A stretch of 64,000 nt of DNA, taken from NCBI RefSeq assembly GCF_021117385.1, contig NZ_CP088252.1, forward strand, positions 682,001-746,000, read 5' to 3'. Shown piece by piece: positions 1 through 64,000 of the stretch. Both the position numbers and the translations under genes were made by a program. The notes under the pieces are model-generated. The model was not told the DNA's origin and made no database searches. It saw only the letters and a program-made list of their open reading frames with translations. The stretch comes from Frateuria soli (GTDB lineage Bacteria > Pseudomonadota > Gammaproteobacteria > Xanthomonadales > Rhodanobacteraceae). Position 1 is the stretch's first letter; each line of letters starts with the position of its first letter.

Positions 1-1
1 G

Positions 2-445
2 GTCGAGGGCTACCTGTCCTACGACGTGACCAACGTGGAGTGCGTGCCGAAGAATCCGGTCGAAGGTGCGCGCAACGTTCCCAACACGAGCCGGTCGTTC
101 GTGATGATCCGCGTGGATGCGCATACGTGGAAGGGAAGCTTCTACAGGGACCTGTTGCAGGACGAGGATTACTTCGGGCTGGGTGTCTGTCACTGGGACA
201 TCGGCACCGTGAGTCCCGGGTTCGTCGTCCACGGGCAAACCTTCGGCCCGGGGCTGATGTTGCCGGCGATGCTGAGCGACCAACCTTTCAGTCGCTATTT
301 CAGCAAAAGCGATTACCTCAATCGTTCCAACAACGATGCGAATGCCGGCGTGGCCCTGGAAAGGACTATCCATGACGAGGAAGTCAGGAAACATCCAGAG
401 CGCTTCTTTCTGATCGAGGTCAGGATCTCGAAGGTTGCGCCATGA
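2..445 (+). CDS. Putative X-Tfi-like immunity protein, 5' end cut by the window
   Basis: The reading frame is open from the first complete codon of the window, so the true start and any signal peptide lie outside; the visible part is 147 residues. Motifs that can be seen are YDVTNVEC near the edge, a LLQDEDYFGLGVCHW block, and a basic C-terminus. I do not recognise an enzyme. The stop overlaps the start of the lipase effector gene by 4 bp (ATGA), so the two are co-translated. In Xanthomonadales, type IV secretion effectors (X-Tfe) are usually encoded directly downstream of a cognate periplasmic lipoprotein inhibitor (X-Tfi), and the arrangement here fits. The immunity role is inference from position and the resemblance of the YDVTNV and LLQDEDY blocks to such proteins as I remember them. 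Confidence 0.6.
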   Translation, partial: VEGYLSYDVTNVECVPKNPVEGARNVPNTSRSFVMIRVDAHTWKGSFYRDLLQDEDYFGLGVCHWDIGTVSPGFVVHGQTFGPGLMLPAMLSDQPFSRYFSKSDYLNRSNNDANAGVALERTIHDEEVRKHPERFFLIEVRISKVAP

Positions 446-1977
446 GGCTGACCAGCGCGGACTATGCCTGGGCGGCGAAGGATTCCTACCGCAATCTTGA
501 TCCCTCTCGCATAGGCGAGAAGGACGTTGAGCTCAACGGCCATCCGTACAAGGCGTTTGCCTATGTCGAAAGCGCCTCTGGATTCCATGCTACGGCCTAT
601 CGCCAGCTGGAACCGCCCTATGGCGTCGTGATCGCCTATCGCGGCACCGACACGGACTTCAAGAATCACGCACTGACGGGCGTACAGGATGTCGCGGTCG
701 ATACGATCATGGTGGGCGATCGTTTCAACCCGCAGGAAGCCGACGCACGCCACTTCACGCAAGTGGTGCTGGAAAAGGCGGCCAGGCAAGGTATCCGGCG
801 CGACCTCATAACGGTCACCGGCCATTCCATGGGCGGCACGCTGGCGCAGATCGAGGCATGGCGCTTCGGCCTGCGCGGGGAAACCTTCAACGCCTATGGC
901 GCGGTGGAACTGGGCATCGGCGTGCCCGAGGGCGGCAGCCAGGTGATCGACCACGTCCTTGCCGCCGATCCGGTAAGCGCCTGCAGCCGCCATTTCGGGA
1001 AGCTCCGCGTCTATGCCACGGCGGCGGATGTGCAAGGCCTGCGCGAAGCCGGCTACCTCGACGGGCAGCATGGCCTCGGACGGGCGCTTTCCGCGCTGCG
1101 TCTGGGCGACCACGGCATCGACAACTTCGCGCCCGACCGGGGCGACTCCGTGCTGACGGCCGCCAACGAAGCACGCGCCGACCGCTACGCCGGGGCCATC
1201 GCCGCTTTCCGGCGGGATGCGTGGGCGACGCGCGCCGGCCTGCATGCCTCGACCACGATGCCCTGGTCGGCGCCCTGGGGCCTGGCGCGCATGACCGAGG
1301 CGATCGAGGCCGGATCGGTGACGGTGTTGCGCACGAGGGCCGGGGTCGAGCGGCTGGGCCATGCCGTGGCGCACCAGGCCGATCGGGCATGGGACGCGGC
1401 ACGGGGACCGCGCGAGGCGGTGGCGCAGGCGGCTGCCGGCGCGCTGCGGCGACTGGATCGGGGCTGGGCCGGCCTGACGCCAGGTCACGCCAGTGTCCCG
1501 GCGCATCGGCTTGCCGCACGGGCGGCGGCTTCCGACTCGTATCCCGCCCCGGCCAGCGGCGTGGCGACACCTTGGACGCCGGCGATGCCGGTGACGCCGC
1601 TGCTCGGAGATCCCGACCATCCTGCCAGCGGCCTGTACGTCCAGGCGCTGGATGCGGTCAGGCGCATGGAAGCCCGCCACGGCCTGCCGGGCGGTCCGCA
1701 CAGCGAGCGCGTGGCCGGCGCGCTGGTGGTGGCGGCCCGGCGCGACGGCCTGCAACGGATCGACCATGCGGAGCCCTCGGCGGATCGCGCCAGGGTCATC
1801 GCCGTGCAGGGCGAGCGGCACGGCCCGTCTCGCCGGCTCGCGGCGATCGATACGGCGCTGGCGGCGGGGATGCCGCTCGAACGCAGCAGCGCCGCGGCAC
1901 TCGCGGCGCAGGAACCCGTTCCTGGCGAGGCTCCGCCGATGGCCGCCCCGGCGATCGCGCACGCCCCGGTTCGTTGA
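442..1977 (+). CDS. Lipase class 3 domain protein with XVIPCD-like C-terminus (putative T4SS antibacterial effector)
   Basis: The product is 511 residues with no signal peptide. Residues about 55-230 form an alpha/beta-hydrolase of lipase class 3 type: YRGTDTD lies near the oxyanion region, the nucleophile elbow GHSMGG places Ser129, and Asp176 (AADP) and His224 (GDHGIDNF) are plausible triad partners. A 120-residue Ala/Arg-rich linker follows. The C-terminus from about residue 387 (GDPDHPAS, GLQRIDHAE, VIAVQGE, ERSSAA) matches the conserved pattern of the XVIPCD, which binds the VirD4 coupling protein of the Xanthomonadales T4SS. Expected role: delivery into neighbouring bacteria and phospholipid or other ester hydrolysis in the target periplasm, with the upstream overlapping gene giving self-protection. 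Family features are known; the substrate is not shown. No virB genes are in the window. Confidence 0.8.
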   Translation: MRLTSADYAWAAKDSYRNLDPSRIGEKDVELNGHPYKAFAYVESASGFHATAYRQLEPPYGVVIAYRGTDTDFKNHALTGVQDVAVDTIMVGDRFNPQEADARHFTQVVLEKAARQGIRRDLITVTGHSMGGTLAQIEAWRFGLRGETFNAYGAVELGIGVPEGGSQVIDHVLAADPVSACSRHFGKLRVYATAADVQGLREAGYLDGQHGLGRALSALRLGDHGIDNFAPDRGDSVLTAANEARADRYAGAIAAFRRDAWATRAGLHASTTMPWSAPWGLARMTEAIEAGSVTVLRTRAGVERLGHAVAHQADRAWDAARGPREAVAQAAAGALRRLDRGWAGLTPGHASVPAHRLAARAAASDSYPAPASGVATPWTPAMPVTPLLGDPDHPASGLYVQALDAVRRMEARHGLPGGPHSERVAGALVVAARRDGLQRIDHAEPSADRARVIAVQGERHGPSRRLAAIDTALAAGMPLERSSAAALAAQEPVPGEAPPMAAPAIAHAPVR

Positions 1978-2000
1978 AGGGGACCTCGAATACATCCAGG

Positions 2001-2081
2001 GGCGCCGTTCCCGCGAACGCGGGAATCCATCCTGACCACCGCCGGACGGCACCCGGGTTCCCGCGTCGCGGGAACGGCGCC
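2001..2081. repeat. Palindromic REP-like repeat pair
   Basis: GGCGCCGTTCCCGCG at 2001-2015 is repeated exactly in inverse as CGCGGGAACGGCGCC at 2067-2081. Each arm is itself a small palindrome (TTCCCGCGAACGCGGGAA on the left), so the unit can fold as two hairpins or one long stem. It lies between the convergent effector gene and prfA, where it could end transcription from both sides, although there is no T-tract. This arrangement is typical of bacterial REP/BIME elements. Confidence 0.7.
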
Positions 2082-2159
2082 AGGGAGCTGCTCGGGTGCC
2101 CTTGAGGCAGTGCGGCAGCCGGCCGGGGCGTGGTGCCTGCGGCGTCCGCGCCAGGCCGG

Positions 2160-3236
<1,077 letters not shown>

Positions 3237-3316
3237 GGGCAACCAGGGTGGCACGGGAGGGAAGCGACCGGCATGCGCCGGCTCAGGAGGCGGGATGCGG
3301 CAGCCAGCCGCCCTCG

Positions 3317-4582
3317 CTACTCGTCCCTCGACTCGGGCTCGCCGTACAGCCGCCCGGCCGCGTGCAGCAGGTCCAGGTCGCCGTTGAGCGCTGCCTCGCG
3401 CAGGCGCGCGCTGGGGTGGTGCAGCAGCTTGTTGGTCAGCGTGTTGGCGAGAAACGCCAGTGCCTCGTCGGGCGACTTGCCGCGGGCCAGCATCGCCTGG
3501 GCCTTGAGCAGCACCTCGTCGCGATAACGCTCGGCGTGCTGGCGCAGGTCGATCGCCGGATTGCGCAGGGTCAGCGCGCGGCGCCAGGCCATGTAGCGGT
3601 CGACCTGCAGGTCGATGATCGTCTCGGCCTCGCGCGCCGCGGCCTCGCGCGAGCGGCGGTTCCCGTCGATGACCTGCTGCAGGTCGTCGATACCGTACAG
3701 GTAGACGTCCTCCAGCGAGGCGACCGCCGGATCGATGTCGCGCGGTACGGCGATGTCGACCATGAACATGGGCTTGCGCTTGCGCGCCGCCACCGCCCGC
3801 TCGACCAGCGGCCGGGTCACCACCGGCTGGCGCGCGGCGGTGGAGGAAATGACGATATCCGCTTCGGCCAGATGCTGCGGCAGGTCGGCCAGTGCGACGG
3901 CGTAGCCGCCGTAGCGGCCGGCCAGCTCCTGCGCATTCTCCAGCGTGCGGTTGGCCACGATCAGGCGGCTGACCTGCTTGTCCACCAGGTGGCGGGCGGC
4001 CAGCTCGATGGTGTCACCGGCGCCGATCAGCAGCACGCAGGCCTGCTTGAGGTCGGCGAACACCTGCTCGGCCAGCCGCACGGCAGTGAAGGCCACCGAG
4101 ACGGTATGCGCGCCGATACGGGTGTCGGTACGCACGCGCTTGGCGACGGCAAAGGTGTGCTGCAGCAGGCGGTCCAGTGGCGCACCGAGCGCCCGTGCGT
4201 CGCGCGCGAGCTGATAGGCGTCCTTCACCTGGCCCAGGATCTGCGGCTCGCCCAGCACCATCGAGTCCAGTCCGGTGGCCACGCGGAACATGTGGCGCAC
4301 CGCTGCATCCTCGTCATGCCGATAGAGGAACTCGTCCAGCTTGCCAGGGGTCAAGTGATGGTGGCGATTGAGCCACGCCTGCGGCGCCTGCTCGGCACCG
4401 GTGGCCACGCCGACGTACAGCTCGGTGCGGTTGCAGGTGGATAGGATCAGCGCTTCCTCCACGCCGGGCTCGGCCCTCAGTTCGCGCAGCGCTTCGCTGG
4501 CGGCGTCCGCATCGAACGCCACCTGTTCGCGCAGGCTGACCGGCGCGGTGAGGTGATTGAGCCCGAGGGCGATCAGCGGCAT
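3317..4582 (-). CDS. hemA: Glutamyl-tRNA reductase
   Basis: The enzyme reduces glutamyl-tRNA(Glu) to glutamate-1-semialdehyde with NADPH, the first committed step of the C5 route to heme. The 421-residue product starts [15 protein letters not shown]. The catalytic cysteine is Cys50 in STCNRTELY. The NADPH-binding region contains [15 protein letters not shown], and the SAMRR-type dimerisation helix region is at the C-terminus ([15 protein letters not shown]). It is divergent from the TPR lipoprotein-lolB operon, with 94 bp between the two starts that must hold both promoters. It is cotranscribed with prfA in many gammaproteobacteria. Heme made by this route would also be needed by the c-type cytochromes further along the window. 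Confidence 0.97.
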
Positions 4583-4676
4583 GGCGTGGAATGCGAATTG
4601 GCGACGGGGTATCCGCGGCGGCGTAGGCTAAGCTTTCGGTACCGGAGAGGCGGGTACTGCCGGAACGGACCAATGG

Positions 4677-6425
4677 ATGAGGACTAGTGTGCTGAGCGTG
4701 AAGGGCAAGTTCAAGCAACTGCGGCATTTTGCAGGCATCACCAGCTGTGCGCTGGGCCTGGCCGCGTGCGCCGGCCTGCCCGCGGGCAAGGCACCCGTGC
4801 CTGCCCCGAAGCAGCCGCTGGACCGGCTCACCGTGGTGACGCCGGACGAGCAGCACGACCTGCTGGCGCAACTGCTGGCCGGCGAAATGGCGCTGACCCG
4901 TAACGACCTCAAGGGTGCCTCGGCCCGCTACATGCAGGCGATGGCGCTGTCGAACGACCCCGCGGTGGCCCAGCGGGCCGCGGAGCTGGCCCTGGCGATC
5001 CGCGACACGGCCGCCGCGGCGCACGCGATCGACCGTTGGCAGGCGCTCGGCGCCAGCCCGGCGGACCTGGCCCAGGCACGCGCCGAACTGACGCTGTCCA
5101 CCGGCGACACCGCGGGTGCGCGCGAGCAGCTGGAGCGCCTGGTCGGTAGCGGCGACCCGCATGCCTGGCGCCGCTTCGGCCGTGCTCTGATCGGCGCCCG
5201 TGACCCGGCGCAGGCCGCCCAGTTGCTGGAAGCCCTGGCCACGCCCGAGCGGCTGCCGGCCGACCCGCAGGCCTGGCTGGCGATGAGCGAGCTGGGCGAG
5301 AAGCTGGATCGGCCCAGGTATGCCATGCAGATCGCCGACGCTGCGGTGGCGCGCTTCCACGACACCGAAACCTACGCCTGGGCGGCGCAGATGAAGTTCA
5401 AGTCCGGCGACAAGAATGCCGCCAGCGCGCTGCTCAGGCAGGCGCTGGCGCGTTCGCCGGACAACGTTCGCCTGCGCCTGACCTACGCCAGCCTGCTCAG
5501 CCAGGGCGGCGACTACCAGGCCGCCGCGAAGCTGCTGGACAACGGCCCGCAGAGCGCCGAAACCTATGCCCTGCGCGCCGGACTGGCGGCGCAGGCGCAC
5601 GACAGGAAAGCCATCGCCAGGCTCTACCGTGAGCTCAGGCAGGCCCCGGCCAGTGTGCGCGAAAGCAGCGCGTTCCTGCTCGGCCAGCTGGCCGAGATGC
5701 AGGACCGCAACGCCGAGGCGCTGGAGTGGTACGACCAGGTCGGCGACGACGACCCGCACGCTTTCGACGCCGACCTGCGCAGTGCGGTGATCCTGCACAC
5801 CCAGGGCAAGGTGGACGACGCCCATGCGCTGCTGGAGCAGCTGGAAACCGCCTACCTCGACCAGCCCGAGGAGCTGCGCCGCGCCTGGCAGGCCGACGCC
5901 GAGCTGTACATGCGCGAGGAGCACTACGCGCAAGCCGCCAGGGCCTACGACCATGCGCTGCAGGTGCTGCCGGACGACCCCGGCCTGCTCTACGGTCGCG
6001 GCCTGGCCTATGCCGAGGCGGGCGATATCGACCGCGCGGTGGCGGACTTCCGCCACCTGCTCAAGCTCAAGCCGGACGACATCGATGCCAGCAACGCGCT
6101 GGGCTACACGCTCGCCGACGCTGGCCGCGACCTGCCCGAGGCAACCAGACTGATCGAAGCCGCCCGCGCGGCCAAGCCGCACGATCCGGCGATCGCAGAC
6201 TCCTGGGGCTGGCTGCAGTACCGCCTGGGCCACCTCGACGAGGCTGCACGCACCCTGCGCCAGGCCTGGAGCGCCGCGAAGGACGCCGACGTTGGCGTAC
6301 ACCTGGGCGAGGTGCTGTGGAAGCTCGGCAAGCGCCAGGACGCCCGGCTGGTGTTCGACCAGGTCCGCAAGATCGACCCGCGCAACGCCAACCTGCGCGA
6401 CACCCTGCGGCGCCTCGAGCCATGA
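4677..6425 (+). CDS. TPR-repeat lipoprotein
   Basis: The product is 582 residues. The N-terminus has a basic stretch, a short hydrophobic core and a lipobox LAAC with the lipidated Cys31, so export and acylation are expected. The remainder is a run of helical TPR-type repeats (for example DPGLLYGRGLAYAEAGD and DASNALGYTLADAGRDL), ending in a helix-turn-helix pair rich in Asp/Arg. It resembles the tetratricopeptide proteins encoded beside lolB in Pseudomonas and xanthomonads. Its stop overlaps the lolB start by 4 bp (ATGA), suggesting a joint role at the outer membrane. An internal GTG at 4689 is a possible alternative start that would leave the signal sequence intact. The specific function is unknown. 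Confidence 0.85.
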   Translation: MRTSVLSVKGKFKQLRHFAGITSCALGLAACAGLPAGKAPVPAPKQPLDRLTVVTPDEQHDLLAQLLAGEMALTRNDLKGASARYMQAMALSNDPAVAQRAAELALAIRDTAAAAHAIDRWQALGASPADLAQARAELTLSTGDTAGAREQLERLVGSGDPHAWRRFGRALIGARDPAQAAQLLEALATPERLPADPQAWLAMSELGEKLDRPRYAMQIADAAVARFHDTETYAWAAQMKFKSGDKNAASALLRQALARSPDNVRLRLTYASLLSQGGDYQAAAKLLDNGPQSAETYALRAGLAAQAHDRKAIARLYRELRQAPASVRESSAFLLGQLAEMQDRNAEALEWYDQVGDDDPHAFDADLRSAVILHTQGKVDDAHALLEQLETAYLDQPEELRRAWQADAELYMREEHYAQAARAYDHALQVLPDDPGLLYGRGLAYAEAGDIDRAVADFRHLLKLKPDDIDASNALGYTLADAGRDLPEATRLIEAARAAKPHDPAIADSWGWLQYRLGHLDEAARTLRQAWSAAKDADVGVHLGEVLWKLGKRQDARLVFDQVRKIDPRNANLRDTLRRLEP

Positions 6426-7051
6426 GGCGCCTCCTTTTCCTGGGGGCGGCAGCCAGCCTGCTGCTGGCCGCCTGTGCGCCCGTGCCGGTGCGCAGGCCGG
6501 CCGACGAGGCCGCGCTTGCCGCGCAGGCCGCGCGCGAGCGTCAACTCTCGGGCGCGGACCAGTGGATGCTGGAAGGCCACCTGGCCGTGTCCGACGGCCA
6601 CGATGGCGGCAGCGGCAGCCTGCGCTGGACGCAGGACGGCGAGCGCTACGACTTCGAACTGCGCGCGCCGATCACCGGCAAGAGCTTCCGCCTGAGCGGC
6701 GGCCCGGACGGAGCCCTGCTCGAAGGCATCGAGGGCGGACCGCTTCGCGGCTCCGACGCCGAGACGCTGATGCGCAAGGCGTTGGGCTGGGAAGTGCCGC
6801 TGGATGATCTGCGCGCCTGGGTTCTCGGCCTGCGCGCGACCGGCGCCCCCGCGCAACTGCGTTTCGGCGAACACGACCTGCCGTCGTTGATCGTGCAGGA
6901 CGGCTGGACGGTGGATTACCGTGCGTGGGACCAGGCGCAGCAGCCGCCGTTGCCGCAGAAGGTGTTCGCCAGTCGCCCCCCCTACAAGGTCAAGCTGTCG
7001 ATCGACAGCTTCCGGCTCGGCCCGGCGCCTTGCGCCGATTGCGGGCGCTGA
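6422..7051 (+). CDS. lolB: Outer-membrane lipoprotein insertion factor LolB
   Basis: LolB takes lipoproteins from the periplasmic carrier LolA and inserts them into the inner leaflet of the outer membrane. The product is 209 residues, close to the usual size. The signal ends in LLLAACAP, so Cys18 is the lipidated residue. Recognisable blocks are GSGSLRWTQDGERYDFELRA (the start of the half-barrel), PITGKSFRLSG, LGWEVPLDDLRAWVLG and DGWTVDYRAWD. It overlaps the upstream TPR lipoprotein gene and is followed within 4 bp by the GNAT-IspE gene, so it is clearly part of one operon. The lolB-ispE order is widely conserved in gammaproteobacteria. Confidence 0.93.
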   Translation: MRRLLFLGAAASLLLAACAPVPVRRPADEAALAAQAARERQLSGADQWMLEGHLAVSDGHDGGSGSLRWTQDGERYDFELRAPITGKSFRLSGGPDGALLEGIEGGPLRGSDAETLMRKALGWEVPLDDLRAWVLGLRATGAPAQLRFGEHDLPSLIVQDGWTVDYRAWDQAQQPPLPQKVFASRPPYKVKLSIDSFRLGPAPCADCGR

Positions 7052-7055
7052 CGCC

Positions 7056-8462
7056 ATGGCAGTGACGATCGCGCGTGCCATGGCCGCGCAGGTGCCCGCG
7101 TTGTGCGCGATCGAGCGCGCCGCGCTGGAACTGTTCCGCGCCCACCGTGCGTGGCAGGCCTACGCGGGCATGGCGATTCCGCCCGAGTTGCTCGATGCGG
7201 CGGTTGCGCGCGGCCTGGTCTGGGTAGCGCTCGAAGCGGGCGCGCCGGTCGGTTTCGTGTGGCTGCAGGACGGAATGGCCGGGGACGCCATCGAAATCGC
7301 CGAGATCGACGTGCTGCCGTCGCACGGTCGCCGCGGGATCGGCGCCGCACTGCTCGAACACGCCTGTGCCTGGGCGCGCGAGGCGGGTTACGGTCGCGTC
7401 GACCTGGGTACGCTGGCGGATGTGCCGTGGAATGCGCCGTTCTACGCCAGGCACGGCTTCGTCACGGTGGACGAGGCGGACCCGGCGTTCGCCCGCGCCC
7501 GCGAGCGCGACCGCGAAAACGGGTTTCCCGATTCCCTGCGCGTGTTCATGTCGCGCGCGCTTGCCGCGCCCGCTCGCGACGAATGGACCGCCTGGCCCGC
7601 CCCGGCCAAGCTCAACCTGTTCCTGCGCATCGTCGGCCGCCGTGCGGACGGCTATCACGACCTGCAGACCGTATTCCGCCTGCTCGACTGGGGCGATGAG
7701 CTGCGCGTGCGCGTGCGACCCGACGCCGCCATCGTGCGCGTGAACGACGTTCGCGGCGTTCCGGCCGAGGCCGACCTGGTGGTACGCGCCGCGCGCTTGC
7801 TGCAGGCGGAAACCGGCGTGGCGACGGGGGCCGAGATCGCCGTGGACAAGCGCATCCCGATGGGGGGCGGCCTCGGCGGCGGCAGCTCCGACGCTGCCAC
7901 CACGCTGGTTGCGCTCAACCACCTGTGGGCCTGCGGCCTGGATGAGGACGCGCTGGCCGACCTGGCGCACCGGCTGGGCGCCGACGTGCCGGTGTTCGTG
8001 CGTGGCCGCTCGGCCTGGGCCGAGGGCGTGGGCGAGCGGCTTACCCCCGTCGCGCTGCCACGGCGCTGGTACGTGGTGCTTGACCCGGGCGAACACGTGC
8101 CCACCGCGGCCTTGTTTCAAGCGTCTGAATTGACACGAAATGCACCGCCGGCGACAATTTCGTCCTTTGCTTCCGGCGAAACGGCGGAAAACGCGTTCGA
8201 GCCGGTCGTGCGCGCGCGACACCCGAAGGTGGCCGCGGCGCTGGACTGGCTCTCGCATTTCGGCCGCGCCCGGCTTTCCGGCAGCGGCGGGTGCGTTTTC
8301 CTGGAAGCCGCCTCGCTCGCGCAGGCGCGCCGGGTGGTGCGTGAGTGTCCTCCGGCATTCGCGGCACAACTTGCCGCGGGGCTGGAGGTTTCGCCCCTGC
8401 ATCGGGTCCTCGCGCGCCATCGCGCGAGGATCGTGGCGCCGGGGCAGCCGTTACGGGCTTGA
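7056..8462 (+). CDS. ispE: GNAT acetyltransferase fused to 4-diphosphocytidyl-2-C-methyl-D-erythritol kinase (IspE)
   Basis: One uninterrupted frame of 468 residues. Residues 1-160 are a GNAT domain: acetyl-CoA loop [10 protein letters not shown] near 91-100, then YARHGF, and a C-terminal end RVFMSRAL of the kind where stand-alone GNATs stop. Residues from about 177 are a complete IspE of the GHMP kinase family: PAKLNLFL with Lys185, [16 protein letters not shown] (268-283) for ATP, catalytic Asp310 in GADVPVF, and SGSGGCVF near the end. IspE phosphorylates CDP-methylerythritol in the MEP route to isoprenoids. No stop separates the parts; an in-frame ATG at 7548 (residue 165), without a good Shine-Dalgarno, could yield a free IspE. 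The position after lolB and before tRNA-Gln/prs is the usual ispE place, so the GNAT part is the addition. Confidence 0.9.
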
Positions 8463-8507
8463 AAATGCACGACAGGCGGTCAGGACGACGGTCTGCCAAC
8501 GAAACAC

Positions 8508-8584
8508 TGGGGCGTCGCCAAGCTGGTTAAGGCACGGGATTTTGATTCCCGCATGCGCAGGTTCGAATCCTGCCGCCCCAGCCA
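8508..8584 (+). tRNA. tRNA-Gln(TTG)
   Basis: A cloverleaf can be drawn: acceptor TGGGGCG pairs with CGCCCCA, anticodon stem CGGGA/TCCCG, anticodon TTG at 8542-8544, T arm with GTTCGAATC. The discriminator base is G and CCA is encoded (8582-8584). It sits between ispE and prs, as in Pseudomonas and other gammaproteobacteria. Confidence 0.97.
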
Positions 8585-8613
8585 TTCACGAATGGCTCTT
8601 TGAGGAATCCCAC

Positions 8614-9570
8614 GTGGACACGTCCACCCCGATGCTCTTCACCGGCAATGCCCACCGCGCCCTGGCCGAGGACGTCGCGCAGCGACTCGGCGTGCCCTTG
8701 GGCAAGGCGCTGGTCGGCAAGTTCAGCGACGGCGAAGTGCAGATCGAGATCGAGGAGAACGTCCGCAAGCAGGAAGTGTTCGTGCTGCAGCCGACCGGCG
8801 CGCCGAGCGCGGAGAACCTGATCGAGATGCTCGCCCTGGTCGATGCGCTCAAGCGCGCCTCGGCCGACAGCGTCACCGCGGTGATGCCGTACTTCGGCTA
8901 CGCCCGCCAGGATCGCCGCCCGCGCTCGGCGCGCGTGCCGATCACCGCCAAGATGGTGGCCACCCTGATCGGTACTGCCGGCGTCGACCGCGTGCTCACG
9001 GTCGACCTGCACGCCGACCAGATCCAGGGCTTCTTCGACATCCCGGTCGACAACGTCTACGCCTCGCCGATCCTGCTGGCGGACATCTGGCGCAACCACT
9101 CGATGGACGACCTGATCGTGGTCAGCCCCGACGTCGGCGGCGTGGTGCGCGCCCGCGCGATCGCCAAGCGGCTGGACGATGCGGACCTGGCGATCATCGA
9201 CAAGCGCCGTCCGAAGGCCAACGTCGCCACGGTGATGAACATCATCGGCGAGGTCGACGGCAAGACGTGCGTGCTGGTCGACGACATCGTCGACACCGCC
9301 GGTACCCTGTGCGCCGCGGCCGCGGCCCTGAAGGAGCGCGGCGCGCGCAAGGTCGTCGCCTACTGCGTGCACCCGGTGCTCTCGGGCGCGGCGATCGGCA
9401 ACATCGAGAACTCCCAGCTCGACCAGCTGGTGGTCACCAACACGCTGCCGCTGCGCCCCGAGGCGCAGAGTTGCGGCAAGATCCGCCAGCTCTCGGTCGC
9501 CGAGCTGCTGGCCGAGACCATTCGCCGCATCGCTTTCGGCGAGTCGGTGAGTTCGCTTTACGTGGATTGA
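8614..9570 (+). CDS. prs: Ribose-phosphate pyrophosphokinase
   Basis: The enzyme makes PRPP from ribose-5-phosphate and ATP for purine, pyrimidine, NAD, histidine and tryptophan synthesis. The product is 318 residues from a GTG start at 8614, chosen because GAGGA lies 7 bases upstream; the next ATG (8632) would remove conserved N-terminal residues. The signature [11 protein letters not shown] and the PRPP-binding loop [13 protein letters not shown] are both present, as is [16 protein letters not shown] near the N-terminus. It lies 29 bp after tRNA-Gln and is followed by a paired-arm repeat and rplY. Confidence 0.97.
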
Positions 9571-9576
9571 TTCAGC

Positions 9577-9661
9577 GGGATTCGGGTTGGGAGATTCGGG
9601 ATTCGGCGACTGCAGTGCAGCTTTTCCGAATCTCGAATCCCGTCTCCCGGATCCCGATCCC
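9577..9661. repeat. GGGATTCGGG-type inverted repeat element (copy 1)
   Basis: The left arm at 9577-9606 is built of GGGATTCGGG units and the right arm at 9626-9661 is its imperfect reverse complement (CCGAATCTCGAATCCCG and so on), giving a long hairpin six bases after the prs stop. The centre holds a small palindrome CTGCAGTGCAG. Related paired arms follow pth and tuf1, so this is one member of a dispersed family. It may act as a 3' stabiliser or weak terminator. Confidence 0.7.
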
Positions 9662-9735
9662 AGGACTTCCCTGGTCGCGGGGAAGTCATCTGTCCGCCGC
9701 GAGGCGGACAAACGCAACCTAAGGTAGTGACAACA

Positions 9736-10386
9736 ATGGCCCAGACTCATGAAATCAAGGCCCAGAGCCGCAACGACGAGGGGAAAGGTGCGAGCCGCCG
9801 CCTGCGTCGTGCCGCGATGGTGCCTGCCGTCGTCTACGGCGCGAACCAGCCGCCGCAGAGCATCCAGATCGAGCACAACACCATCCTGCTCGCCGCCAAG
9901 AACGAGTGGTTCTTCTCCTCGATCCTCGACCTGAACGTCGACGGCAAGGTGCAGAAGGTGCTGGTGCGCGACTGGCAGAAGCATCCGTTCAAGCAGCAGA
10001 TGCTGCACATGGACTTCCTGCGCGTGAACGAGAACGAAGCGATCCGCGTGAACGTGCCGCTGCACTTCCTCAACCAGGAGAAGTCCCCGGCCGGCAAGAC
10101 CTCCGGCGTGGTGATCTCGCACAACCTGACGGAAGTGGAAGTGTCCTGCCTGCCGGGCAACCTGCCGGAGTTCATCGAACTCGACCTGGTCGATCTCAAG
10201 CCCGGTGACATCGTGCACCTGTCGCAGGTCAAGCTGCCCAAGGGCGTGAGCCTGTCGGCGCTGAGCCTGGGCGCGGACCACGACATCGCCGTGGTCACCG
10301 CCAATGCGGTGAAGGAAGAGGCCGAGCCGGCCGCCGAGGCCGCCGCGGCGCCGGAAGGCGAAGCCAAGCCCGCCGAGAAGAAGTAA
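9736..10386 (+). CDS. rplY: 50S ribosomal protein L25/general stress protein Ctc
   Basis: L25 binds 5S rRNA in the large subunit. The product is 216 residues, the long CTC-type form: an N-terminal L25 domain ([27 protein letters not shown]), then the beta-rich CTC domain with [13 protein letters not shown], and an Ala/Glu/Pro-rich acidic tail ending PAEKK. The ATG at 9736 ([10 protein letters not shown]) is preferred to a GTG three codons upstream (9727), because AAGG at 9722-9725 is better placed. The prs-rplY-pth-ychF order is conserved in gammaproteobacteria. Confidence 0.95.
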
Positions 10387-10393
10387 GCGAAGT

Positions 10394-10424
10394 CCGGGCC
10401 TCCCGCTCCGCGCGGGAGGCCCGG
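10394..10424 (+). terminator. Perfect 13-bp hairpin after rplY
   Basis: CCGGGCCTCCCGC (10394-10406) pairs exactly with GCGGGAGGCCCGG (10412-10424) across a 5-base loop, starting 8 bases after the rplY stop. There is no T-tract, so it may be a Rho-independent-like pause or a 3' mRNA stabiliser rather than a full terminator. The pth start follows 15 bases later. Confidence 0.6.
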
Positions 10425-10439
10425 CCATCGGCTCAAGGC

Positions 10440-11036
10440 ATGGCTGGACTCAAGCTCATCGTCGGCCTGGGCAACCCCGGCGCCGAATATCTCCGGACCC
10501 GGCACAATGCCGGGTTCTGGTTTGTGGACGCACTGGCTTCGGGCCAGGGCGAGCGTTTCGCCTTCGACGGCAAGCTGCACGGCGAAGCCTGCCGCGTGCG
10601 CATCGGCGGCGACAGCGTGTGGCTGCTCAAGCCCTCCACGTTCATGAACAAGAGCGGCATCGCGGTTGCCTCCGCGCTGCGCTACTACAGGATCCAGGCC
10701 GACGAGTGCCTGGTGGCGCACGACGAGCTGGATCTCCCGGCAGGCACCGTGCGGATGAAATTCGACGGCGGCCACGGTGGCCAGAACGGCCTGCGCGACA
10801 CCATCCAGCATCTCGGCCACGGCAAGTTCCACCGCTTGCGCATCGGCATCGGCCACCCGGGCCACAGGGACAAGGTCACGCCCTGGGTGCTCGGCAAGCC
10901 TTCCGCGCAGGACGAGGACGCGATCCTCGACGGCATCGCCCGCGCACTCGACGTGCTGCCGCTGGCGGTCGGTGGGCAGTTCGACAAGGCGATGCAGCAG
11001 TTGCATACACAGACGGGAATAGGGAATCGGGAATAG
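10440..11036 (+). CDS. pth: Peptidyl-tRNA hydrolase
   Basis: Pth frees tRNA from prematurely released peptidyl-tRNA. The product is 198 residues. The family opening [24 protein letters not shown] carries the catalytic His, and [20 protein letters not shown] and [14 protein letters not shown] are present. The start is fixed by the family N-terminus; AAGG ends only one base before the ATG, so initiation probably depends on another signal. The last seven residues (TGIGNRE) and the stop codon lie partly within the left arm of a repeat element, so insertion of the repeat has rewritten the C-terminus. Confidence 0.96.
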
Positions 11037-11097
11037 AGAATCGTTTACGCGGCTCTTCCCGGTTTTTCCCATTCCCTATTCCCCATTCCCTATTCCC
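11015..11097. repeat. GGGAATAGGGAAT-type inverted repeat element (copy 2)
   Basis: The 26-base left arm (11015-11040) and the 26-base right arm (11072-11097) are reverse complements with only a few mismatches, both made of GGGAATNGGGAAT units, with a 31-base centre. The left arm contains the pth stop codon (11034-11036). The element ends 10 bases before the ychF start. Confidence 0.8.
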
Positions 11098-11107
11098 GGA
11101 TCAAACC

Positions 11108-12199
11108 ATGGGCATCAAATGCGGCATCGTCGGCCTGCCCAACGTCGGCAAGTCCACCCTGTTCAATGCACTGACCAAGGCCGGCATCGCCGCGGCCAAC
11201 TTCCCGTTCTGCACGATCGAGCCGAACGTGGGCGTGGTGCCAGTCCCGGATGAGCGCCTCAATGCGCTGGCCGCAATCGTCAATCCGCAGAAGGTGGTTC
11301 CCACCGCGGTCGAGTTCGTCGACATCGCCGGCCTGGTCGCCGGCGCGTCCAAGGGCGAGGGCCTGGGCAACAAGTTCCTGGCGCACATCCGCGAGGTCGA
11401 CGCGATCGCCCATGTGGTGCGCTGCTTCGAGCACAGCGACATCGTGCACGTGGCCGGCAAGGTCGATCCGATCGCCGACATCGAGACGATCGATACCGAA
11501 CTGGCGCTGGCCGATCTCGATTCGGTCGAGAAGGCGCTCAACCGCGCCGAGCGCGCGGCCAAGGCCAACGACAAGGAAGCGATGGCGAAGAAGCCGGTAC
11601 TGCAGAAGCTTGCCGCGGCGCTGAACGAAGGCAGGTCGGCGCGCAGCGTCGGGCTGGACGAGGAGGAGCGCGCGCTGGTGCGCGACCTGTTCCTGCTCAC
11701 GCTGAAGCCGCTGATGTACATCGCCAACGTGCGCGAGGACGGCTTCGAGAACAATCCGCACCTGGACGCCGTGCGCACGCGCGCCGCGACCGAGGGCGCC
11801 GAGGTGGTGCCGGTGTGCGCGGCGATCGAGGAGGAAATGGCCCAGCTGGAGGACGCCGACCGCGACGAGTTCCTCAGGGACCTGGGGCTGGACGAGCCGG
11901 GCCTGAACCGCGTCATCCGCGCCGGCTACAAGCTGCTCAATCTGCAGACCTACTTCACCGCCGGCGTCAAGGAAGTGCGCGCCTGGACGGTCAAGAAGGG
12001 CGCCACCGCCCCGCAGGCGGCCGGCGTGATCCACACCGATTTCGAGCGTGGCTTCATCCGCGCCGAGACCGTCTCCTACGATGACTTCATCCAGTACAAG
12101 GGCGAGGCCGGCGCCGCGGCGGCTGGCCGGCTGCGCAAGGAAGGCAAGGACTACCTCGTCAAGGACGGCGACGTCCTGCACTTCCTGTTCAACGTCTGA
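11108..12199 (+). CDS. ychF: Redox-responsive ATPase YchF (OLA1 family)
   Basis: YchF is an Obg-related P-loop NTPase that prefers ATP, associates with ribosomes and is linked to stress and translation control. The product is 363 residues. It has G1 GLPNVGKS (9-16), G3 [16 protein letters not shown], and a degenerate G4 NVRED in place of NKxD, which is what makes the family ATP-specific. The C-terminal TGS domain ends in [14 protein letters not shown]. The start has no strong Shine-Dalgarno because the preceding repeat occupies the spacer. Confidence 0.96.
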
Positions 12200-12360
12200 A
12201 GCCGCGTGGTGGTGTCCCTGGGCGAATCCGGGCGCTGCCGCGAAATCCGGTAGCGTCGATGCGGGCGCCGGCCGCGGATTTGCGATCGCTTAAGTGCCTA
12301 TTAAGCGCGCCGACCGGAGCATCGTCGCGAAGGGCGCTGTCGCCTGACGGAGGCATAGGT

Positions 12361-12783
12361 ATGACCAGGCATTGGTTCGGAAAACCCGCGTTGGCCATGG
12401 CGGCCCTGCTGATGGCATCGGCCGTGGCGCTGCCGACCGGCGCATCGGCGCATGACAGGTACGAGCGAGGCTGGCACGGTGGCCGTCATTACGACCGGGG
12501 CTGGCATGACCGTGGCCGCTACGACCATCACTACCGCTACGACCGTGGCCACTGGAGCGGTGGCCGCTGGGTGGCCGGCGCGATCGTCGCCGGTGCCGTG
12601 ATCGGCCTGGTGGACGATGCGCTCAGGCCGCCGCCGCGCGTCGTCTACGAGCGGCCGGTCTATCGCCGACCGGTGCGGGTGGTCTACGAGGAGCCGGTGG
12701 TGACCCGCCGTGTGGTGGAAACGCGAACGGTCTACGTCGAGCAGGCGCCACCCACCCGCTACGTCGGCTACTACGGCGACTGA
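12361..12783 (+). CDS. Small secreted His/Arg/Tyr-rich protein of unknown function
   Basis: The product is 140 residues. A signal peptide (basic start, hydrophobic AMAALLMASAVALP, cleavage near ASA-HD) leads into a block rich in Tyr, Asp, Arg and His (YERGWHGGRHYDRGWHDRGRY), a short hydrophobic Gly/Ala helix (GAIVAGAVIGLV), then tandem VYERPVYRRPVRVVYEEPVV-like repeats. I do not recognise a function; envelope association and metal or polyanion binding are guesses from composition. GGAGG at 12349-12353 supports the start. It is monocistronic and ends in a strong bidirectional terminator. Confidence 0.75.
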   Translation: MTRHWFGKPALAMAALLMASAVALPTGASAHDRYERGWHGGRHYDRGWHDRGRYDHHYRYDRGHWSGGRWVAGAIVAGAVIGLVDDALRPPPRVVYERPVYRRPVRVVYEEPVVTRRVVETRTVYVEQAPPTRYVGYYGD

Positions 12784-12800
12784 CGTTGCATCGATCGAAC

Positions 12801-12831
12801 AAAAAAAGCCCGGCAACGCCGGGCTTTTTTT
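12801..12831. terminator. Bidirectional intrinsic terminator
   Basis: The stem AAAAAAAGCCCGGC (12801-12814) pairs perfectly with GCCGGGCTTTTTTT (12818-12831) across a 3-base loop. With A- and T-tracts on either side it should stop transcription from the plus-strand secreted-protein gene and from the minus-strand gene that ends at 12844. Confidence 0.92.
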
Positions 12832-12843
12832 CGCCCGCGACCG

Positions 12844-13269
12844 TCATCCGGCAGGCGGCAGCTCCGCGCCGCTGCCATGGCGCGCGGCATGCTCGCGCAT
12901 CCGCTCGAACGTCGCCGTGTCGATCGTCTCCACCGAGGAGATCGCGCATGCGGGCTGGTCGCGGGCGCTGACCGTCTCGCCGACCTCCCCGCAGATGCGA
13001 CCACCGCCTACCGCCTTGCCGGATTCGCTGGCATGGAGCACGAAGCCCGGCACGCCGATCCCCAGGCGCGGGCAATCGGCTTTCAGATGCACCACGTAGC
13101 GGTATGGGACGGTGCGCACCAGTGCGGTGCGTGCGTCGACGACGTGCCACTCGTTGATCTTGTCGGTCTGGATGCATCGGGCGTACTGCAGCCCGCTGCC
13201 GGAGGGGCCGGCGGCGAAGGCCGCGGGACTTGCGATGGCGAGCAACAGCAGGAGCGACAGGGATTTCAT
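12844..13269 (-). CDS. Secreted DUF6491-like protein
   Basis: The product is 141 residues with a clear signal peptide (MKSLSLLLLLAIASPAAFA). The mature part has four cysteines in the pattern C-IQTDKINEWHVVD, LKADCPRL, GRICGEVG and QPACAISSVETI, which resembles the DUF6491 family of small periplasmic proteins common in xanthomonads; that match is from memory of the pattern. Disulfide bonds are likely, and DsbB is encoded later in the window. AGGTG lies upstream of the ATG. It converges on the preceding gene across the shared terminator. Confidence 0.7.
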   Translation of the reverse strand: MKSLSLLLLLAIASPAAFAAGPSGSGLQYARCIQTDKINEWHVVDARTALVRTVPYRYVVHLKADCPRLGIGVPGFVLHASESGKAVGGGRICGEVGETVSARDQPACAISSVETIDTATFERMREHAARHGSGAELPPAG

Positions 13270-13500
13270 GGCATCACCTCGCGGGGAGGACGCTCGTGGG
13301 TCGGGACGCGTGCCAGCATCGCGCGCCGGCGCGGACGGCGCCAGTGTTGTGGTGTCAGCAATTTGCCATCGCCCGATCACACCTATTGAACGTGGGCTGC
13401 GCCATGCTTGGAGGATGCCAACGGTTCGATCGGTCCGGCGGTGCGGCGGCGCTGGCAGAGCGCATGCGGAGCCACCGTCCGACCCAGGAAGGAGCAGGCA

Positions 13501-14745
13501 ATGACGCAGCTGGGCCCCCTCGCCGGCGACACGCTCGTACAGCGCTACCGGCGGGTCCGCCAGCAGACCCTGCAATTGTGTGCGGGGCTGACGGCAGAGG
13601 ACATGATGGTCCAGACCATGCCCGACACGAGCCCGACGAAGTGGCACCTGGCGCACACCACCTGGTTCTTCGAACAGTTCTTGCTCGCGCAGGATCCTCG
13701 ATACCGCCCGCGCAATCCGGCCTGGCAGTACCTGTTCAATTCCTACTACCAGAGCGTCGGTCCGATGCACGCGCGGCCGCGGCGTGGTCTGCTCTCGCGT
13801 CCCACGCTGGAGGAAGTGCTGGCCTACCGCCGCCACGTGGACGAGGCGGTGGGCGCAATGTTGCTCCGCGACGACGAGCCGGCCCCCGCCGCCGTGATCG
13901 AGCTCGGCCTGCAGCACGAGCAACAGCATCAGGAATTGCTGCTCACCGACATCCTGCATGCCTTCTGGAGCAATCCTTTGTTGCCGGCCTACCAGCAGAT
14001 CGAGCCGGCGGGGCCCACGGCATCGGTTCCCCTGCAATTCCTGCGCGGCGGTGAAGGCGTGGTCGAGATCGGCCACGCGGGCGAGGGCTTCGCCTTCGAC
14101 AACGAAACCCCGCGCCACCGCAGCCTGCTCGCGTCACACGCGCTGGCCAACCGCCTGGTCACCAACGGGGAATACGCGGCGTTCGTGCACGACGGCGGCT
14201 ACCGCGAACCGTCCTTGTGGCTGTCCGACGGCTGGGCAACCGTGCAGAACGAAGGCTGGCAGCGGCCGCTCTACTGGCAGCCGGACCTGGCCAGCGCTTT
14301 CTCGCTCGCCGGTGTGCAAGCGCTGGACCCGGCCGCGCCGGTGTGCCACCTGAGTTACTACGAAGCCGATGCCTTCGCCCGCTGGGCCGGCGCGCGGCTG
14401 CCTACCGAGCCCGAGTGGGAAGCTGCCGCGTCCACGCTGCCGGTCCGGGGCAACCTGCTCGACGGTGTACCGCGACTGCCGCAGGCGGCCGATGGCACCG
14501 GACTGCTGCAGATGTACGGTGATGCCTGGGAATGGACCGCCTCGCCCTACGTGGCCTATCCGGGCTTTCGCCCACTGCCGGGCGCCCTGGGCGAATACAA
14601 CGGCAAGTTCATGTGCGGCCAGTGGGTGCTGCGCGGCGGTTCGTGCGCCACCCCGGTCGGCCACGTGCGCGCGAGCTATCGCAACTTCTTCCCTCCGCAG
14701 GCGCGCTGGCAGTTCGCCGGGCTGCGCCTGGCCAAGGACCGATAA
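13501..14745 (+). CDS. egtB: Ergothioneine biosynthesis protein EgtB (iron-dependent sulfoxide synthase)
   Basis: EgtB joins hercynine to a thiol (gamma-glutamylcysteine or cysteine) with O2 on a non-heme iron. The product is 414 residues. The N-terminal DinB-like domain carries the iron-binding histidines: His52 (HLAHTTWFFE) and His139/His143 (LQHEQQHQE). The C-terminal formylglycine-generating-enzyme-like fold has RLPTEPEWEAAA, GDAWEWTASPY, FMCGQWVLRGGSC and ASYRNFFPPQARWQFAGLRL. AAGGAG lies just upstream of the ATG at 13501. It is followed by egtD after 20 bp. No egtA or egtC is nearby, so the proteobacterial short pathway with direct thiol use is likely. Confidence 0.95.
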   Translation: MTQLGPLAGDTLVQRYRRVRQQTLQLCAGLTAEDMMVQTMPDTSPTKWHLAHTTWFFEQFLLAQDPRYRPRNPAWQYLFNSYYQSVGPMHARPRRGLLSRPTLEEVLAYRRHVDEAVGAMLLRDDEPAPAAVIELGLQHEQQHQELLLTDILHAFWSNPLLPAYQQIEPAGPTASVPLQFLRGGEGVVEIGHAGEGFAFDNETPRHRSLLASHALANRLVTNGEYAAFVHDGGYREPSLWLSDGWATVQNEGWQRPLYWQPDLASAFSLAGVQALDPAAPVCHLSYYEADAFARWAGARLPTEPEWEAAASTLPVRGNLLDGVPRLPQAADGTGLLQMYGDAWEWTASPYVAYPGFRPLPGALGEYNGKFMCGQWVLRGGSCATPVGHVRASYRNFFPPQARWQFAGLRLAKDR

Positions 14746-14765
14746 GACCTCAAGGAGCATTCCCC

Positions 14766-15752
14766 ATGAACACCCGTGCCTTCGATCTGTCCGCCGACGG
14801 ACGCACTCCGCCCGCCAGCGAACTGCTGGAGACCGTCCGCCGCGGGCTGCGCGCGCAGCCCAAGCGCTTGCTTTCGTGGCTCTTCTACGACGCGGAGGGA
14901 TCGGCGCTGTTCGAACGCATCTGCGAGCAGCCCGAGTACTACCTCACCCGTTGCGAAACGGCATTGATGCAGCAACATGCCGCCAGCATCGCCGATACGC
15001 TGGGCGTGGACGTGCGCCTGGTCGAGTACGGCAGCGGCAGCGCAGCCAAGACGAGCCTGCTGCTCGAGCACATGGCCGCGCCGGTGAGCTACGTGCCGGT
15101 GGAAATCTCTCCCGAGCCATTGCAGCAGAGCGTGCAGCGGCTGGGCAAACACTTCCCGCAGTTGCCGGTGCAGCCGCTGTGCGCCGACTTCACCCGTTCG
15201 TTGCGCCTGCCGATCCCGCCGCGCGCGCCGCGACGGACGGTCGTGTATTTCCCCGGGTCGACCATCGGCAACTTCGACACGCGCGAAGCGATCGCGCTGC
15301 TGCGCAAGATGCGCGCGGAGATGGGCGACAACGGCGGCATCCTGATCGGCGCGGACCTGAAGAAGGACACCGCCCTCATCGAGGCGGCCTACAACGATGC
15401 CGCGGGGGTCACGGCGAAGTTCACCCTGAACATGCTCGCCCGCCTCAACCGCGAGCTGGGCAGTGATTTCGATCTCGCCGCGTTCCGCCATCGCGCGCAC
15501 TACAACGCCTTGGCCGGCCGCATCGAAACCAGTCTGGTCAGCCAGCGCGAGCAGAAGGTGCGCGTGGGCCGTGGTCAGATCGCGTTCGGCAGGGACGAGG
15601 CGATCCGCGTGGAGGTCAGCTGCAAGTACTCACTTGAGGATTTCGACGTCCTCGCGGGCAAGGCGGGCCTGGAAGTACTGCGCGTGTGGCTGGATCCCGA
15701 GCACATGTTCAGCTTGCAGTACCTGGTGCGCGCGGGCTCGGTCGCGCGCTAG
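14766..15752 (+). CDS. egtD: L-histidine N(alpha)-methyltransferase EgtD
   Basis: EgtD trimethylates histidine with SAM to hercynine, the EgtB substrate. The product is 328 residues. It has the SAM loop VEYGSGSAAKT, PVEISPE, the family motif FPGSTIGNF, and HRAHYNALAGRIE and HMFSLQYLVR near the end. The start has AAGGAGC upstream. Although downstream in the operon, it performs the first step; together egtB and egtD supply the core of ergothioneine synthesis. The desulfurising lyase EgtE is not visible here. Confidence 0.95.
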   Translation: MNTRAFDLSADGRTPPASELLETVRRGLRAQPKRLLSWLFYDAEGSALFERICEQPEYYLTRCETALMQQHAASIADTLGVDVRLVEYGSGSAAKTSLLLEHMAAPVSYVPVEISPEPLQQSVQRLGKHFPQLPVQPLCADFTRSLRLPIPPRAPRRTVVYFPGSTIGNFDTREAIALLRKMRAEMGDNGGILIGADLKKDTALIEAAYNDAAGVTAKFTLNMLARLNRELGSDFDLAAFRHRAHYNALAGRIETSLVSQREQKVRVGRGQIAFGRDEAIRVEVSCKYSLEDFDVLAGKAGLEVLRVWLDPEHMFSLQYLVRAGSVAR

Positions 15753-15885
15753 GCGGGCCCGCCGTGCGAGGGGGGCTTCGGCCCGCCGCACCGTGACGGG
15801 CACCGCAGCTGGAGAGGAATGGAGGTCTGCGTTGCGGCCAGCGCCAGCGCGTAGAATCCGGCTCCCACCCGTCTATTCGAGTCCG

Positions 15886-16941
15886 ATGGCAGCCACCGTC
15901 GCCACTGCGCCCGCCCCCCAACTGGACGCCTTGTTCCTGCCTGTCGCCAGCGGCGAGCTCCGGTTGCCCGAGGATGGCCGGGTACTCTTCCTGCGTGCCC
16001 GCGACAGTGCGCCGCTGCGCAGGTTCGCCCGCTCCGGCTGGTCTTGCGAGCAAACCTTCCGGCCCTTTGCCGATGAACTCCGGCGCGCGGGCCTGCCCGT
16101 CGGTGAGCCGGCGCGGGACGACCGCTTCGCGCTGGTTCTCCTGCTGCCACCGCGCCAGCGCGACGAGGCCCGCGCCTTGTTCGCCCGCGCCGCTCGGCAC
16201 CTGCAGCCCGGTGGCACCGTGCTGGCGGCGGTGCCCAACGCCGAAGGCGCGAAGTCGGCCGAAGCGGATGTCGCGCGCCTGTTCGGCACGGTGCGCAGCG
16301 TGTCCAAGCACAAGTGCCGCGTGTTCTGGGCGAACGCCGGCGATGCGCTGGATGCAGCACTGCTGGCCGAATGGAAAGCACTCGACGCGCCGCGCCGGAT
16401 CGCCGGTGGCTACCTGAGTCGTCCGGGGCTGTTCGCCTGGGACCGCGTCGATACGGCCTCGGCCCTGCTCGCGGCACACCTCCCGGCAGACCTGCATGGT
16501 CGCGCCGCCGACCTGGGTGCGGGCTACGGCTATCTCGCCGCGCAGTTGATCGCGCGCTGCGCCGGCGTGACCGCGGTGGATCTGTACGAAGCCGAGAAGC
16601 GCGCGCTGGAGGCAGCACGCGTCAATGTGGCCGAGGCCGTTACTGCCAGCGGTCGCGAGGTCGACGTGGAAGCCCACTGGCACGACGTCACCACCGGCCT
16701 GCCGCGCCGTTACGACGCGATCGTGAGCAACCCGCCGTTCCACCAGGGGCGTGCAGACTTGCCCGAACTCGGGCGCGCCTTCATCGACGCGGCGGCCGAC
16801 GCGTTGCTGCCGCATGGCCGCCTGTGGCTGGTGGCCAACCGGCACCTGCCGTACGAGGCCACGCTGGCCGCGCGCTTCGCGCAGGTGCGCGCGGTGACCA
16901 TGCGGGACGGCTTCAAGGTAATCGAGGCGGTGCGCGCGTGA
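15886..16941 (+). CDS. RsmC-like class I SAM-dependent methyltransferase
   Basis: The product is 351 residues in two halves. The N-terminal half is a degenerate Rossmann-like domain, and the C-terminal half is the catalytic domain with ADLGAGYGYLAAQL for SAM and SNPPFHQG (Asn282), the motif of N-directed base methyltransferases. This architecture is that of RsmC/RlmG (16S rRNA G1207 or 23S rRNA G1835 N2-methylation). The pairing with an RsuA-type enzyme, whose start overlaps its stop, favours 16S rRNA, but RlmG cannot be excluded. Confidence 0.8.
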   Translation: MAATVATAPAPQLDALFLPVASGELRLPEDGRVLFLRARDSAPLRRFARSGWSCEQTFRPFADELRRAGLPVGEPARDDRFALVLLLPPRQRDEARALFARAARHLQPGGTVLAAVPNAEGAKSAEADVARLFGTVRSVSKHKCRVFWANAGDALDAALLAEWKALDAPRRIAGGYLSRPGLFAWDRVDTASALLAAHLPADLHGRAADLGAGYGYLAAQLIARCAGVTAVDLYEAEKRALEAARVNVAEAVTASGREVDVEAHWHDVTTGLPRRYDAIVSNPPFHQGRADLPELGRAFIDAAADALLPHGRLWLVANRHLPYEATLAARFAQVRAVTMRDGFKVIEAVRA

Positions 16942-17651
16942 AGCTGGTCCGCCTGATCGCCAACCTCGGCTACGGCAACCGCAAGGAGGTGACCCGGCTG
17001 TTCCGCGAGGGACGCGTCACCGACCCGGCGGGCGAGGTGCTCTACGCCGACGACAGGGCCGTACACGCGGAGATCCGCATCGACGGCGAGCCGCTCGATC
17101 CGCCCACCGGGCTGGTCCTGCTGATGCACAAGCCGACCGGCTATACCTGCTCGCGCAAGGACGCCGGCCGCCTGGTCTACGACCTGCTGCCACCGCGCTG
17201 GCGGCGGCGTGATCCGGCCCTGTCCACGGTCGGCCGGCTCGACCGGGACACGTCGGGGCTGTTGCTGCTGACCGACGACGGCGCGCTGCTGCACCGGATC
17301 ATTTCGCCCAGGGCCAACGTGGCGAAGGTCTACGAGGCGACCCTTGCCCGCGACCTGCACGGCGGCGAAGGCGAACTGTTCGAAAGCGGCACGCTGATGC
17401 TCGAATCGGAGACCACGCCACTTGCCCCCGCGCACCTGCAGGTGCTCGAACCGCGTCGCGCGCGGCTGACCGTGACCGAGGGGCGTTACCACCAGGTGCG
17501 GCGCATGTTCGCCGCGGCGGGCAACCACGTGGAAACGCTCGAGCGCGTGGCGATCGGGCGGCTTACGCTCGACGGGCTCGCCTCGGGCGCCTGGCGCGCG
17601 TTGGCGGCGGAGGAGGTTGCGAGGGTCTTCGAGCCGCCGCCGCTTCCGTAG
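16938..17651 (+). CDS. rsuA: 16S rRNA pseudouridine(516) synthase, RsuA family
   Basis: The product is 237 residues from a GTG overlapping the previous stop by 4 bp (GTGA). An S4-like N-terminus (VRLIANLGYGNRKEVTRLFREGRV) precedes the RsuA/RluB fold. The catalytic Asp102 lies in VGRLDRDTSGLLLLTDDG, and RYHQVRRMFAAAGNHVETLER is the conserved C-terminal block. The likely reaction is uridine-516 to pseudouridine in 16S rRNA. RluE or RluF relatives are alternatives because sequence alone separates them imperfectly. Confidence 0.85.
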   Translation: MKLVRLIANLGYGNRKEVTRLFREGRVTDPAGEVLYADDRAVHAEIRIDGEPLDPPTGLVLLMHKPTGYTCSRKDAGRLVYDLLPPRWRRRDPALSTVGRLDRDTSGLLLLTDDGALLHRIISPRANVAKVYEATLARDLHGGEGELFESGTLMLESETTPLAPAHLQVLEPRRARLTVTEGRYHQVRRMFAAAGNHVETLERVAIGRLTLDGLASGAWRALAAEEVARVFEPPPLP

Positions 17652-17673
17652 GAGCTGACCTGGCGGCCGCTTC

Positions 17674-18012
17674 CTACAGGAGCTTCACCGGCGTTGGAAT
17701 GGACGGGCCATACCACTTGCGCCGTTCGTCCCGGCAACCGGGACTGCCCATGGTGTACTTGCGGCAGATGGCCGGGCGTCGCTCGTAGATCGTGCAGCGC
17801 GAGGTGTCGGGGTCGACCGCCGCACACCAGCCGTCCTCACCCTTGGCGAGGGTCGCCAGTCCGTGGTCGTCGTGCGTCACCAGCCAGTCGGGCACGTCGT
17901 CGTCCGGCATCAGCACCACGGTCAGGCGGCAACACACCGCTTCGCAGGCCGTGCATTGCACGGACGGGTCCACATCCGCGGCGTAGCGGTCGTTCTCGAA
18001 GTCGTCGTTCAC
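17674..18012 (-). CDS. YkgJ-type cysteine cluster protein
   Basis: The product is 112 residues. Cysteines occur as CTACEAVCC near the N-terminus, then [15 protein letters not shown] and PGC, the pattern of the zinc/iron-chelating YkgJ family (DUF3109-like). The function is unknown; a metal cluster is likely. It is convergent with rsuA (22 bp between ends) and divergent from selO, with a 104-bp spacer to the selO start. Confidence 0.85.
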
Positions 18013-18116
18013 GCGTCAGTATGGGACCTTCGTCGATCCCGCGTGCTAAACATTCGTGTTCACGGGTATCCCGCGCGCGAACGTTCCGTGGCGAAGCGGC
18101 ATGCGATCATCCCGTG

Positions 18117-19673
18117 ATGCGCCTGGACTTCGACAATGCCTACGTGCGGGACCTTGCCGGCGATCCCGAGCGCGGCTCGCGCCTGCGCCAGGTGGAAGGC
18201 GCCGCCTGGTCGCATGTCCAGCCCACGCCCGTGCCGGCGCCGCATGTGGTGGCCTGGTCGTCCGAAATGGCGGTGACCCTGGGTCTGTCAGCACGGGACA
18301 TCGAGAGCCCGGACTTCGCCGGCGTGTTCGGCGGCAACGCGCTGCTGGATGGCATGCAGCCGTGGGCGAGCAACTACGGCGGACATCAGTTCGGCGTATG
18401 GGCAGGGCAACTGGGCGACGGTCGCGCGATCTCGCTGGGCGAGGTGCTGGATGCGCGCGGTCAACGCTGGGAGCTGCAGCTCAAGGGCGCCGGCCCGACG
18501 CCGTATTCGCGTGGCGCCGACGGTCGCGCGGTGCTGCGTTCCTCGATCCGCGAGTTCCTGTGCAGCGAGGCGATGCATCACCTGGGCATCCCCACCACGC
18601 GCGCGTTGTGCCTGGTCGAGACCGGCGAAGCGGTGGTGCGCGACATGTTCTACGACGGCCACCCGCGCGAGGAGCCGGGCGCGATCGTCTGCCGCGTGGC
18701 GCCGTCGTTCATCCGCTTCGGCAACTTCGAACTGCCCTATGCACGCAACGACGTGGTGCTGCTGCGCCAGCTGGCCGACTTCACCATCCGGCGCGACTTC
18801 CCGCAGCTGCGGGGGCAGGGCGAGGCACTGTATGCGGACTGGTTCGGCGAGGTTTGCGAACGCACTGCACGGCTGATGGCCCAGTGGATGCGCGTCGGCT
18901 TCGTGCACGGCGTGATGAATACCGACAACATGTCGATCCTGGGGCTGACCATCGACTACGGCCCCTACGGCTGGATGGACGACTACGCCCCGGACTGGAC
19001 GCCCAACACCACCGACGCGGTGCGCCGGCGCTACCGCTTCGGCCAGCAGGCCAACGTGGCCTGGTGGAACCTGACGCGGCTGGCAAGTGCGCTGTCCCCG
19101 CTGTTCGGCGATGTCGCGCCGCTGCAGGCCGGGCTCGATCGCTATGTCAGCGCCTGGGAAGCGGCCGACCGCGCCAGCGTGGCGGCAAAGCTGGGCCTCG
19201 CCCAAGCCGCTGACGAAGACCTCGCGCTGCGCGACGGACTGCATGCCTGGATGCGCGAGGCCGAGGCGGACATGACGCTCACCTGGCGCGCGCTCACCGA
19301 CCTGGACCCGGCTGCGCCCTCGCCGGACACGCTGGCGGACGTGTGCTACGACGAGGGTCGGCGCGCGGCCGCCGAGCCTGCGCTGCGCGACTGGCTGGAA
19401 CGCTACGCCGCGCGCCTGCGCGAGGATCCGATGCCGGCCGGCGAGCGCCGCCGCCGCATGCGGCAGGCCAACCCGAAATACGTGCTACGCAACTATCTGG
19501 CCCAGCAGGCGATCGACCGAGCGGAGCAGGGCGACTACACGCTCGTGCACGAACTGCTCGACGTGATGCGTCATCCATATGACGAGCAGCCCGGGCGCGA
19601 GCGCTTTGCCGCCAGGCGCCCGGACTGGGCCCGGCAGCGCGCCGGTTGCTCGATGCTCTCCTGCAGCTCGTAG
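18117..19673 (+). CDS. selO: Protein adenylyltransferase SelO (YdiU family)
   Basis: SelO is a pseudokinase that transfers AMP to Ser, Thr or Tyr of target proteins and takes part in redox stress responses. The product is 518 residues. Visible are [20 protein letters not shown] (inverted ATP-binding region), the [22 protein letters not shown] block with the catalytic and metal-binding Asp residues, and [11 protein letters not shown]. The C-terminus is GCSMLSCSS: Cys replaces the selenocysteine of eukaryotic homologues. The next gene, trxC, is a thioredoxin on the opposite strand, a fitting neighbour for a redox-regulated enzyme. Confidence 0.95.
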
Positions 19674-19818
19674 CACCGGCGGCCACGCTTCCGCGCGGAA
19701 CGTTCCATCCGCGAGCGAAACCATCCCGTCGCCAGACGCCCGGGATGGCGCTTCCCGAATGGAGGAACCCAGGGTCGCTTCCCTGATCGGACAGTCGCTG
19801 CACTCACGACACGAAGGA

Positions 19819-20256
19819 CTAGCGCAGCGCCCCTTCGACGAACTGCCGCAACTGCGCCGCATTGAGCGCGCCCGCCTGTCGGGCGACCTCGCGGCCGCCC
19901 TTGAGCAGGGCAAGCGTGGGGATGCTGCGGATGCCAAAACGCTGGGAGAGCTGCGGCTGCGCATCGGTATCCACCTTGGCCAGGCGCAGGCGCGGCTCGT
20001 ACTGGCGGGCGGCCTCGGCGAACACCGGGGCGAAGCCACGGCAAGGACCGCACCACGTCGCCCAGAAATCGATGAGTACCGGCAGGTCGCCCCGCCCGGC
20101 CACGGCGTCGAAGTTGGCCGTCGTCAGCTCGATCGGCTTGCCTTCGAACAGCGCCTGCTTGCACCGCCCGCACACCGGGTGTTCGGCGAGGCGTTCGGCC
20201 GGCACACGGTTGAGTGCACTGCAATGGGGGCAGGGGACGGTCAAGGGTGCGGACAT
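19819..20256 (-). CDS. trxC: Thioredoxin 2 (TrxC)
   Basis: The product is 145 residues. An N-terminal zinc finger (Cys9, Cys12, Cys29, Cys32 in CPHC and CGRC) precedes a thioredoxin fold with active site WCGPC (Cys69/Cys72) and the cis-proline SIPTLALLKGG. TrxC reduces protein disulfides in the cytoplasm and is induced by oxidative stress in E. coli. The 145-bp gap to the selO stop holds no gene I can support. Confidence 0.95.
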   Translation of the reverse strand: MSAPLTVPCPHCSALNRVPAERLAEHPVCGRCKQALFEGKPIELTTANFDAVAGRGDLPVLIDFWATWCGPCRGFAPVFAEAARQYEPRLRLAKVDTDAQPQLSQRFGIRSIPTLALLKGGREVARQAGALNAAQLRQFVEGALR

Positions 20257-20382
20257 GGCGCGCTCCGGTCAGGGTACCGGGCGATATGGCGATCGCCGTG
20301 CGCAGTGCAAGCGGCCCGGACGGTAGACCCGGCAGGAGCGCGCGAAAGTCACTGCCACGGCGAATTTGGCCGTCGCAAACTG

Positions 20383-20411
20383 TTGACACATCCGGGGGCG
20401 CTCGCGAGAAT
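20383..20411 (+). promoter_or_regulatory. Sigma70-type promoter for the tRNA-Tyr/Gly/Thr-tuf unit
   Basis: A perfect -35 TTGACA (20383-20388), a 17-base spacer and a -10 GAGAAT (20406-20411) lie 14 bases before tRNA-Tyr. The discriminator after the -10 is GC-containing, as expected of stringently controlled stable-RNA promoters. Confidence 0.75.
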
Positions 20412-20425
20412 AGCCGTTCTTTGTT

Positions 20426-20511
20426 GGAGGGATACCCAAGCGGCCAACGGGGGCAGACTGTAAATCTGCTGGCTTACGCCTTCGGTGGTTCGAATCCACC
20501 TCCCTCCACCA
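20426..20511 (+). tRNA. tRNA-Tyr(GTA)
   Basis: Acceptor GGAGGGA pairs with TCCCTCC. A long variable arm is present as expected of class II tRNAs, anticodon GTA is at 20460-20462, the T arm has GGTTCGAATCC, discriminator A, and CCA is encoded (20509-20511). Confidence 0.97.
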
Positions 20512-20542
20512 TCAAGACGAGTTCCGCGCAGGGTGTTGCCAG

Positions 20543-20616
<74 letters not shown>

Positions 20617-20697
20617 TTGATCTCGTCGCAGGATTTCCAGGGTTCGGCCGGATGCCGGATCAATCGCCACCTAAGGAAGGATGGCTGAAAGAACTTC

Positions 20698-20773
<76 letters not shown>

Positions 20774-20783
20774 TCTCACGCGG

Positions 20784-20826
20784 CTGCCGCCGGTCGCTCC
20801 GGGCCTACGGCAGGTTTTCTTTTTTT
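20784..20826 (+). terminator. Hairpin with T-tract between tRNA-Thr and tuf1
   Basis: CTGCCG (20784-20789) pairs with CGGCAG (20808-20813), with a possible inner CCGG/CCGG pairing, and is followed by GTTTTCTTTTTTTC. It looks like an intrinsic terminator or attenuator inside the tRNA-tuf unit, 27 bases before the EF-Tu start. The stem is moderate, so partial read-through is likely. Confidence 0.6.
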
Positions 20827-20853
20827 CATTGACTCCATCGGGGTTTAGCGCGC

Positions 20854-22044
<1,191 letters not shown>

Positions 22045-22050
22045 GAAAGC

Positions 22051-22144
22051 CGGGAATGGGAAATCGGGAATAGGGAATCGGAAGGGCTGGCGATCCGCCG
22101 CCCTTCCGGTTCTTCGATTCCCGATTTACCATTCCCGATTCCCG
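22051..22144. repeat. GGGAAT-type inverted repeat element (copy 3)
   Basis: The left arm (22051-22086, units of CGGGAATNGGGAA ending GGAAGGG) and the right arm (22101-22144, CCCTTCCGG to GATTCCCG) are imperfect reverse complements. The element starts 6 bases after the tuf1 stop and ends 8 bases before tRNA-Trp, followed by a short GTTTTTC. It is the third member of the family seen after prs and pth. Confidence 0.75.
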
Positions 22145-22152
22145 TTTTTCCT

Positions 22153-22228
<76 letters not shown>

Positions 22229-22307
22229 CCTTTCGAGGACCGATGACGGGGGCGGGTGGCGTCGATGACCGATCCGGTCACGGCGGTTCCTTCTCCCGGT
22301 CACTGCG

Positions 22308-22697
22308 ATGAATACCAAGGCAGAACAGCCGCGCGGCACGAGTGCCGCGGATATCGGCAAGCTGGTGCTGGCGGTGCTGGTGCTGGCGGCGGGCATCTTT
22401 GCCTACTCCTGGTTCGACAACACCGTCCCCGGCTCCGTGCGCCTGGCTGGCGTGCTGGTGGCGCTGGTGATCGCGCTGGCGATTGGCGCCTTCACTGGCC
22501 CGGGCCGCAAGGCGCGCAACTTCATCGCCGAATCCCAGTTCGAGATGCGCAAGGTCGTCTGGCCGACGCGCGACGAAACCCTCAAGACGACCCTCGTGAT
22601 CATTGCGGTCGTGATCGTGCTTTCGTTGCTGTTGGGTCTGATCGACCTGATCCTGAAGTCGGTCGTGCTCGACTGGCTGCTCAAACTAGGTTCGTAA
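22308..22697 (+). CDS. secE: Preprotein translocase subunit SecE
   Basis: SecE clamps SecY in the inner-membrane translocon. The product is 129 residues, the long gammaproteobacterial form with three membrane helices: about 17-35 (LVLAVLVLAAGIFAYSW), 45-62 and 97-125. The amphipathic conserved segment FEMRKVVWPTRDET precedes the last helix. No clear Shine-Dalgarno precedes the ATG. nusG follows after 10 bp, and the SecY partner is encoded at 49320. Confidence 0.96.
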   Translation: MNTKAEQPRGTSAADIGKLVLAVLVLAAGIFAYSWFDNTVPGSVRLAGVLVALVIALAIGAFTGPGRKARNFIAESQFEMRKVVWPTRDETLKTTLVIIAVVIVLSLLLGLIDLILKSVVLDWLLKLGS

Positions 22698-22707
22698 GGA
22701 GTAGCCC

Positions 22708-23268
22708 ATGACCAAGCGTTGGTACGTCGTTCACGCCTATTCGGGCTTCGAGAACCAGGTTCGCAAGTCGCTCTCCGAGCGCATCGCGCGCGCCGGCATG
22801 GAAGAGAAGTTCGGCGAAGTTCTGGTGCCGACCGAGGAAGTGATCGAGATGCGCGGCGGCCAGAAGCGCCGCAGCGAGCGCAAGTTCTTTCCGGGCTACG
22901 TGCTGGTGCAGATCGAAACCGATACCGAGGGCAAGTCCCCGCGCATCGACGATGAATGCTGGCACCTGGTCAAGGAAACGCCCAAGGTAATGGGCTTCAT
23001 CGGCGGCACTGCCGATCGCCCGCTGCCGATCCGTGACAGCGAAGCCGACGCCATCCTCAGCCGCGTGCGCGAGGGCGTCGAGAAGCCCAAGCCCAAGGTG
23101 CTTTTCGAGCCGGGCGAGATGGTTCGCGTCACCGAGGGTCCGTTCAACGACTTCAACGGCGTGGTCGAGGAAGTCAACTACGAGAAGAGCCGCCTGCGCG
23201 TAGCGGTGCTGATCTTCGGTCGTTCGACGCCGGTCGAGCTCGAGTTCGGGCAGGTCGAGAAGGCCTGA
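22708..23268 (+). CDS. nusG: Transcription termination/antitermination factor NusG
   Basis: NusG binds RNA polymerase and couples it to Rho or to ribosomal protein S10. The product is 186 residues: an NGN domain ([30 protein letters not shown]) and a C-terminal KOW domain ([19 protein letters not shown]). AAGGAG precedes the ATG. A 335-bp spacer separates it from rplK. Confidence 0.97.
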
Positions 23269-23275
23269 TGCTCTG

Positions 23276-23420
23276 CTTCCTCTCCCCTCCGGGGAGAGGA
23301 TCGAGGTGAGGGGTCGGGGCTCGCGGGAAAACCCACCAGAGCCACGCCCTGATCCACGCCTCCCGCAAGAGCCGCCCTTCCACCCCAGCCCTCGCCCCGG
23401 CGGGCAGAGGGAGCAAGATC
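23276..23420. repeat. MITE-like element with degenerate terminal inverted repeats in the nusG-rplK spacer
   Basis: At the left end CCTCTCCCC (23279-23287) pairs perfectly with GGGGAGAGG (23291-23299), and GAGGTGAGGGG follows. At the right end CCACCCCAGCCCTCGCCCC to GCAGAGGGAG is a degenerate reverse complement of the left end. The roughly 140 bp between nusG and the rplK promoter hold no gene that I can support. Confidence 0.5.
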
Positions 23421-23439
23421 GCAGCCGCTGGCCCGCCAC

Positions 23440-23468
23440 TTGCTTAGAACTTGATCACTCCTTAAACT
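23440..23468 (+). promoter_or_regulatory. Candidate sigma70 promoter for rplKAJL-rpoBC
   Basis: TTGCTT (23440-23445), a 17-base spacer, then TAAACT (23463-23468). It is followed by a 9-bp hairpin and a leader of about 130 bases before rplK. Confidence 0.55.
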
Positions 23469-23477
23469 ACGCGGTTC

Positions 23478-23504
23478 CACGCCGAGGTCTTTCGACTCGG
23501 CGTG
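23478..23504 (+). promoter_or_regulatory. Leader hairpin upstream of rplK
   Basis: CACGCCGAG (23478-23486) pairs perfectly with CTCGGCGTG (23496-23504) across a 9-base loop, followed by a weakly T-rich TTCGCTTTTC. It starts just after the candidate promoter, so it would be at the 5' end of the transcript. It could be a 5' stabiliser or an attenuator. Confidence 0.5.
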
Positions 23505-23603
23505 TTCGCTTTTCGACGGCCTGCACGGAAAGCAGGCTCTCCACCGCCTGGATGGCAAGCACGCGAGGAGCCGCAAGGCGCCAGCACTCGCAAGGAAAAT
23601 CCC

Positions 23604-24032
23604 ATGGCAAAGAAAGTCGTCGGTTACATCAAACTGCAGGTCAAGGCCGGCCAGGCCAACCCGTCGCCGCCGGTGGGCCCCGCCCTCGGTCAGCGCGGCC
23701 TCAACATCATGGAATTCTGCAAGGCTTTCAATGCCGCCACGCAGAAGATGGAGCCGGGCCTGCCGATCCCCGTGATCATCACGGCCTACTCGGACCGCAG
23801 CTTCACCTTCATCACCAAGACCCCGCCCGCCACCGTGCTGATCAAGAAGGTCACCGGCGTCGCGAAGGGTTCGTCCAAGCCGAACACCGACAAGGTGGGC
23901 AAGATCACCCGCAAGCAGCTCGAAGACGTTGCGAAGCAGAAGGAGCCGGATCTGACGGCTGCGGATCTGGACGCCGCGGTGCGCACCATTGCCGGTAGCG
24001 CGCGCAGCATGGGCCTGGTGGTGGAGGGTTAA
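23604..24032 (+). CDS. rplK: 50S ribosomal protein L11
   Basis: L11 forms the base of the GTPase-associated stalk and is needed for RelA activation. The product is 142 residues with the family opening [29 protein letters not shown] and the rRNA-binding C-terminal domain ([22 protein letters not shown]). The start has AAGGAAAA upstream. rplA follows after 3 bp; in E. coli the pair is repressed translationally by L1, and the tight spacing would allow the same. Confidence 0.98.
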
Positions 24033-24035
24033 GAC

Positions 24036-24746
24036 ATGGCAAAGATCACCAAGCGTTTGAAGGCCGCCCAGGCCGCTGTGCAGCCGGGCAAGGTCTACGG
24101 GCTGGAAGACGCCCTGAACATCGTCAAGAACAACGCCAAGGCCAAGTTCGTCGAATCCGTCGACGTGGCCGTGCGCCTGGGCATCGACGCGAAGAAGTCC
24201 GACCAAGGCGTGCGCGGCTCCTCGCTGCTGCCCCATGGCACCGGCAAGACCATCAAGGTCGCCGTGTTCTGCCCGCCGGGCGAGAAGGCCGAGGCCGCCA
24301 AGGCCGCCGGTGCCGACGCGGTCGGCATGGATGACCTGGCCGAGCGCATGCAGGGCGGCGACATCGACTTCGGTCGCGTGATCGCCACGCCGGACGCGAT
24401 GCGCGTGGTCGGCAAGCTGGGTCAGCTGCTCGGTCCGCGCGGGCTGATGCCGAACCCGAAGGACGGTTCGGTCACCGCCGACGTGGTCACCGCGGTGAAG
24501 AACGCCAAGGCCGGCCAGGTGAAGTTCCGCAACGACAAGGCGGGCATCATCCACGCCACCATCGGCAAGGCCAACTTCGAGGCCGCGCAGCTCGCTGACA
24601 ACCTCAACGCGCTGATCGCCGACCTTCTGAAGGCGAAGCCGGCTGCGGCCAAGGGCCAGTACCTGCAGAAGGTCGCCCTGTCCAGCACGATGGGCGTGGG
24701 CGTGCCGGTGGATACCTCGTCGCTGAGCGCGGCCACCGCCAAGTAA
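24036..24746 (+). CDS. rplA: 50S ribosomal protein L1
   Basis: L1 builds the mobile E-site stalk and represses its own operon in E. coli. The product is 236 residues: the opening [11 protein letters not shown], then [21 protein letters not shown], and the signature [16 protein letters not shown]. It ends 338 bp before rplJ, a gap that contains the L10 leader region. Confidence 0.98.
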
Positions 24747-25084
24747 GCCAGGTTCAAGCCCTCGCGCCACGCGGTGCGAGGGGAAGTTTTTGAGGGCAGT
24801 CCCCGGTTCCGGCCGGGGCAGCCGTCAAAGACCGCAGGCGCGATCGATGCGCGGCGACGACGGGCAGGGAGCTCGTTCATGGCAGGGAATCGCCGTCGCC
24901 GTGTCACCTCGATCGCTTAATCGGCCGCAAGGCCCGCCGGCGTAGATGGTGTCGCCCTTCTCTGGAATGCATGTTCTGGAAAGGCCACCACCAGGGATGC
25001 TCCGCATCCCCGACGTCAAGGATGGCGTCGCCCAGGACCGCAAGCGGCAGGAGCCGTGAGCGGAGTTCCAAGTGGAGGAGTGCA
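24747..25084 (+). promoter_or_regulatory. rplA-rplJ spacer, likely L10 leader
   Basis: No gene is visible in these 338 bases. Several stems can be drawn, including CCCCGG/CCGGGG near 24800-24816 and GGGATGCTCCGCATCCC at 24993-25009. Close to the start, the mRNA ends with GGAGG about 10 bases before the rplJ ATG. In proteobacteria this position holds the L10-L7/L12 binding leader that autoregulates rplJL translation, and a promoter may also be present. The assignment rests on position. Confidence 0.5.
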
Positions 25085-25609
25085 ATGGCTCTCAATCTGT
25101 CCCAGAAGCAAGAAGTAGTCGCCGAGCTGGCAGACGTCGCCGCGAAGGCCCACTCCTTGGTCGCCGCCGAGTACGCGGGCACCACGGTCGAGCAGATGAC
25201 CGCGATGCGCAAGAAGGCTCGCGAGTCGGGCGTGTTCCTGAAAGTTGTGAAGAACACGCTGGTCTCCCGCGCCGTGGCCGGTACCGAGTTCGAGGTCGTC
25301 AAGGACGCCCTGACCGGTCCGCTGCTGTACGCGTTCTCGACCGAGGAGCCCGGTGCCGCCGGGCGGCTGATCAAGGAATTTGCCAAGACCAACGACAAGC
25401 TCAAGCCGCGGCTCGTCTCGGTGGAGGGCAAGCTGCTGCCCGCCGAGCACGTCGACGTGCTGGCCTCGCTGCCGACCCGCGAGCAGGCGCTCGCGATGCT
25501 GGCCCGCGTGCTGGCCGAGCCGGCTTCGATGTTCGCTCGCGTGGTCAAGGCCGTGGCCGACAAGCAGGGTGGTGGCGAAGTCGCCGCCGAAGCCCCGGCA
25601 GAAGCCTGA
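25085..25609 (+). CDS. rplJ: 50S ribosomal protein L10
   Basis: L10 anchors the L7/L12 dimers to the ribosomal stalk. The product is 174 residues: the opening [19 protein letters not shown], the rRNA-binding domain ([15 protein letters not shown]), and a C-terminal helix that binds L7/L12 ([23 protein letters not shown]) with an Ala/Glu tail. The start has GGAGG upstream. rplL follows after 46 bp. Confidence 0.97.
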
Positions 25610-25655
25610 TCCGACGATCTTTTCCAAACGACTTTATTTCCAGAGGTAAAAACAA

Positions 25656-26027
25656 ATGTCCCTGACCAACGAACAGATCGTTGACGCCGTCGCCGCCAAG
25701 TCGCTGATGGAAGTGATGGACCTGGTGAAGGCCATCGAAGAGAAGTTCGGCGTGACCGCCGCCGCCCCGGTGATGGTTGCCGCCGGCCCGGCCGCTGCCG
25801 GTCCGGCTGCCGAGGAGCAGACCGAGTTCGACGTGATCCTGAAGTCCGCCGGCGACAAGAAGGTCGACGTGATCAAGGCCGTCCGCGCCATCACCGGCCT
25901 GGGCCTGAAGGAAGCGAAGGACCTGACCGAGGCCGGTGGCGTCGTGAAGGAAGCCGCTTCGAAGGAAGACGCTGCCAAGTTCAAGAAGGACCTGGAAGCT
26001 GCCGGCGCCACGGTCGAACTGAAGTAA
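25656..26027 (+). CDS. rplL: 50S ribosomal protein L7/L12
   Basis: L7/L12 recruits translation GTPases. The product is 123 residues: an N-terminal dimerisation helix pair, a flexible Ala/Gly/Pro hinge ([14 protein letters not shown]), and the globular domain [21 protein letters not shown] with [17 protein letters not shown] lies upstream. The following attenuator probably reduces rpoBC expression relative to the stalk proteins, as in E. coli. Confidence 0.98.
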
Positions 26028-26070
26028 TCGGCGCCTTGCGCGCCGTCAGTTTGGCTTAGCGTCAAGCGAG

Positions 26071-26092
26071 CCTGGGGGCGAAAGCCCCCGGG
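26071..26092 (+). terminator. rplL-rpoB attenuator hairpin with GAAA tetraloop
   Basis: CCTGGGGGC (26071-26079) pairs with GCCCCCGGG (26084-26092) around a GAAA tetraloop, followed by only three T residues (CTTTG). It lies 44 bases after the rplL stop in the 284-bp spacer before rpoB. The weak T-tract suits a partial terminator, matching the known attenuator at this place in E. coli. Confidence 0.65.
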
Positions 26093-26311
26093 CTTTGCCC
26101 GTTGCAGAGGGATGTCTGCATGCGCCGCGGTTCATTGCGGTCCCAGGGATCCGGGGGAGCAAGAGACAGAAGGCAAGACTGAGAAGCTGGCGGCTTCTGA
26201 CTCCTGCTTTTTGACGCACCGGCGGTTGGTTCCGCCGGAAGCGACAGCCGATTTTTCATCATTAGCCGGTGTGTGCACCACCGGCGCCACTGCGAACCGA
26301 GGCGTCACCCC

Positions 26312-30472
<4,161 letters not shown>

Positions 30473-30567
30473 CCGTCGCGACCCGGCGCCCTGCGTCGGG
30501 TCGCCGACCAGCCTCAGCTTGAATCACGGACCTCTTACCGAAGAATTTGCTCCGACCGGAGACACCC

Positions 30568-34782
<4,215 letters not shown>

Positions 34783-34867
34783 GCCCTGAGGGCATTGCTC
34801 GCTGACATACGAAATGAGGTGCACGGATGCACCTCGTGTTCGGGTCAAGGAGGACACGGGCGTTTCC

Positions 34868-34897
34868 TTGCCTGGTGCAAGGTGCCCATGTTAAATT
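34868..34897 (+). promoter_or_regulatory. Candidate sigma70 promoter of the str operon
   Basis: TTGCCT (34868-34873), 17 bases, then TTAAAT (34891-34896), or 18 bases to TAAATT. The predicted start point near 34904 lies just before a 10-bp hairpin. Confidence 0.6.
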
Positions 34898-34907
34898 CCC
34901 GCTTCTT

Positions 34908-34939
34908 GGCAGACCGAGTTTCGGTCTGCCTTTATGTTT
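34908..34939 (+). terminator. Hairpin with T-rich tail at the rpoC-rpsL junction
   Basis: GGCAGACCGA (34908-34917) pairs perfectly with TCGGTCTGCC (34921-34930) across a 3-base loop, followed by TTTATGTTT. It could end rpoBC transcription, or, since a promoter lies just upstream, form the 5' end of the rpsL mRNA about 27 bases before the ATG. Confidence 0.7.
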
Positions 34940-34956
34940 CTCAGGAAAAGCTTCGC

Positions 34957-35331
34957 ATGACGACAGTCAACCAGCTGGTGCGCAAGAACCGCAGCCCGAA
35001 GACCTACAAGAGCGCTTCGCCGGCCCTGCAGAGCAGTCCGCAGCGCCGTGGCGTCTGCACGCGCGTGTACACCACCACCCCGAAGAAGCCGAACTCGGCG
35101 TTGCGCAAGGTCGCCAAGGTGCGCCTGACCAACGGTTACGAGGTCATCAGCTACATCGGTGGTGAAGGCCACAACCTGCAGGAGCACTCGGTCGTGCTGA
35201 TCCGCGGCGGCCGTGTGAAGGACCTGCCGGGCGTGCGCTACCACACCGTGCGCGGCAGCCTCGACTGCGCCGGCGTGACCAAGCGTCGCCAGGCTCGCTC
35301 CAAGTACGGCGCCAAGCGTCCGAAGAAGTAA
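34957..35331 (+). CDS. rpsL: 30S ribosomal protein S12
   Basis: S12 sits at the decoding centre. The product is 124 residues. The loop [18 protein letters not shown] and the loop [16 protein letters not shown] keep the family residues, including the Lys positions in both loops and the Asp in KDLPG that many bacteria methylthiolate. AGGA precedes the ATG. It heads the str operon with rpsG, fusA and tuf. Confidence 0.98.
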
Positions 35332-35370
35332 TCGCCTGCCGGCCCTGGTCCGGCGGCTCACATCGAAGTT

Positions 35371-35444
35371 GCGGCCATGGACGGTTGCCTTGAAGCGGAC
35401 CGGACGCTGCACAGGTAACGAACACATGCGGCCATGGAGGCCGC
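35371..35444 (+). repeat. GCGGCCATGGA direct repeat and hairpin in the rpsL-rpsG spacer
   Basis: GCGGCCATGGA occurs at 35371-35381 and again at 35428-35438. The second copy forms a hairpin GCGGCC-ATGGA-GGCCGC (35428-35444). The same core occurs in spacers before rplR and rplQ. In E. coli, S7 binds the corresponding rpsL-rpsG spacer to control translation; whether this hairpin plays that part is open. Confidence 0.55.
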
Positions 35445-35490
35445 TTTCGCGCGGACAGGATTGCCCGCAAATAAACAACGGACTCCAAAC

Positions 35491-35958
35491 ATGTCGCGTA
35501 AAGGTTCCCATCCCGCCCGCCTGGTCCTGCCGGACCCCAAGCACGGCAGCCAGCTGATCGCCCGCTTCATCAACATGGTGATGAAGAGCGGAAAGAAGTC
35601 GGTCGCCGAAAGCATCGTCTATGGCGCGCTGACCCATCTGGGTGAAAAGAACGCCGAGCCGGTGGCTCTGGTCGAGAAGGCGCTGGGCAACGTTGCTCCG
35701 GCGGTCGAGGTGAAGTCCCGTCGCGTCGGCGGCGCCACCTACCAGGTGCCGGTCGAAGTGCGCCCGGGTCGCCGCATGGCGCTGGCGATGCGCTGGGTGA
35801 TCGATGCCGCCCGCAAGCGTGGCGAGACCTCGATGCCGCGCAAGCTGGCCGCAGAGCTGCTGGAAGCCTCGGAGAACCGCGGCGGCGCGATCAAGAAGCG
35901 CGAAGAAACCCATCGCATGGCCGAGGCCAACAAGGCCTTCTCGCACTACCGCTGGTAA
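35491..35958 (+). CDS. rpsG: 30S ribosomal protein S7
   Basis: S7 nucleates assembly of the 30S head. The product is 155 residues, opening [20 protein letters not shown], with [24 protein letters not shown] and the end [19 protein letters not shown]. It lies 159 bp after rpsL, a longer gap than in E. coli, and 134 bp before fusA. Confidence 0.98.
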
Positions 35959-35966
35959 GCGGTATG

Positions 35967-36020
35967 CCTTGCCGCCGCCTGCGGTGGTGGCAAGGAGTCA
36001 ATCCGCCAGTTGCGGCGGAT
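35967..36020 (+). promoter_or_regulatory. Two hairpins in the rpsG-fusA spacer
   Basis: CCTTGCCGCCGCC pairs with GGTGGTGGCAAGG (35967-35995), a 13-bp stem with two G-T pairs. ATCCGCC (36001-36007) pairs with GGCGGAT (36014-36020) and is followed by TTCTC. Neither has a strong T-tract, so processing or translational control is as likely as termination. Confidence 0.5.
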
Positions 36021-36092
36021 TTCTCATTGAAACCGAGGCCCGGACGGCCGCGACGAATCGAGGGCAGGGTTGCCCTGTACAGGTAAACATCC

Positions 36093-38210
<2,118 letters not shown>

Positions 38211-38225
38211 TTTTTCTAGCTTTAC

Positions 38226-38291
38226 TTAATTAGTGCGATCGGTCCCCTGGTCGCGAAAAACAAAAGCGGCCGTTCCGGCCGCACTAATTAA
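38226..38291 (+). promoter_or_regulatory. AT-rich 12-bp inverted repeat before tuf2
   Basis: TTAATTAGTGCG (38226-38237) and CGCACTAATTAA (38280-38291) are exact reverse complements. An inner GCGGCC/GGCCGC hairpin overlaps the right arm. The element fills the fusA-tuf2 spacer and contrasts with the GC-rich surroundings. It may be a terminator/processing structure or a control site for tuf2. Confidence 0.6.
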
Positions 38292-38316
38292 CCAGCTCTT
38301 TTCAGAGGTTGAAGTC

Positions 38317-39507
<1,191 letters not shown>

Positions 39508-39514
39508 GACTCTG

Positions 39515-39541
39515 GCGGCGGCCCTTCGGGGTCGCCGCTTT
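39515..39541 (+). terminator. Terminator after tuf2 with TTCG tetraloop
   Basis: GCGGCGGCCC (39515-39524) pairs with GGGTCGCCGC (39529-39538), with one G-T pair, around a C(TTCG)G tetraloop, followed by a short TTT. It lies 8 bases after the stop and ends the str operon. Confidence 0.75.
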
Positions 39542-39583
39542 CGCGTGGATGCCGGCAAGGCTGGCATCTCGCGCTGGATGGCT

Positions 39584-39591
39584 GCTATACT
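39584..39591 (+). promoter_or_regulatory. Possible extended -10 promoter upstream of rpsJ
   Basis: TGCTATACT (TG at 39583-39584, TATACT at 39586-39591) is a good extended -10 but lacks a recognisable -35. It is a second candidate promoter for the S10 operon, with low certainty. Confidence 0.3.
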
Positions 39592-39715
39592 TGCCAGCTT
39601 GACGGCTCCGGAGTTGCTCGGGGTCGATACCGCGAAATGAGGTGCAGGACGCGCTTCGAGTTCGCAGGCCCGGACGGCCCTCGCAACGTAATCATTGGTC
39701 GCAGATGACACTCTG

Positions 39716-39744
39716 TTGACCTTTGTTCGTGTGCGAGTTATAAT
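39716..39744 (+). promoter_or_regulatory. Strong sigma70 promoter of the S10 operon
   Basis: TTGACC (39716-39721), a 17-base spacer and a perfect TATAAT (39739-39744). The predicted start near 39751 lies at the base of a 9-bp hairpin. The leader is about 140 bases to the rpsJ ATG. The rest of the 385-bp tuf2-rpsJ gap holds no gene I can support. Confidence 0.88.
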
Positions 39745-39751
39745 TTTCTGT

Positions 39752-39784
39752 CTAGGCGAGCCGATTGTGCTCGCCTAGCTTTTT
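39752..39784 (+). terminator. 5'-end hairpin with T-tract in the S10 leader
   Basis: CTAGGCGAG (39752-39760) pairs perfectly with CTCGCCTAG (39770-39778), followed by CTTTTT. It would be transcribed from about the first nucleotide of the S10 mRNA. It looks like an attenuator; a 5' protective stem is the alternative because terminators rarely act so close to +1. In E. coli, L4 regulates this leader by attenuation further downstream. Confidence 0.7.
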
Positions 39785-39892
39785 CGCCCAGTACGCCCAG
39801 GCGTGCCGGGAAGCAGCAAAAAGGGTTGTGCGGAGCGGTGAGAAGCCACTCCGGGACAAGCATTTGTTCTTTCGATAACAGGACACGGTTTT

Positions 39893-40204
39893 ATGGCGAA
39901 CCAGAAGATTCGCATCCGCCTCAAGGCGTTCGATCATCGCCTGATCGACCGCTCGGCCAGCGAGATCGTCGAGACGGCCAAGCGCACCGGCGCTACGGTG
40001 CTCGGCCCCATCCCGCTCCCGACCAAGATCGAGCGCTACACCATCCTGGTCTCGCCGCACGTCGACAAGGACGCGCGCGACCAGTACGAAACGCGCACCC
40101 ACAAGCGTGTGCTCGACATCGTCGACCCCAACGACAAGACCGTGGACGCGCTCATGAAGCTTGACCTCGCCGCTGGCGTGGACGTCCAGATCAAGCTCGG
40201 CTGA
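39893..40204 (+). CDS. rpsJ: 30S ribosomal protein S10
   Basis: S10 belongs to the 30S head and binds NusB/NusG in transcription control. The product is 103 residues, opening [22 protein letters not shown] with [19 protein letters not shown] and the end DVQIKLG. AGGA lies upstream of the ATG. First gene of the S10 operon. Confidence 0.98.
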
Positions 40205-40224
40205 GCGATAGACAGGATACGAAG

Positions 40225-40866
40225 ATGAGTATCGGACTGGTTGGCCGCAAGTGCGGCATGAGCCGGCTCTTCACTGAAGACGGACGCTCGATTCCGGTGA
40301 CGCTGATTGAAGCGACCCCGAACCGCGTCACCCAGCTGAAGACCGAAGACAACGATGGTTACACCGCGATCCAGGTCACCGCGGGCGTCAAGCGCGCCTC
40401 GCTGCTGACCCAGCCGGTGAAGGGCCACTACGCCAAGGCGAAGGTCGAGCCGGGTCGTGGCCTGTGGGAGTTCCGCGTTGCGGCCGAGGACCTCGGCAAG
40501 TACAGCGTCGGCGCCGAGATCAAGGCGGACGAGATCTTCTCGGCCGGCCAGATCGTCGACGTCGCCGGCGTCTCGAAGGGCAAGGGCTTCCAGGGCACGA
40601 TCAAGCGCCACAACTTCTCGATGGGCGACGCGACGCACGGTAACTCGCTGTCGCACCGCGCGCCGGGTTCGATCGGCCAGCGCCAGACGCCGGGCCGTGT
40701 GTTCCCGGGCAAGAAGATGGCCGGCCACATGGGTGCGGTGAACCGCACGCAGCAGGGTCTGGAAGTGGTCAAGGTCGACGCCGAGCGCCACCTGATCGCG
40801 GTCAAGGGCGCGGTGCCGGGTGCAACCGGCGGCGACGTCGTGATCCGCCCGACCACCAAGGGTTGA
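40225..40866 (+). CDS. rplC: 50S ribosomal protein L3
   Basis: L3 is an early assembly protein near the peptidyl-transferase centre. The product is 213 residues, opening [20 protein letters not shown], with the loop [37 protein letters not shown] at 40215 supports the start 20 bp after rpsJ. Confidence 0.98.
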
Positions 40867-40877
40867 GGAGAGACGCC

Positions 40878-41480
40878 ATGGAACTGAATGTCATTGGCGC
40901 CAAGCCGCTCAGCGTGTCCGAAGAGGTCTTCGGCACCGAGTTCAAGCAGGCCCTGATCCACCAGGTGGTGGTTGCGTACCAGGCCGGCGGTCGCGCCGGC
41001 ACCAAGGCGCAGCTGTCGCGTGGCGAGATGTCGGGCACCACCAAGAAGTTCAAGAAGCAGAAGGGCGGCGGCGCCCGTCACGGCGACTATCGCGCCCCGA
41101 TCTTTGTCGGCGGCGGCGTGACCTTCGCGGCCAAGCCCCGCAGCTTCGAGCAGAAGGTCAATCGCAAGGCCTACCGCGTCGCGATCCGCTCGATCCTGTC
41201 CGAACTGAACCGCCAGAACCGCCTGAAGGTCGTCGACGGCTTCGGCATCGAAGAGTCCAAGACCAAGGCGATGGTGGCCAAACTGGCCGAGCTGCAGGTG
41301 GCCGGTCGCGTGCTGCTGGTTTCCGAGGATGCCAACGAGGCGCTGTTCCTGGCCGCGCGCAACATCCCGTACCTGCACGTGCTCGACGTGATGGCGCTGA
41401 ACCCGGTCAGCCTGGTCGGCTCCGACTACGTCGTGCTGACCGCCGAGGCCGTGAAGAAGATCGAGGAATGGCTGGCATGA
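40878..41480 (+). CDS. rplD: 50S ribosomal protein L4
   Basis: L4 lines the exit tunnel and in E. coli represses the S10 operon at transcription and translation. The product is 200 residues from the ATG at 40878 (GAGGAG upstream). The extended tunnel loop reads [30 protein letters not shown]. Its stop overlaps the rplW start by 4 bp. Confidence 0.98.
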
Positions 41481-41770
41481 GCAACGAACGCATTCTCAAC
41501 ACGCTGCGTGCGCCGCACATCTCCGAGAAGTCCGCGCGCCTGGCCGAGAACAACCAGTATGTATTCGTGGTCGCCCCCGAGGCGACCAAGGCCGACGTCC
41601 GCGCGGCGGTGGAACAGATGTTCGACGTCAAGGTCGAGCAGGTGAACCTCGTCAACGCCAAGGGCAAGGTCAAGTCCTTCCGTTTCCGCGCTGGCAGCCG
41701 CCAGGGCAAGCGCAAGGCCTACGTCCGCCTCGCCGATGGCCAGTCCATCGACGTGTCGGCCAAAGCCTGA
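41477..41770 (+). CDS. rplW: 50S ribosomal protein L23
   Basis: L23 lies at the tunnel exit and docks trigger factor and SRP. The product is 97 residues. The start overlapping the rplD stop (ATGA) is preferred over an ATG three codons upstream because [19 protein letters not shown] fits the family. The loop [22 protein letters not shown] is conserved. Confidence 0.97.
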
Positions 41771-41790
41771 GCTCAAGGAGTTGAATTGAG

Positions 41791-42612
41791 ATGGCACTGA
41801 TCACTCACAAGCCGACCTCGCCGGGCCGCCGCGACTCCGTCAGCGTCCGCACCGAAGGCCTGCACAAGGGCGCGCCGTACGCACCCTTGACCGAATCGCA
41901 GTCCAACACCGGTGGTCGCAACCACTACGGTCGCATCACGACGCGTCACCGCGGTGGCGGTCACAAGCAGGCCTACCGCATCATCGACTTCAAGCGCGAC
42001 AAGGAAGGCATCGCGGCCAAGGTCGAGCGCATCGAATACGATCCGAACCGTACCGCGCACATCGCGCTGCTGTGCTACGCCGATGGCGAGCGCCGCTACA
42101 TCATCGCGCCCAAGGGCGTGCAGGTGGGCGATCGCCTGGTGTCCGGTTCGGACGCGCCGATCAAGGCCGGCAACAGCCTGCCGCTGCGCGCCATCCCGGT
42201 CGGTTCGACCATCCACTGCATCGAGATGAAGGCAGGCAAGGGCGCGCAGATCGCCCGCAGCGCCGGCGCCTCCGTGCAGCTGGTCGCCCGCGAATCCGGT
42301 TACGCCACGCTGCGCCTCCGCTCCGGCGAGATGCGCCGCGTGCCGGTCGACTGCCGCGCCACCATCGGCGAGGTCGGCAACTCCGAGCACAGCCTGAAGA
42401 AGCTGGGCAAGGCCGGCGCCAAGCGCTGGAAGGGCATTCGCCCGACCGTGCGCGGCGTGGTGATGAACCCGGTCGACCATCCGCACGGCGGTGGTGAGGG
42501 CCGTACCTCCGGTGGCCGTCATCCGGTCAGCCCGTGGGGCACCCCGACCAAGGGCTACAAGACCCGCAACAACAAGCGCACGCAGCAGTTCATCGTGCGT
42601 CGTCGCAAGTAA
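41791..42612 (+). CDS. rplB: 50S ribosomal protein L2
   Basis: L2 is essential for subunit association and peptidyl transfer. The product is 273 residues: [20 protein letters not shown] near the N-terminus and the conserved [20 protein letters not shown], which includes the universally conserved His. AAGGAG lies upstream of the start. Confidence 0.98.
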
Positions 42613-42624
42613 CAGGAAACGATC

Positions 42625-42897
42625 ATGCCGCGCTCCCTGAAGAAAGGTCCGTTCATCGACCTGCACCTCGCAAAGAAGGTGGAAGCCGCCGTTTCCGCCA
42701 ACAACAAGCGTCCGATCAAGACCTGGTCGCGCCGCTCGATGATCCTGCCCGAAATGGTGGGCCTGACCATCGCCATCCACAACGGTCGCCAGCACGTGCC
42801 GGTGCTCGTCAACGAGAACATGGTCGGGCACAAGCTCGGCGAGTTCGCGGTGACCCGCACCTTCAAGGGCCACGGCGGCGACAAGAAGGGCAAGTAA
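42625..42897 (+). CDS. rpsS: 30S ribosomal protein S19
   Basis: S19 is in the 30S head near the A-site finger. The product is 90 residues, [15 protein letters not shown] opening, with [22 protein letters not shown]. rplV begins one base after its stop, so translational coupling is likely. Confidence 0.98.
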
Positions 42898-42898
42898 G

Positions 42899-43234
42899 AT
42901 GAGCACCGAAGCCAAAGCGATCCTGCGCAGCGCCCGCATCTCGGCGCAGAAGGCACGCCTGGTGGCTGACCTGGTCCGCGGCATGCCCGTGGGCCGCGCC
43001 AGCGACGTGCTCCAGTTCACCAACAAGAAGGCCGCCCACCTTGTCCGCAAGGTGCTGCTCTCGGCCGTCGCCAACGCCGAGAACAACCTGGGCGCCGACG
43101 TCGACGAGCTGAAGGTCTCGCGCATCTTCGTGGACGAAGGTCCTGCGATGAAGCGCATGTATGCCCGCGCCAAGGGTCGCGGTTCGCGCATCCTGAAGCG
43201 CACCAGCCACATCACCGTGGTCGTCGGCGAGTAA
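42899..43234 (+). CDS. rplV: 50S ribosomal protein L22
   Basis: L22 lines the exit tunnel. The product is 111 residues: the assembly domain [18 protein letters not shown] and the tunnel hairpin [21 protein letters not shown] with family-typical residues, ending SHITVVVGE. Its Shine-Dalgarno must lie within the end of rpsS. Confidence 0.98.
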
Positions 43235-43247
43235 GAGGAAGAAGACG

Positions 43248-43997
43248 ATGGGTCATAAAGTTCATCCCACCGGTATCCGCCTCGGCATCGCCAAGGACTG
43301 GAATTCGAAGTGGTACGCCAACAAGGGCGAGTATGCCCAGTACCTCGCGGCTGACCTGAAGGTCCGCGAGATGCTGCGCAAGAAGCTGGCTCAGGCCGGC
43401 ATCTCCAAGATCCAGATCGAGCGTCCGGCCAAGACCGCCCGCGTGACGATCCACACCGCTCGTCCGGGCGTGGTGATCGGCAAGAAGGGCGAGGACATCG
43501 AGAAGCTGCGCAAGGAAGTCTCCGACATGATGGGCGTCCCGGCGCACATCAACGTCAACGAGGTGCGCAAGCCCGAGCTCGACGCGCAGCTGGTGGCCGA
43601 GTCGATCGCCCAGCAGCTGGAGCGCCGCATCATGTTCCGCCGCGCCATGAAGCGTGCGGTCGGCAACGCGATGCGCCTGGGTGCCCTGGGCATCAAGATC
43701 AACGTGTCCGGCCGTCTGAACGGCGCCGAGATCGCCCGCTCCGAGTGGAGCCGCGAGGGCCGCGTGCCGCTGCACACCCTGCGTGCCGACATCGACTACG
43801 GCTTTGCCGAGGCGAAGACCACCTACGGCATCATCGGCATCAAGGTGTGGGTCTACAAGGGCGAGATCTTCGACCTGGCGGCCGCATCGGCCGAGTCGAA
43901 GGACGAGCAGTCGCAGCCGCGCCGCGAAGGTGGCGAGGGTCGTCGTGAATCGCGTCGCGAGGGCGGTGAAGGCCGCCGCGAGCGGACGGCGAAGTAA
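43248..43997 (+). CDS. rpsC: 30S ribosomal protein S3 with repetitive C-terminal tail
   Basis: S3 forms the mRNA entry tunnel. The product is 249 residues, somewhat longer than the roughly 233 of E. coli. It has the KH domain with [15 protein letters not shown] and the C-terminal domain [21 protein letters not shown] and [14 protein letters not shown]. The extra tail after about residue 220 contains [11 protein letters not shown] followed by [10 protein letters not shown], an Arg/Glu/Gly-rich tandem repeat of 11 residues. AGAGGAAG precedes the ATG. Confidence 0.98.
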
Positions 43998-44008
43998 GGA
44001 GAGTTGCC

Positions 44009-44422
44009 ATGTTGCAACCGAAGCGAACCAAATACCGCAAGCAGTTCAAGGGCCGTAACGATGGCCTGGCCCAGTGCTCGAACCTCGTCAGCTTTGGCGA
44101 GTACGGCCTGAAGGCAACCACCCACGGCGCGCTGACCGCGCGCCAGATCGAGGCGGCCCGTCGTTGCATCACCCGTTTCGTCAAGCGTGGCGGCAAGCTG
44201 TGGATCCGCGTGTTCCCGGACAAGCCGATCACCAAGAAGCCCATCGAAGTGCGAATGGGCGCCGGCAAGGGCGGCGTCGAGTTCTGGGTCGCCCCGATCC
44301 AGCCTGGCCGCATGCTCTATGAAATCGAGGGCGTCGACGAGACGACGGCGCGCGAGGCGTTCCGCCTGGCCGCCGCCAAGCTCTCCGTGCAGACCCAATT
44401 CGTGACCCGGGCGGTGATGTGA
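44009..44422 (+). CDS. rplP: 50S ribosomal protein L16
   Basis: L16 contacts A-site tRNA. The product is 137 residues, [21 protein letters not shown] opening, with [21 protein letters not shown] in the centre. AAGGAG is upstream. The stop overlaps the rpmC start (TGATG). Confidence 0.98.
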
Positions 44423-44607
44423 TGGCCACCAACGATCTGAACACCAAGTCGGCCGACGAGCTGAAGCAGCACCTGCTGGACCTGCGCAAGGAGCAGTTCA
44501 ACCTGCGCATGCAGAAGGGCACCGGCCAGCTCAGCCAGCCGCACCAGCTGCGCCGCGTCCGGCGCGACATCGCCCGCACGAAGTTCGTGCTCGGCACGAA
44601 GAAGTAA
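44422..44607 (+). CDS. rpmC: 50S ribosomal protein L29
   Basis: L29 is at the tunnel exit beside L23. The product is 61 residues: [26 protein letters not shown] and [20 protein letters not shown]. The ATG at 44422 overlaps the rplP stop by one base, so translation is coupled. Confidence 0.97.
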
Positions 44608-44619
44608 GGGACCGCCGAC

Positions 44620-44880
44620 ATGAGCGATAACCAGAAGCAGGCGCGCACCCTCGAGGGTCGCGTCATCAGCAACAAGATGAACAAGACGGTCACCGTCCTG
44701 ATCGAGCGCCAGGTGCAGCATGGCCTGCTGGGCAAGATCATCCGCCGGTCGACCAAGCTGCACGCGCAGGACGACCTGGGTGCGAACGAGGGTGACCTGG
44801 TCCGCATCACCGAGTGCCGTCCGCTGTCCAAGACCAAGCATCACCGCGTGGTCGAAATTGTCACGCGCGCAGCGGTCTAA
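44620..44880 (+). CDS. rpsQ: 30S ribosomal protein S17
   Basis: S17 is a primary 16S rRNA binder in the body of the subunit. The product is 86 residues with [22 protein letters not shown] and [18 protein letters not shown]. It is the last gene before rplN; the S10-to-spc boundary lies here, with only 15 bp and no terminator visible. Confidence 0.97.
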
Positions 44881-44895
44881 GGGGAGGGTGCAGAC

Positions 44896-45264
44896 ATGAT
44901 CCAGATGCAGAGCACGCTTTCCGCGGCCGACAACAGCGGCGCCAAGGAACTGATGTGCATCAAGGTGCTCGGCGGCTCGCACCGCCGTTATGCCGCGATC
45001 GGTGACGTGATCAAGGTCACCGTGAAGGATGCGATTCCGCGCGGCAAGGTGAAGAAGGGCGAGGTCTACAACGCCGTGGTGGTGCGTACCGCCAAGGGCG
45101 TGCGCCGCCCCGATGGCTCGCTGATCCGTTTCGACGGCAATGCAGCGGTGCTCCTCAACAACAAGCTCGAGCCGATCGGCACCCGCATCTTCGGGCCGGT
45201 CACGCGTGAGCTGCGCGGCGAGAAGTTCATGAAGATCGTCTCCCTCGCGCCCGAAGTGCTTTGA
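44896..45264 (+). CDS. rplN: 50S ribosomal protein L14
   Basis: L14 is at the subunit interface. The product is 122 residues, [27 protein letters not shown] opening, ending [20 protein letters not shown] is upstream. First spc-operon gene, apparently read through from the S10 operon. Confidence 0.98.
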
Positions 45265-45279
45265 GCGGAGAAAAGAACC

Positions 45280-45594
45280 ATGAACCGTATCCGCAAGGGT
45301 GACCAGGTCCTCGTGATCGCCGGCAAGAACAAGGGCCAGCGCGGCGACGTGCTGCGCGTTGACGGCGACCGCGTGTTCGTCTCCAACGTGAACATCGTCA
45401 AGCGCCACACCAAGCCGAATCCGCAAGCCAACCAGGCCGGCGGCATCGTCGAGCGCGAGGCCTCGATCCACATCTCCAATGTGCAGCCGTTCAACCCCGC
45501 CACGGGCAAGGGCGAGCGCGTCGGTGCCAAGTCGCTCGAGGATGGGCGCAAGGTCCGCGTGTTCCGCTCCAATGGCGAACAGCTGGACGTGTAA
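45280..45594 (+). CDS. rplX: 50S ribosomal protein L24
   Basis: L24 initiates 50S assembly. The product is 104 residues with a KOW motif ([19 protein letters not shown]) and [19 protein letters not shown] lies upstream, 15 bp after rplN. Confidence 0.98.
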
Positions 45595-45606
45595 GGAACA
45601 AATGTC

Positions 45607-46146
45607 ATGACGCGCCTTGAAAGCTTTTACAAAGAACAGGTCGTTCCGAAGCTCACCGAGCGCTTCGGCTACGAAAACGTGATGCAGGTTCCGCGCATCA
45701 CCAAGATCACCCTGAACATGGGTGTGGGTGAGGCCGCCGGCAACAAGAAGATCCTCGAGAACGCCGTGGCGGACATGACCAAGATCGCTGGTCAGAAGCC
45801 GATCACGACCAAGGCGCGCGTGTCCGTGGCCTCGTTCAAGATCCGCGACGGCTGGCCGATCGGCTGCAAGGTCACCCTGCGCCGCGCGAACATGTGGGAA
45901 TTCCTGGACCGCCTGATCAACATCTCGCTGCCGCGTACCCGCGACTTCCGCGGCGTGTCCGGTCGCGCCTTCGATGGCCGTGGCAACTACAACTTCGGCA
46001 TCAAGGAACAGATCATCTTCCCGGAAATCGACTTCGACGCGATCGACGCGATGCGTGGCATGGACATCTCCATCACCACCACCGCCAAGACCGACGAAGA
46101 GGCCAAGGCGCTGCTGGAAGCCTTCAGCTTCCCCTTCCGCAATTAA
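45607..46146 (+). CDS. rplE: 50S ribosomal protein L5
   Basis: L5 binds 5S rRNA in the central protuberance. The product is 179 residues: [22 protein letters not shown], then [21 protein letters not shown] and the end [15 protein letters not shown]. It is followed by rpsN after 33 bp. Confidence 0.98.
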
Positions 46147-46179
46147 GCGCGCTGCAACTGATAGAGCGAGAGAAACGCA

Positions 46180-46485
46180 ATGGCAAAGACCTCGATGGTC
46201 AACCGCGACATCAAGCGGACCAAGCTCGTCAAGAAGTACGCCGCCAAGCGCGCCGAACTGAAGGCGATCGTGCTGAACCCGAACGCCTCGTACGACGAGA
46301 AGATGGACGCGCAGACCAAGCTGCAGAAGCTGCCGCGCGACGCCAGCCCGGTGCGCCAGCGCAACCGCTGCGAGCTGTCCGGTCGGCCGCGCGGCGTGTA
46401 CCGCAAGTTCGGCCTGGGCCGCAACAAGCTGCGCGAAGCGACCATGCGCGGCGACGTGCCGGGCCTGCGCAAGGCCAGCTGGTAA
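46180..46485 (+). CDS. rpsN: 30S ribosomal protein S14 (zinc-free form)
   Basis: The product is 101 residues, the long proteobacterial type without the CXXC zinc pairs. It has [23 protein letters not shown] and [26 protein letters not shown]. It is followed not by rpsH directly but by two hairpins and a promoter in a 207-bp spacer. Confidence 0.97.
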
Positions 46486-46492
46486 GACCGAT

Positions 46493-46515
46493 GGACGGGC
46501 GCCTCGCGCCCGTCC
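46493..46515 (+). terminator. Hairpin 1 after rpsN
   Basis: GGACGGGCGC (46493-46502) pairs perfectly with GCGCCCGTCC (46506-46515) across a 3-base loop, 7 bases after the rpsN stop. No T-tract follows directly. Confidence 0.65.
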
Positions 46516-46523
46516 GCATCCCA

Positions 46524-46555
46524 GGCAGGCCACCTTGGCCTGCCGGTGCTTTTTC
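46524..46555 (+). terminator. Hairpin 2 after rpsN with T-tract
   Basis: GGCAGGCC (46524-46531) pairs with GGCCTGCC (46537-46544), then GGTGCTTTTTC. The T-tract is displaced by 5 bases but otherwise terminator-like. With hairpin 1 it probably ends or weakens transcription from rplN-rpsN. Confidence 0.65.
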
Positions 46556-46565
46556 AGCATGGATG

Positions 46566-46594
46566 TTCGCTTGACCGGAAAAAGCTGCTATAGT
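46566..46594 (+). promoter_or_regulatory. Extended -10 promoter upstream of rpsH
   Basis: TTCGCT (46566-46571), a 17-base spacer and TATAGT (46589-46594), with TG at 46586-46587 giving an extended -10. The predicted leader of about 90 bases runs to the rpsH ATG and includes TCTGTGTAAAGCAGA, a short stem. Confidence 0.6.
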
Positions 46595-46692
46595 CGTCCG
46601 TCTGTGTAAAGCAGACTGGCGGTGAAAGGCCGCCTCACAATCTAGAAGATTTCCGGTTACTCGGATATCGGTGCACTCTGAAGGATGTTTTC

Positions 46693-47088
46693 ATGAGCAT
46701 GACTGATCCCATCGCCGATCTGTTTACGCGCATCCGCAATGCCCAGCTCACGGGCAAGCCGGCCGTAAGCATGCCGTCGTCGAAGCTGAAGTTGGCGATC
46801 GCCAACCTCCTCAAGAACGAGGGCTACATCCTCGACGCCAAGTCTTCCGACCAGGAAGGCAAGCCGGTGCTCGAGATCAAGCTCAAGTATTTCGAAGGCC
46901 GCCCGGCCATCGAGAACATTTCCCGTGTGTCCCGCTCCGGCCTTCGCGTCTATCGCGGCAAGGACGAGCTGCCGAAGGTGCTCGGCGGCATGGGTATCTC
47001 GATCATCTCGACTTCCGCCGGTCTGATGACCGATGCGCAGGCCCGCGCCAAGGGCCTGGGCGGCGAAGTCATCGGCCAAGTGGCGTAA
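46693..47088 (+). CDS. rpsH: 30S ribosomal protein S8
   Basis: S8 binds central 16S rRNA and in E. coli represses the spc operon by binding near rplE. The product is 131 residues: [21 protein letters not shown] opening, and [26 protein letters not shown]. Here it appears to start its own transcription unit. Confidence 0.98.
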
Positions 47089-47097
47089 GGAGTTCCC

Positions 47098-47625
47098 ATG
47101 TCCCGCGTTGCCAAGAAACCGATCAACCTGCCCAAGGGCGTGGAACTGAAGTCCGACGCCAACGGCATCTCCGTCAAGGGCCCCAGGGGCACGCTGTCGG
47201 TGCATGCCCTGCCGGGCGTTTCCGTGGCCGTGAATGACGGCGTCGCCAGCATCGCCCTCGCCGATGGCGCCGACGACAAGTTCGGCGGCACCGCGCGTGC
47301 GCTGCTGGCCAACATGGTCAAGGGCGTGTCCGAGGGTTACGAGCGCAAGCTGGAGCTGGTCGGCGTGGGTTACCGCGCATCGATGGCCGGCAAGGCGCTG
47401 AACCTGAGCCTGGGCTTCTCGCACCCGGTCGTGTTCAACGCGCCGGAAGGTATCACGCTCGAGACCCCGACGCAGACCGAGATCCTGGTCAAGGGTTCGG
47501 ACAAGCAGCGCGTCGGCGAGGTTGCCGCCAAGATCCGCGGGTTCCGTCCGCCGGAGCCCTACAAGGGCAAGGGCGTGCGCTATGCCGGCGAGAAGATCAC
47601 CCTGAAGGAAGCCAAGAAGGCCTGA
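47098..47625 (+). CDS. rplF: 50S ribosomal protein L6
   Basis: L6 lies near the sarcin-ricin loop. The product is 175 residues: [22 protein letters not shown], and the conserved end [32 protein letters not shown] is upstream. A 97-bp spacer with a repeated hairpin follows. Confidence 0.98.
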
Positions 47626-47645
47626 GTACGCTTTCCCCGCGTGTG

Positions 47646-47671
47646 GAAGCGGCCATCCCTGGCCGCGCTTC
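47646..47671 (+). repeat. GCGGCCAT hairpin in the rplF-rplR spacer
   Basis: GCGGCCA (47649-47655) pairs with TGGCCGC (47660-47666) over a 4-base loop, with outer GAA/TTC pairing. The following CTTCTCACAAGAGCAC is nearly the same as the sequence after the hairpin at 53342-53357. It is a member of a repeat family in ribosomal spacers. Confidence 0.65.
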
Positions 47672-47722
47672 TCACAAGAGCACTGCGTAACTACCGCCGA
47701 TCCGCTTTCGAGGAACAGACAG

Positions 47723-48076
47723 ATGAACAAGAACGAATCCCGCCTTCGCCGCGCCAAGTCCACGCGCGCTCACATCCGCAAGCTTGCGGTGGCCCGCCTG
47801 TCGGTGCACCGCACGGGCCAGCATCTTTACGCCCAGGTGTTCGACGCTTCCGGCGACAAGGTCGTGGCGGCCGCATCCACCGTGCAGAAGTCGGTGGCCG
47901 AAGGGCTGAAGGGCACCAAGAACCTGGCCGCTGCCGTGGCGGTGGGCAAGGCGGTGGCCGAGCGTGCGCTCGCCGCGGGCGTCGATACGGTCGCCTTCGA
48001 CCGTTCGGGTTTCCGCTACCACGGTCGCATCAAGGCCCTGGCCGATGCGGCGCGCGAGGCTGGCCTGAAGTTCTAA
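47723..48076 (+). CDS. rplR: 50S ribosomal protein L18
   Basis: L18 binds 5S rRNA. The product is 117 residues: [35 protein letters not shown], and [24 protein letters not shown]. The 102-bp gap to rpsE contains a CCCGG/CCGGG stem (48148-48161). Confidence 0.98.
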
Positions 48077-48178
48077 GGAACCGGGGGCGCCTGCCGCCGG
48101 TCCTTGCAAGACACACAACAACAAGCGGCCAAGCCGCAAGCAAAAGTCCCGGATGGTCCGGGCACACGGAATAGAGAT

Positions 48179-48688
48179 ATGTCCTCCAACGATCGCGAAA
48201 ATTCGGACGGCCTGCTCGAGAAGCTGATTGCCGTCAACCGCGTGGCCAAGACCGTGAAGGGTGGCCGCCAGATGAGCTTCACCGCGCTGACCGTGGTCGG
48301 CGACGGCGAGGGCAAGGTCGGCTTCGGTTATGGCAAGGCGCGTGAAGTGCCGGTCGCCATCTCCAAGGCGATGGACCGCGCTCGCCGCAACATGGTGAGC
48401 ATCGACCTGAACAACGGCACCCTGTGGTATGCCATCAAGGCCAACCATGGCGCTGCCCGCGTGTTCATGCAGCCGGCGGCCGAAGGTACCGGCGTGATCG
48501 CCGGCGGCGCCATGCGTGCCGTGCTGGAAGTGGTCGGCGTCAAGAACGTGCTGGCCAAGGCGGTCGGTTCGCGCAACCCGATCAACCTGGTGCGCGCGAC
48601 CATCAAGGGCCTGCAGGCGATCGCCTCGCCCAAGCGCATCGCCGCCAAGCGTGGCAAGACCGTGGAAGAGGTGATGGGCAATGGCTAA
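48179..48688 (+). CDS. rpsE: 30S ribosomal protein S5
   Basis: S5 acts in decoding accuracy and mRNA helicase activity. The product is 169 residues from [16 protein letters not shown]; an in-frame codon 75 bases upstream would add a non-conserved Gln-rich stretch. Central block [22 protein letters not shown]. Its end overlaps rpmD by 8 bp. Confidence 0.97.
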
Positions 48689-48878
48689 GAACAACGACAC
48701 CGCAGCCACCGTGCGCGTGCGCCTGGTCAAGGGCCTGCGCGGCGTGCAGGGGCGTCACCGCCTCAGCGTCAAGGCGCTGGGCCTGAACAAGCTCAACGAT
48801 GTCCGTGAACTGAAGGACAGCCCGCAGGTGCGTGGCCTGATCAACACGGTCTACTACCTGGTCCGGGTCGAGGAGTAA
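48681..48878 (+). CDS. rpmD: 50S ribosomal protein L30
   Basis: The product is 65 residues with [23 protein letters not shown] and [18 protein letters not shown]. The ATG lies within the last codons of rpsE, so translation is coupled. rplO follows 5 bp later. Confidence 0.97.
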
Positions 48879-48883
48879 TCATC

Positions 48884-49315
48884 ATGCGTCTCAACGACAT
48901 CAAGCCGGCTGCCGGTGCGCGCAAGACGCGCCTGCGCGTCGGTCGCGGTATCGGTTCGGGCCTGGGCAAGACTGCCGGCCGCGGCCACAAGGGTCAGCAC
49001 GCCCGCGCCGGCGGCACCCACAAGTTCGGCTTCGAGGGCGGCCAGATGCCGCTGCAGCGTCGCCTTCCCAAGGTCGGCTTCCGTTCCAAGAAGAAGGCCG
49101 AGAGCCAGGAAGTGTTCCTGTACCAGCTGGCCAACCTGAACGCGGACGTGATCGATCCGATCGCGCTGCACCAGGCCGGCCTGGTGGACAGCAAGGCGAA
49201 GAAGATCAAGGTCGTCGCCAAGGGCGAGATCGGCCGTGCGGTCAAGCTCTCCGGCGTGCTTGCCACGGCCGGTGCCAAGGCGGCCATCGAGGCTGCCGGC
49301 GGCAGCGTGGAGTAA
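48884..49315 (+). CDS. rplO: 50S ribosomal protein L15
   Basis: The product is 143 residues: [22 protein letters not shown], then [16 protein letters not shown] and [17 protein letters not shown]. Late-assembly 50S protein. The secY GTG start is only 4 bases after its stop. Confidence 0.98.
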
Positions 49316-49319
49316 GGCG

Positions 49320-50645
49320 GTGGCGCAAGCCCAGGGCAATGCGCTCGGCGCACTCGGCAAGCTGACGGAACTCCGCCAGCGCATCTTCTTCGTGATCGGT
49401 GCGTTGGTCGTGTTCCGCCTCGGCTCGTTCATCCCGGTGCCGGGGGTCAACCCGGAAGCCATGACACGGCTGATCCAGGGCGGCGGCGGCCTGCTGAACA
49501 TGTTCAACATGTTCAGTGGTGGCTCGCTGGAACGCTTCTCGGTGTTCGCGCTCGGCGTGGTGCCTTACATCTCCGCCTCGATCGTGGTGCAGATGATGGG
49601 TTCGGTGGTTCCGAGCCTGCAGGCGCTGCGCAAGGAAGGCGAAGCCGGTCGGCGCACGATGACGATGTACACCCGCTTCGGCACGGTGGGCCTGTCCGCC
49701 TTCCAGGCGTTCGGCATCGCCGCGGCGCTGCAGACGCAGACGGCCGCGGGCGGCGCACCGGTGGTCTATACCCCGGGCCTCGGCTTCATCCTCTCCTCGG
49801 TGGTCGGGTTGACGGCCGGCTCCATGTTCCTGATGTGGCTGGGTGAACAGATCACCGAGCGCGGCATCGGCAACGGCATCTCGCTGCTGATCTTCGCCGG
49901 CATCGTGGCGGGTCTTCCGGGAGCGGTCTCCAGCACGCTCGGCATGGCCAGCAACGGCGAGCTGTCGGTGTTGCGGCTGATCATGGTGGTCGGGCTGGTG
50001 CTGGCGGTCACGGCGTTCGTGGTGTTCATGGAGCGCGCCCAGCGGCGGATCACCGTGAACTACGCGCGGCGATCCGGCGGCCAGCGCGCCTACATGAACC
50101 AGACTTCGCACCTGCCGCTGAAGATCAACATGTCGGGCGTGATCCCGCCAATCTTCGCTTCGAGTCTGCTGATGTTCCCGGCGACTGCGGTGAGCTGGTT
50201 CGGCGCGGGCAACCAGTCGCGCTGGCTGCAGAGCCTGACCCAGGCGGTCGCTCCGGGCCAGCCGCTGTACGAAATCATCTATGCGGTGCTGGTGATCGTT
50301 TTCGCCTTCTTCTACACGGCGATCGTCTTCAACTCGCAGGAAACGGCCGACAATCTGAAGCGGTCGGGCGCACTGATCCCGGGCATCCGTCCGGGTCGGG
50401 CCACCGGTGAGTACATCGACGGCGTGATGACCCGGCTGACGGGCGTGGGCGCGATCTACTTGGTGCTGGTGTGCCTGGTGCCCACGTTCATGCAGAACTA
50501 CTGGCACGTCCCGTTCTATTTCGGCGGCACCTCGCTGCTGATCATCGTGGTGGTGGTCATGGACTTCACCGCCCAGGTGCAGGCGCATCTGGTCAGCCAC
50601 CAGTACGAAAGTCTGCTCAAGAAGGCCAACCTCCGTCGCAACTAG
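49320..50645 (+). CDS. secY: Preprotein translocase subunit SecY
   Basis: SecY is the channel of the inner-membrane Sec translocon. The product is 441 residues from GTG 49320, near the usual length; AAGG at 49314-49317 is very close, so coupling to rplO is likely. Ten membrane helices can be traced. Landmarks are RLGSFIPVPGVN, the plug region GGLLNMFNMFSGGSLERFSVFALG, SQLLVQQ-like region replaced by YISASIVVQMMG, and RPGRATGEYIDGVMTRLT. It pairs with SecE encoded at 22308. Confidence 0.97.
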   Translation: MAQAQGNALGALGKLTELRQRIFFVIGALVVFRLGSFIPVPGVNPEAMTRLIQGGGGLLNMFNMFSGGSLERFSVFALGVVPYISASIVVQMMGSVVPSLQALRKEGEAGRRTMTMYTRFGTVGLSAFQAFGIAAALQTQTAAGGAPVVYTPGLGFILSSVVGLTAGSMFLMWLGEQITERGIGNGISLLIFAGIVAGLPGAVSSTLGMASNGELSVLRLIMVVGLVLAVTAFVVFMERAQRRITVNYARRSGGQRAYMNQTSHLPLKINMSGVIPPIFASSLLMFPATAVSWFGAGNQSRWLQSLTQAVAPGQPLYEIIYAVLVIVFAFFYTAIVFNSQETADNLKRSGALIPGIRPGRATGEYIDGVMTRLTGVGAIYLVLVCLVPTFMQNYWHVPFYFGGTSLLIIVVVVMDFTAQVQAHLVSHQYESLLKKANLRRN

Positions 50646-50705
50646 TGGCTGCTGGGGCGAACAGGGTTGGTCACGTTGGGAAGCAGGCGGCAAGCGCCGC
50701 GGGGC

Positions 50706-50734
50706 TTTCCTGTTAGGGTAATTCAGGTTAAAAT
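50706..50734 (+). promoter_or_regulatory. Candidate promoter of the alpha operon
   Basis: TTTCCT (50706-50711), a 17-base spacer and TAAAAT (50729-50734). A GCGCG-TTTAC-CGCGC hairpin (50736-50750) follows at the predicted start point. The secY-rpsM gap (131 bp) contains no rpmJ; L36 would be expected here in E. coli. Confidence 0.45.
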
Positions 50735-50776
50735 TGCGCGTTTACCGCGCAAGAAACGCATCGGAGAAAGTACATC

Positions 50777-51133
50777 ATGGCGCGCATCGCGGGTGTCAAT
50801 TTGCCGGTCCAGAAGCATGTCTGGGTTGGCCTGCAGAGCATCTACGGCATCGGCCGCAGCCGGGCCAAGAAGGTCTGTGCGGATGCCGGGGTGGTTCCGA
50901 CCACGCCGATCAAGTCCCTCAGCGAGGGCGAGGTGGAGAAACTCCGCCACGAAATCGGCAAGTACGTCGTCGAAGGCGACCTCCGCCGCGAGGTGGGTAT
51001 CGCCATCAAGCGCCTGATGGACCTGGGTTGCTATCGCGGCCTGCGCCACCGTCGTGGCCTGCCGGTGCGCGGTCAGCGCACGCGTACCAATGCACGCACC
51101 CGCAAGGGCCCGCGTCGCGCGATCAAGAAGTAA
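50777..51133 (+). CDS. rpsM: 30S ribosomal protein S13
   Basis: S13 forms a bridge between the 30S head and the 50S subunit. The product is 118 residues: [31 protein letters not shown] and [28 protein letters not shown]. It starts the alpha operon. Confidence 0.98.
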
Positions 51134-51145
51134 CGGACACCAATT

Positions 51146-51532
51146 ATGGCCAAGCCTGTCAAGACCAAGAAGAAGATCAAGCGCGTTGTCACGGATGCCG
51201 TGGCCCACGTGCAGGCCTCCTTCAACAACACCATCGTCACCATCACCGACCGCCAGGGCAACGCGCTGTCGTGGGCGACTGCCGGCGGCGCGGGTTTCCG
51301 CGGTTCGCGCAAGTCCACCCCGTTCGCTGCCCAGGTCGCTGCCGAGAAGGCTGGCCGCGCGGCCGGCGACTACGGCGTGAAGACCGTGGAAGTGCGTATC
51401 AAGGGCCCGGGCCCGGGCCGCGAGTCGGCCGTGCGTTCGCTGAACGCGCTCGGCTACAAGGTCCTGAACATCATCGACGTCACGCCGATTCCGCATAACG
51501 GCTGCCGTCCCCCCAAGAAGCGTCGAGTCTAA
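51146..51532 (+). CDS. rpsK: 30S ribosomal protein S11
   Basis: S11 lines the mRNA exit of the platform. The product is 128 residues: [39 protein letters not shown], and [18 protein letters not shown]. No isoaspartate-type change or other oddity is apparent. Confidence 0.98.
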
Positions 51533-51542
51533 GGAGTTACCC

Positions 51543-52169
51543 ATGGCCCGTTATCGTGGAGCTACCTGCAAGCTCGCCCGCCGCGAGGGTGCGGATCTCA
51601 GCCTGAAGAGCCCGGCCCGTGCGCTGGACTCCAAGTGCAAGCTGGAGAACAAGCCCGGCCAGCATGGCGCCAACAAGCGCATGCGCATGTCCGACTACGC
51701 CGTCCAGCTGCGCGAGAAGCAGAAGGTCAAGCGCATCTACGGCGTGCTCGAGCGCCAGTTCAGCAATTACTACACCAAGGCGTCGACCCTCAAGGGCAAC
51801 ACCGGCGAGAACCTGCTGCGCCTGCTCGAGAGCCGCCTGGACAACGTCGTCTACCGCATGGGCTTCGCGGTCACCCGCGCCCAGGCCCGCCAGCTGGTCG
51901 CCCACAAGGCGGTGCTGGTCAACGGCAAGAAGGTCAACATCCCGTCGTATCAGGTCAAGCCGGGTGACGAAGTCGCGCTGACCGAACGCGCGCGCAGCCA
52001 GCTGCGCGTGCAGGAAGCGGCGACCGTGTTCGACACCATGGACCTGCGTCCGATCTGGCTCGAAGTGGACTCCAAGAAGTTCACCGGCACCTTCAAGGCG
52101 GTGCCTGACCGCGGCGACCTGCCGTCGGATATCAACGAAGCCCTGATCGTCGAGCTGTATTCGAAGTAA
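51543..52169 (+). CDS. rpsD: 30S ribosomal protein S4
   Basis: S4 is a primary 16S rRNA binder and represses the alpha operon in E. coli. The product is 208 residues: [21 protein letters not shown] opening and the S4 RNA-binding domain [31 protein letters not shown] precedes the ATG. rpoA follows after 15 bp. Confidence 0.98.
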
Positions 52170-52184
52170 TTACCGGAGCCCTGC

Positions 52185-53183
52185 ATGGCAGTTTCGTCAA
52201 CTAGTGTGCTGCGGCCCCGCGGCCTCAGCGTCGAGCAGCTCGGAGCCAACCGCGCCAAGGTGGTGGTGGAGCCGCTCGAGCGTGGCTTCGGCCACACCCT
52301 GGGCAACGCGCTGCGCCGCGTGCTGCTCTCGTCGATCCCGGGCAGCGCCATCATCGAAGTCGAGATCGATGGCGTCCTGCACGAGTACACCACCCTCGAG
52401 GGTCTGCAGGAGGACGTGATCGAAGTCCTGCTCAACCTCAAGGACGTGGCCATTCGCCAGCATTCCGGCGACGAGGTCACCCTGACCCTGTCCAAGAAGG
52501 GCAAGGGCGTGGTCACGGCCGGCGACATCGTCGTCGACCACTCGGTGGAAATCGTCAACCCCGAGCATGTGATCTGTCACCTGACCAAGGACATCGCGCT
52601 CAACATGCGCCTGAAGGTGCGTCGTGGCGTTGGTTACCAGCCGGCCAGCGCGCGCCAGCATCCGGACGATGAGGCGCGCCCGATCGGCCGCCTGCAGCTC
52701 GATGCCTCCTTCGCCCCGGTGCTGCGCGTGGCTTACGAGGTCGATGCGGCCCGCGTGGAGCAGCGCACGAACCTTGACAAGCTGGTTCTCGATATCGAGA
52801 CGAATGGCACCATCGGTGCCGAGGACGCGGTCCGCAAGGCCGCCGAGATCCTCAACGACCAGCTGTCGGTGTTCGGCGACTTCTCGCGCCGCGAAAGCGC
52901 ATCGGACAAGGCGGAGAAGGGTGGTTTCGATCCGCTGCTGCTGCGTCCGATCGACGATCTGGAGCTGACGGTACGTTCGGCCAACTGCCTGAAGGCCGAG
53001 AGCATCTATTACATCGGCGACCTGGTCCAGAAGACCGAGGTCGAGCTGCTCAAGACGCCGAACCTGGGCAAGAAGTCTCTCACCGAGATCAAGGACGTGC
53101 TGGGTTCGCGCGGTCTGGCCCTCGGCATGAAGCTTGAGAACTGGCCGCCGCCGGGTCTGTCGCACGGCATGCAGCTGGGTTGA
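52185..53183 (+). CDS. rpoA: DNA-directed RNA polymerase subunit alpha
   Basis: The product is 332 residues. The N-terminal assembly domain contains [23 protein letters not shown]; a linker leads to the C-terminal domain that contacts UP elements and activators ([22 protein letters not shown], then [21 protein letters not shown]). GGAG precedes the start. Completes the core polymerase set with rpoB and rpoC in this window. Confidence 0.99.
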
Positions 53184-53190
53184 TGTGTGC

Positions 53191-53214
53191 GGCGGCGATC
53201 GAAAGATCGCCGCC
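53191..53214 (+). promoter_or_regulatory. Perfect hairpin with GAAA tetraloop after rpoA
   Basis: GGCGGCGATC (53191-53200) pairs with GATCGCCGCC (53205-53214) around GAAA, 8 bases after the rpoA stop, with no T-tract. It is probably an RNA-stabilising or processing structure. It shares the GAAA loop with the rplL-rpoB attenuator. Confidence 0.6.
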
Positions 53215-53341
53215 GACGTTGCATTCTGGCAGGCGTCGGCTGACGATCCTGCCGGACGCTTTTCTGGGCGGTCCACTTGATCGCCCGTTTTTTGGGGCCA
53301 GCTTGGCCCATGCGGTCCTTTCGGATCGCCAGAGCAATAGA

Positions 53342-53375
53342 CGGCCATCCATGGCCGCACTCCTCACGAAGAGCC
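53342..53375 (+). repeat. GCGGCCAT-type hairpin in the rpoA-rplQ spacer
   Basis: CGGCCAT (53342-53348) pairs with ATGGCCG (53351-53357), followed by CACTCCTCACGAAGAGC. This matches the repeat at 47649 in both stem and tail. The rest of the 285-bp spacer has a small CCGG/CCGG stem with TTTTT just before the rplQ leader. Confidence 0.65.
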
Positions 53376-53468
53376 CGTACTGACAGGGCTCGGAAACAGC
53401 GGGCAACCGCGGAAAGCCGGACATGATCGCCGGTTTTTCATAACAACAGACCGAAGAGAGTTCTCACC

Positions 53469-53855
53469 ATGCGCCACCAGAAATCGGGCCGCAAGCTCAA
53501 TCGCACCAGCTCGCACCGCGAAGCGATGTTCAAGAACATGGCCGCCTCGCTGATCAAGCACGAGCTGATTCGCACCACCCTGCCCAAGGCCAAGGAACTG
53601 CGCCGCGTCGCCGAGCCGCTGATCACGCTGGCCAAGGCCGACGGCGTTGCCAACCGCCGCCTCGCTTTCTCGCGCCTGCGCGACAAGGAAGCCGTGGGCA
53701 AGCTGTTCGTCGAGCTTGGCCCGCGCTACCGCGAGCGTCCCGGCGGCTACCTGCGTATCCTCAAGTGCGGCTTCCGTCCGGGCGACAATGCCCCGATGGC
53801 TTACGTCGAGCTGGTCGACCGCCCGCAGACGGCTGTTGCCGACGAGGTCGAGTAA
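53469..53855 (+). CDS. rplQ: 50S ribosomal protein L17
   Basis: L17 lies near the tunnel exit. The product is 128 residues: [32 protein letters not shown] opening, and [26 protein letters not shown]. It ends the alpha operon. Confidence 0.98.
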
Positions 53856-53892
53856 TCCAGAGAGGCACGGGCGTCCAGACGTCCAGACGCCC

Positions 53893-53929
53893 AACCCCGG
53901 CCGGGCGACCTGCCGGGGTTTTTGTTTTC
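53893..53929 (+). terminator. Intrinsic terminator after rplQ
   Basis: AACCCCGGC (53893-53901) pairs with GCCGGGGTT (53912-53920), followed by TTTTGTTTT. It is the clear end of the 33-kb translation gene cluster. Confidence 0.9.
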
Positions 53930-53996
53930 TCCGGCGCCTGCTGACAGCGGAACGGCAAGCGGGTAATGTCGACTTTCCGCAACGCAACATGCTGCC

Positions 53997-54512
53997 ATGA
54001 ACCCTCTGCACTGGTCCTACCGCATCAGCTTCCTCGCGGGCTTCCTGATCTGCGTGGCCCTGCTCGGCTTTGCGCTGTACACCGAGTACGCCTGGGGATT
54101 GATCCCATGCCCGCTATGCATCTTCCAGCGCATCGGTTTCCTGGTAATGGCGATCTTTTTCCTGAGCGGCGCGCTGCACGCACCGCGGTCCGCTCTGCGT
54201 TGGATCTATACCGGCGGCGTGCTGCTGGGTGGCTCGTGGGGAATTGCCGTCGCGGGCCGGCATTTGTGGATCCAGTCGCTGCCGGCGGACCAGGTCCCCT
54301 CGTGCGGGCCACCGCTCGATTACATGTTCGATGCGTTCCCGTTCGCCCAGGTACTGCGCATGGTGTTCACCGGCTCGGGGGAGTGCGCCAAGGTCGAGCC
54401 GGTGCTGGGGCTGCCCATGCCTGCCTGGACGCTGCTGTGGTTCGTGCTGCTGGCGGGCCTCGCCCTCGCCGCTACCGTGCGCCGCCCCACACCTGACCGG
54501 ACAACGCCGTGA
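53997..54512 (+). CDS. dsbB: Disulfide bond formation protein B
   Basis: DsbB reoxidises periplasmic DsbA and passes electrons to quinone. The product is 171 residues with four membrane helices. The redox pairs are Cys38/Cys41 (IPCPLCIFQR) and Cys103/Cys130 (VPSCGPP and GSGECAK), spaced as in E. coli. Its stop overlaps the DAHP synthase start (GTGA), an unusual pairing with an aromatic synthesis gene. Its activity would serve secreted Cys-containing proteins such as the one at 12844. Confidence 0.96.
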   Translation: MNPLHWSYRISFLAGFLICVALLGFALYTEYAWGLIPCPLCIFQRIGFLVMAIFFLSGALHAPRSALRWIYTGGVLLGGSWGIAVAGRHLWIQSLPADQVPSCGPPLDYMFDAFPFAQVLRMVFTGSGECAKVEPVLGLPMPAWTLLWFVLLAGLALAATVRRPTPDRTTP

Positions 54513-55879
54513 ACGATCGCCCCAACCGCCTGGCCGACCCGGTTGCCGACTGGACGCCGGCGTCCTGGCAGCGCCGCGTGGCGCTCCAGCAGCCGCATTA
54601 CGAGGATGTCGCCGAACTGGCGCGCGCCACCGCGCGACTGGCCGCACTGCCGCCGCTGGTGACCTCCTGGGAGGTGTTGGCCCTCAAGCAGGCGCTGGCT
54701 GAGGCGCAGGAGGGCGAGCGGTTCCTGCTCCAGGGGGGCGACTGCGCCGAGAGCTTCGCCGATTGCACCAGTCCGGTGATCTCCAACCGCCTCAAGGTGC
54801 TGCTCCAGATGAGCCTGGTGCTCGTGCACGGCCTGAAGAAGCCGGTGCTGCGCGTGGGCAGGTTTGCCGGCCAGTATGCCAAGCCGCGGTCGGCCGACAC
54901 GGAGACGCGCGACGGCGTCACGCTGCCGAGCTTCCGCGGCGACGTGGTCAATGGCCCTGCCTTCACCGCCGAGGCGCGCCGCGCCGATCCGCAGCGCCTG
55001 ATCCAGGCCCACGCGCACTCGGCGCTGACCATGAATTTCGTGCGCGCGCTGATCGACGGCGGGTTCGCCGATCTGCACCACCCGGAGTACTGGGACCTGG
55101 CCTGGGTCGAGCATTCGCCGCTGGCGGCCGAGTACCGCCGCATGGTCGCCGCGATCGGGGATTCGCTGCGCTTCATGGAGACACTGGCCGGCCCCATCGC
55201 GAGTTTCTCGCGGGTCGACTTCTTCACTTCGCACGAGGCGCTGCTGTTGCACTACGAGGAAGCGCTGACCCGGCAGGTGCCGCGCAATCCCGGCTGGTTC
55301 AACCTGTCCACGCACTTCCCCTGGATCGGCATGCGCACGGCCGCGCTGGACGGCGCGCACGTGGAGTACTTCCGCGGCATCCGCAATCCGGTCGCGGTGA
55401 AGGTGGGCCCCTCGGTGACGCCGGACCAGTTGCTGCCCCTGATCGATGCGCTCAACCCGGGGGACGAGCCCGGTCGGCTGACCCTGATCCATCGCATGGG
55501 CAACGCCGCCATCGCGCGCGCGCTGCCGCCGCTGCTGGACGCGGTCCGCCGCGAAGGCCGGCGCGTGCTGTGGGTGGCCGATCCGATGCACGGCAATACC
55601 GAAAGTACTTCCAACGGCTACAAGACCCGCCGCTTCGACAACATCCGCGGCGAGCTGGACCAGGCGTTCGACATTCACGCGGCGGCCGGCACGCGGCTGG
55701 GCGGCGTGCATCTGGAACTGACCGGCGAAGACGTCACCGAATGCATGGGCGGCGCGCGTGACCTGTCGGAGAACGACCTCAAGCGCGCCTACAAGTCGAT
55801 GGTCGACCCGCGGCTCAACTATGAGCAGTCGCTGGAGCTGGCCATGCTGATCGTGCGCAAGTCCGGCGGCATGGCGTAG
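54509..55879 (+). CDS. Class II 3-deoxy-7-phosphoheptulonate synthase
   Basis: The enzyme condenses erythrose-4-phosphate and PEP to DAHP, the entry to the shikimate pathway. The product is 456 residues, the plant/mycobacterial AroA-II type: metal-ligand Cys79 in LLQGGDCAESF, GRFAGQYAKPRS, VKVGPSVTPDQ, VWVADPMHGNT and GGVHLELTGEDVTEC. The GTG start overlaps dsbB by 4 bp. In bacteria class II enzymes serve either housekeeping or secondary aromatic routes; no phenazine or quinone cluster is adjacent. Confidence 0.95.
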   Translation: MNDRPNRLADPVADWTPASWQRRVALQQPHYEDVAELARATARLAALPPLVTSWEVLALKQALAEAQEGERFLLQGGDCAESFADCTSPVISNRLKVLLQMSLVLVHGLKKPVLRVGRFAGQYAKPRSADTETRDGVTLPSFRGDVVNGPAFTAEARRADPQRLIQAHAHSALTMNFVRALIDGGFADLHHPEYWDLAWVEHSPLAAEYRRMVAAIGDSLRFMETLAGPIASFSRVDFFTSHEALLLHYEEALTRQVPRNPGWFNLSTHFPWIGMRTAALDGAHVEYFRGIRNPVAVKVGPSVTPDQLLPLIDALNPGDEPGRLTLIHRMGNAAIARALPPLLDAVRREGRRVLWVADPMHGNTESTSNGYKTRRFDNIRGELDQAFDIHAAAGTRLGGVHLELTGEDVTECMGGARDLSENDLKRAYKSMVDPRLNYEQSLELAMLIVRKSGGMA

Positions 55880-55888
55880 ATCGGTCGC

Positions 55889-56782
55889 TCAGCGGGGCGG
55901 CGCACTCTCCTGGTGAATGCGCTCCCGCAGGGACCGCTCGCCAAGATCGGCGTATGCCCCGCACGCGCGGGCATCGCGCAATGCGTCGGCTTTGCCGGCG
56001 TCGCGCGCGGCGAGGCGTTGCAGCAGGCCGCTCGCTTCCGGATGCGGCGTCATCAGGATGTCGCACGGCAGCGCAGAGATCATCGCCAGCGCGCGCCGGA
56101 AGTCGCCCAGGCGTTCGGGATGCGCCGGGTCGGTGTAGCGATAGTCGCCCGCGGCAAGCAGCGAGAGACTGTCGGCATAGACCATGGACAGGCAATGCGT
56201 GCCTTCGCAGGAGGTCCAGGTCCAGCTGGTGCTTCCGGGTGTGTGACCGGGCGTGGCATGTGCCTGGATGGCTAACGTGCCGACGCGCACGACGGCATCG
56301 TCGGCGATCGTCCGGACTTGCCGCACATCCGGAAACAGCGGGGCGTCGCCATGCTGCGGGTCGTCGACATCCTTGTCGCCCGCGCGCAGCGCACGGGCCT
56401 GGGATGCGCGGGCCGCCACACCGGCGCCACTGTCGCGCGCCAGCGTGGCGATGGCGCCGGCATGATCGGCGTGCGCATGGCTCGCTAAAATCATTTTGAT
56501 GTCGCGTACGCGGAACCCGAGCGCACGGATGTTCGCCTCGACCATCGCCGCGTTCTCCGGCAGCGTGCCGTCGATCAGCACGTGGCCCCGCGGCGAGGTG
56601 ATCAGGATGGCGCTCAGCCCATGGCTGCCGACGTACCAGGTATTGCCGTAGATGCGTTCCGGCGCCTGCGGCTGACGCCAGGTGGCGCGCAACGCTGCGC
56701 CCGGCGAATGGCTGTCGGCGGCGCCGGCGCCCGTCGTCAGCAGCAGGCACAAGGGTAGGGTGAGTCGTTGGGCAAGGCGCAT
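55889..56782 (-). CDS. Subclass B3-type metallo-beta-lactamase
   Basis: The product is 297 residues with a signal peptide (LTLPLCLLLTTGAGA). The zinc ligands fit the B3 pattern: His102/His104 and Asp106/His107 in SHAHADHAG, His180 in ATPGHTPGS, His247 in LMTPHPEASG. NTWYVGSHGLSAILITSPRGHVLIDG is typical of B3 enzymes such as L1 and FEZ relatives. The expected reaction is zinc-dependent hydrolysis of beta-lactams in the periplasm, although some B3-like proteins are weak on drugs. It converges on the DAHP synthase gene with 9 bp between the ends. No LysR regulator or mobile element is beside it. Confidence 0.85.
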   Translation of the reverse strand: MRLAQRLTLPLCLLLTTGAGAADSHSPGAALRATWRQPQAPERIYGNTWYVGSHGLSAILITSPRGHVLIDGTLPENAAMVEANIRALGFRVRDIKMILASHAHADHAGAIATLARDSGAGVAARASQARALRAGDKDVDDPQHGDAPLFPDVRQVRTIADDAVVRVGTLAIQAHATPGHTPGSTSWTWTSCEGTHCLSMVYADSLSLLAAGDYRYTDPAHPERLGDFRRALAMISALPCDILMTPHPEASGLLQRLAARDAGKADALRDARACGAYADLGERSLRERIHQESAPPR

Positions 56783-56915
56783 GCGTTGCTCCTCAGAGTG
56801 GGGAGCAATCCACGTTAGCGCACGAGGCGGGCGCCGGTCTGGCCGTTCGCGGGCGCCTATGCGAACGCCGCCGTCGCGCGAGATGCAGAAGATACGCGAC
56901 GCCGTCGCATGCCAG

Positions 56916-58520
56916 TCAGTGCGCGCCCTGTGGCCTGCCGCCGACCGTATCCAGGAAGCGTGGCGGCTGCCAGGCCCGGGCGTGCTGCTCGAAGCCGTAG
57001 GCGATCGAGATCAGCGTGGGTTCGCTCCACTTGGCGCCGAACAGCACGATGCCCACCGGCAGGTCGTGCGCGAAGCCGGCCGGCACGGTGATGGACGGAT
57101 AGCCGGCTACCGCCGCCGGTTGCGACGCGCCACCGACCGTCGGGTCGCCGCTCACGATATGGTCGCCCAGCACGAGATCAGTGACGAAGGCCGGGCCCCA
57201 GGACGGCGCAAGCAGGGCATCCAGGTGCTCCTTGGCCAGTGCCGCGTCGATGCCCTCGGGGCCGGCCAGGCGCTTGGCCTTGGCGAGCGCGTCGGTGTAC
57301 TCCTTGTCGGTGAGCGGGCCCTTGCCCTGCGCCTCCTCGAACAGCTCCTGGCCGAACCAGGGCATCTCCTGCCCGGCGTGTGCCTTGTCGAAGGCGATCA
57401 GGTCGGCCAGTGTCTTCACCTTCAGACCGGGACGGGTGGCGAGGTAGGCATTGATGTCGTGCTTGAACTCGTACAGCAGCACGGTCATCTCGGGCTTGCC
57501 CAGGTCGGACAGGTGCGGCACGGTCACCGGGTCGACGATGACCGCGCCCTGCGCCTTCATCAGCGCGATCGCCTGCTCGAGCACGCGGTCGGCGTTCGGC
57601 TCGGCGCCGGCGAGCTGGCGCACCACGCCGATGCGCTTGCCCTTGAGGCCGTCCGGATCGAGGAAGCGGGTGTAGTCGGTGGCGTGCCGGTCGGCTTCGG
57701 CCGTGGCCGGATCGCGCGGGTCGCTGCCGGCGATCACGCCGAGCAGGGCGGCCGCATCGGCGACGCTGCGCGCCATGGGACCGGCCGTGTCCTGGCTGTG
57801 CGCGATCGGCACGATGCCGCTGCGGCTGACCAGGCCCAGCGTGGGCTTGATGCCGACGATGCCGTTGCTGGCGGCCGGGCAGATGATAGAACCGTCCGTC
57901 TCGGTGCCGATCGCCACGGTCACCAGGCCCGCGGCGACCGCTGCGCCGGAGCCCGCGCTCGAGCCGCAGGGGTTGCGATCGAGCACGTAGGGGTTCTTCG
58001 TCTGCCCGCCACGACCGCTCCAGCCGCTGCTGGCGTGGCTGGAGCGGAAGTTGGCCCACTCGCTCAGGTTGGTCTTGCCCAGCACCAGCGCGCCAGCCTT
58101 GCGCAACCGTTCGACCAGGCCCGCATCGCGTGGGGCCGGCGCATCGGCGAGCGCCAGGGAACCGGCGGTGGTGAGCATGCGGTCGCCGGTGTCGATGTTG
58201 TCCTTGAGCAGCACCGGCACGCCGTAGAGCGGGCCGCGCTTGACGTTGGCGCGCCCGTCATCGAGCGCTGCGGCGAGCTTGAGCGCATCGGGGTTGGTTT
58301 CGATCACCGACCGCAGGGTGGGGCCGGCCTGGTCGATCTGCGCGATGCGGTCGAGGAACTGCCGCGCAAGCGTGCGGCTGTCCAGCGTGCCGGCGTCCAT
58401 CTGCTGCTGCAGCTGGTCGATCGAGGCCCAGGCGAGCGGCTGGGCCGGTTGCGCCGCCATCGTCGGACCGGCGAGCAGGAGGGAGATGGACAGGGCAAGG
58501 CGGGCGGACGAGGGTTTCAC
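56916..58520 (-). CDS. Secreted amidase signature family protein
   Basis: The product is 534 residues from GTG 58520, chosen over an ATG far upstream because GGAGG (58526-58530) lies 5 bases before it and a signal peptide follows directly (LALSISLLLAGPTMAA). The Ser-cisSer-Lys triad is Lys106 (VLLKDN), Ser187 (NPCGSSAGSG) and Ser211 (TETDGSIICPAASNG). It hydrolyses amide bonds; the substrate is unknown (fatty acid amides, peptide amides or peptidoglycan-related compounds are possible). It is on the same strand as the beta-lactamase, 133 bp apart. Confidence 0.93.
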   Translation of the reverse strand: MKPSSARLALSISLLLAGPTMAAQPAQPLAWASIDQLQQQMDAGTLDSRTLARQFLDRIAQIDQAGPTLRSVIETNPDALKLAAALDDGRANVKRGPLYGVPVLLKDNIDTGDRMLTTAGSLALADAPAPRDAGLVERLRKAGALVLGKTNLSEWANFRSSHASSGWSGRGGQTKNPYVLDRNPCGSSAGSGAAVAAGLVTVAIGTETDGSIICPAASNGIVGIKPTLGLVSRSGIVPIAHSQDTAGPMARSVADAAALLGVIAGSDPRDPATAEADRHATDYTRFLDPDGLKGKRIGVVRQLAGAEPNADRVLEQAIALMKAQGAVIVDPVTVPHLSDLGKPEMTVLLYEFKHDINAYLATRPGLKVKTLADLIAFDKAHAGQEMPWFGQELFEEAQGKGPLTDKEYTDALAKAKRLAGPEGIDAALAKEHLDALLAPSWGPAFVTDLVLGDHIVSGDPTVGGASQPAAVAGYPSITVPAGFAHDLPVGIVLFGAKWSEPTLISIAYGFEQHARAWQPPRFLDTVGGRPQGAH

Positions 58521-58629
58521 GGCGGCCTCCGGTGGGTCGGTGTGCAATGGGCGAATGACGGTGCGGCATCGTGTCGCGCCGGCGCAGCATATTCCTCCCC
58601 CGCGCCTGCCGCGCATCGGACACAGTACC

Positions 58630-58635
58630 TATAAT
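58630..58635 (+). promoter_or_regulatory. TATAAT -10 element directly before a cytochrome gene
   Basis: A perfect TATAAT at 58630-58635 ends 7 bases before the ATG at 58643, with no clear -35 and no Shine-Dalgarno. The spacing would produce a leaderless or nearly leaderless mRNA. Confidence 0.45.
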
Positions 58636-58642
58636 CCCACGC

Positions 58643-59374
58643 ATGAGCCTGCTTTCTTCCGTGTGCCTGGCGCCGGCACTCCTGGTCGTTGCGCTGTCCG
58701 CCAACGCCACCCCGGCCGCCGACCAGCCGAACGTGCCCGATACCCTCAAGCAGCGCATCGCCGCCTGCACCGCCTGCCATGGCGAGCATGGCGAGGGCAC
58801 GCCCGAGAGCGGCTTCTTCCCGCGCCTTGCCGGCAAGCCGGCCGGTTATCTGGCTCGCCAGATCCGGAATTTCCAGGACGGCCTGCGCAAGTACGCGCCG
58901 ATGGAGTACACCGTGCGCGGCCTGACGCCGGAGTACATGCAGGAGATCGCCGGCTACTTCGCCGCGCAGCAGGTCCCCTACGAGCGCTCGCCATTGCCGC
59001 GTGTCACGGACGCAGTCCTCAAGCGTGGCCAGGTACTGGCGACCCAGGGCGACCCCGGAAAGAAGGTGCCGGCCTGCGCGGCCTGCCACGGTGAACATCT
59101 GACGGGCGTGCAGCCGGACATCCCCGGCCTGGTCGGCTTGCCCTACGACTACATCAGCGCGCAGCTGGGCGCATGGCGCACCCACACGCGGGCGATGGTC
59201 GCCCCCGACTGCATGGCCACCATCGCCAGCCGCCTGAGCGAGGCGGACATCACCGCCGTCTCCGCCTGGCTGGCCTCCCGGGACGTGCCGGCCGACGCGC
59301 ACGCCCAGCCCGCCGGTTCGGTTACGCCGCCATTGGCCTGCGGTGTCCTCCAGGAGACGGAGATGGCGCGATGA
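58643..59374 (+). CDS. Diheme c-type cytochrome (c4-like)
   Basis: The product is 243 residues with a signal peptide (LAPALLVVALSANA) and two c-heme sites, CTACHGEHGEG and CAACHGEHLTG, each followed by a cytochrome c domain. Such proteins are periplasmic electron carriers. The stop overlaps the start of the triheme cytochrome (ATGA). No associated dehydrogenase gene is in the window. Confidence 0.92.
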   Translation: MSLLSSVCLAPALLVVALSANATPAADQPNVPDTLKQRIAACTACHGEHGEGTPESGFFPRLAGKPAGYLARQIRNFQDGLRKYAPMEYTVRGLTPEYMQEIAGYFAAQQVPYERSPLPRVTDAVLKRGQVLATQGDPGKKVPACAACHGEHLTGVQPDIPGLVGLPYDYISAQLGAWRTHTRAMVAPDCMATIASRLSEADITAVSAWLASRDVPADAHAQPAGSVTPPLACGVLQETEMAR

Positions 59375-60654
59375 AGTGGCTCCTGCGTGCCTTCTTCGCC
59401 CTGATGGTGGTGGCCCTCGCCTTGGTCGCCTGGTGGTTGTTCGCCCGGCACAACCCCGCGTTGCCTCCCGCGCAGACCACCGAGGCCAGGTTGCAGGATC
59501 CGGCGTTGATCGCCCGCGGCGCGTATCTGGCTACGGTCGGCGACTGCGCGGCCTGCCATACCGCGCAGGGCGGCAAGCCCTACGCCGGCGGGCGCGCGCT
59601 GCCCACGCCGTTCGGCGAGGTGCCGGCGCCCAACCTCACGCCGGACGACGCCACGGGCCTGGGGCGGTGGTCGTTCGATGCGTTCTGGCGCGCGCTGCAC
59701 GAAGGCGTCGGTCGCGATGGCCACGCGCTCTATCCGGCCTTCCCGTACACCTCCTACACCCGGGTCAGCCGCGAAGACGCATTCGCGCTGTTCGCCTACC
59801 TCAAGTCGCTGCCGCCGGTGAGCAACCAGGCGGGCGCGCCGTCGCTGCGCTTCCCCTACGACCTTCGGGCCAGCCTGGCCACGTGGCGCACGCTCTACTT
59901 CCGCCCGGGCGAATTCGCGCCCGACGCCAGCCAATCGGCCGAGTGGAATCGTGGCGCCTACCTGGTGCAGGGCCTGGGCCACTGCAACGAGTGCCACGTC
60001 GCGCGCGACAATCTCGGTGGCCTGCCCAGCAACGAGACGCTCACTGGAGGCCAGATTCCCGCGCAGAACTGGTACGCCCCCGATCTGAGCACGCATGCCC
60101 ATGGCGGTCTGGAAGGCTGGAGCACGGACGACATCGTGACGCTGCTGCGCACCGGCCAGTCCCGGAAGGGTGCCGCATTCGGGCCGATGGCCGACGTGGT
60201 CATGCAGAGCACGCAGCACATGCACGAGGACGACCTGCGTGCCATCGCGGTCTACCTGCAATCGCTGCCGCCGCGCCCGGTGCCCGCGCAGCGAGGCAGC
60301 CAGGTGGACGCGACCGCACTGCTCGACCGCGGCGGCGATCTCTACGACCGGCAATGCGCCAGCTGCCACGCCAAGGACGGCCAGGGCGTCGCGGGAGTCT
60401 ATCCGCCGCTGGCCGGGAACACCTCGGTGACCGAGCCGACCGGCATCAACGCCATCCGCATCGTGCTGCTCGGCGGTTTCGCGCCCACCACCGCCGCCCA
60501 CCCGCGCCCCTACTCGATGCCACCGTTCGCCCAGAAGCTGAGCGACGGCGAGGTCGCCGCGGTCGTCAGCTACATCCGCCACGCCTGGTCGAACAATGCC
60601 GCCCCGGTGATGGAACGCGACGTGGCCGCTTACCGGAACACGCCCGTCGAATAG
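59371..60654 (+). CDS. Membrane-anchored triheme cytochrome c (alcohol/aldehyde/gluconate dehydrogenase subunit-like)
   Basis: The product is 427 residues. An uncleaved N-terminal helix (WLLRAFFALMVVALALVAWWLF) anchors it, with three heme sites: CAACHTAQ, CNECHVAR and CASCHAKDGQG, the layout of the cytochrome subunits of membrane alcohol and sugar dehydrogenases. FGEVPAPNLTPD and MPPFAQKLSDGEVAAVVSYIR are typical. Its dehydrogenase partner is not adjacent, so it may serve several enzymes. Confidence 0.92.
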   Translation: MKWLLRAFFALMVVALALVAWWLFARHNPALPPAQTTEARLQDPALIARGAYLATVGDCAACHTAQGGKPYAGGRALPTPFGEVPAPNLTPDDATGLGRWSFDAFWRALHEGVGRDGHALYPAFPYTSYTRVSREDAFALFAYLKSLPPVSNQAGAPSLRFPYDLRASLATWRTLYFRPGEFAPDASQSAEWNRGAYLVQGLGHCNECHVARDNLGGLPSNETLTGGQIPAQNWYAPDLSTHAHGGLEGWSTDDIVTLLRTGQSRKGAAFGPMADVVMQSTQHMHEDDLRAIAVYLQSLPPRPVPAQRGSQVDATALLDRGGDLYDRQCASCHAKDGQGVAGVYPPLAGNTSVTEPTGINAIRIVLLGGFAPTTAAHPRPYSMPPFAQKLSDGEVAAVVSYIRHAWSNNAAPVMERDVAAYRNTPVE

Positions 60655-60703
60655 CAGTCCGCAGGCGCGGCGCGCGATCCATCGCGTCGCGCTGGGCGAG
60701 CGG

Positions 60704-61216
60704 CTAGCCGGGCGGAACCTGCCGGGCCAGTGCGCACCATGGCGCGAGGTCCCAATGGCGGCGGGCCTGGCCCGAGGGCGAGGGCAGGGCGAACACCCGG
60801 GTGCGACCGATCCGCTCTGGCTGCAGTCCGTACGCCTCGATCCGTCGCCCGAGTGCCGCCCGGGCGGCAGCCTTGCTGGTGAAGGCGAGCAGACGGGGAT
60901 GGTGGCGTTCGATCTTGCCCAGCAGCGCCGGGACATCGAAGGCCTCGCGCGGCAGGTCGGCGTCATTGCCGCTGTGCAACTTGGCAAGGTCGGTCAGCCC
61001 GATGCCGAGATGCAGCAGCTCGGGATACTCGTGCGGCGCAAAGCGTCGCGGCGTGATGCCGGCGTCGAACAGCGCGCGCCAGAACAGGTTGCCCGGATGG
61101 GCGTAATAGGCACCCTCGCGCGCCGAACGCTCGCCGGCGGCGGTGCCGCAGAACACCAGCGCCAGGCCCGGACGGAGCAGGTCGGGCAGGATGTGCTGCT
61201 CAGCCGGCGGCTTCAT
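60704..61216 (-). CDS. mug: Mug-type uracil/thymine mismatch DNA glycosylase
   Basis: The product is 170 residues. LVFCGTAAGERSAREGAYYAHPGNLFW is the family-2 uracil-DNA glycosylase motif, and LPSPSG the second active-site block. The enzyme removes U, T or etheno-C opposite G. The start at 61216 lies inside the end of the upstream PP-loop gene (17-bp overlap), so translation is coupled. An earlier start would give a Cys-rich non-family extension. Confidence 0.9.
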   Translation of the reverse strand: MKPPAEQHILPDLLRPGLALVFCGTAAGERSAREGAYYAHPGNLFWRALFDAGITPRRFAPHEYPELLHLGIGLTDLAKLHSGNDADLPREAFDVPALLGKIERHHPRLLAFTSKAAARAALGRRIEAYGLQPERIGRTRVFALPSPSGQARRHWDLAPWCALARQVPPG

Positions 61217-61889
61217 CGAGCAGGAAGTCGGTGAACCGGAAACGCTCGTCGCGCAGCACCGACTCGCCGCGCCGCAGGCGCAGCTCGCGTGCAAACAGCG
61301 GCCCGCCATAGCTCAGCGTGTGGAACTCGCCGCGCTCGCCGCAGGGATCGACACCGGCGGGCAGGCTGTCGAGCAGCGCGCCGTCGTAGGCGCGGCCGCA
61401 GTAGTCCGCCGCCAGCTGTTGCGTGTCCACGCAACACAGCAGCGCGCGATGTCCTTCGCCCACGAACCGGCGCGACAGGGCGGCGGTGTCCTCGCCCCAG
61501 ATCGGGAACACCGCGCGCCATTCCGCACGGCCCAGCTGGCGTACGCGGTAGTCGCGCACGTCCTGCAGGAACAGGTCGCCGAAGGCGCAGTGGCGGATGC
61601 CCGGCCAGCGCATCCGTGCCTCGGCCAGCACGCGTTCGTGCGCCGATTCGTAGGCCTCGTTGCTGCCGGGCCAGTCCATTTCCACTTCCAGCAGCGGCAG
61701 GCCGAGCGCGTCGGCCTGCGCAAGCAGGATGTCGCGACGCACGCCATGCATGGCGATGCGCCCGTAGGTGCGGTTGACGGTCGTCAGCAGCGCGACCACC
61801 TGCCACTGCGGATCGGCGCGCAGCCGCTGCAGTGCCATCAGGCAGTCCTTGCCGCCGCTCCAGGCGAGCAGGATGGGAGTGGCGCTCAT
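61200..61889 (-). CDS. Diphthamide-synthase-like PP-loop ATPase
   Basis: The product is 229 residues with the adenine nucleotide alpha-hydrolase motif SGGKD (11-15) in AWSGGKDCLMAL, then GDLFLQDVRDYR and CGERGEFHTLSYGGPLF, which define the Dph6/diphthine-ammonia-ligase-related family. In bacteria there is no diphthamide, so the role is unknown, perhaps an amide- or thio-modification. Confidence 0.88.
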   Translation of the reverse strand: MSATPILLAWSGGKDCLMALQRLRADPQWQVVALLTTVNRTYGRIAMHGVRRDILLAQADALGLPLLEVEMDWPGSNEAYESAHERVLAEARMRWPGIRHCAFGDLFLQDVRDYRVRQLGRAEWRAVFPIWGEDTAALSRRFVGEGHRALLCCVDTQQLAADYCGRAYDGALLDSLPAGVDPCGERGEFHTLSYGGPLFARELRLRRGESVLRDERFRFTDFLLDEAAG

Positions 61890-61982
61890 CGGCCTACTTT
61901 ACGTCAAGGCGGGTGGCCGCCTGGACATTCCGGCCATGGCCTGCCCACGCCACGTGGACGCGCGAACGGGCAGGGTGTCCGG

Positions 61983-63092
61983 ATGACGGAAAACCTGCTG
62001 GATATCTGGAACAGCCAGCCCTGGATCCGCCTGGGCGTGACGGTAATCGTGGCGCTGCTGGTCGCGATCGTGGTCCACCGGCTGGTGCGCGCGCTGCTGT
62101 GGCGCGTCAGCGACGGGCATCCGATGGCGCGCGAGATGCTCAGGCAGGCGCGTTCGCCGATGGGTTGGCTGGTGCCGCTGCTGGTGCTGGTGGTGGCGCT
62201 GCGTACGCGACCGGAGGCGGACCAGCTGCACATCGCGGCATCGGCCGAGCAGCTCCTGGTGATTGCCCTGATCGCGGTGGTGACCTGGCTTGGCGTGCGC
62301 TGCATCAACGCCGCCGAGTTCTTCTTCACCCATCGCTTCCCGCTCGACACGAAGGACAATCTCCGCGCGCGGCGGGTGCTCACCCAGGCGCGCGTGCTGG
62401 GGCGGACGGCGAGCGTGCTGCTGATCCTGATCGGGCTGGCGGCCTGCCTGATGATGATTCCCGGCGTGCGCCAGATCGGCACCAGCCTGCTCGCCTCGGC
62501 GGGCCTGGCCGGACTGGCGGTGGGCCTGGCGGCCAAGCCGGTGCTGAGCAACCTGCTCGCTGGCCTGCAGATCGCCATCACCCAGCCGATCCGGCTGGAC
62601 GACGTGGTGATCATCGAAGGCGAATGGGGGCGCGTCGAGGAAATCACCGGCACCTACGTGGTGGTGCGCATCTGGGACGAGCGGCGCCTGGTCGTGCCCC
62701 TGAACTGGTTCATCGAAAACCCGTTCCAGAACTGGACGCGCACCAGCTCGCAACTGATCGGCACGGTCTACCTGTGGCTGGACTACCGCGTGCCGCTGGA
62801 ACCGCTGCGCGAGGAGGTCAAGCGCCTGTGCAAGGAAGCGCCGCAGTGGGATGGGCGGGTCTGCGTGCTGCAGGTGACCGATGCCACCGAACGCACGCTG
62901 CAGATCCGCATCCTCGCCAGTTCGGCCGACTCGGGCAGCAACTTCGACCTGCGCTGCCACGTGCGCGAAGGAATGGTCGCGTTCGTCCAGGAGCACTACC
63001 CGGAGAGCCTGCCGCGGATGCGCGCGGAAGTGGGGGAGCTGTCGGGAACGGCTGGCCGGCCTGCGTCGCAGCCTGCGAGCGAGCGTCCGTAA
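61983..63092 (+). CDS. MscS family mechanosensitive ion channel
   Basis: The product is 369 residues with about four or five membrane helices before the conserved pore helix and beta domain: LASAGLAGLAVGLAAKPVLSNLLAGLQIAITQPIRLDDVV, followed by GEWGRVEEITGTYVVVRIWDERRLVVPLNWF. The C-terminal cytoplasmic domain ends in a Pro/Ser-rich tail. The channel opens on membrane stretch in hypo-osmotic shock. It is divergent from the PP-loop gene with 93 bp between starts. Confidence 0.95.
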   Translation: MTENLLDIWNSQPWIRLGVTVIVALLVAIVVHRLVRALLWRVSDGHPMAREMLRQARSPMGWLVPLLVLVVALRTRPEADQLHIAASAEQLLVIALIAVVTWLGVRCINAAEFFFTHRFPLDTKDNLRARRVLTQARVLGRTASVLLILIGLAACLMMIPGVRQIGTSLLASAGLAGLAVGLAAKPVLSNLLAGLQIAITQPIRLDDVVIIEGEWGRVEEITGTYVVVRIWDERRLVVPLNWFIENPFQNWTRTSSQLIGTVYLWLDYRVPLEPLREEVKRLCKEAPQWDGRVCVLQVTDATERTLQIRILASSADSGSNFDLRCHVREGMVAFVQEHYPESLPRMRAEVGELSGTAGRPASQPASERP

Positions 63093-63156
63093 GTTTCCCA
63101 CCGGCATTTCACGCGTGTGTGCGTTGGGCTGAAGCCGACCCTACAGGATGGCCATC

Positions 63157-64000
63157 CTACGGGGCGCGCAGCGCCAGCCGCGCATGCAGCCGGCCGGCGC
63201 GGAGTTCGAAGCGCAGGTCCATGCCGAGCGCCTCGGCCGCCGCATGGGCGAGCGCGAGCCCCAGGCCCGCGTGGCCGGCATGCGGTGGTTGCTTGCGCCA
63301 GAAGCGCTGGCCGAAACGCGCGAGGTCCGCGGGTTCCAGCCCGGGCGCGGCGTTGCTGATGCGCAGGCTGTCCCTATCCAGGTCGACCTCCACGGTGTCG
63401 CCCTCCGGCGCGTAGGCGCAGGCGTTGCCGAGCAGGTTGCCCAGCACCACTTCCAGCAGGGCAGGATCCGTGTGCAGATGCGCCGGTGGCGTGCCCTCCA
63501 CTTTCAGCACCAGGCCGCGCGCGGCGGCACGGGCACGGTGGCGCTGGAGCTGGCGTTCGAGCCACGAAGCCAGTTCCAGCGGCTGGCGTTGCGGGTGTTC
63601 CAGGCCGGACTGCAGGCGGGTGAGCAACAGCAGCGCGGCAACCGTCGCCTCGAGTTCGGCGCCGATCTGGCCGATCTCGCCAAGGATCTGGCCCAGCTCC
63701 CGCCCGCTCGGATAGCGGGCTTCCACCTCCGCCAGCGCGCGCAGTTCGGCCAGCCGCGTGCGGGTTTCGTGGGCCAGGCCACTGGCGAACTGGCGCTCGC
63801 GGGCGAGGCCGTCGTCCATCCGCGCCAGCACGTCGTTGAAGCGCGCCACCAGCGGGTCGAGTTCACGCGTGCCGCTGGCAGGCAGGCGCTGGCCGGGAGC
63901 GTGCGGGCCGATGTCGCGCATGCGCTCGACCAGGGCGCGCACCGGCTTCAGGCCGCGCCGCACGATCAGCGGCACGGCCACCAGCGCGACCAGCAGCGCC
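63157..64000 (-). CDS. Sensor histidine kinase, 5' end cut by the window
   Basis: The frame is open to the end of the window, where it encodes part of a membrane helix (ALLVALVAVPLIV). A HAMP-like segment follows (RRGLKPVRALVERMRDIG), then the H-box LAHETRTRLAELRALAEVE, in which the usual ELRTP is ETRTR, the N-box LLGNACAYAPEG, and the G-box HAGLGLALAHAAAEALG. Such proteins autophosphorylate on His and pass phosphate to a response regulator, whose gene would be expected beyond the window edge. The input signal is unknown. Confidence 0.88.
   Translation of the reverse strand, partial: ALLVALVAVPLIVRRGLKPVRALVERMRDIGPHAPGQRLPASGTRELDPLVARFNDVLARMDDGLARERQFASGLAHETRTRLAELRALAEVEARYPSGRELGQILGEIGQIGAELEATVAALLLLTRLQSGLEHPQRQPLELASWLERQLQRHRARAAARGLVLKVEGTPPAHLHTDPALLEVVLGNLLGNACAYAPEGDTVEVDLDRDSLRISNAAPGLEPADLARFGQRFWRKQPPHAGHAGLGLALAHAAAEALGMDLRFELRAGRLHARLALRAP

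What the first reader, a model, noticed from the sequence alone, without database searches (positions are those of the whole stretch)
7056..8462. In-frame fusion of a GNAT acetyltransferase and IspE
A complete GNAT domain and a complete IspE share one frame with only about 15 residues between them. IspE is an essential MEP-pathway kinase and is normally a separate gene. A fused acetyltransferase could regulate it or simply tie expression together. An internal ATG at 7548 raises the possibility of two products from one gene.
Basis: partly seen in the sequence, partly recalled or inferred. Interest (0 to 1): 0.6.

Follow-up and report, generated by a model that had tools for sequence, protein, structure and literature searches.

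The report
Clade-wide acetyltransferase–IspE fusion gene
A family of soil bacteria really does make an acetyltransferase and an isoprenoid-pathway kinase as one protein; in relatives that switched to another isoprenoid pathway the kinase half died or was deleted while the acetyltransferase, and a promoter hidden inside the kinase gene, survived, so the acetyltransferase has a job of its own.

Summary
Window 7056-8462 (+) is one frame of 468 aa: complete GNAT, ~9-residue linker, complete IspE with an intact active site. The genome is closed and holds no other ispE. The fusion is no error: 102 sampled Rhodanobacteraceae genomes (17 genera) carry it without an intervening stop, and fused species form one clade (bootstrap 100). 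ATG 7548 is the conserved 'RVxM' methionine of GNATs, with no synonymous constraint around it and no ribosome-binding site before it. A dedicated IspE regulator is unlikely: in a Dyella clade that has the mevalonate pathway and lacks ispD/F/G, IspE is catalytically wrecked (six genomes, plus one independent Rhodanobacter case) or deleted/broken (six), yet GNAT stays under strong purifying selection (omega 0.06). In five genomes the only recognisable remnant of ispE is ~50 bases holding a sigma-70-like promoter (window 8130-8158, TTGACA-N17-GACAAT), the most synonymously constrained stretch of the gene, upstream of tRNA-Gln and prs. Best reading: two independent enzymes on one chain, with a promoter embedded in the kinase gene. 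The GNAT substrate is unknown and nothing was tested at the bench.

The parts
7056..8462 (+). Fused GNAT-IspE gene, 468 aa, stop 8460-8462
7056..7562 (+). GNAT acetyltransferase domain (residues 1-169); acetyl-CoA motif RRGIGA at about 7329-7346
   Evidence: Pfam; invariant residues; predicted fold
7548..7550 (+). Internal ATG = Met165 of the last GNAT strand; not supported as a start
7563..7589 (+). Linker, about 9 residues (170-178)
   Evidence: junction alignment of ~95 fusions
7590..8411 (+). IspE kinase domain (residues 179-452); AKLN Lys185, GGGLGGGSS 270-278, Asp310
8130..8158 (+). Embedded promoter-like element TTGACA-N17-GACAAT inside the ispE half, upstream of tRNA-Gln and prs
   Evidence: synonymous constraint; unique in window; scan; retained in ispE deletions
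8508..8584 (+). tRNA-Gln (TTG), first gene downstream of the embedded promoter
8614..9570 (+). prs (ribose-phosphate pyrophosphokinase), next gene downstream; named by gene order and similarity
6422..7051 (+). Upstream gene, lolB by gene order; stop 4 bases before the fusion start

Best explanation
A gene fusion at the base of one Rhodanobacteraceae clade joined a PA2271-like GNAT acetyltransferase to the front of ispE, between lolB and tRNA-Gln-prs. The product is one ~50 kDa chain holding two enzymes that work separately: IspE does the CDP-ME kinase step of the MEP pathway, and GNAT acetylates an unknown substrate outside that pathway. IspE lost its own start, so its synthesis is tied to that of GNAT. 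The ispE coding sequence also carries a promoter (8130-8158) for tRNA-Gln and probably prs. When a Dyella clade gained the mevalonate pathway the kinase was no longer needed and decayed or was cut out, while GNAT and the promoter were kept. Shown from sequence: the fusion, its conservation, the loss of MEP genes, the decay or loss of IspE, selection on GNAT, and the conserved promoter-like sequence. Inferred: catalytic activity of either half, independence of the two activities, transcription from the promoter, and that the mevalonate gain caused the decay.
For: Fusion without stop in 102 sampled genomes of 17 genera; fused versus unfused split has bootstrap 100. All 16 genomes of the MVA-Dyella clade have HMG-CoA reductase, three inspected have the full operon, and all 16 lack ispF, ispG and a true ispD. 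In six of them plus one Rhodanobacter genome (G437) the Gly-rich loop of IspE is destroyed, and the Asp is also lost in four of these seven; in five the locus runs lolB-GNAT-tRNA-Gln-prs with ispE gone, and in a sixth only an out-of-frame remnant is left. GNAT-only genes keep 45-46 of 46 invariant GNAT residues with omega 0.062, against 0.03-0.13 in controls. The IspE N-half relaxes to 0.26 against 0.05-0.08. Promoter: strongest synonymous constraint in the ORF, only consensus site found in the region, retained in all five deletions with its distance to the tRNA cut from ~305-349 to 58-81 nt.
Against: No biochemistry, proteomics or transcript data. GNAT activity is inferred from motif and fold only. 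That GNAT survives without IspE shows it has some other use in Dyella; it does not prove that it never acts on IspE where both exist. The fusion has been kept in 17 genera without a known split into two working genes, which could hint at some benefit of the physical link. In the MVA clade the dead IspE half stays open (0 stops against ~69 expected under neutrality), which simple decay does not explain.
Confidence: 0.75

Rival explanations
1. The GNAT domain is a dedicated regulator that acetylates or allosterically controls IspE.
For: Fusion kept in 17 genera with a short linker of nearly constant length; confident whole-chain model, pTM 0.86.
Against: GNAT survives with all motifs and omega 0.06 after IspE was deleted or killed and the MEP pathway lost. 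Nearest relatives are standalone GNATs.
Confidence: 0.1
2. One gene, two products: a full fusion and a ~31 kDa IspE started at ATG 7548.
For: An in-frame ATG is conserved at this place in every complete fusion; IspE starting there would have a normal-length N-terminus compared with unfused relatives.
Against: The Met is conserved in standalone GNATs and GNAT-only genes too; no synonymous constraint (ratio 0.67-0.95, gene mean 0.79); no Shine-Dalgarno-like sequence before it.
Confidence: 0.1
3. In mevalonate-using Dyella the open but dead IspE half is held not for a protein role but because breaking it harms the downstream tRNA-Gln/prs region (embedded promoter, polarity).
For: Promoter retained in every deletion; unfused DXR also decays with its frame still open; the 3' third shows extra synonymous conservation.
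Against: omega 0.26 in the catalytic half is well below 1 and active-site residues are lost faster than other invariant residues, which suggests some fold-level selection.
Confidence: 0.45
4. Sequencing or assembly artefact (missed stop or frameshift).
For: None.
Against: Same frame in about a hundred independent genomes.
Confidence: 0.005

Closest known systems
IspE / YchB, CDP-ME kinase (TIGR00154; E. coli 1oj4)
   Same: Complete GHMP kinase domain above the curated cut-off, intact Lys, Gly-rich loop and Asp motifs; 49% identity to 1oj4 on the structural match; same position between lolB and prs
   Different: No start of its own; carried as the C-terminal part of a GNAT fusion
PA2271 GNAT acetyltransferase of Pseudomonas aeruginosa (PDB 9cr5)
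   Same: GNAT fold, TM-score 0.88-0.90 on the target, ~32% identity, shared [14 protein letters not shown] block
   Different: PA2271 is a standalone 174-aa protein; the substrate of the fused GNAT is unknown
IspDF bifunctional enzyme (recognised MEP-pathway fusion; PMC13001223, PMC10663253)
   Same: A MEP enzyme fused to another enzyme on one chain
   Different: IspDF joins two MEP enzymes; here the partner is an acetyltransferase with no known role in the pathway, and no report of this fusion was found in the library searched
Promoter for prs inside ychB/ispE of E. coli (recalled from older hemA-prs literature; not found in the library)
   Same: Promoter inside ispE serving downstream prs
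   Different: Here tRNA-Gln lies first downstream; the element was not compared with the E. coli one
Partial MEP pathways beside a mevalonate pathway (Listeria, Enterococcus; PMC13001223)
   Same: MEP genes left over in an organism using mevalonate
   Different: In this Dyella clade ispD, ispF and ispG are absent, so MEcDP cannot be made; the leftovers are orphan DXR and IspE, mostly with decaying active sites

Membership tests
IspE (CDP-ME kinase) | Match to TIGR00154 above curated cut-off | tested here: met
   264 bits vs 138.7
IspE (CDP-ME kinase) | GHMP Gly-rich ATP loop, catalytic Asp, N-terminal Lys (AKLN) | tested here: met
   PAPAKLN at 181, GGGLGGGSS at 270, LGADVPVF at 307 in the window protein
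IspE (CDP-ME kinase) | Rest of the MEP pathway present in the host | tested here: met
   DXR, IspD, IspF and IspG found in G000; no HMG-CoA reductase; Dxs and IspH not searched
IspE (CDP-ME kinase) | CDP-ME kinase activity | not testable with these tools
   needs purified protein
GNAT acetyltransferase | Pfam GNAT model and acetyl-CoA motif R/QxxGxG/A | tested here: met
   PF00583 55.4 bits vs 20.7; RRGIGA with G94 and G96 invariant
GNAT acetyltransferase | GNAT fold | tested here: met
   Predicted model (GNAT blocks pLDDT 78-97) matches 9cr5 at about 2 A; predicted, not solved
GNAT acetyltransferase | Acetyl transfer to a substrate | not testable with these tools
   substrate unknown
sigma-70 promoter | -35 and -10 hexamers with 16-18 nt spacing | tested here: met
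   TTGACA-17-GACAAT, 10 of 12
sigma-70 promoter | DNA-level conservation beyond the protein code | tested here: met
   TTG 84/84 and ATT 84/84 where gene-wide usage is 13% and 20%
sigma-70 promoter | Mapped transcription start | not testable with these tools
   needs 5'-end mapping

The most novel reading that the evidence does not exclude
In the mevalonate-using Dyella the fused IspE half has become a pseudo-kinase scaffold for the acetyltransferase: catalysis lost, fold and frame selected, so a MEP-pathway enzyme was repurposed as a structural domain after its pathway vanished.
Probability: 0.22. Interest if true: 0.65.

Novelty: new variant of a known kind. Interest (0 to 1): 0.55.

Why it matters
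IspE is an antibacterial target treated as a stand-alone enzyme of about 31 kDa; in a whole bacterial clade it is half of a bifunctional protein. The family also offers a natural experiment: one clade changed isoprenoid pathways, and the locus shows which elements selection kept (acetyltransferase, embedded promoter) and which it let go (kinase). That separates the functions of a fused gene without a knock-out, and warns that deleting ispE may also remove the promoter of tRNA-Gln and prs.

Tried and rejected
Frameshift or assembly error: rejected by relatives. Second start at 7548: not supported on conservation, synonymous-site and Shine-Dalgarno grounds. Dedicated IspE regulator: disfavoured by the GNAT-only genomes. 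GNAT-only as the ancestral state: rejected, since those genomes are nested inside the fused clade. Origin of the GNAT: not resolved; nearest standalone homologues are only ~34-47% identical and scattered. Literature searches for the fusion, PA2271, Dyella mevalonate use and an ispE-internal promoter found nothing on point; the library holds only open-licence papers. A codon-model run failed on a thread setting and was repeated. Limits: omega values come from small per-group trees with one omega each, not a formal branch test; the neutral-stop estimate assumes kappa 2 and one omega on the fitted tree; inter-domain packing in the model was not assessed beyond pTM.

Full report
OBSERVATION. Window 7056-8462 on the + strand is a single open frame of 468 codons. 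Residues 51-135 match GNAT models and residues 179-452 match the ispE model TIGR00154 well above its cut-off. The upstream gene, lolB by gene order, stops at 7051, so the fusion begins 4 bases later; tRNA-Gln (8508-8584) and prs follow. The genome is one contig, 99.91% complete, and has no other ispE. Close relatives are Frateuria. The finding is correct as an observation.

DISTRIBUTION. A search with the GNAT half over 197 Rhodanobacteraceae genomes gave 111 with a hit. Three are remote homologues elsewhere in the genome, six are GNAT without a working IspE, and 102 are fused with an open frame across both domains, in 17 genera. The other genera of the family, and the Xanthomonadaceae loci examined, have a plain ispE whose likely start lies shortly before WPAPAK. 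On a tree of three neighbouring proteins (TPR, prs, rplY) the fused species form one group with bootstrap 100. One fusion event at the base of this clade is the simplest reading. Nearly all junctions align without gaps: LRVFMSR-x-L, about 9 residues, W[15 protein letters not shown].

THE INTERNAL ATG. Met165 (7548-7550) is present in every complete fusion, but it is equally present in GNAT-only genes and in standalone GNATs of other bacteria (RVAM, RVVM, TVFM), so it belongs to the last GNAT strand. Synonymous variation in windows around it is 0.67-0.95 of expectation; the gene mean is 0.79. No Shine-Dalgarno-like sequence precedes it. A second product cannot be excluded from sequence but has no support.

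A NATURAL EXPERIMENT. In one well-supported clade (g6, bootstrap 100), all 16 genomes carry HMG-CoA reductase. The clade includes D. mobilis, D. acidiphila, D. dinghuensis, D. psychrodurans, D. flava and D. lipolytica, identified by matching contig lengths. In three inspected genomes the reductase sits in a complete mevalonate operon (HMGR fused to mevalonate kinase, phosphomevalonate kinase, diphosphomevalonate decarboxylase, IPP isomerase; names from sequence motifs) beside hopanoid genes. All 16 lack ispF and ispG, and the ispD model finds only weak nucleotidyltransferase matches or none. DXR is not found in nine and is diverged with altered active-site motifs in six of the other seven. The MEP pathway is thus gone. 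At the fusion locus there are three states. (a) IspE still open but with a destroyed Gly-rich loop, and in four cases no Asp: six genomes of this clade plus G437, a Rhodanobacter metagenome genome that made the same pathway switch independently. (b) IspE partly eroded or still intact: four genomes. (c) IspE deleted: five genomes, where a GNAT of 173-179 aa ends within a few residues of the SRxL end of the domain, and one (G064) with GNAT plus an out-of-frame remnant. One full-length copy (L151) lies inside the group of deleted ones (support 94), so deletion probably occurred more than once.

SELECTION. GNAT in the six IspE-less genomes has omega 0.062; in genomes with decaying IspE 0.08-0.09; in controls 0.03 and 0.13. 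Each IspE-less copy keeps 45 or 46 of 46 invariant GNAT residues. The N-terminal, catalytic part of IspE has omega 0.26 in the dead set against 0.05 and 0.08 in controls, while the C-terminal part (0.12) is not relaxed. GNAT therefore has a use that does not need IspE. That is the main argument against a dedicated IspE regulator. It does not prove that GNAT never touches IspE where both work.

THE EMBEDDED PROMOTER. The strongest synonymous constraint in the whole ORF is at codons 355-375 (window 8118-8180). In 84 fusions with intact IspE, GAA is used 84/84, TTG 84/84 and ACA 83/84, then further on ACA ATT 84/84, although TTG and ATT are minor codons. This spells TTGACA-N17-GACAAT at 8130-8158, the only promoter-like match in 6400-8700 (0.1 expected by shuffling) and the only match of its strict pattern in the window. 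The same element stands in ispE of unfused Rhodanobacteraceae and, as TTGACG or TTGACC with 17 bases to GACAAT or GAAAAT, in Xanthomonadaceae, each upstream of tRNA-Gln. In the five genomes where ispE is deleted, the recognisable remnant is about 50 bases around this element, now 58-81 instead of ~305-349 bases from tRNA-Gln. In the predicted structure the residues it encodes (361-376) are the longest low-confidence internal segment. Promoter function is inferred; no transcript data were available.

WHAT REMAINS ODD. The dead IspE copies stay open: about 69 stops would be expected over the tree if the half were neutral, and none is seen. Active-site residues are lost more often than other invariant residues, and the D. 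flava protein is still predicted to fold as GNAT plus IspE. A structural role for the dead half would explain this, but unfused DXR shows a similar open decay in five genomes, so avoidance of polar effects on downstream genes is an alternative. This is the basis of the novel case.

MECHANISM AND KNOWN RELATIVES. The best-supported picture is two independent enzymes on one chain, IspE for the MEP pathway and a PA2271-like GNAT for an unknown acceptor, with a promoter for the next transcription unit buried in the kinase gene. The parts are known kinds. The combination was not found in the literature library, which holds only open-licence papers; automatic annotation of the architecture in databases is likely and was not checked.

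Noticed in passing
L198, L199, L200 (about 5.6-15.5 kb of each locus): Complete mevalonate operon with HMG-CoA reductase fused to mevalonate kinase (766 aa), plus PMK, MVD and IDI, among hopanoid genes (HpnH, HpnI, HpnJ) in Dyella genomes; gene names from motifs.
   Followed up: partly
L188-L193: DXR of mevalonate-using Dyella is still open in five genomes but its active-site motifs (LLLANKES, VDSEHNAIFQ) are altered; in G465 it is split between two frames. The C-terminal part stays conserved, as in dead IspE.
   Followed up: partly
G437 (L156, L080), Rhodanobacter FW106_bin.11: Independent switch to the mevalonate pathway: HMGR present; DXR, ispF and ispG not found; ispD diverged; IspE active site destroyed; GNAT intact.
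   Followed up: partly
G178 (L115, L079), D. lipolytica: Keeps DXR and a nearly intact IspE although ispD, ispF and ispG are absent; why is unclear.
   Followed up: no
L008, L059, L062, L066, L067, L070: GNAT half belongs to a divergent subtype (57-62% identity to the window) while the IspE half is typical (75-89%); in L008, same genus as the window, GNAT is 58% and IspE 89%, which suggests exchange of the GNAT half by recombination.
   Followed up: no
G343, G354 (genus g23), G398 (genus g12): Further Rhodanobacteraceae without ispE or DXR hits but with HMG-CoA reductase; probably other pathway switches.
   Followed up: no
window 8184-8411 (IspE residues 377-452) and relatives: Four-fold site identity downstream of the promoter is higher than in the rest of ispE in genus g4 and in the dead set (0.85 vs 0.58; 0.65 vs 0.45), possible extra DNA-level constraint.
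   Followed up: partly
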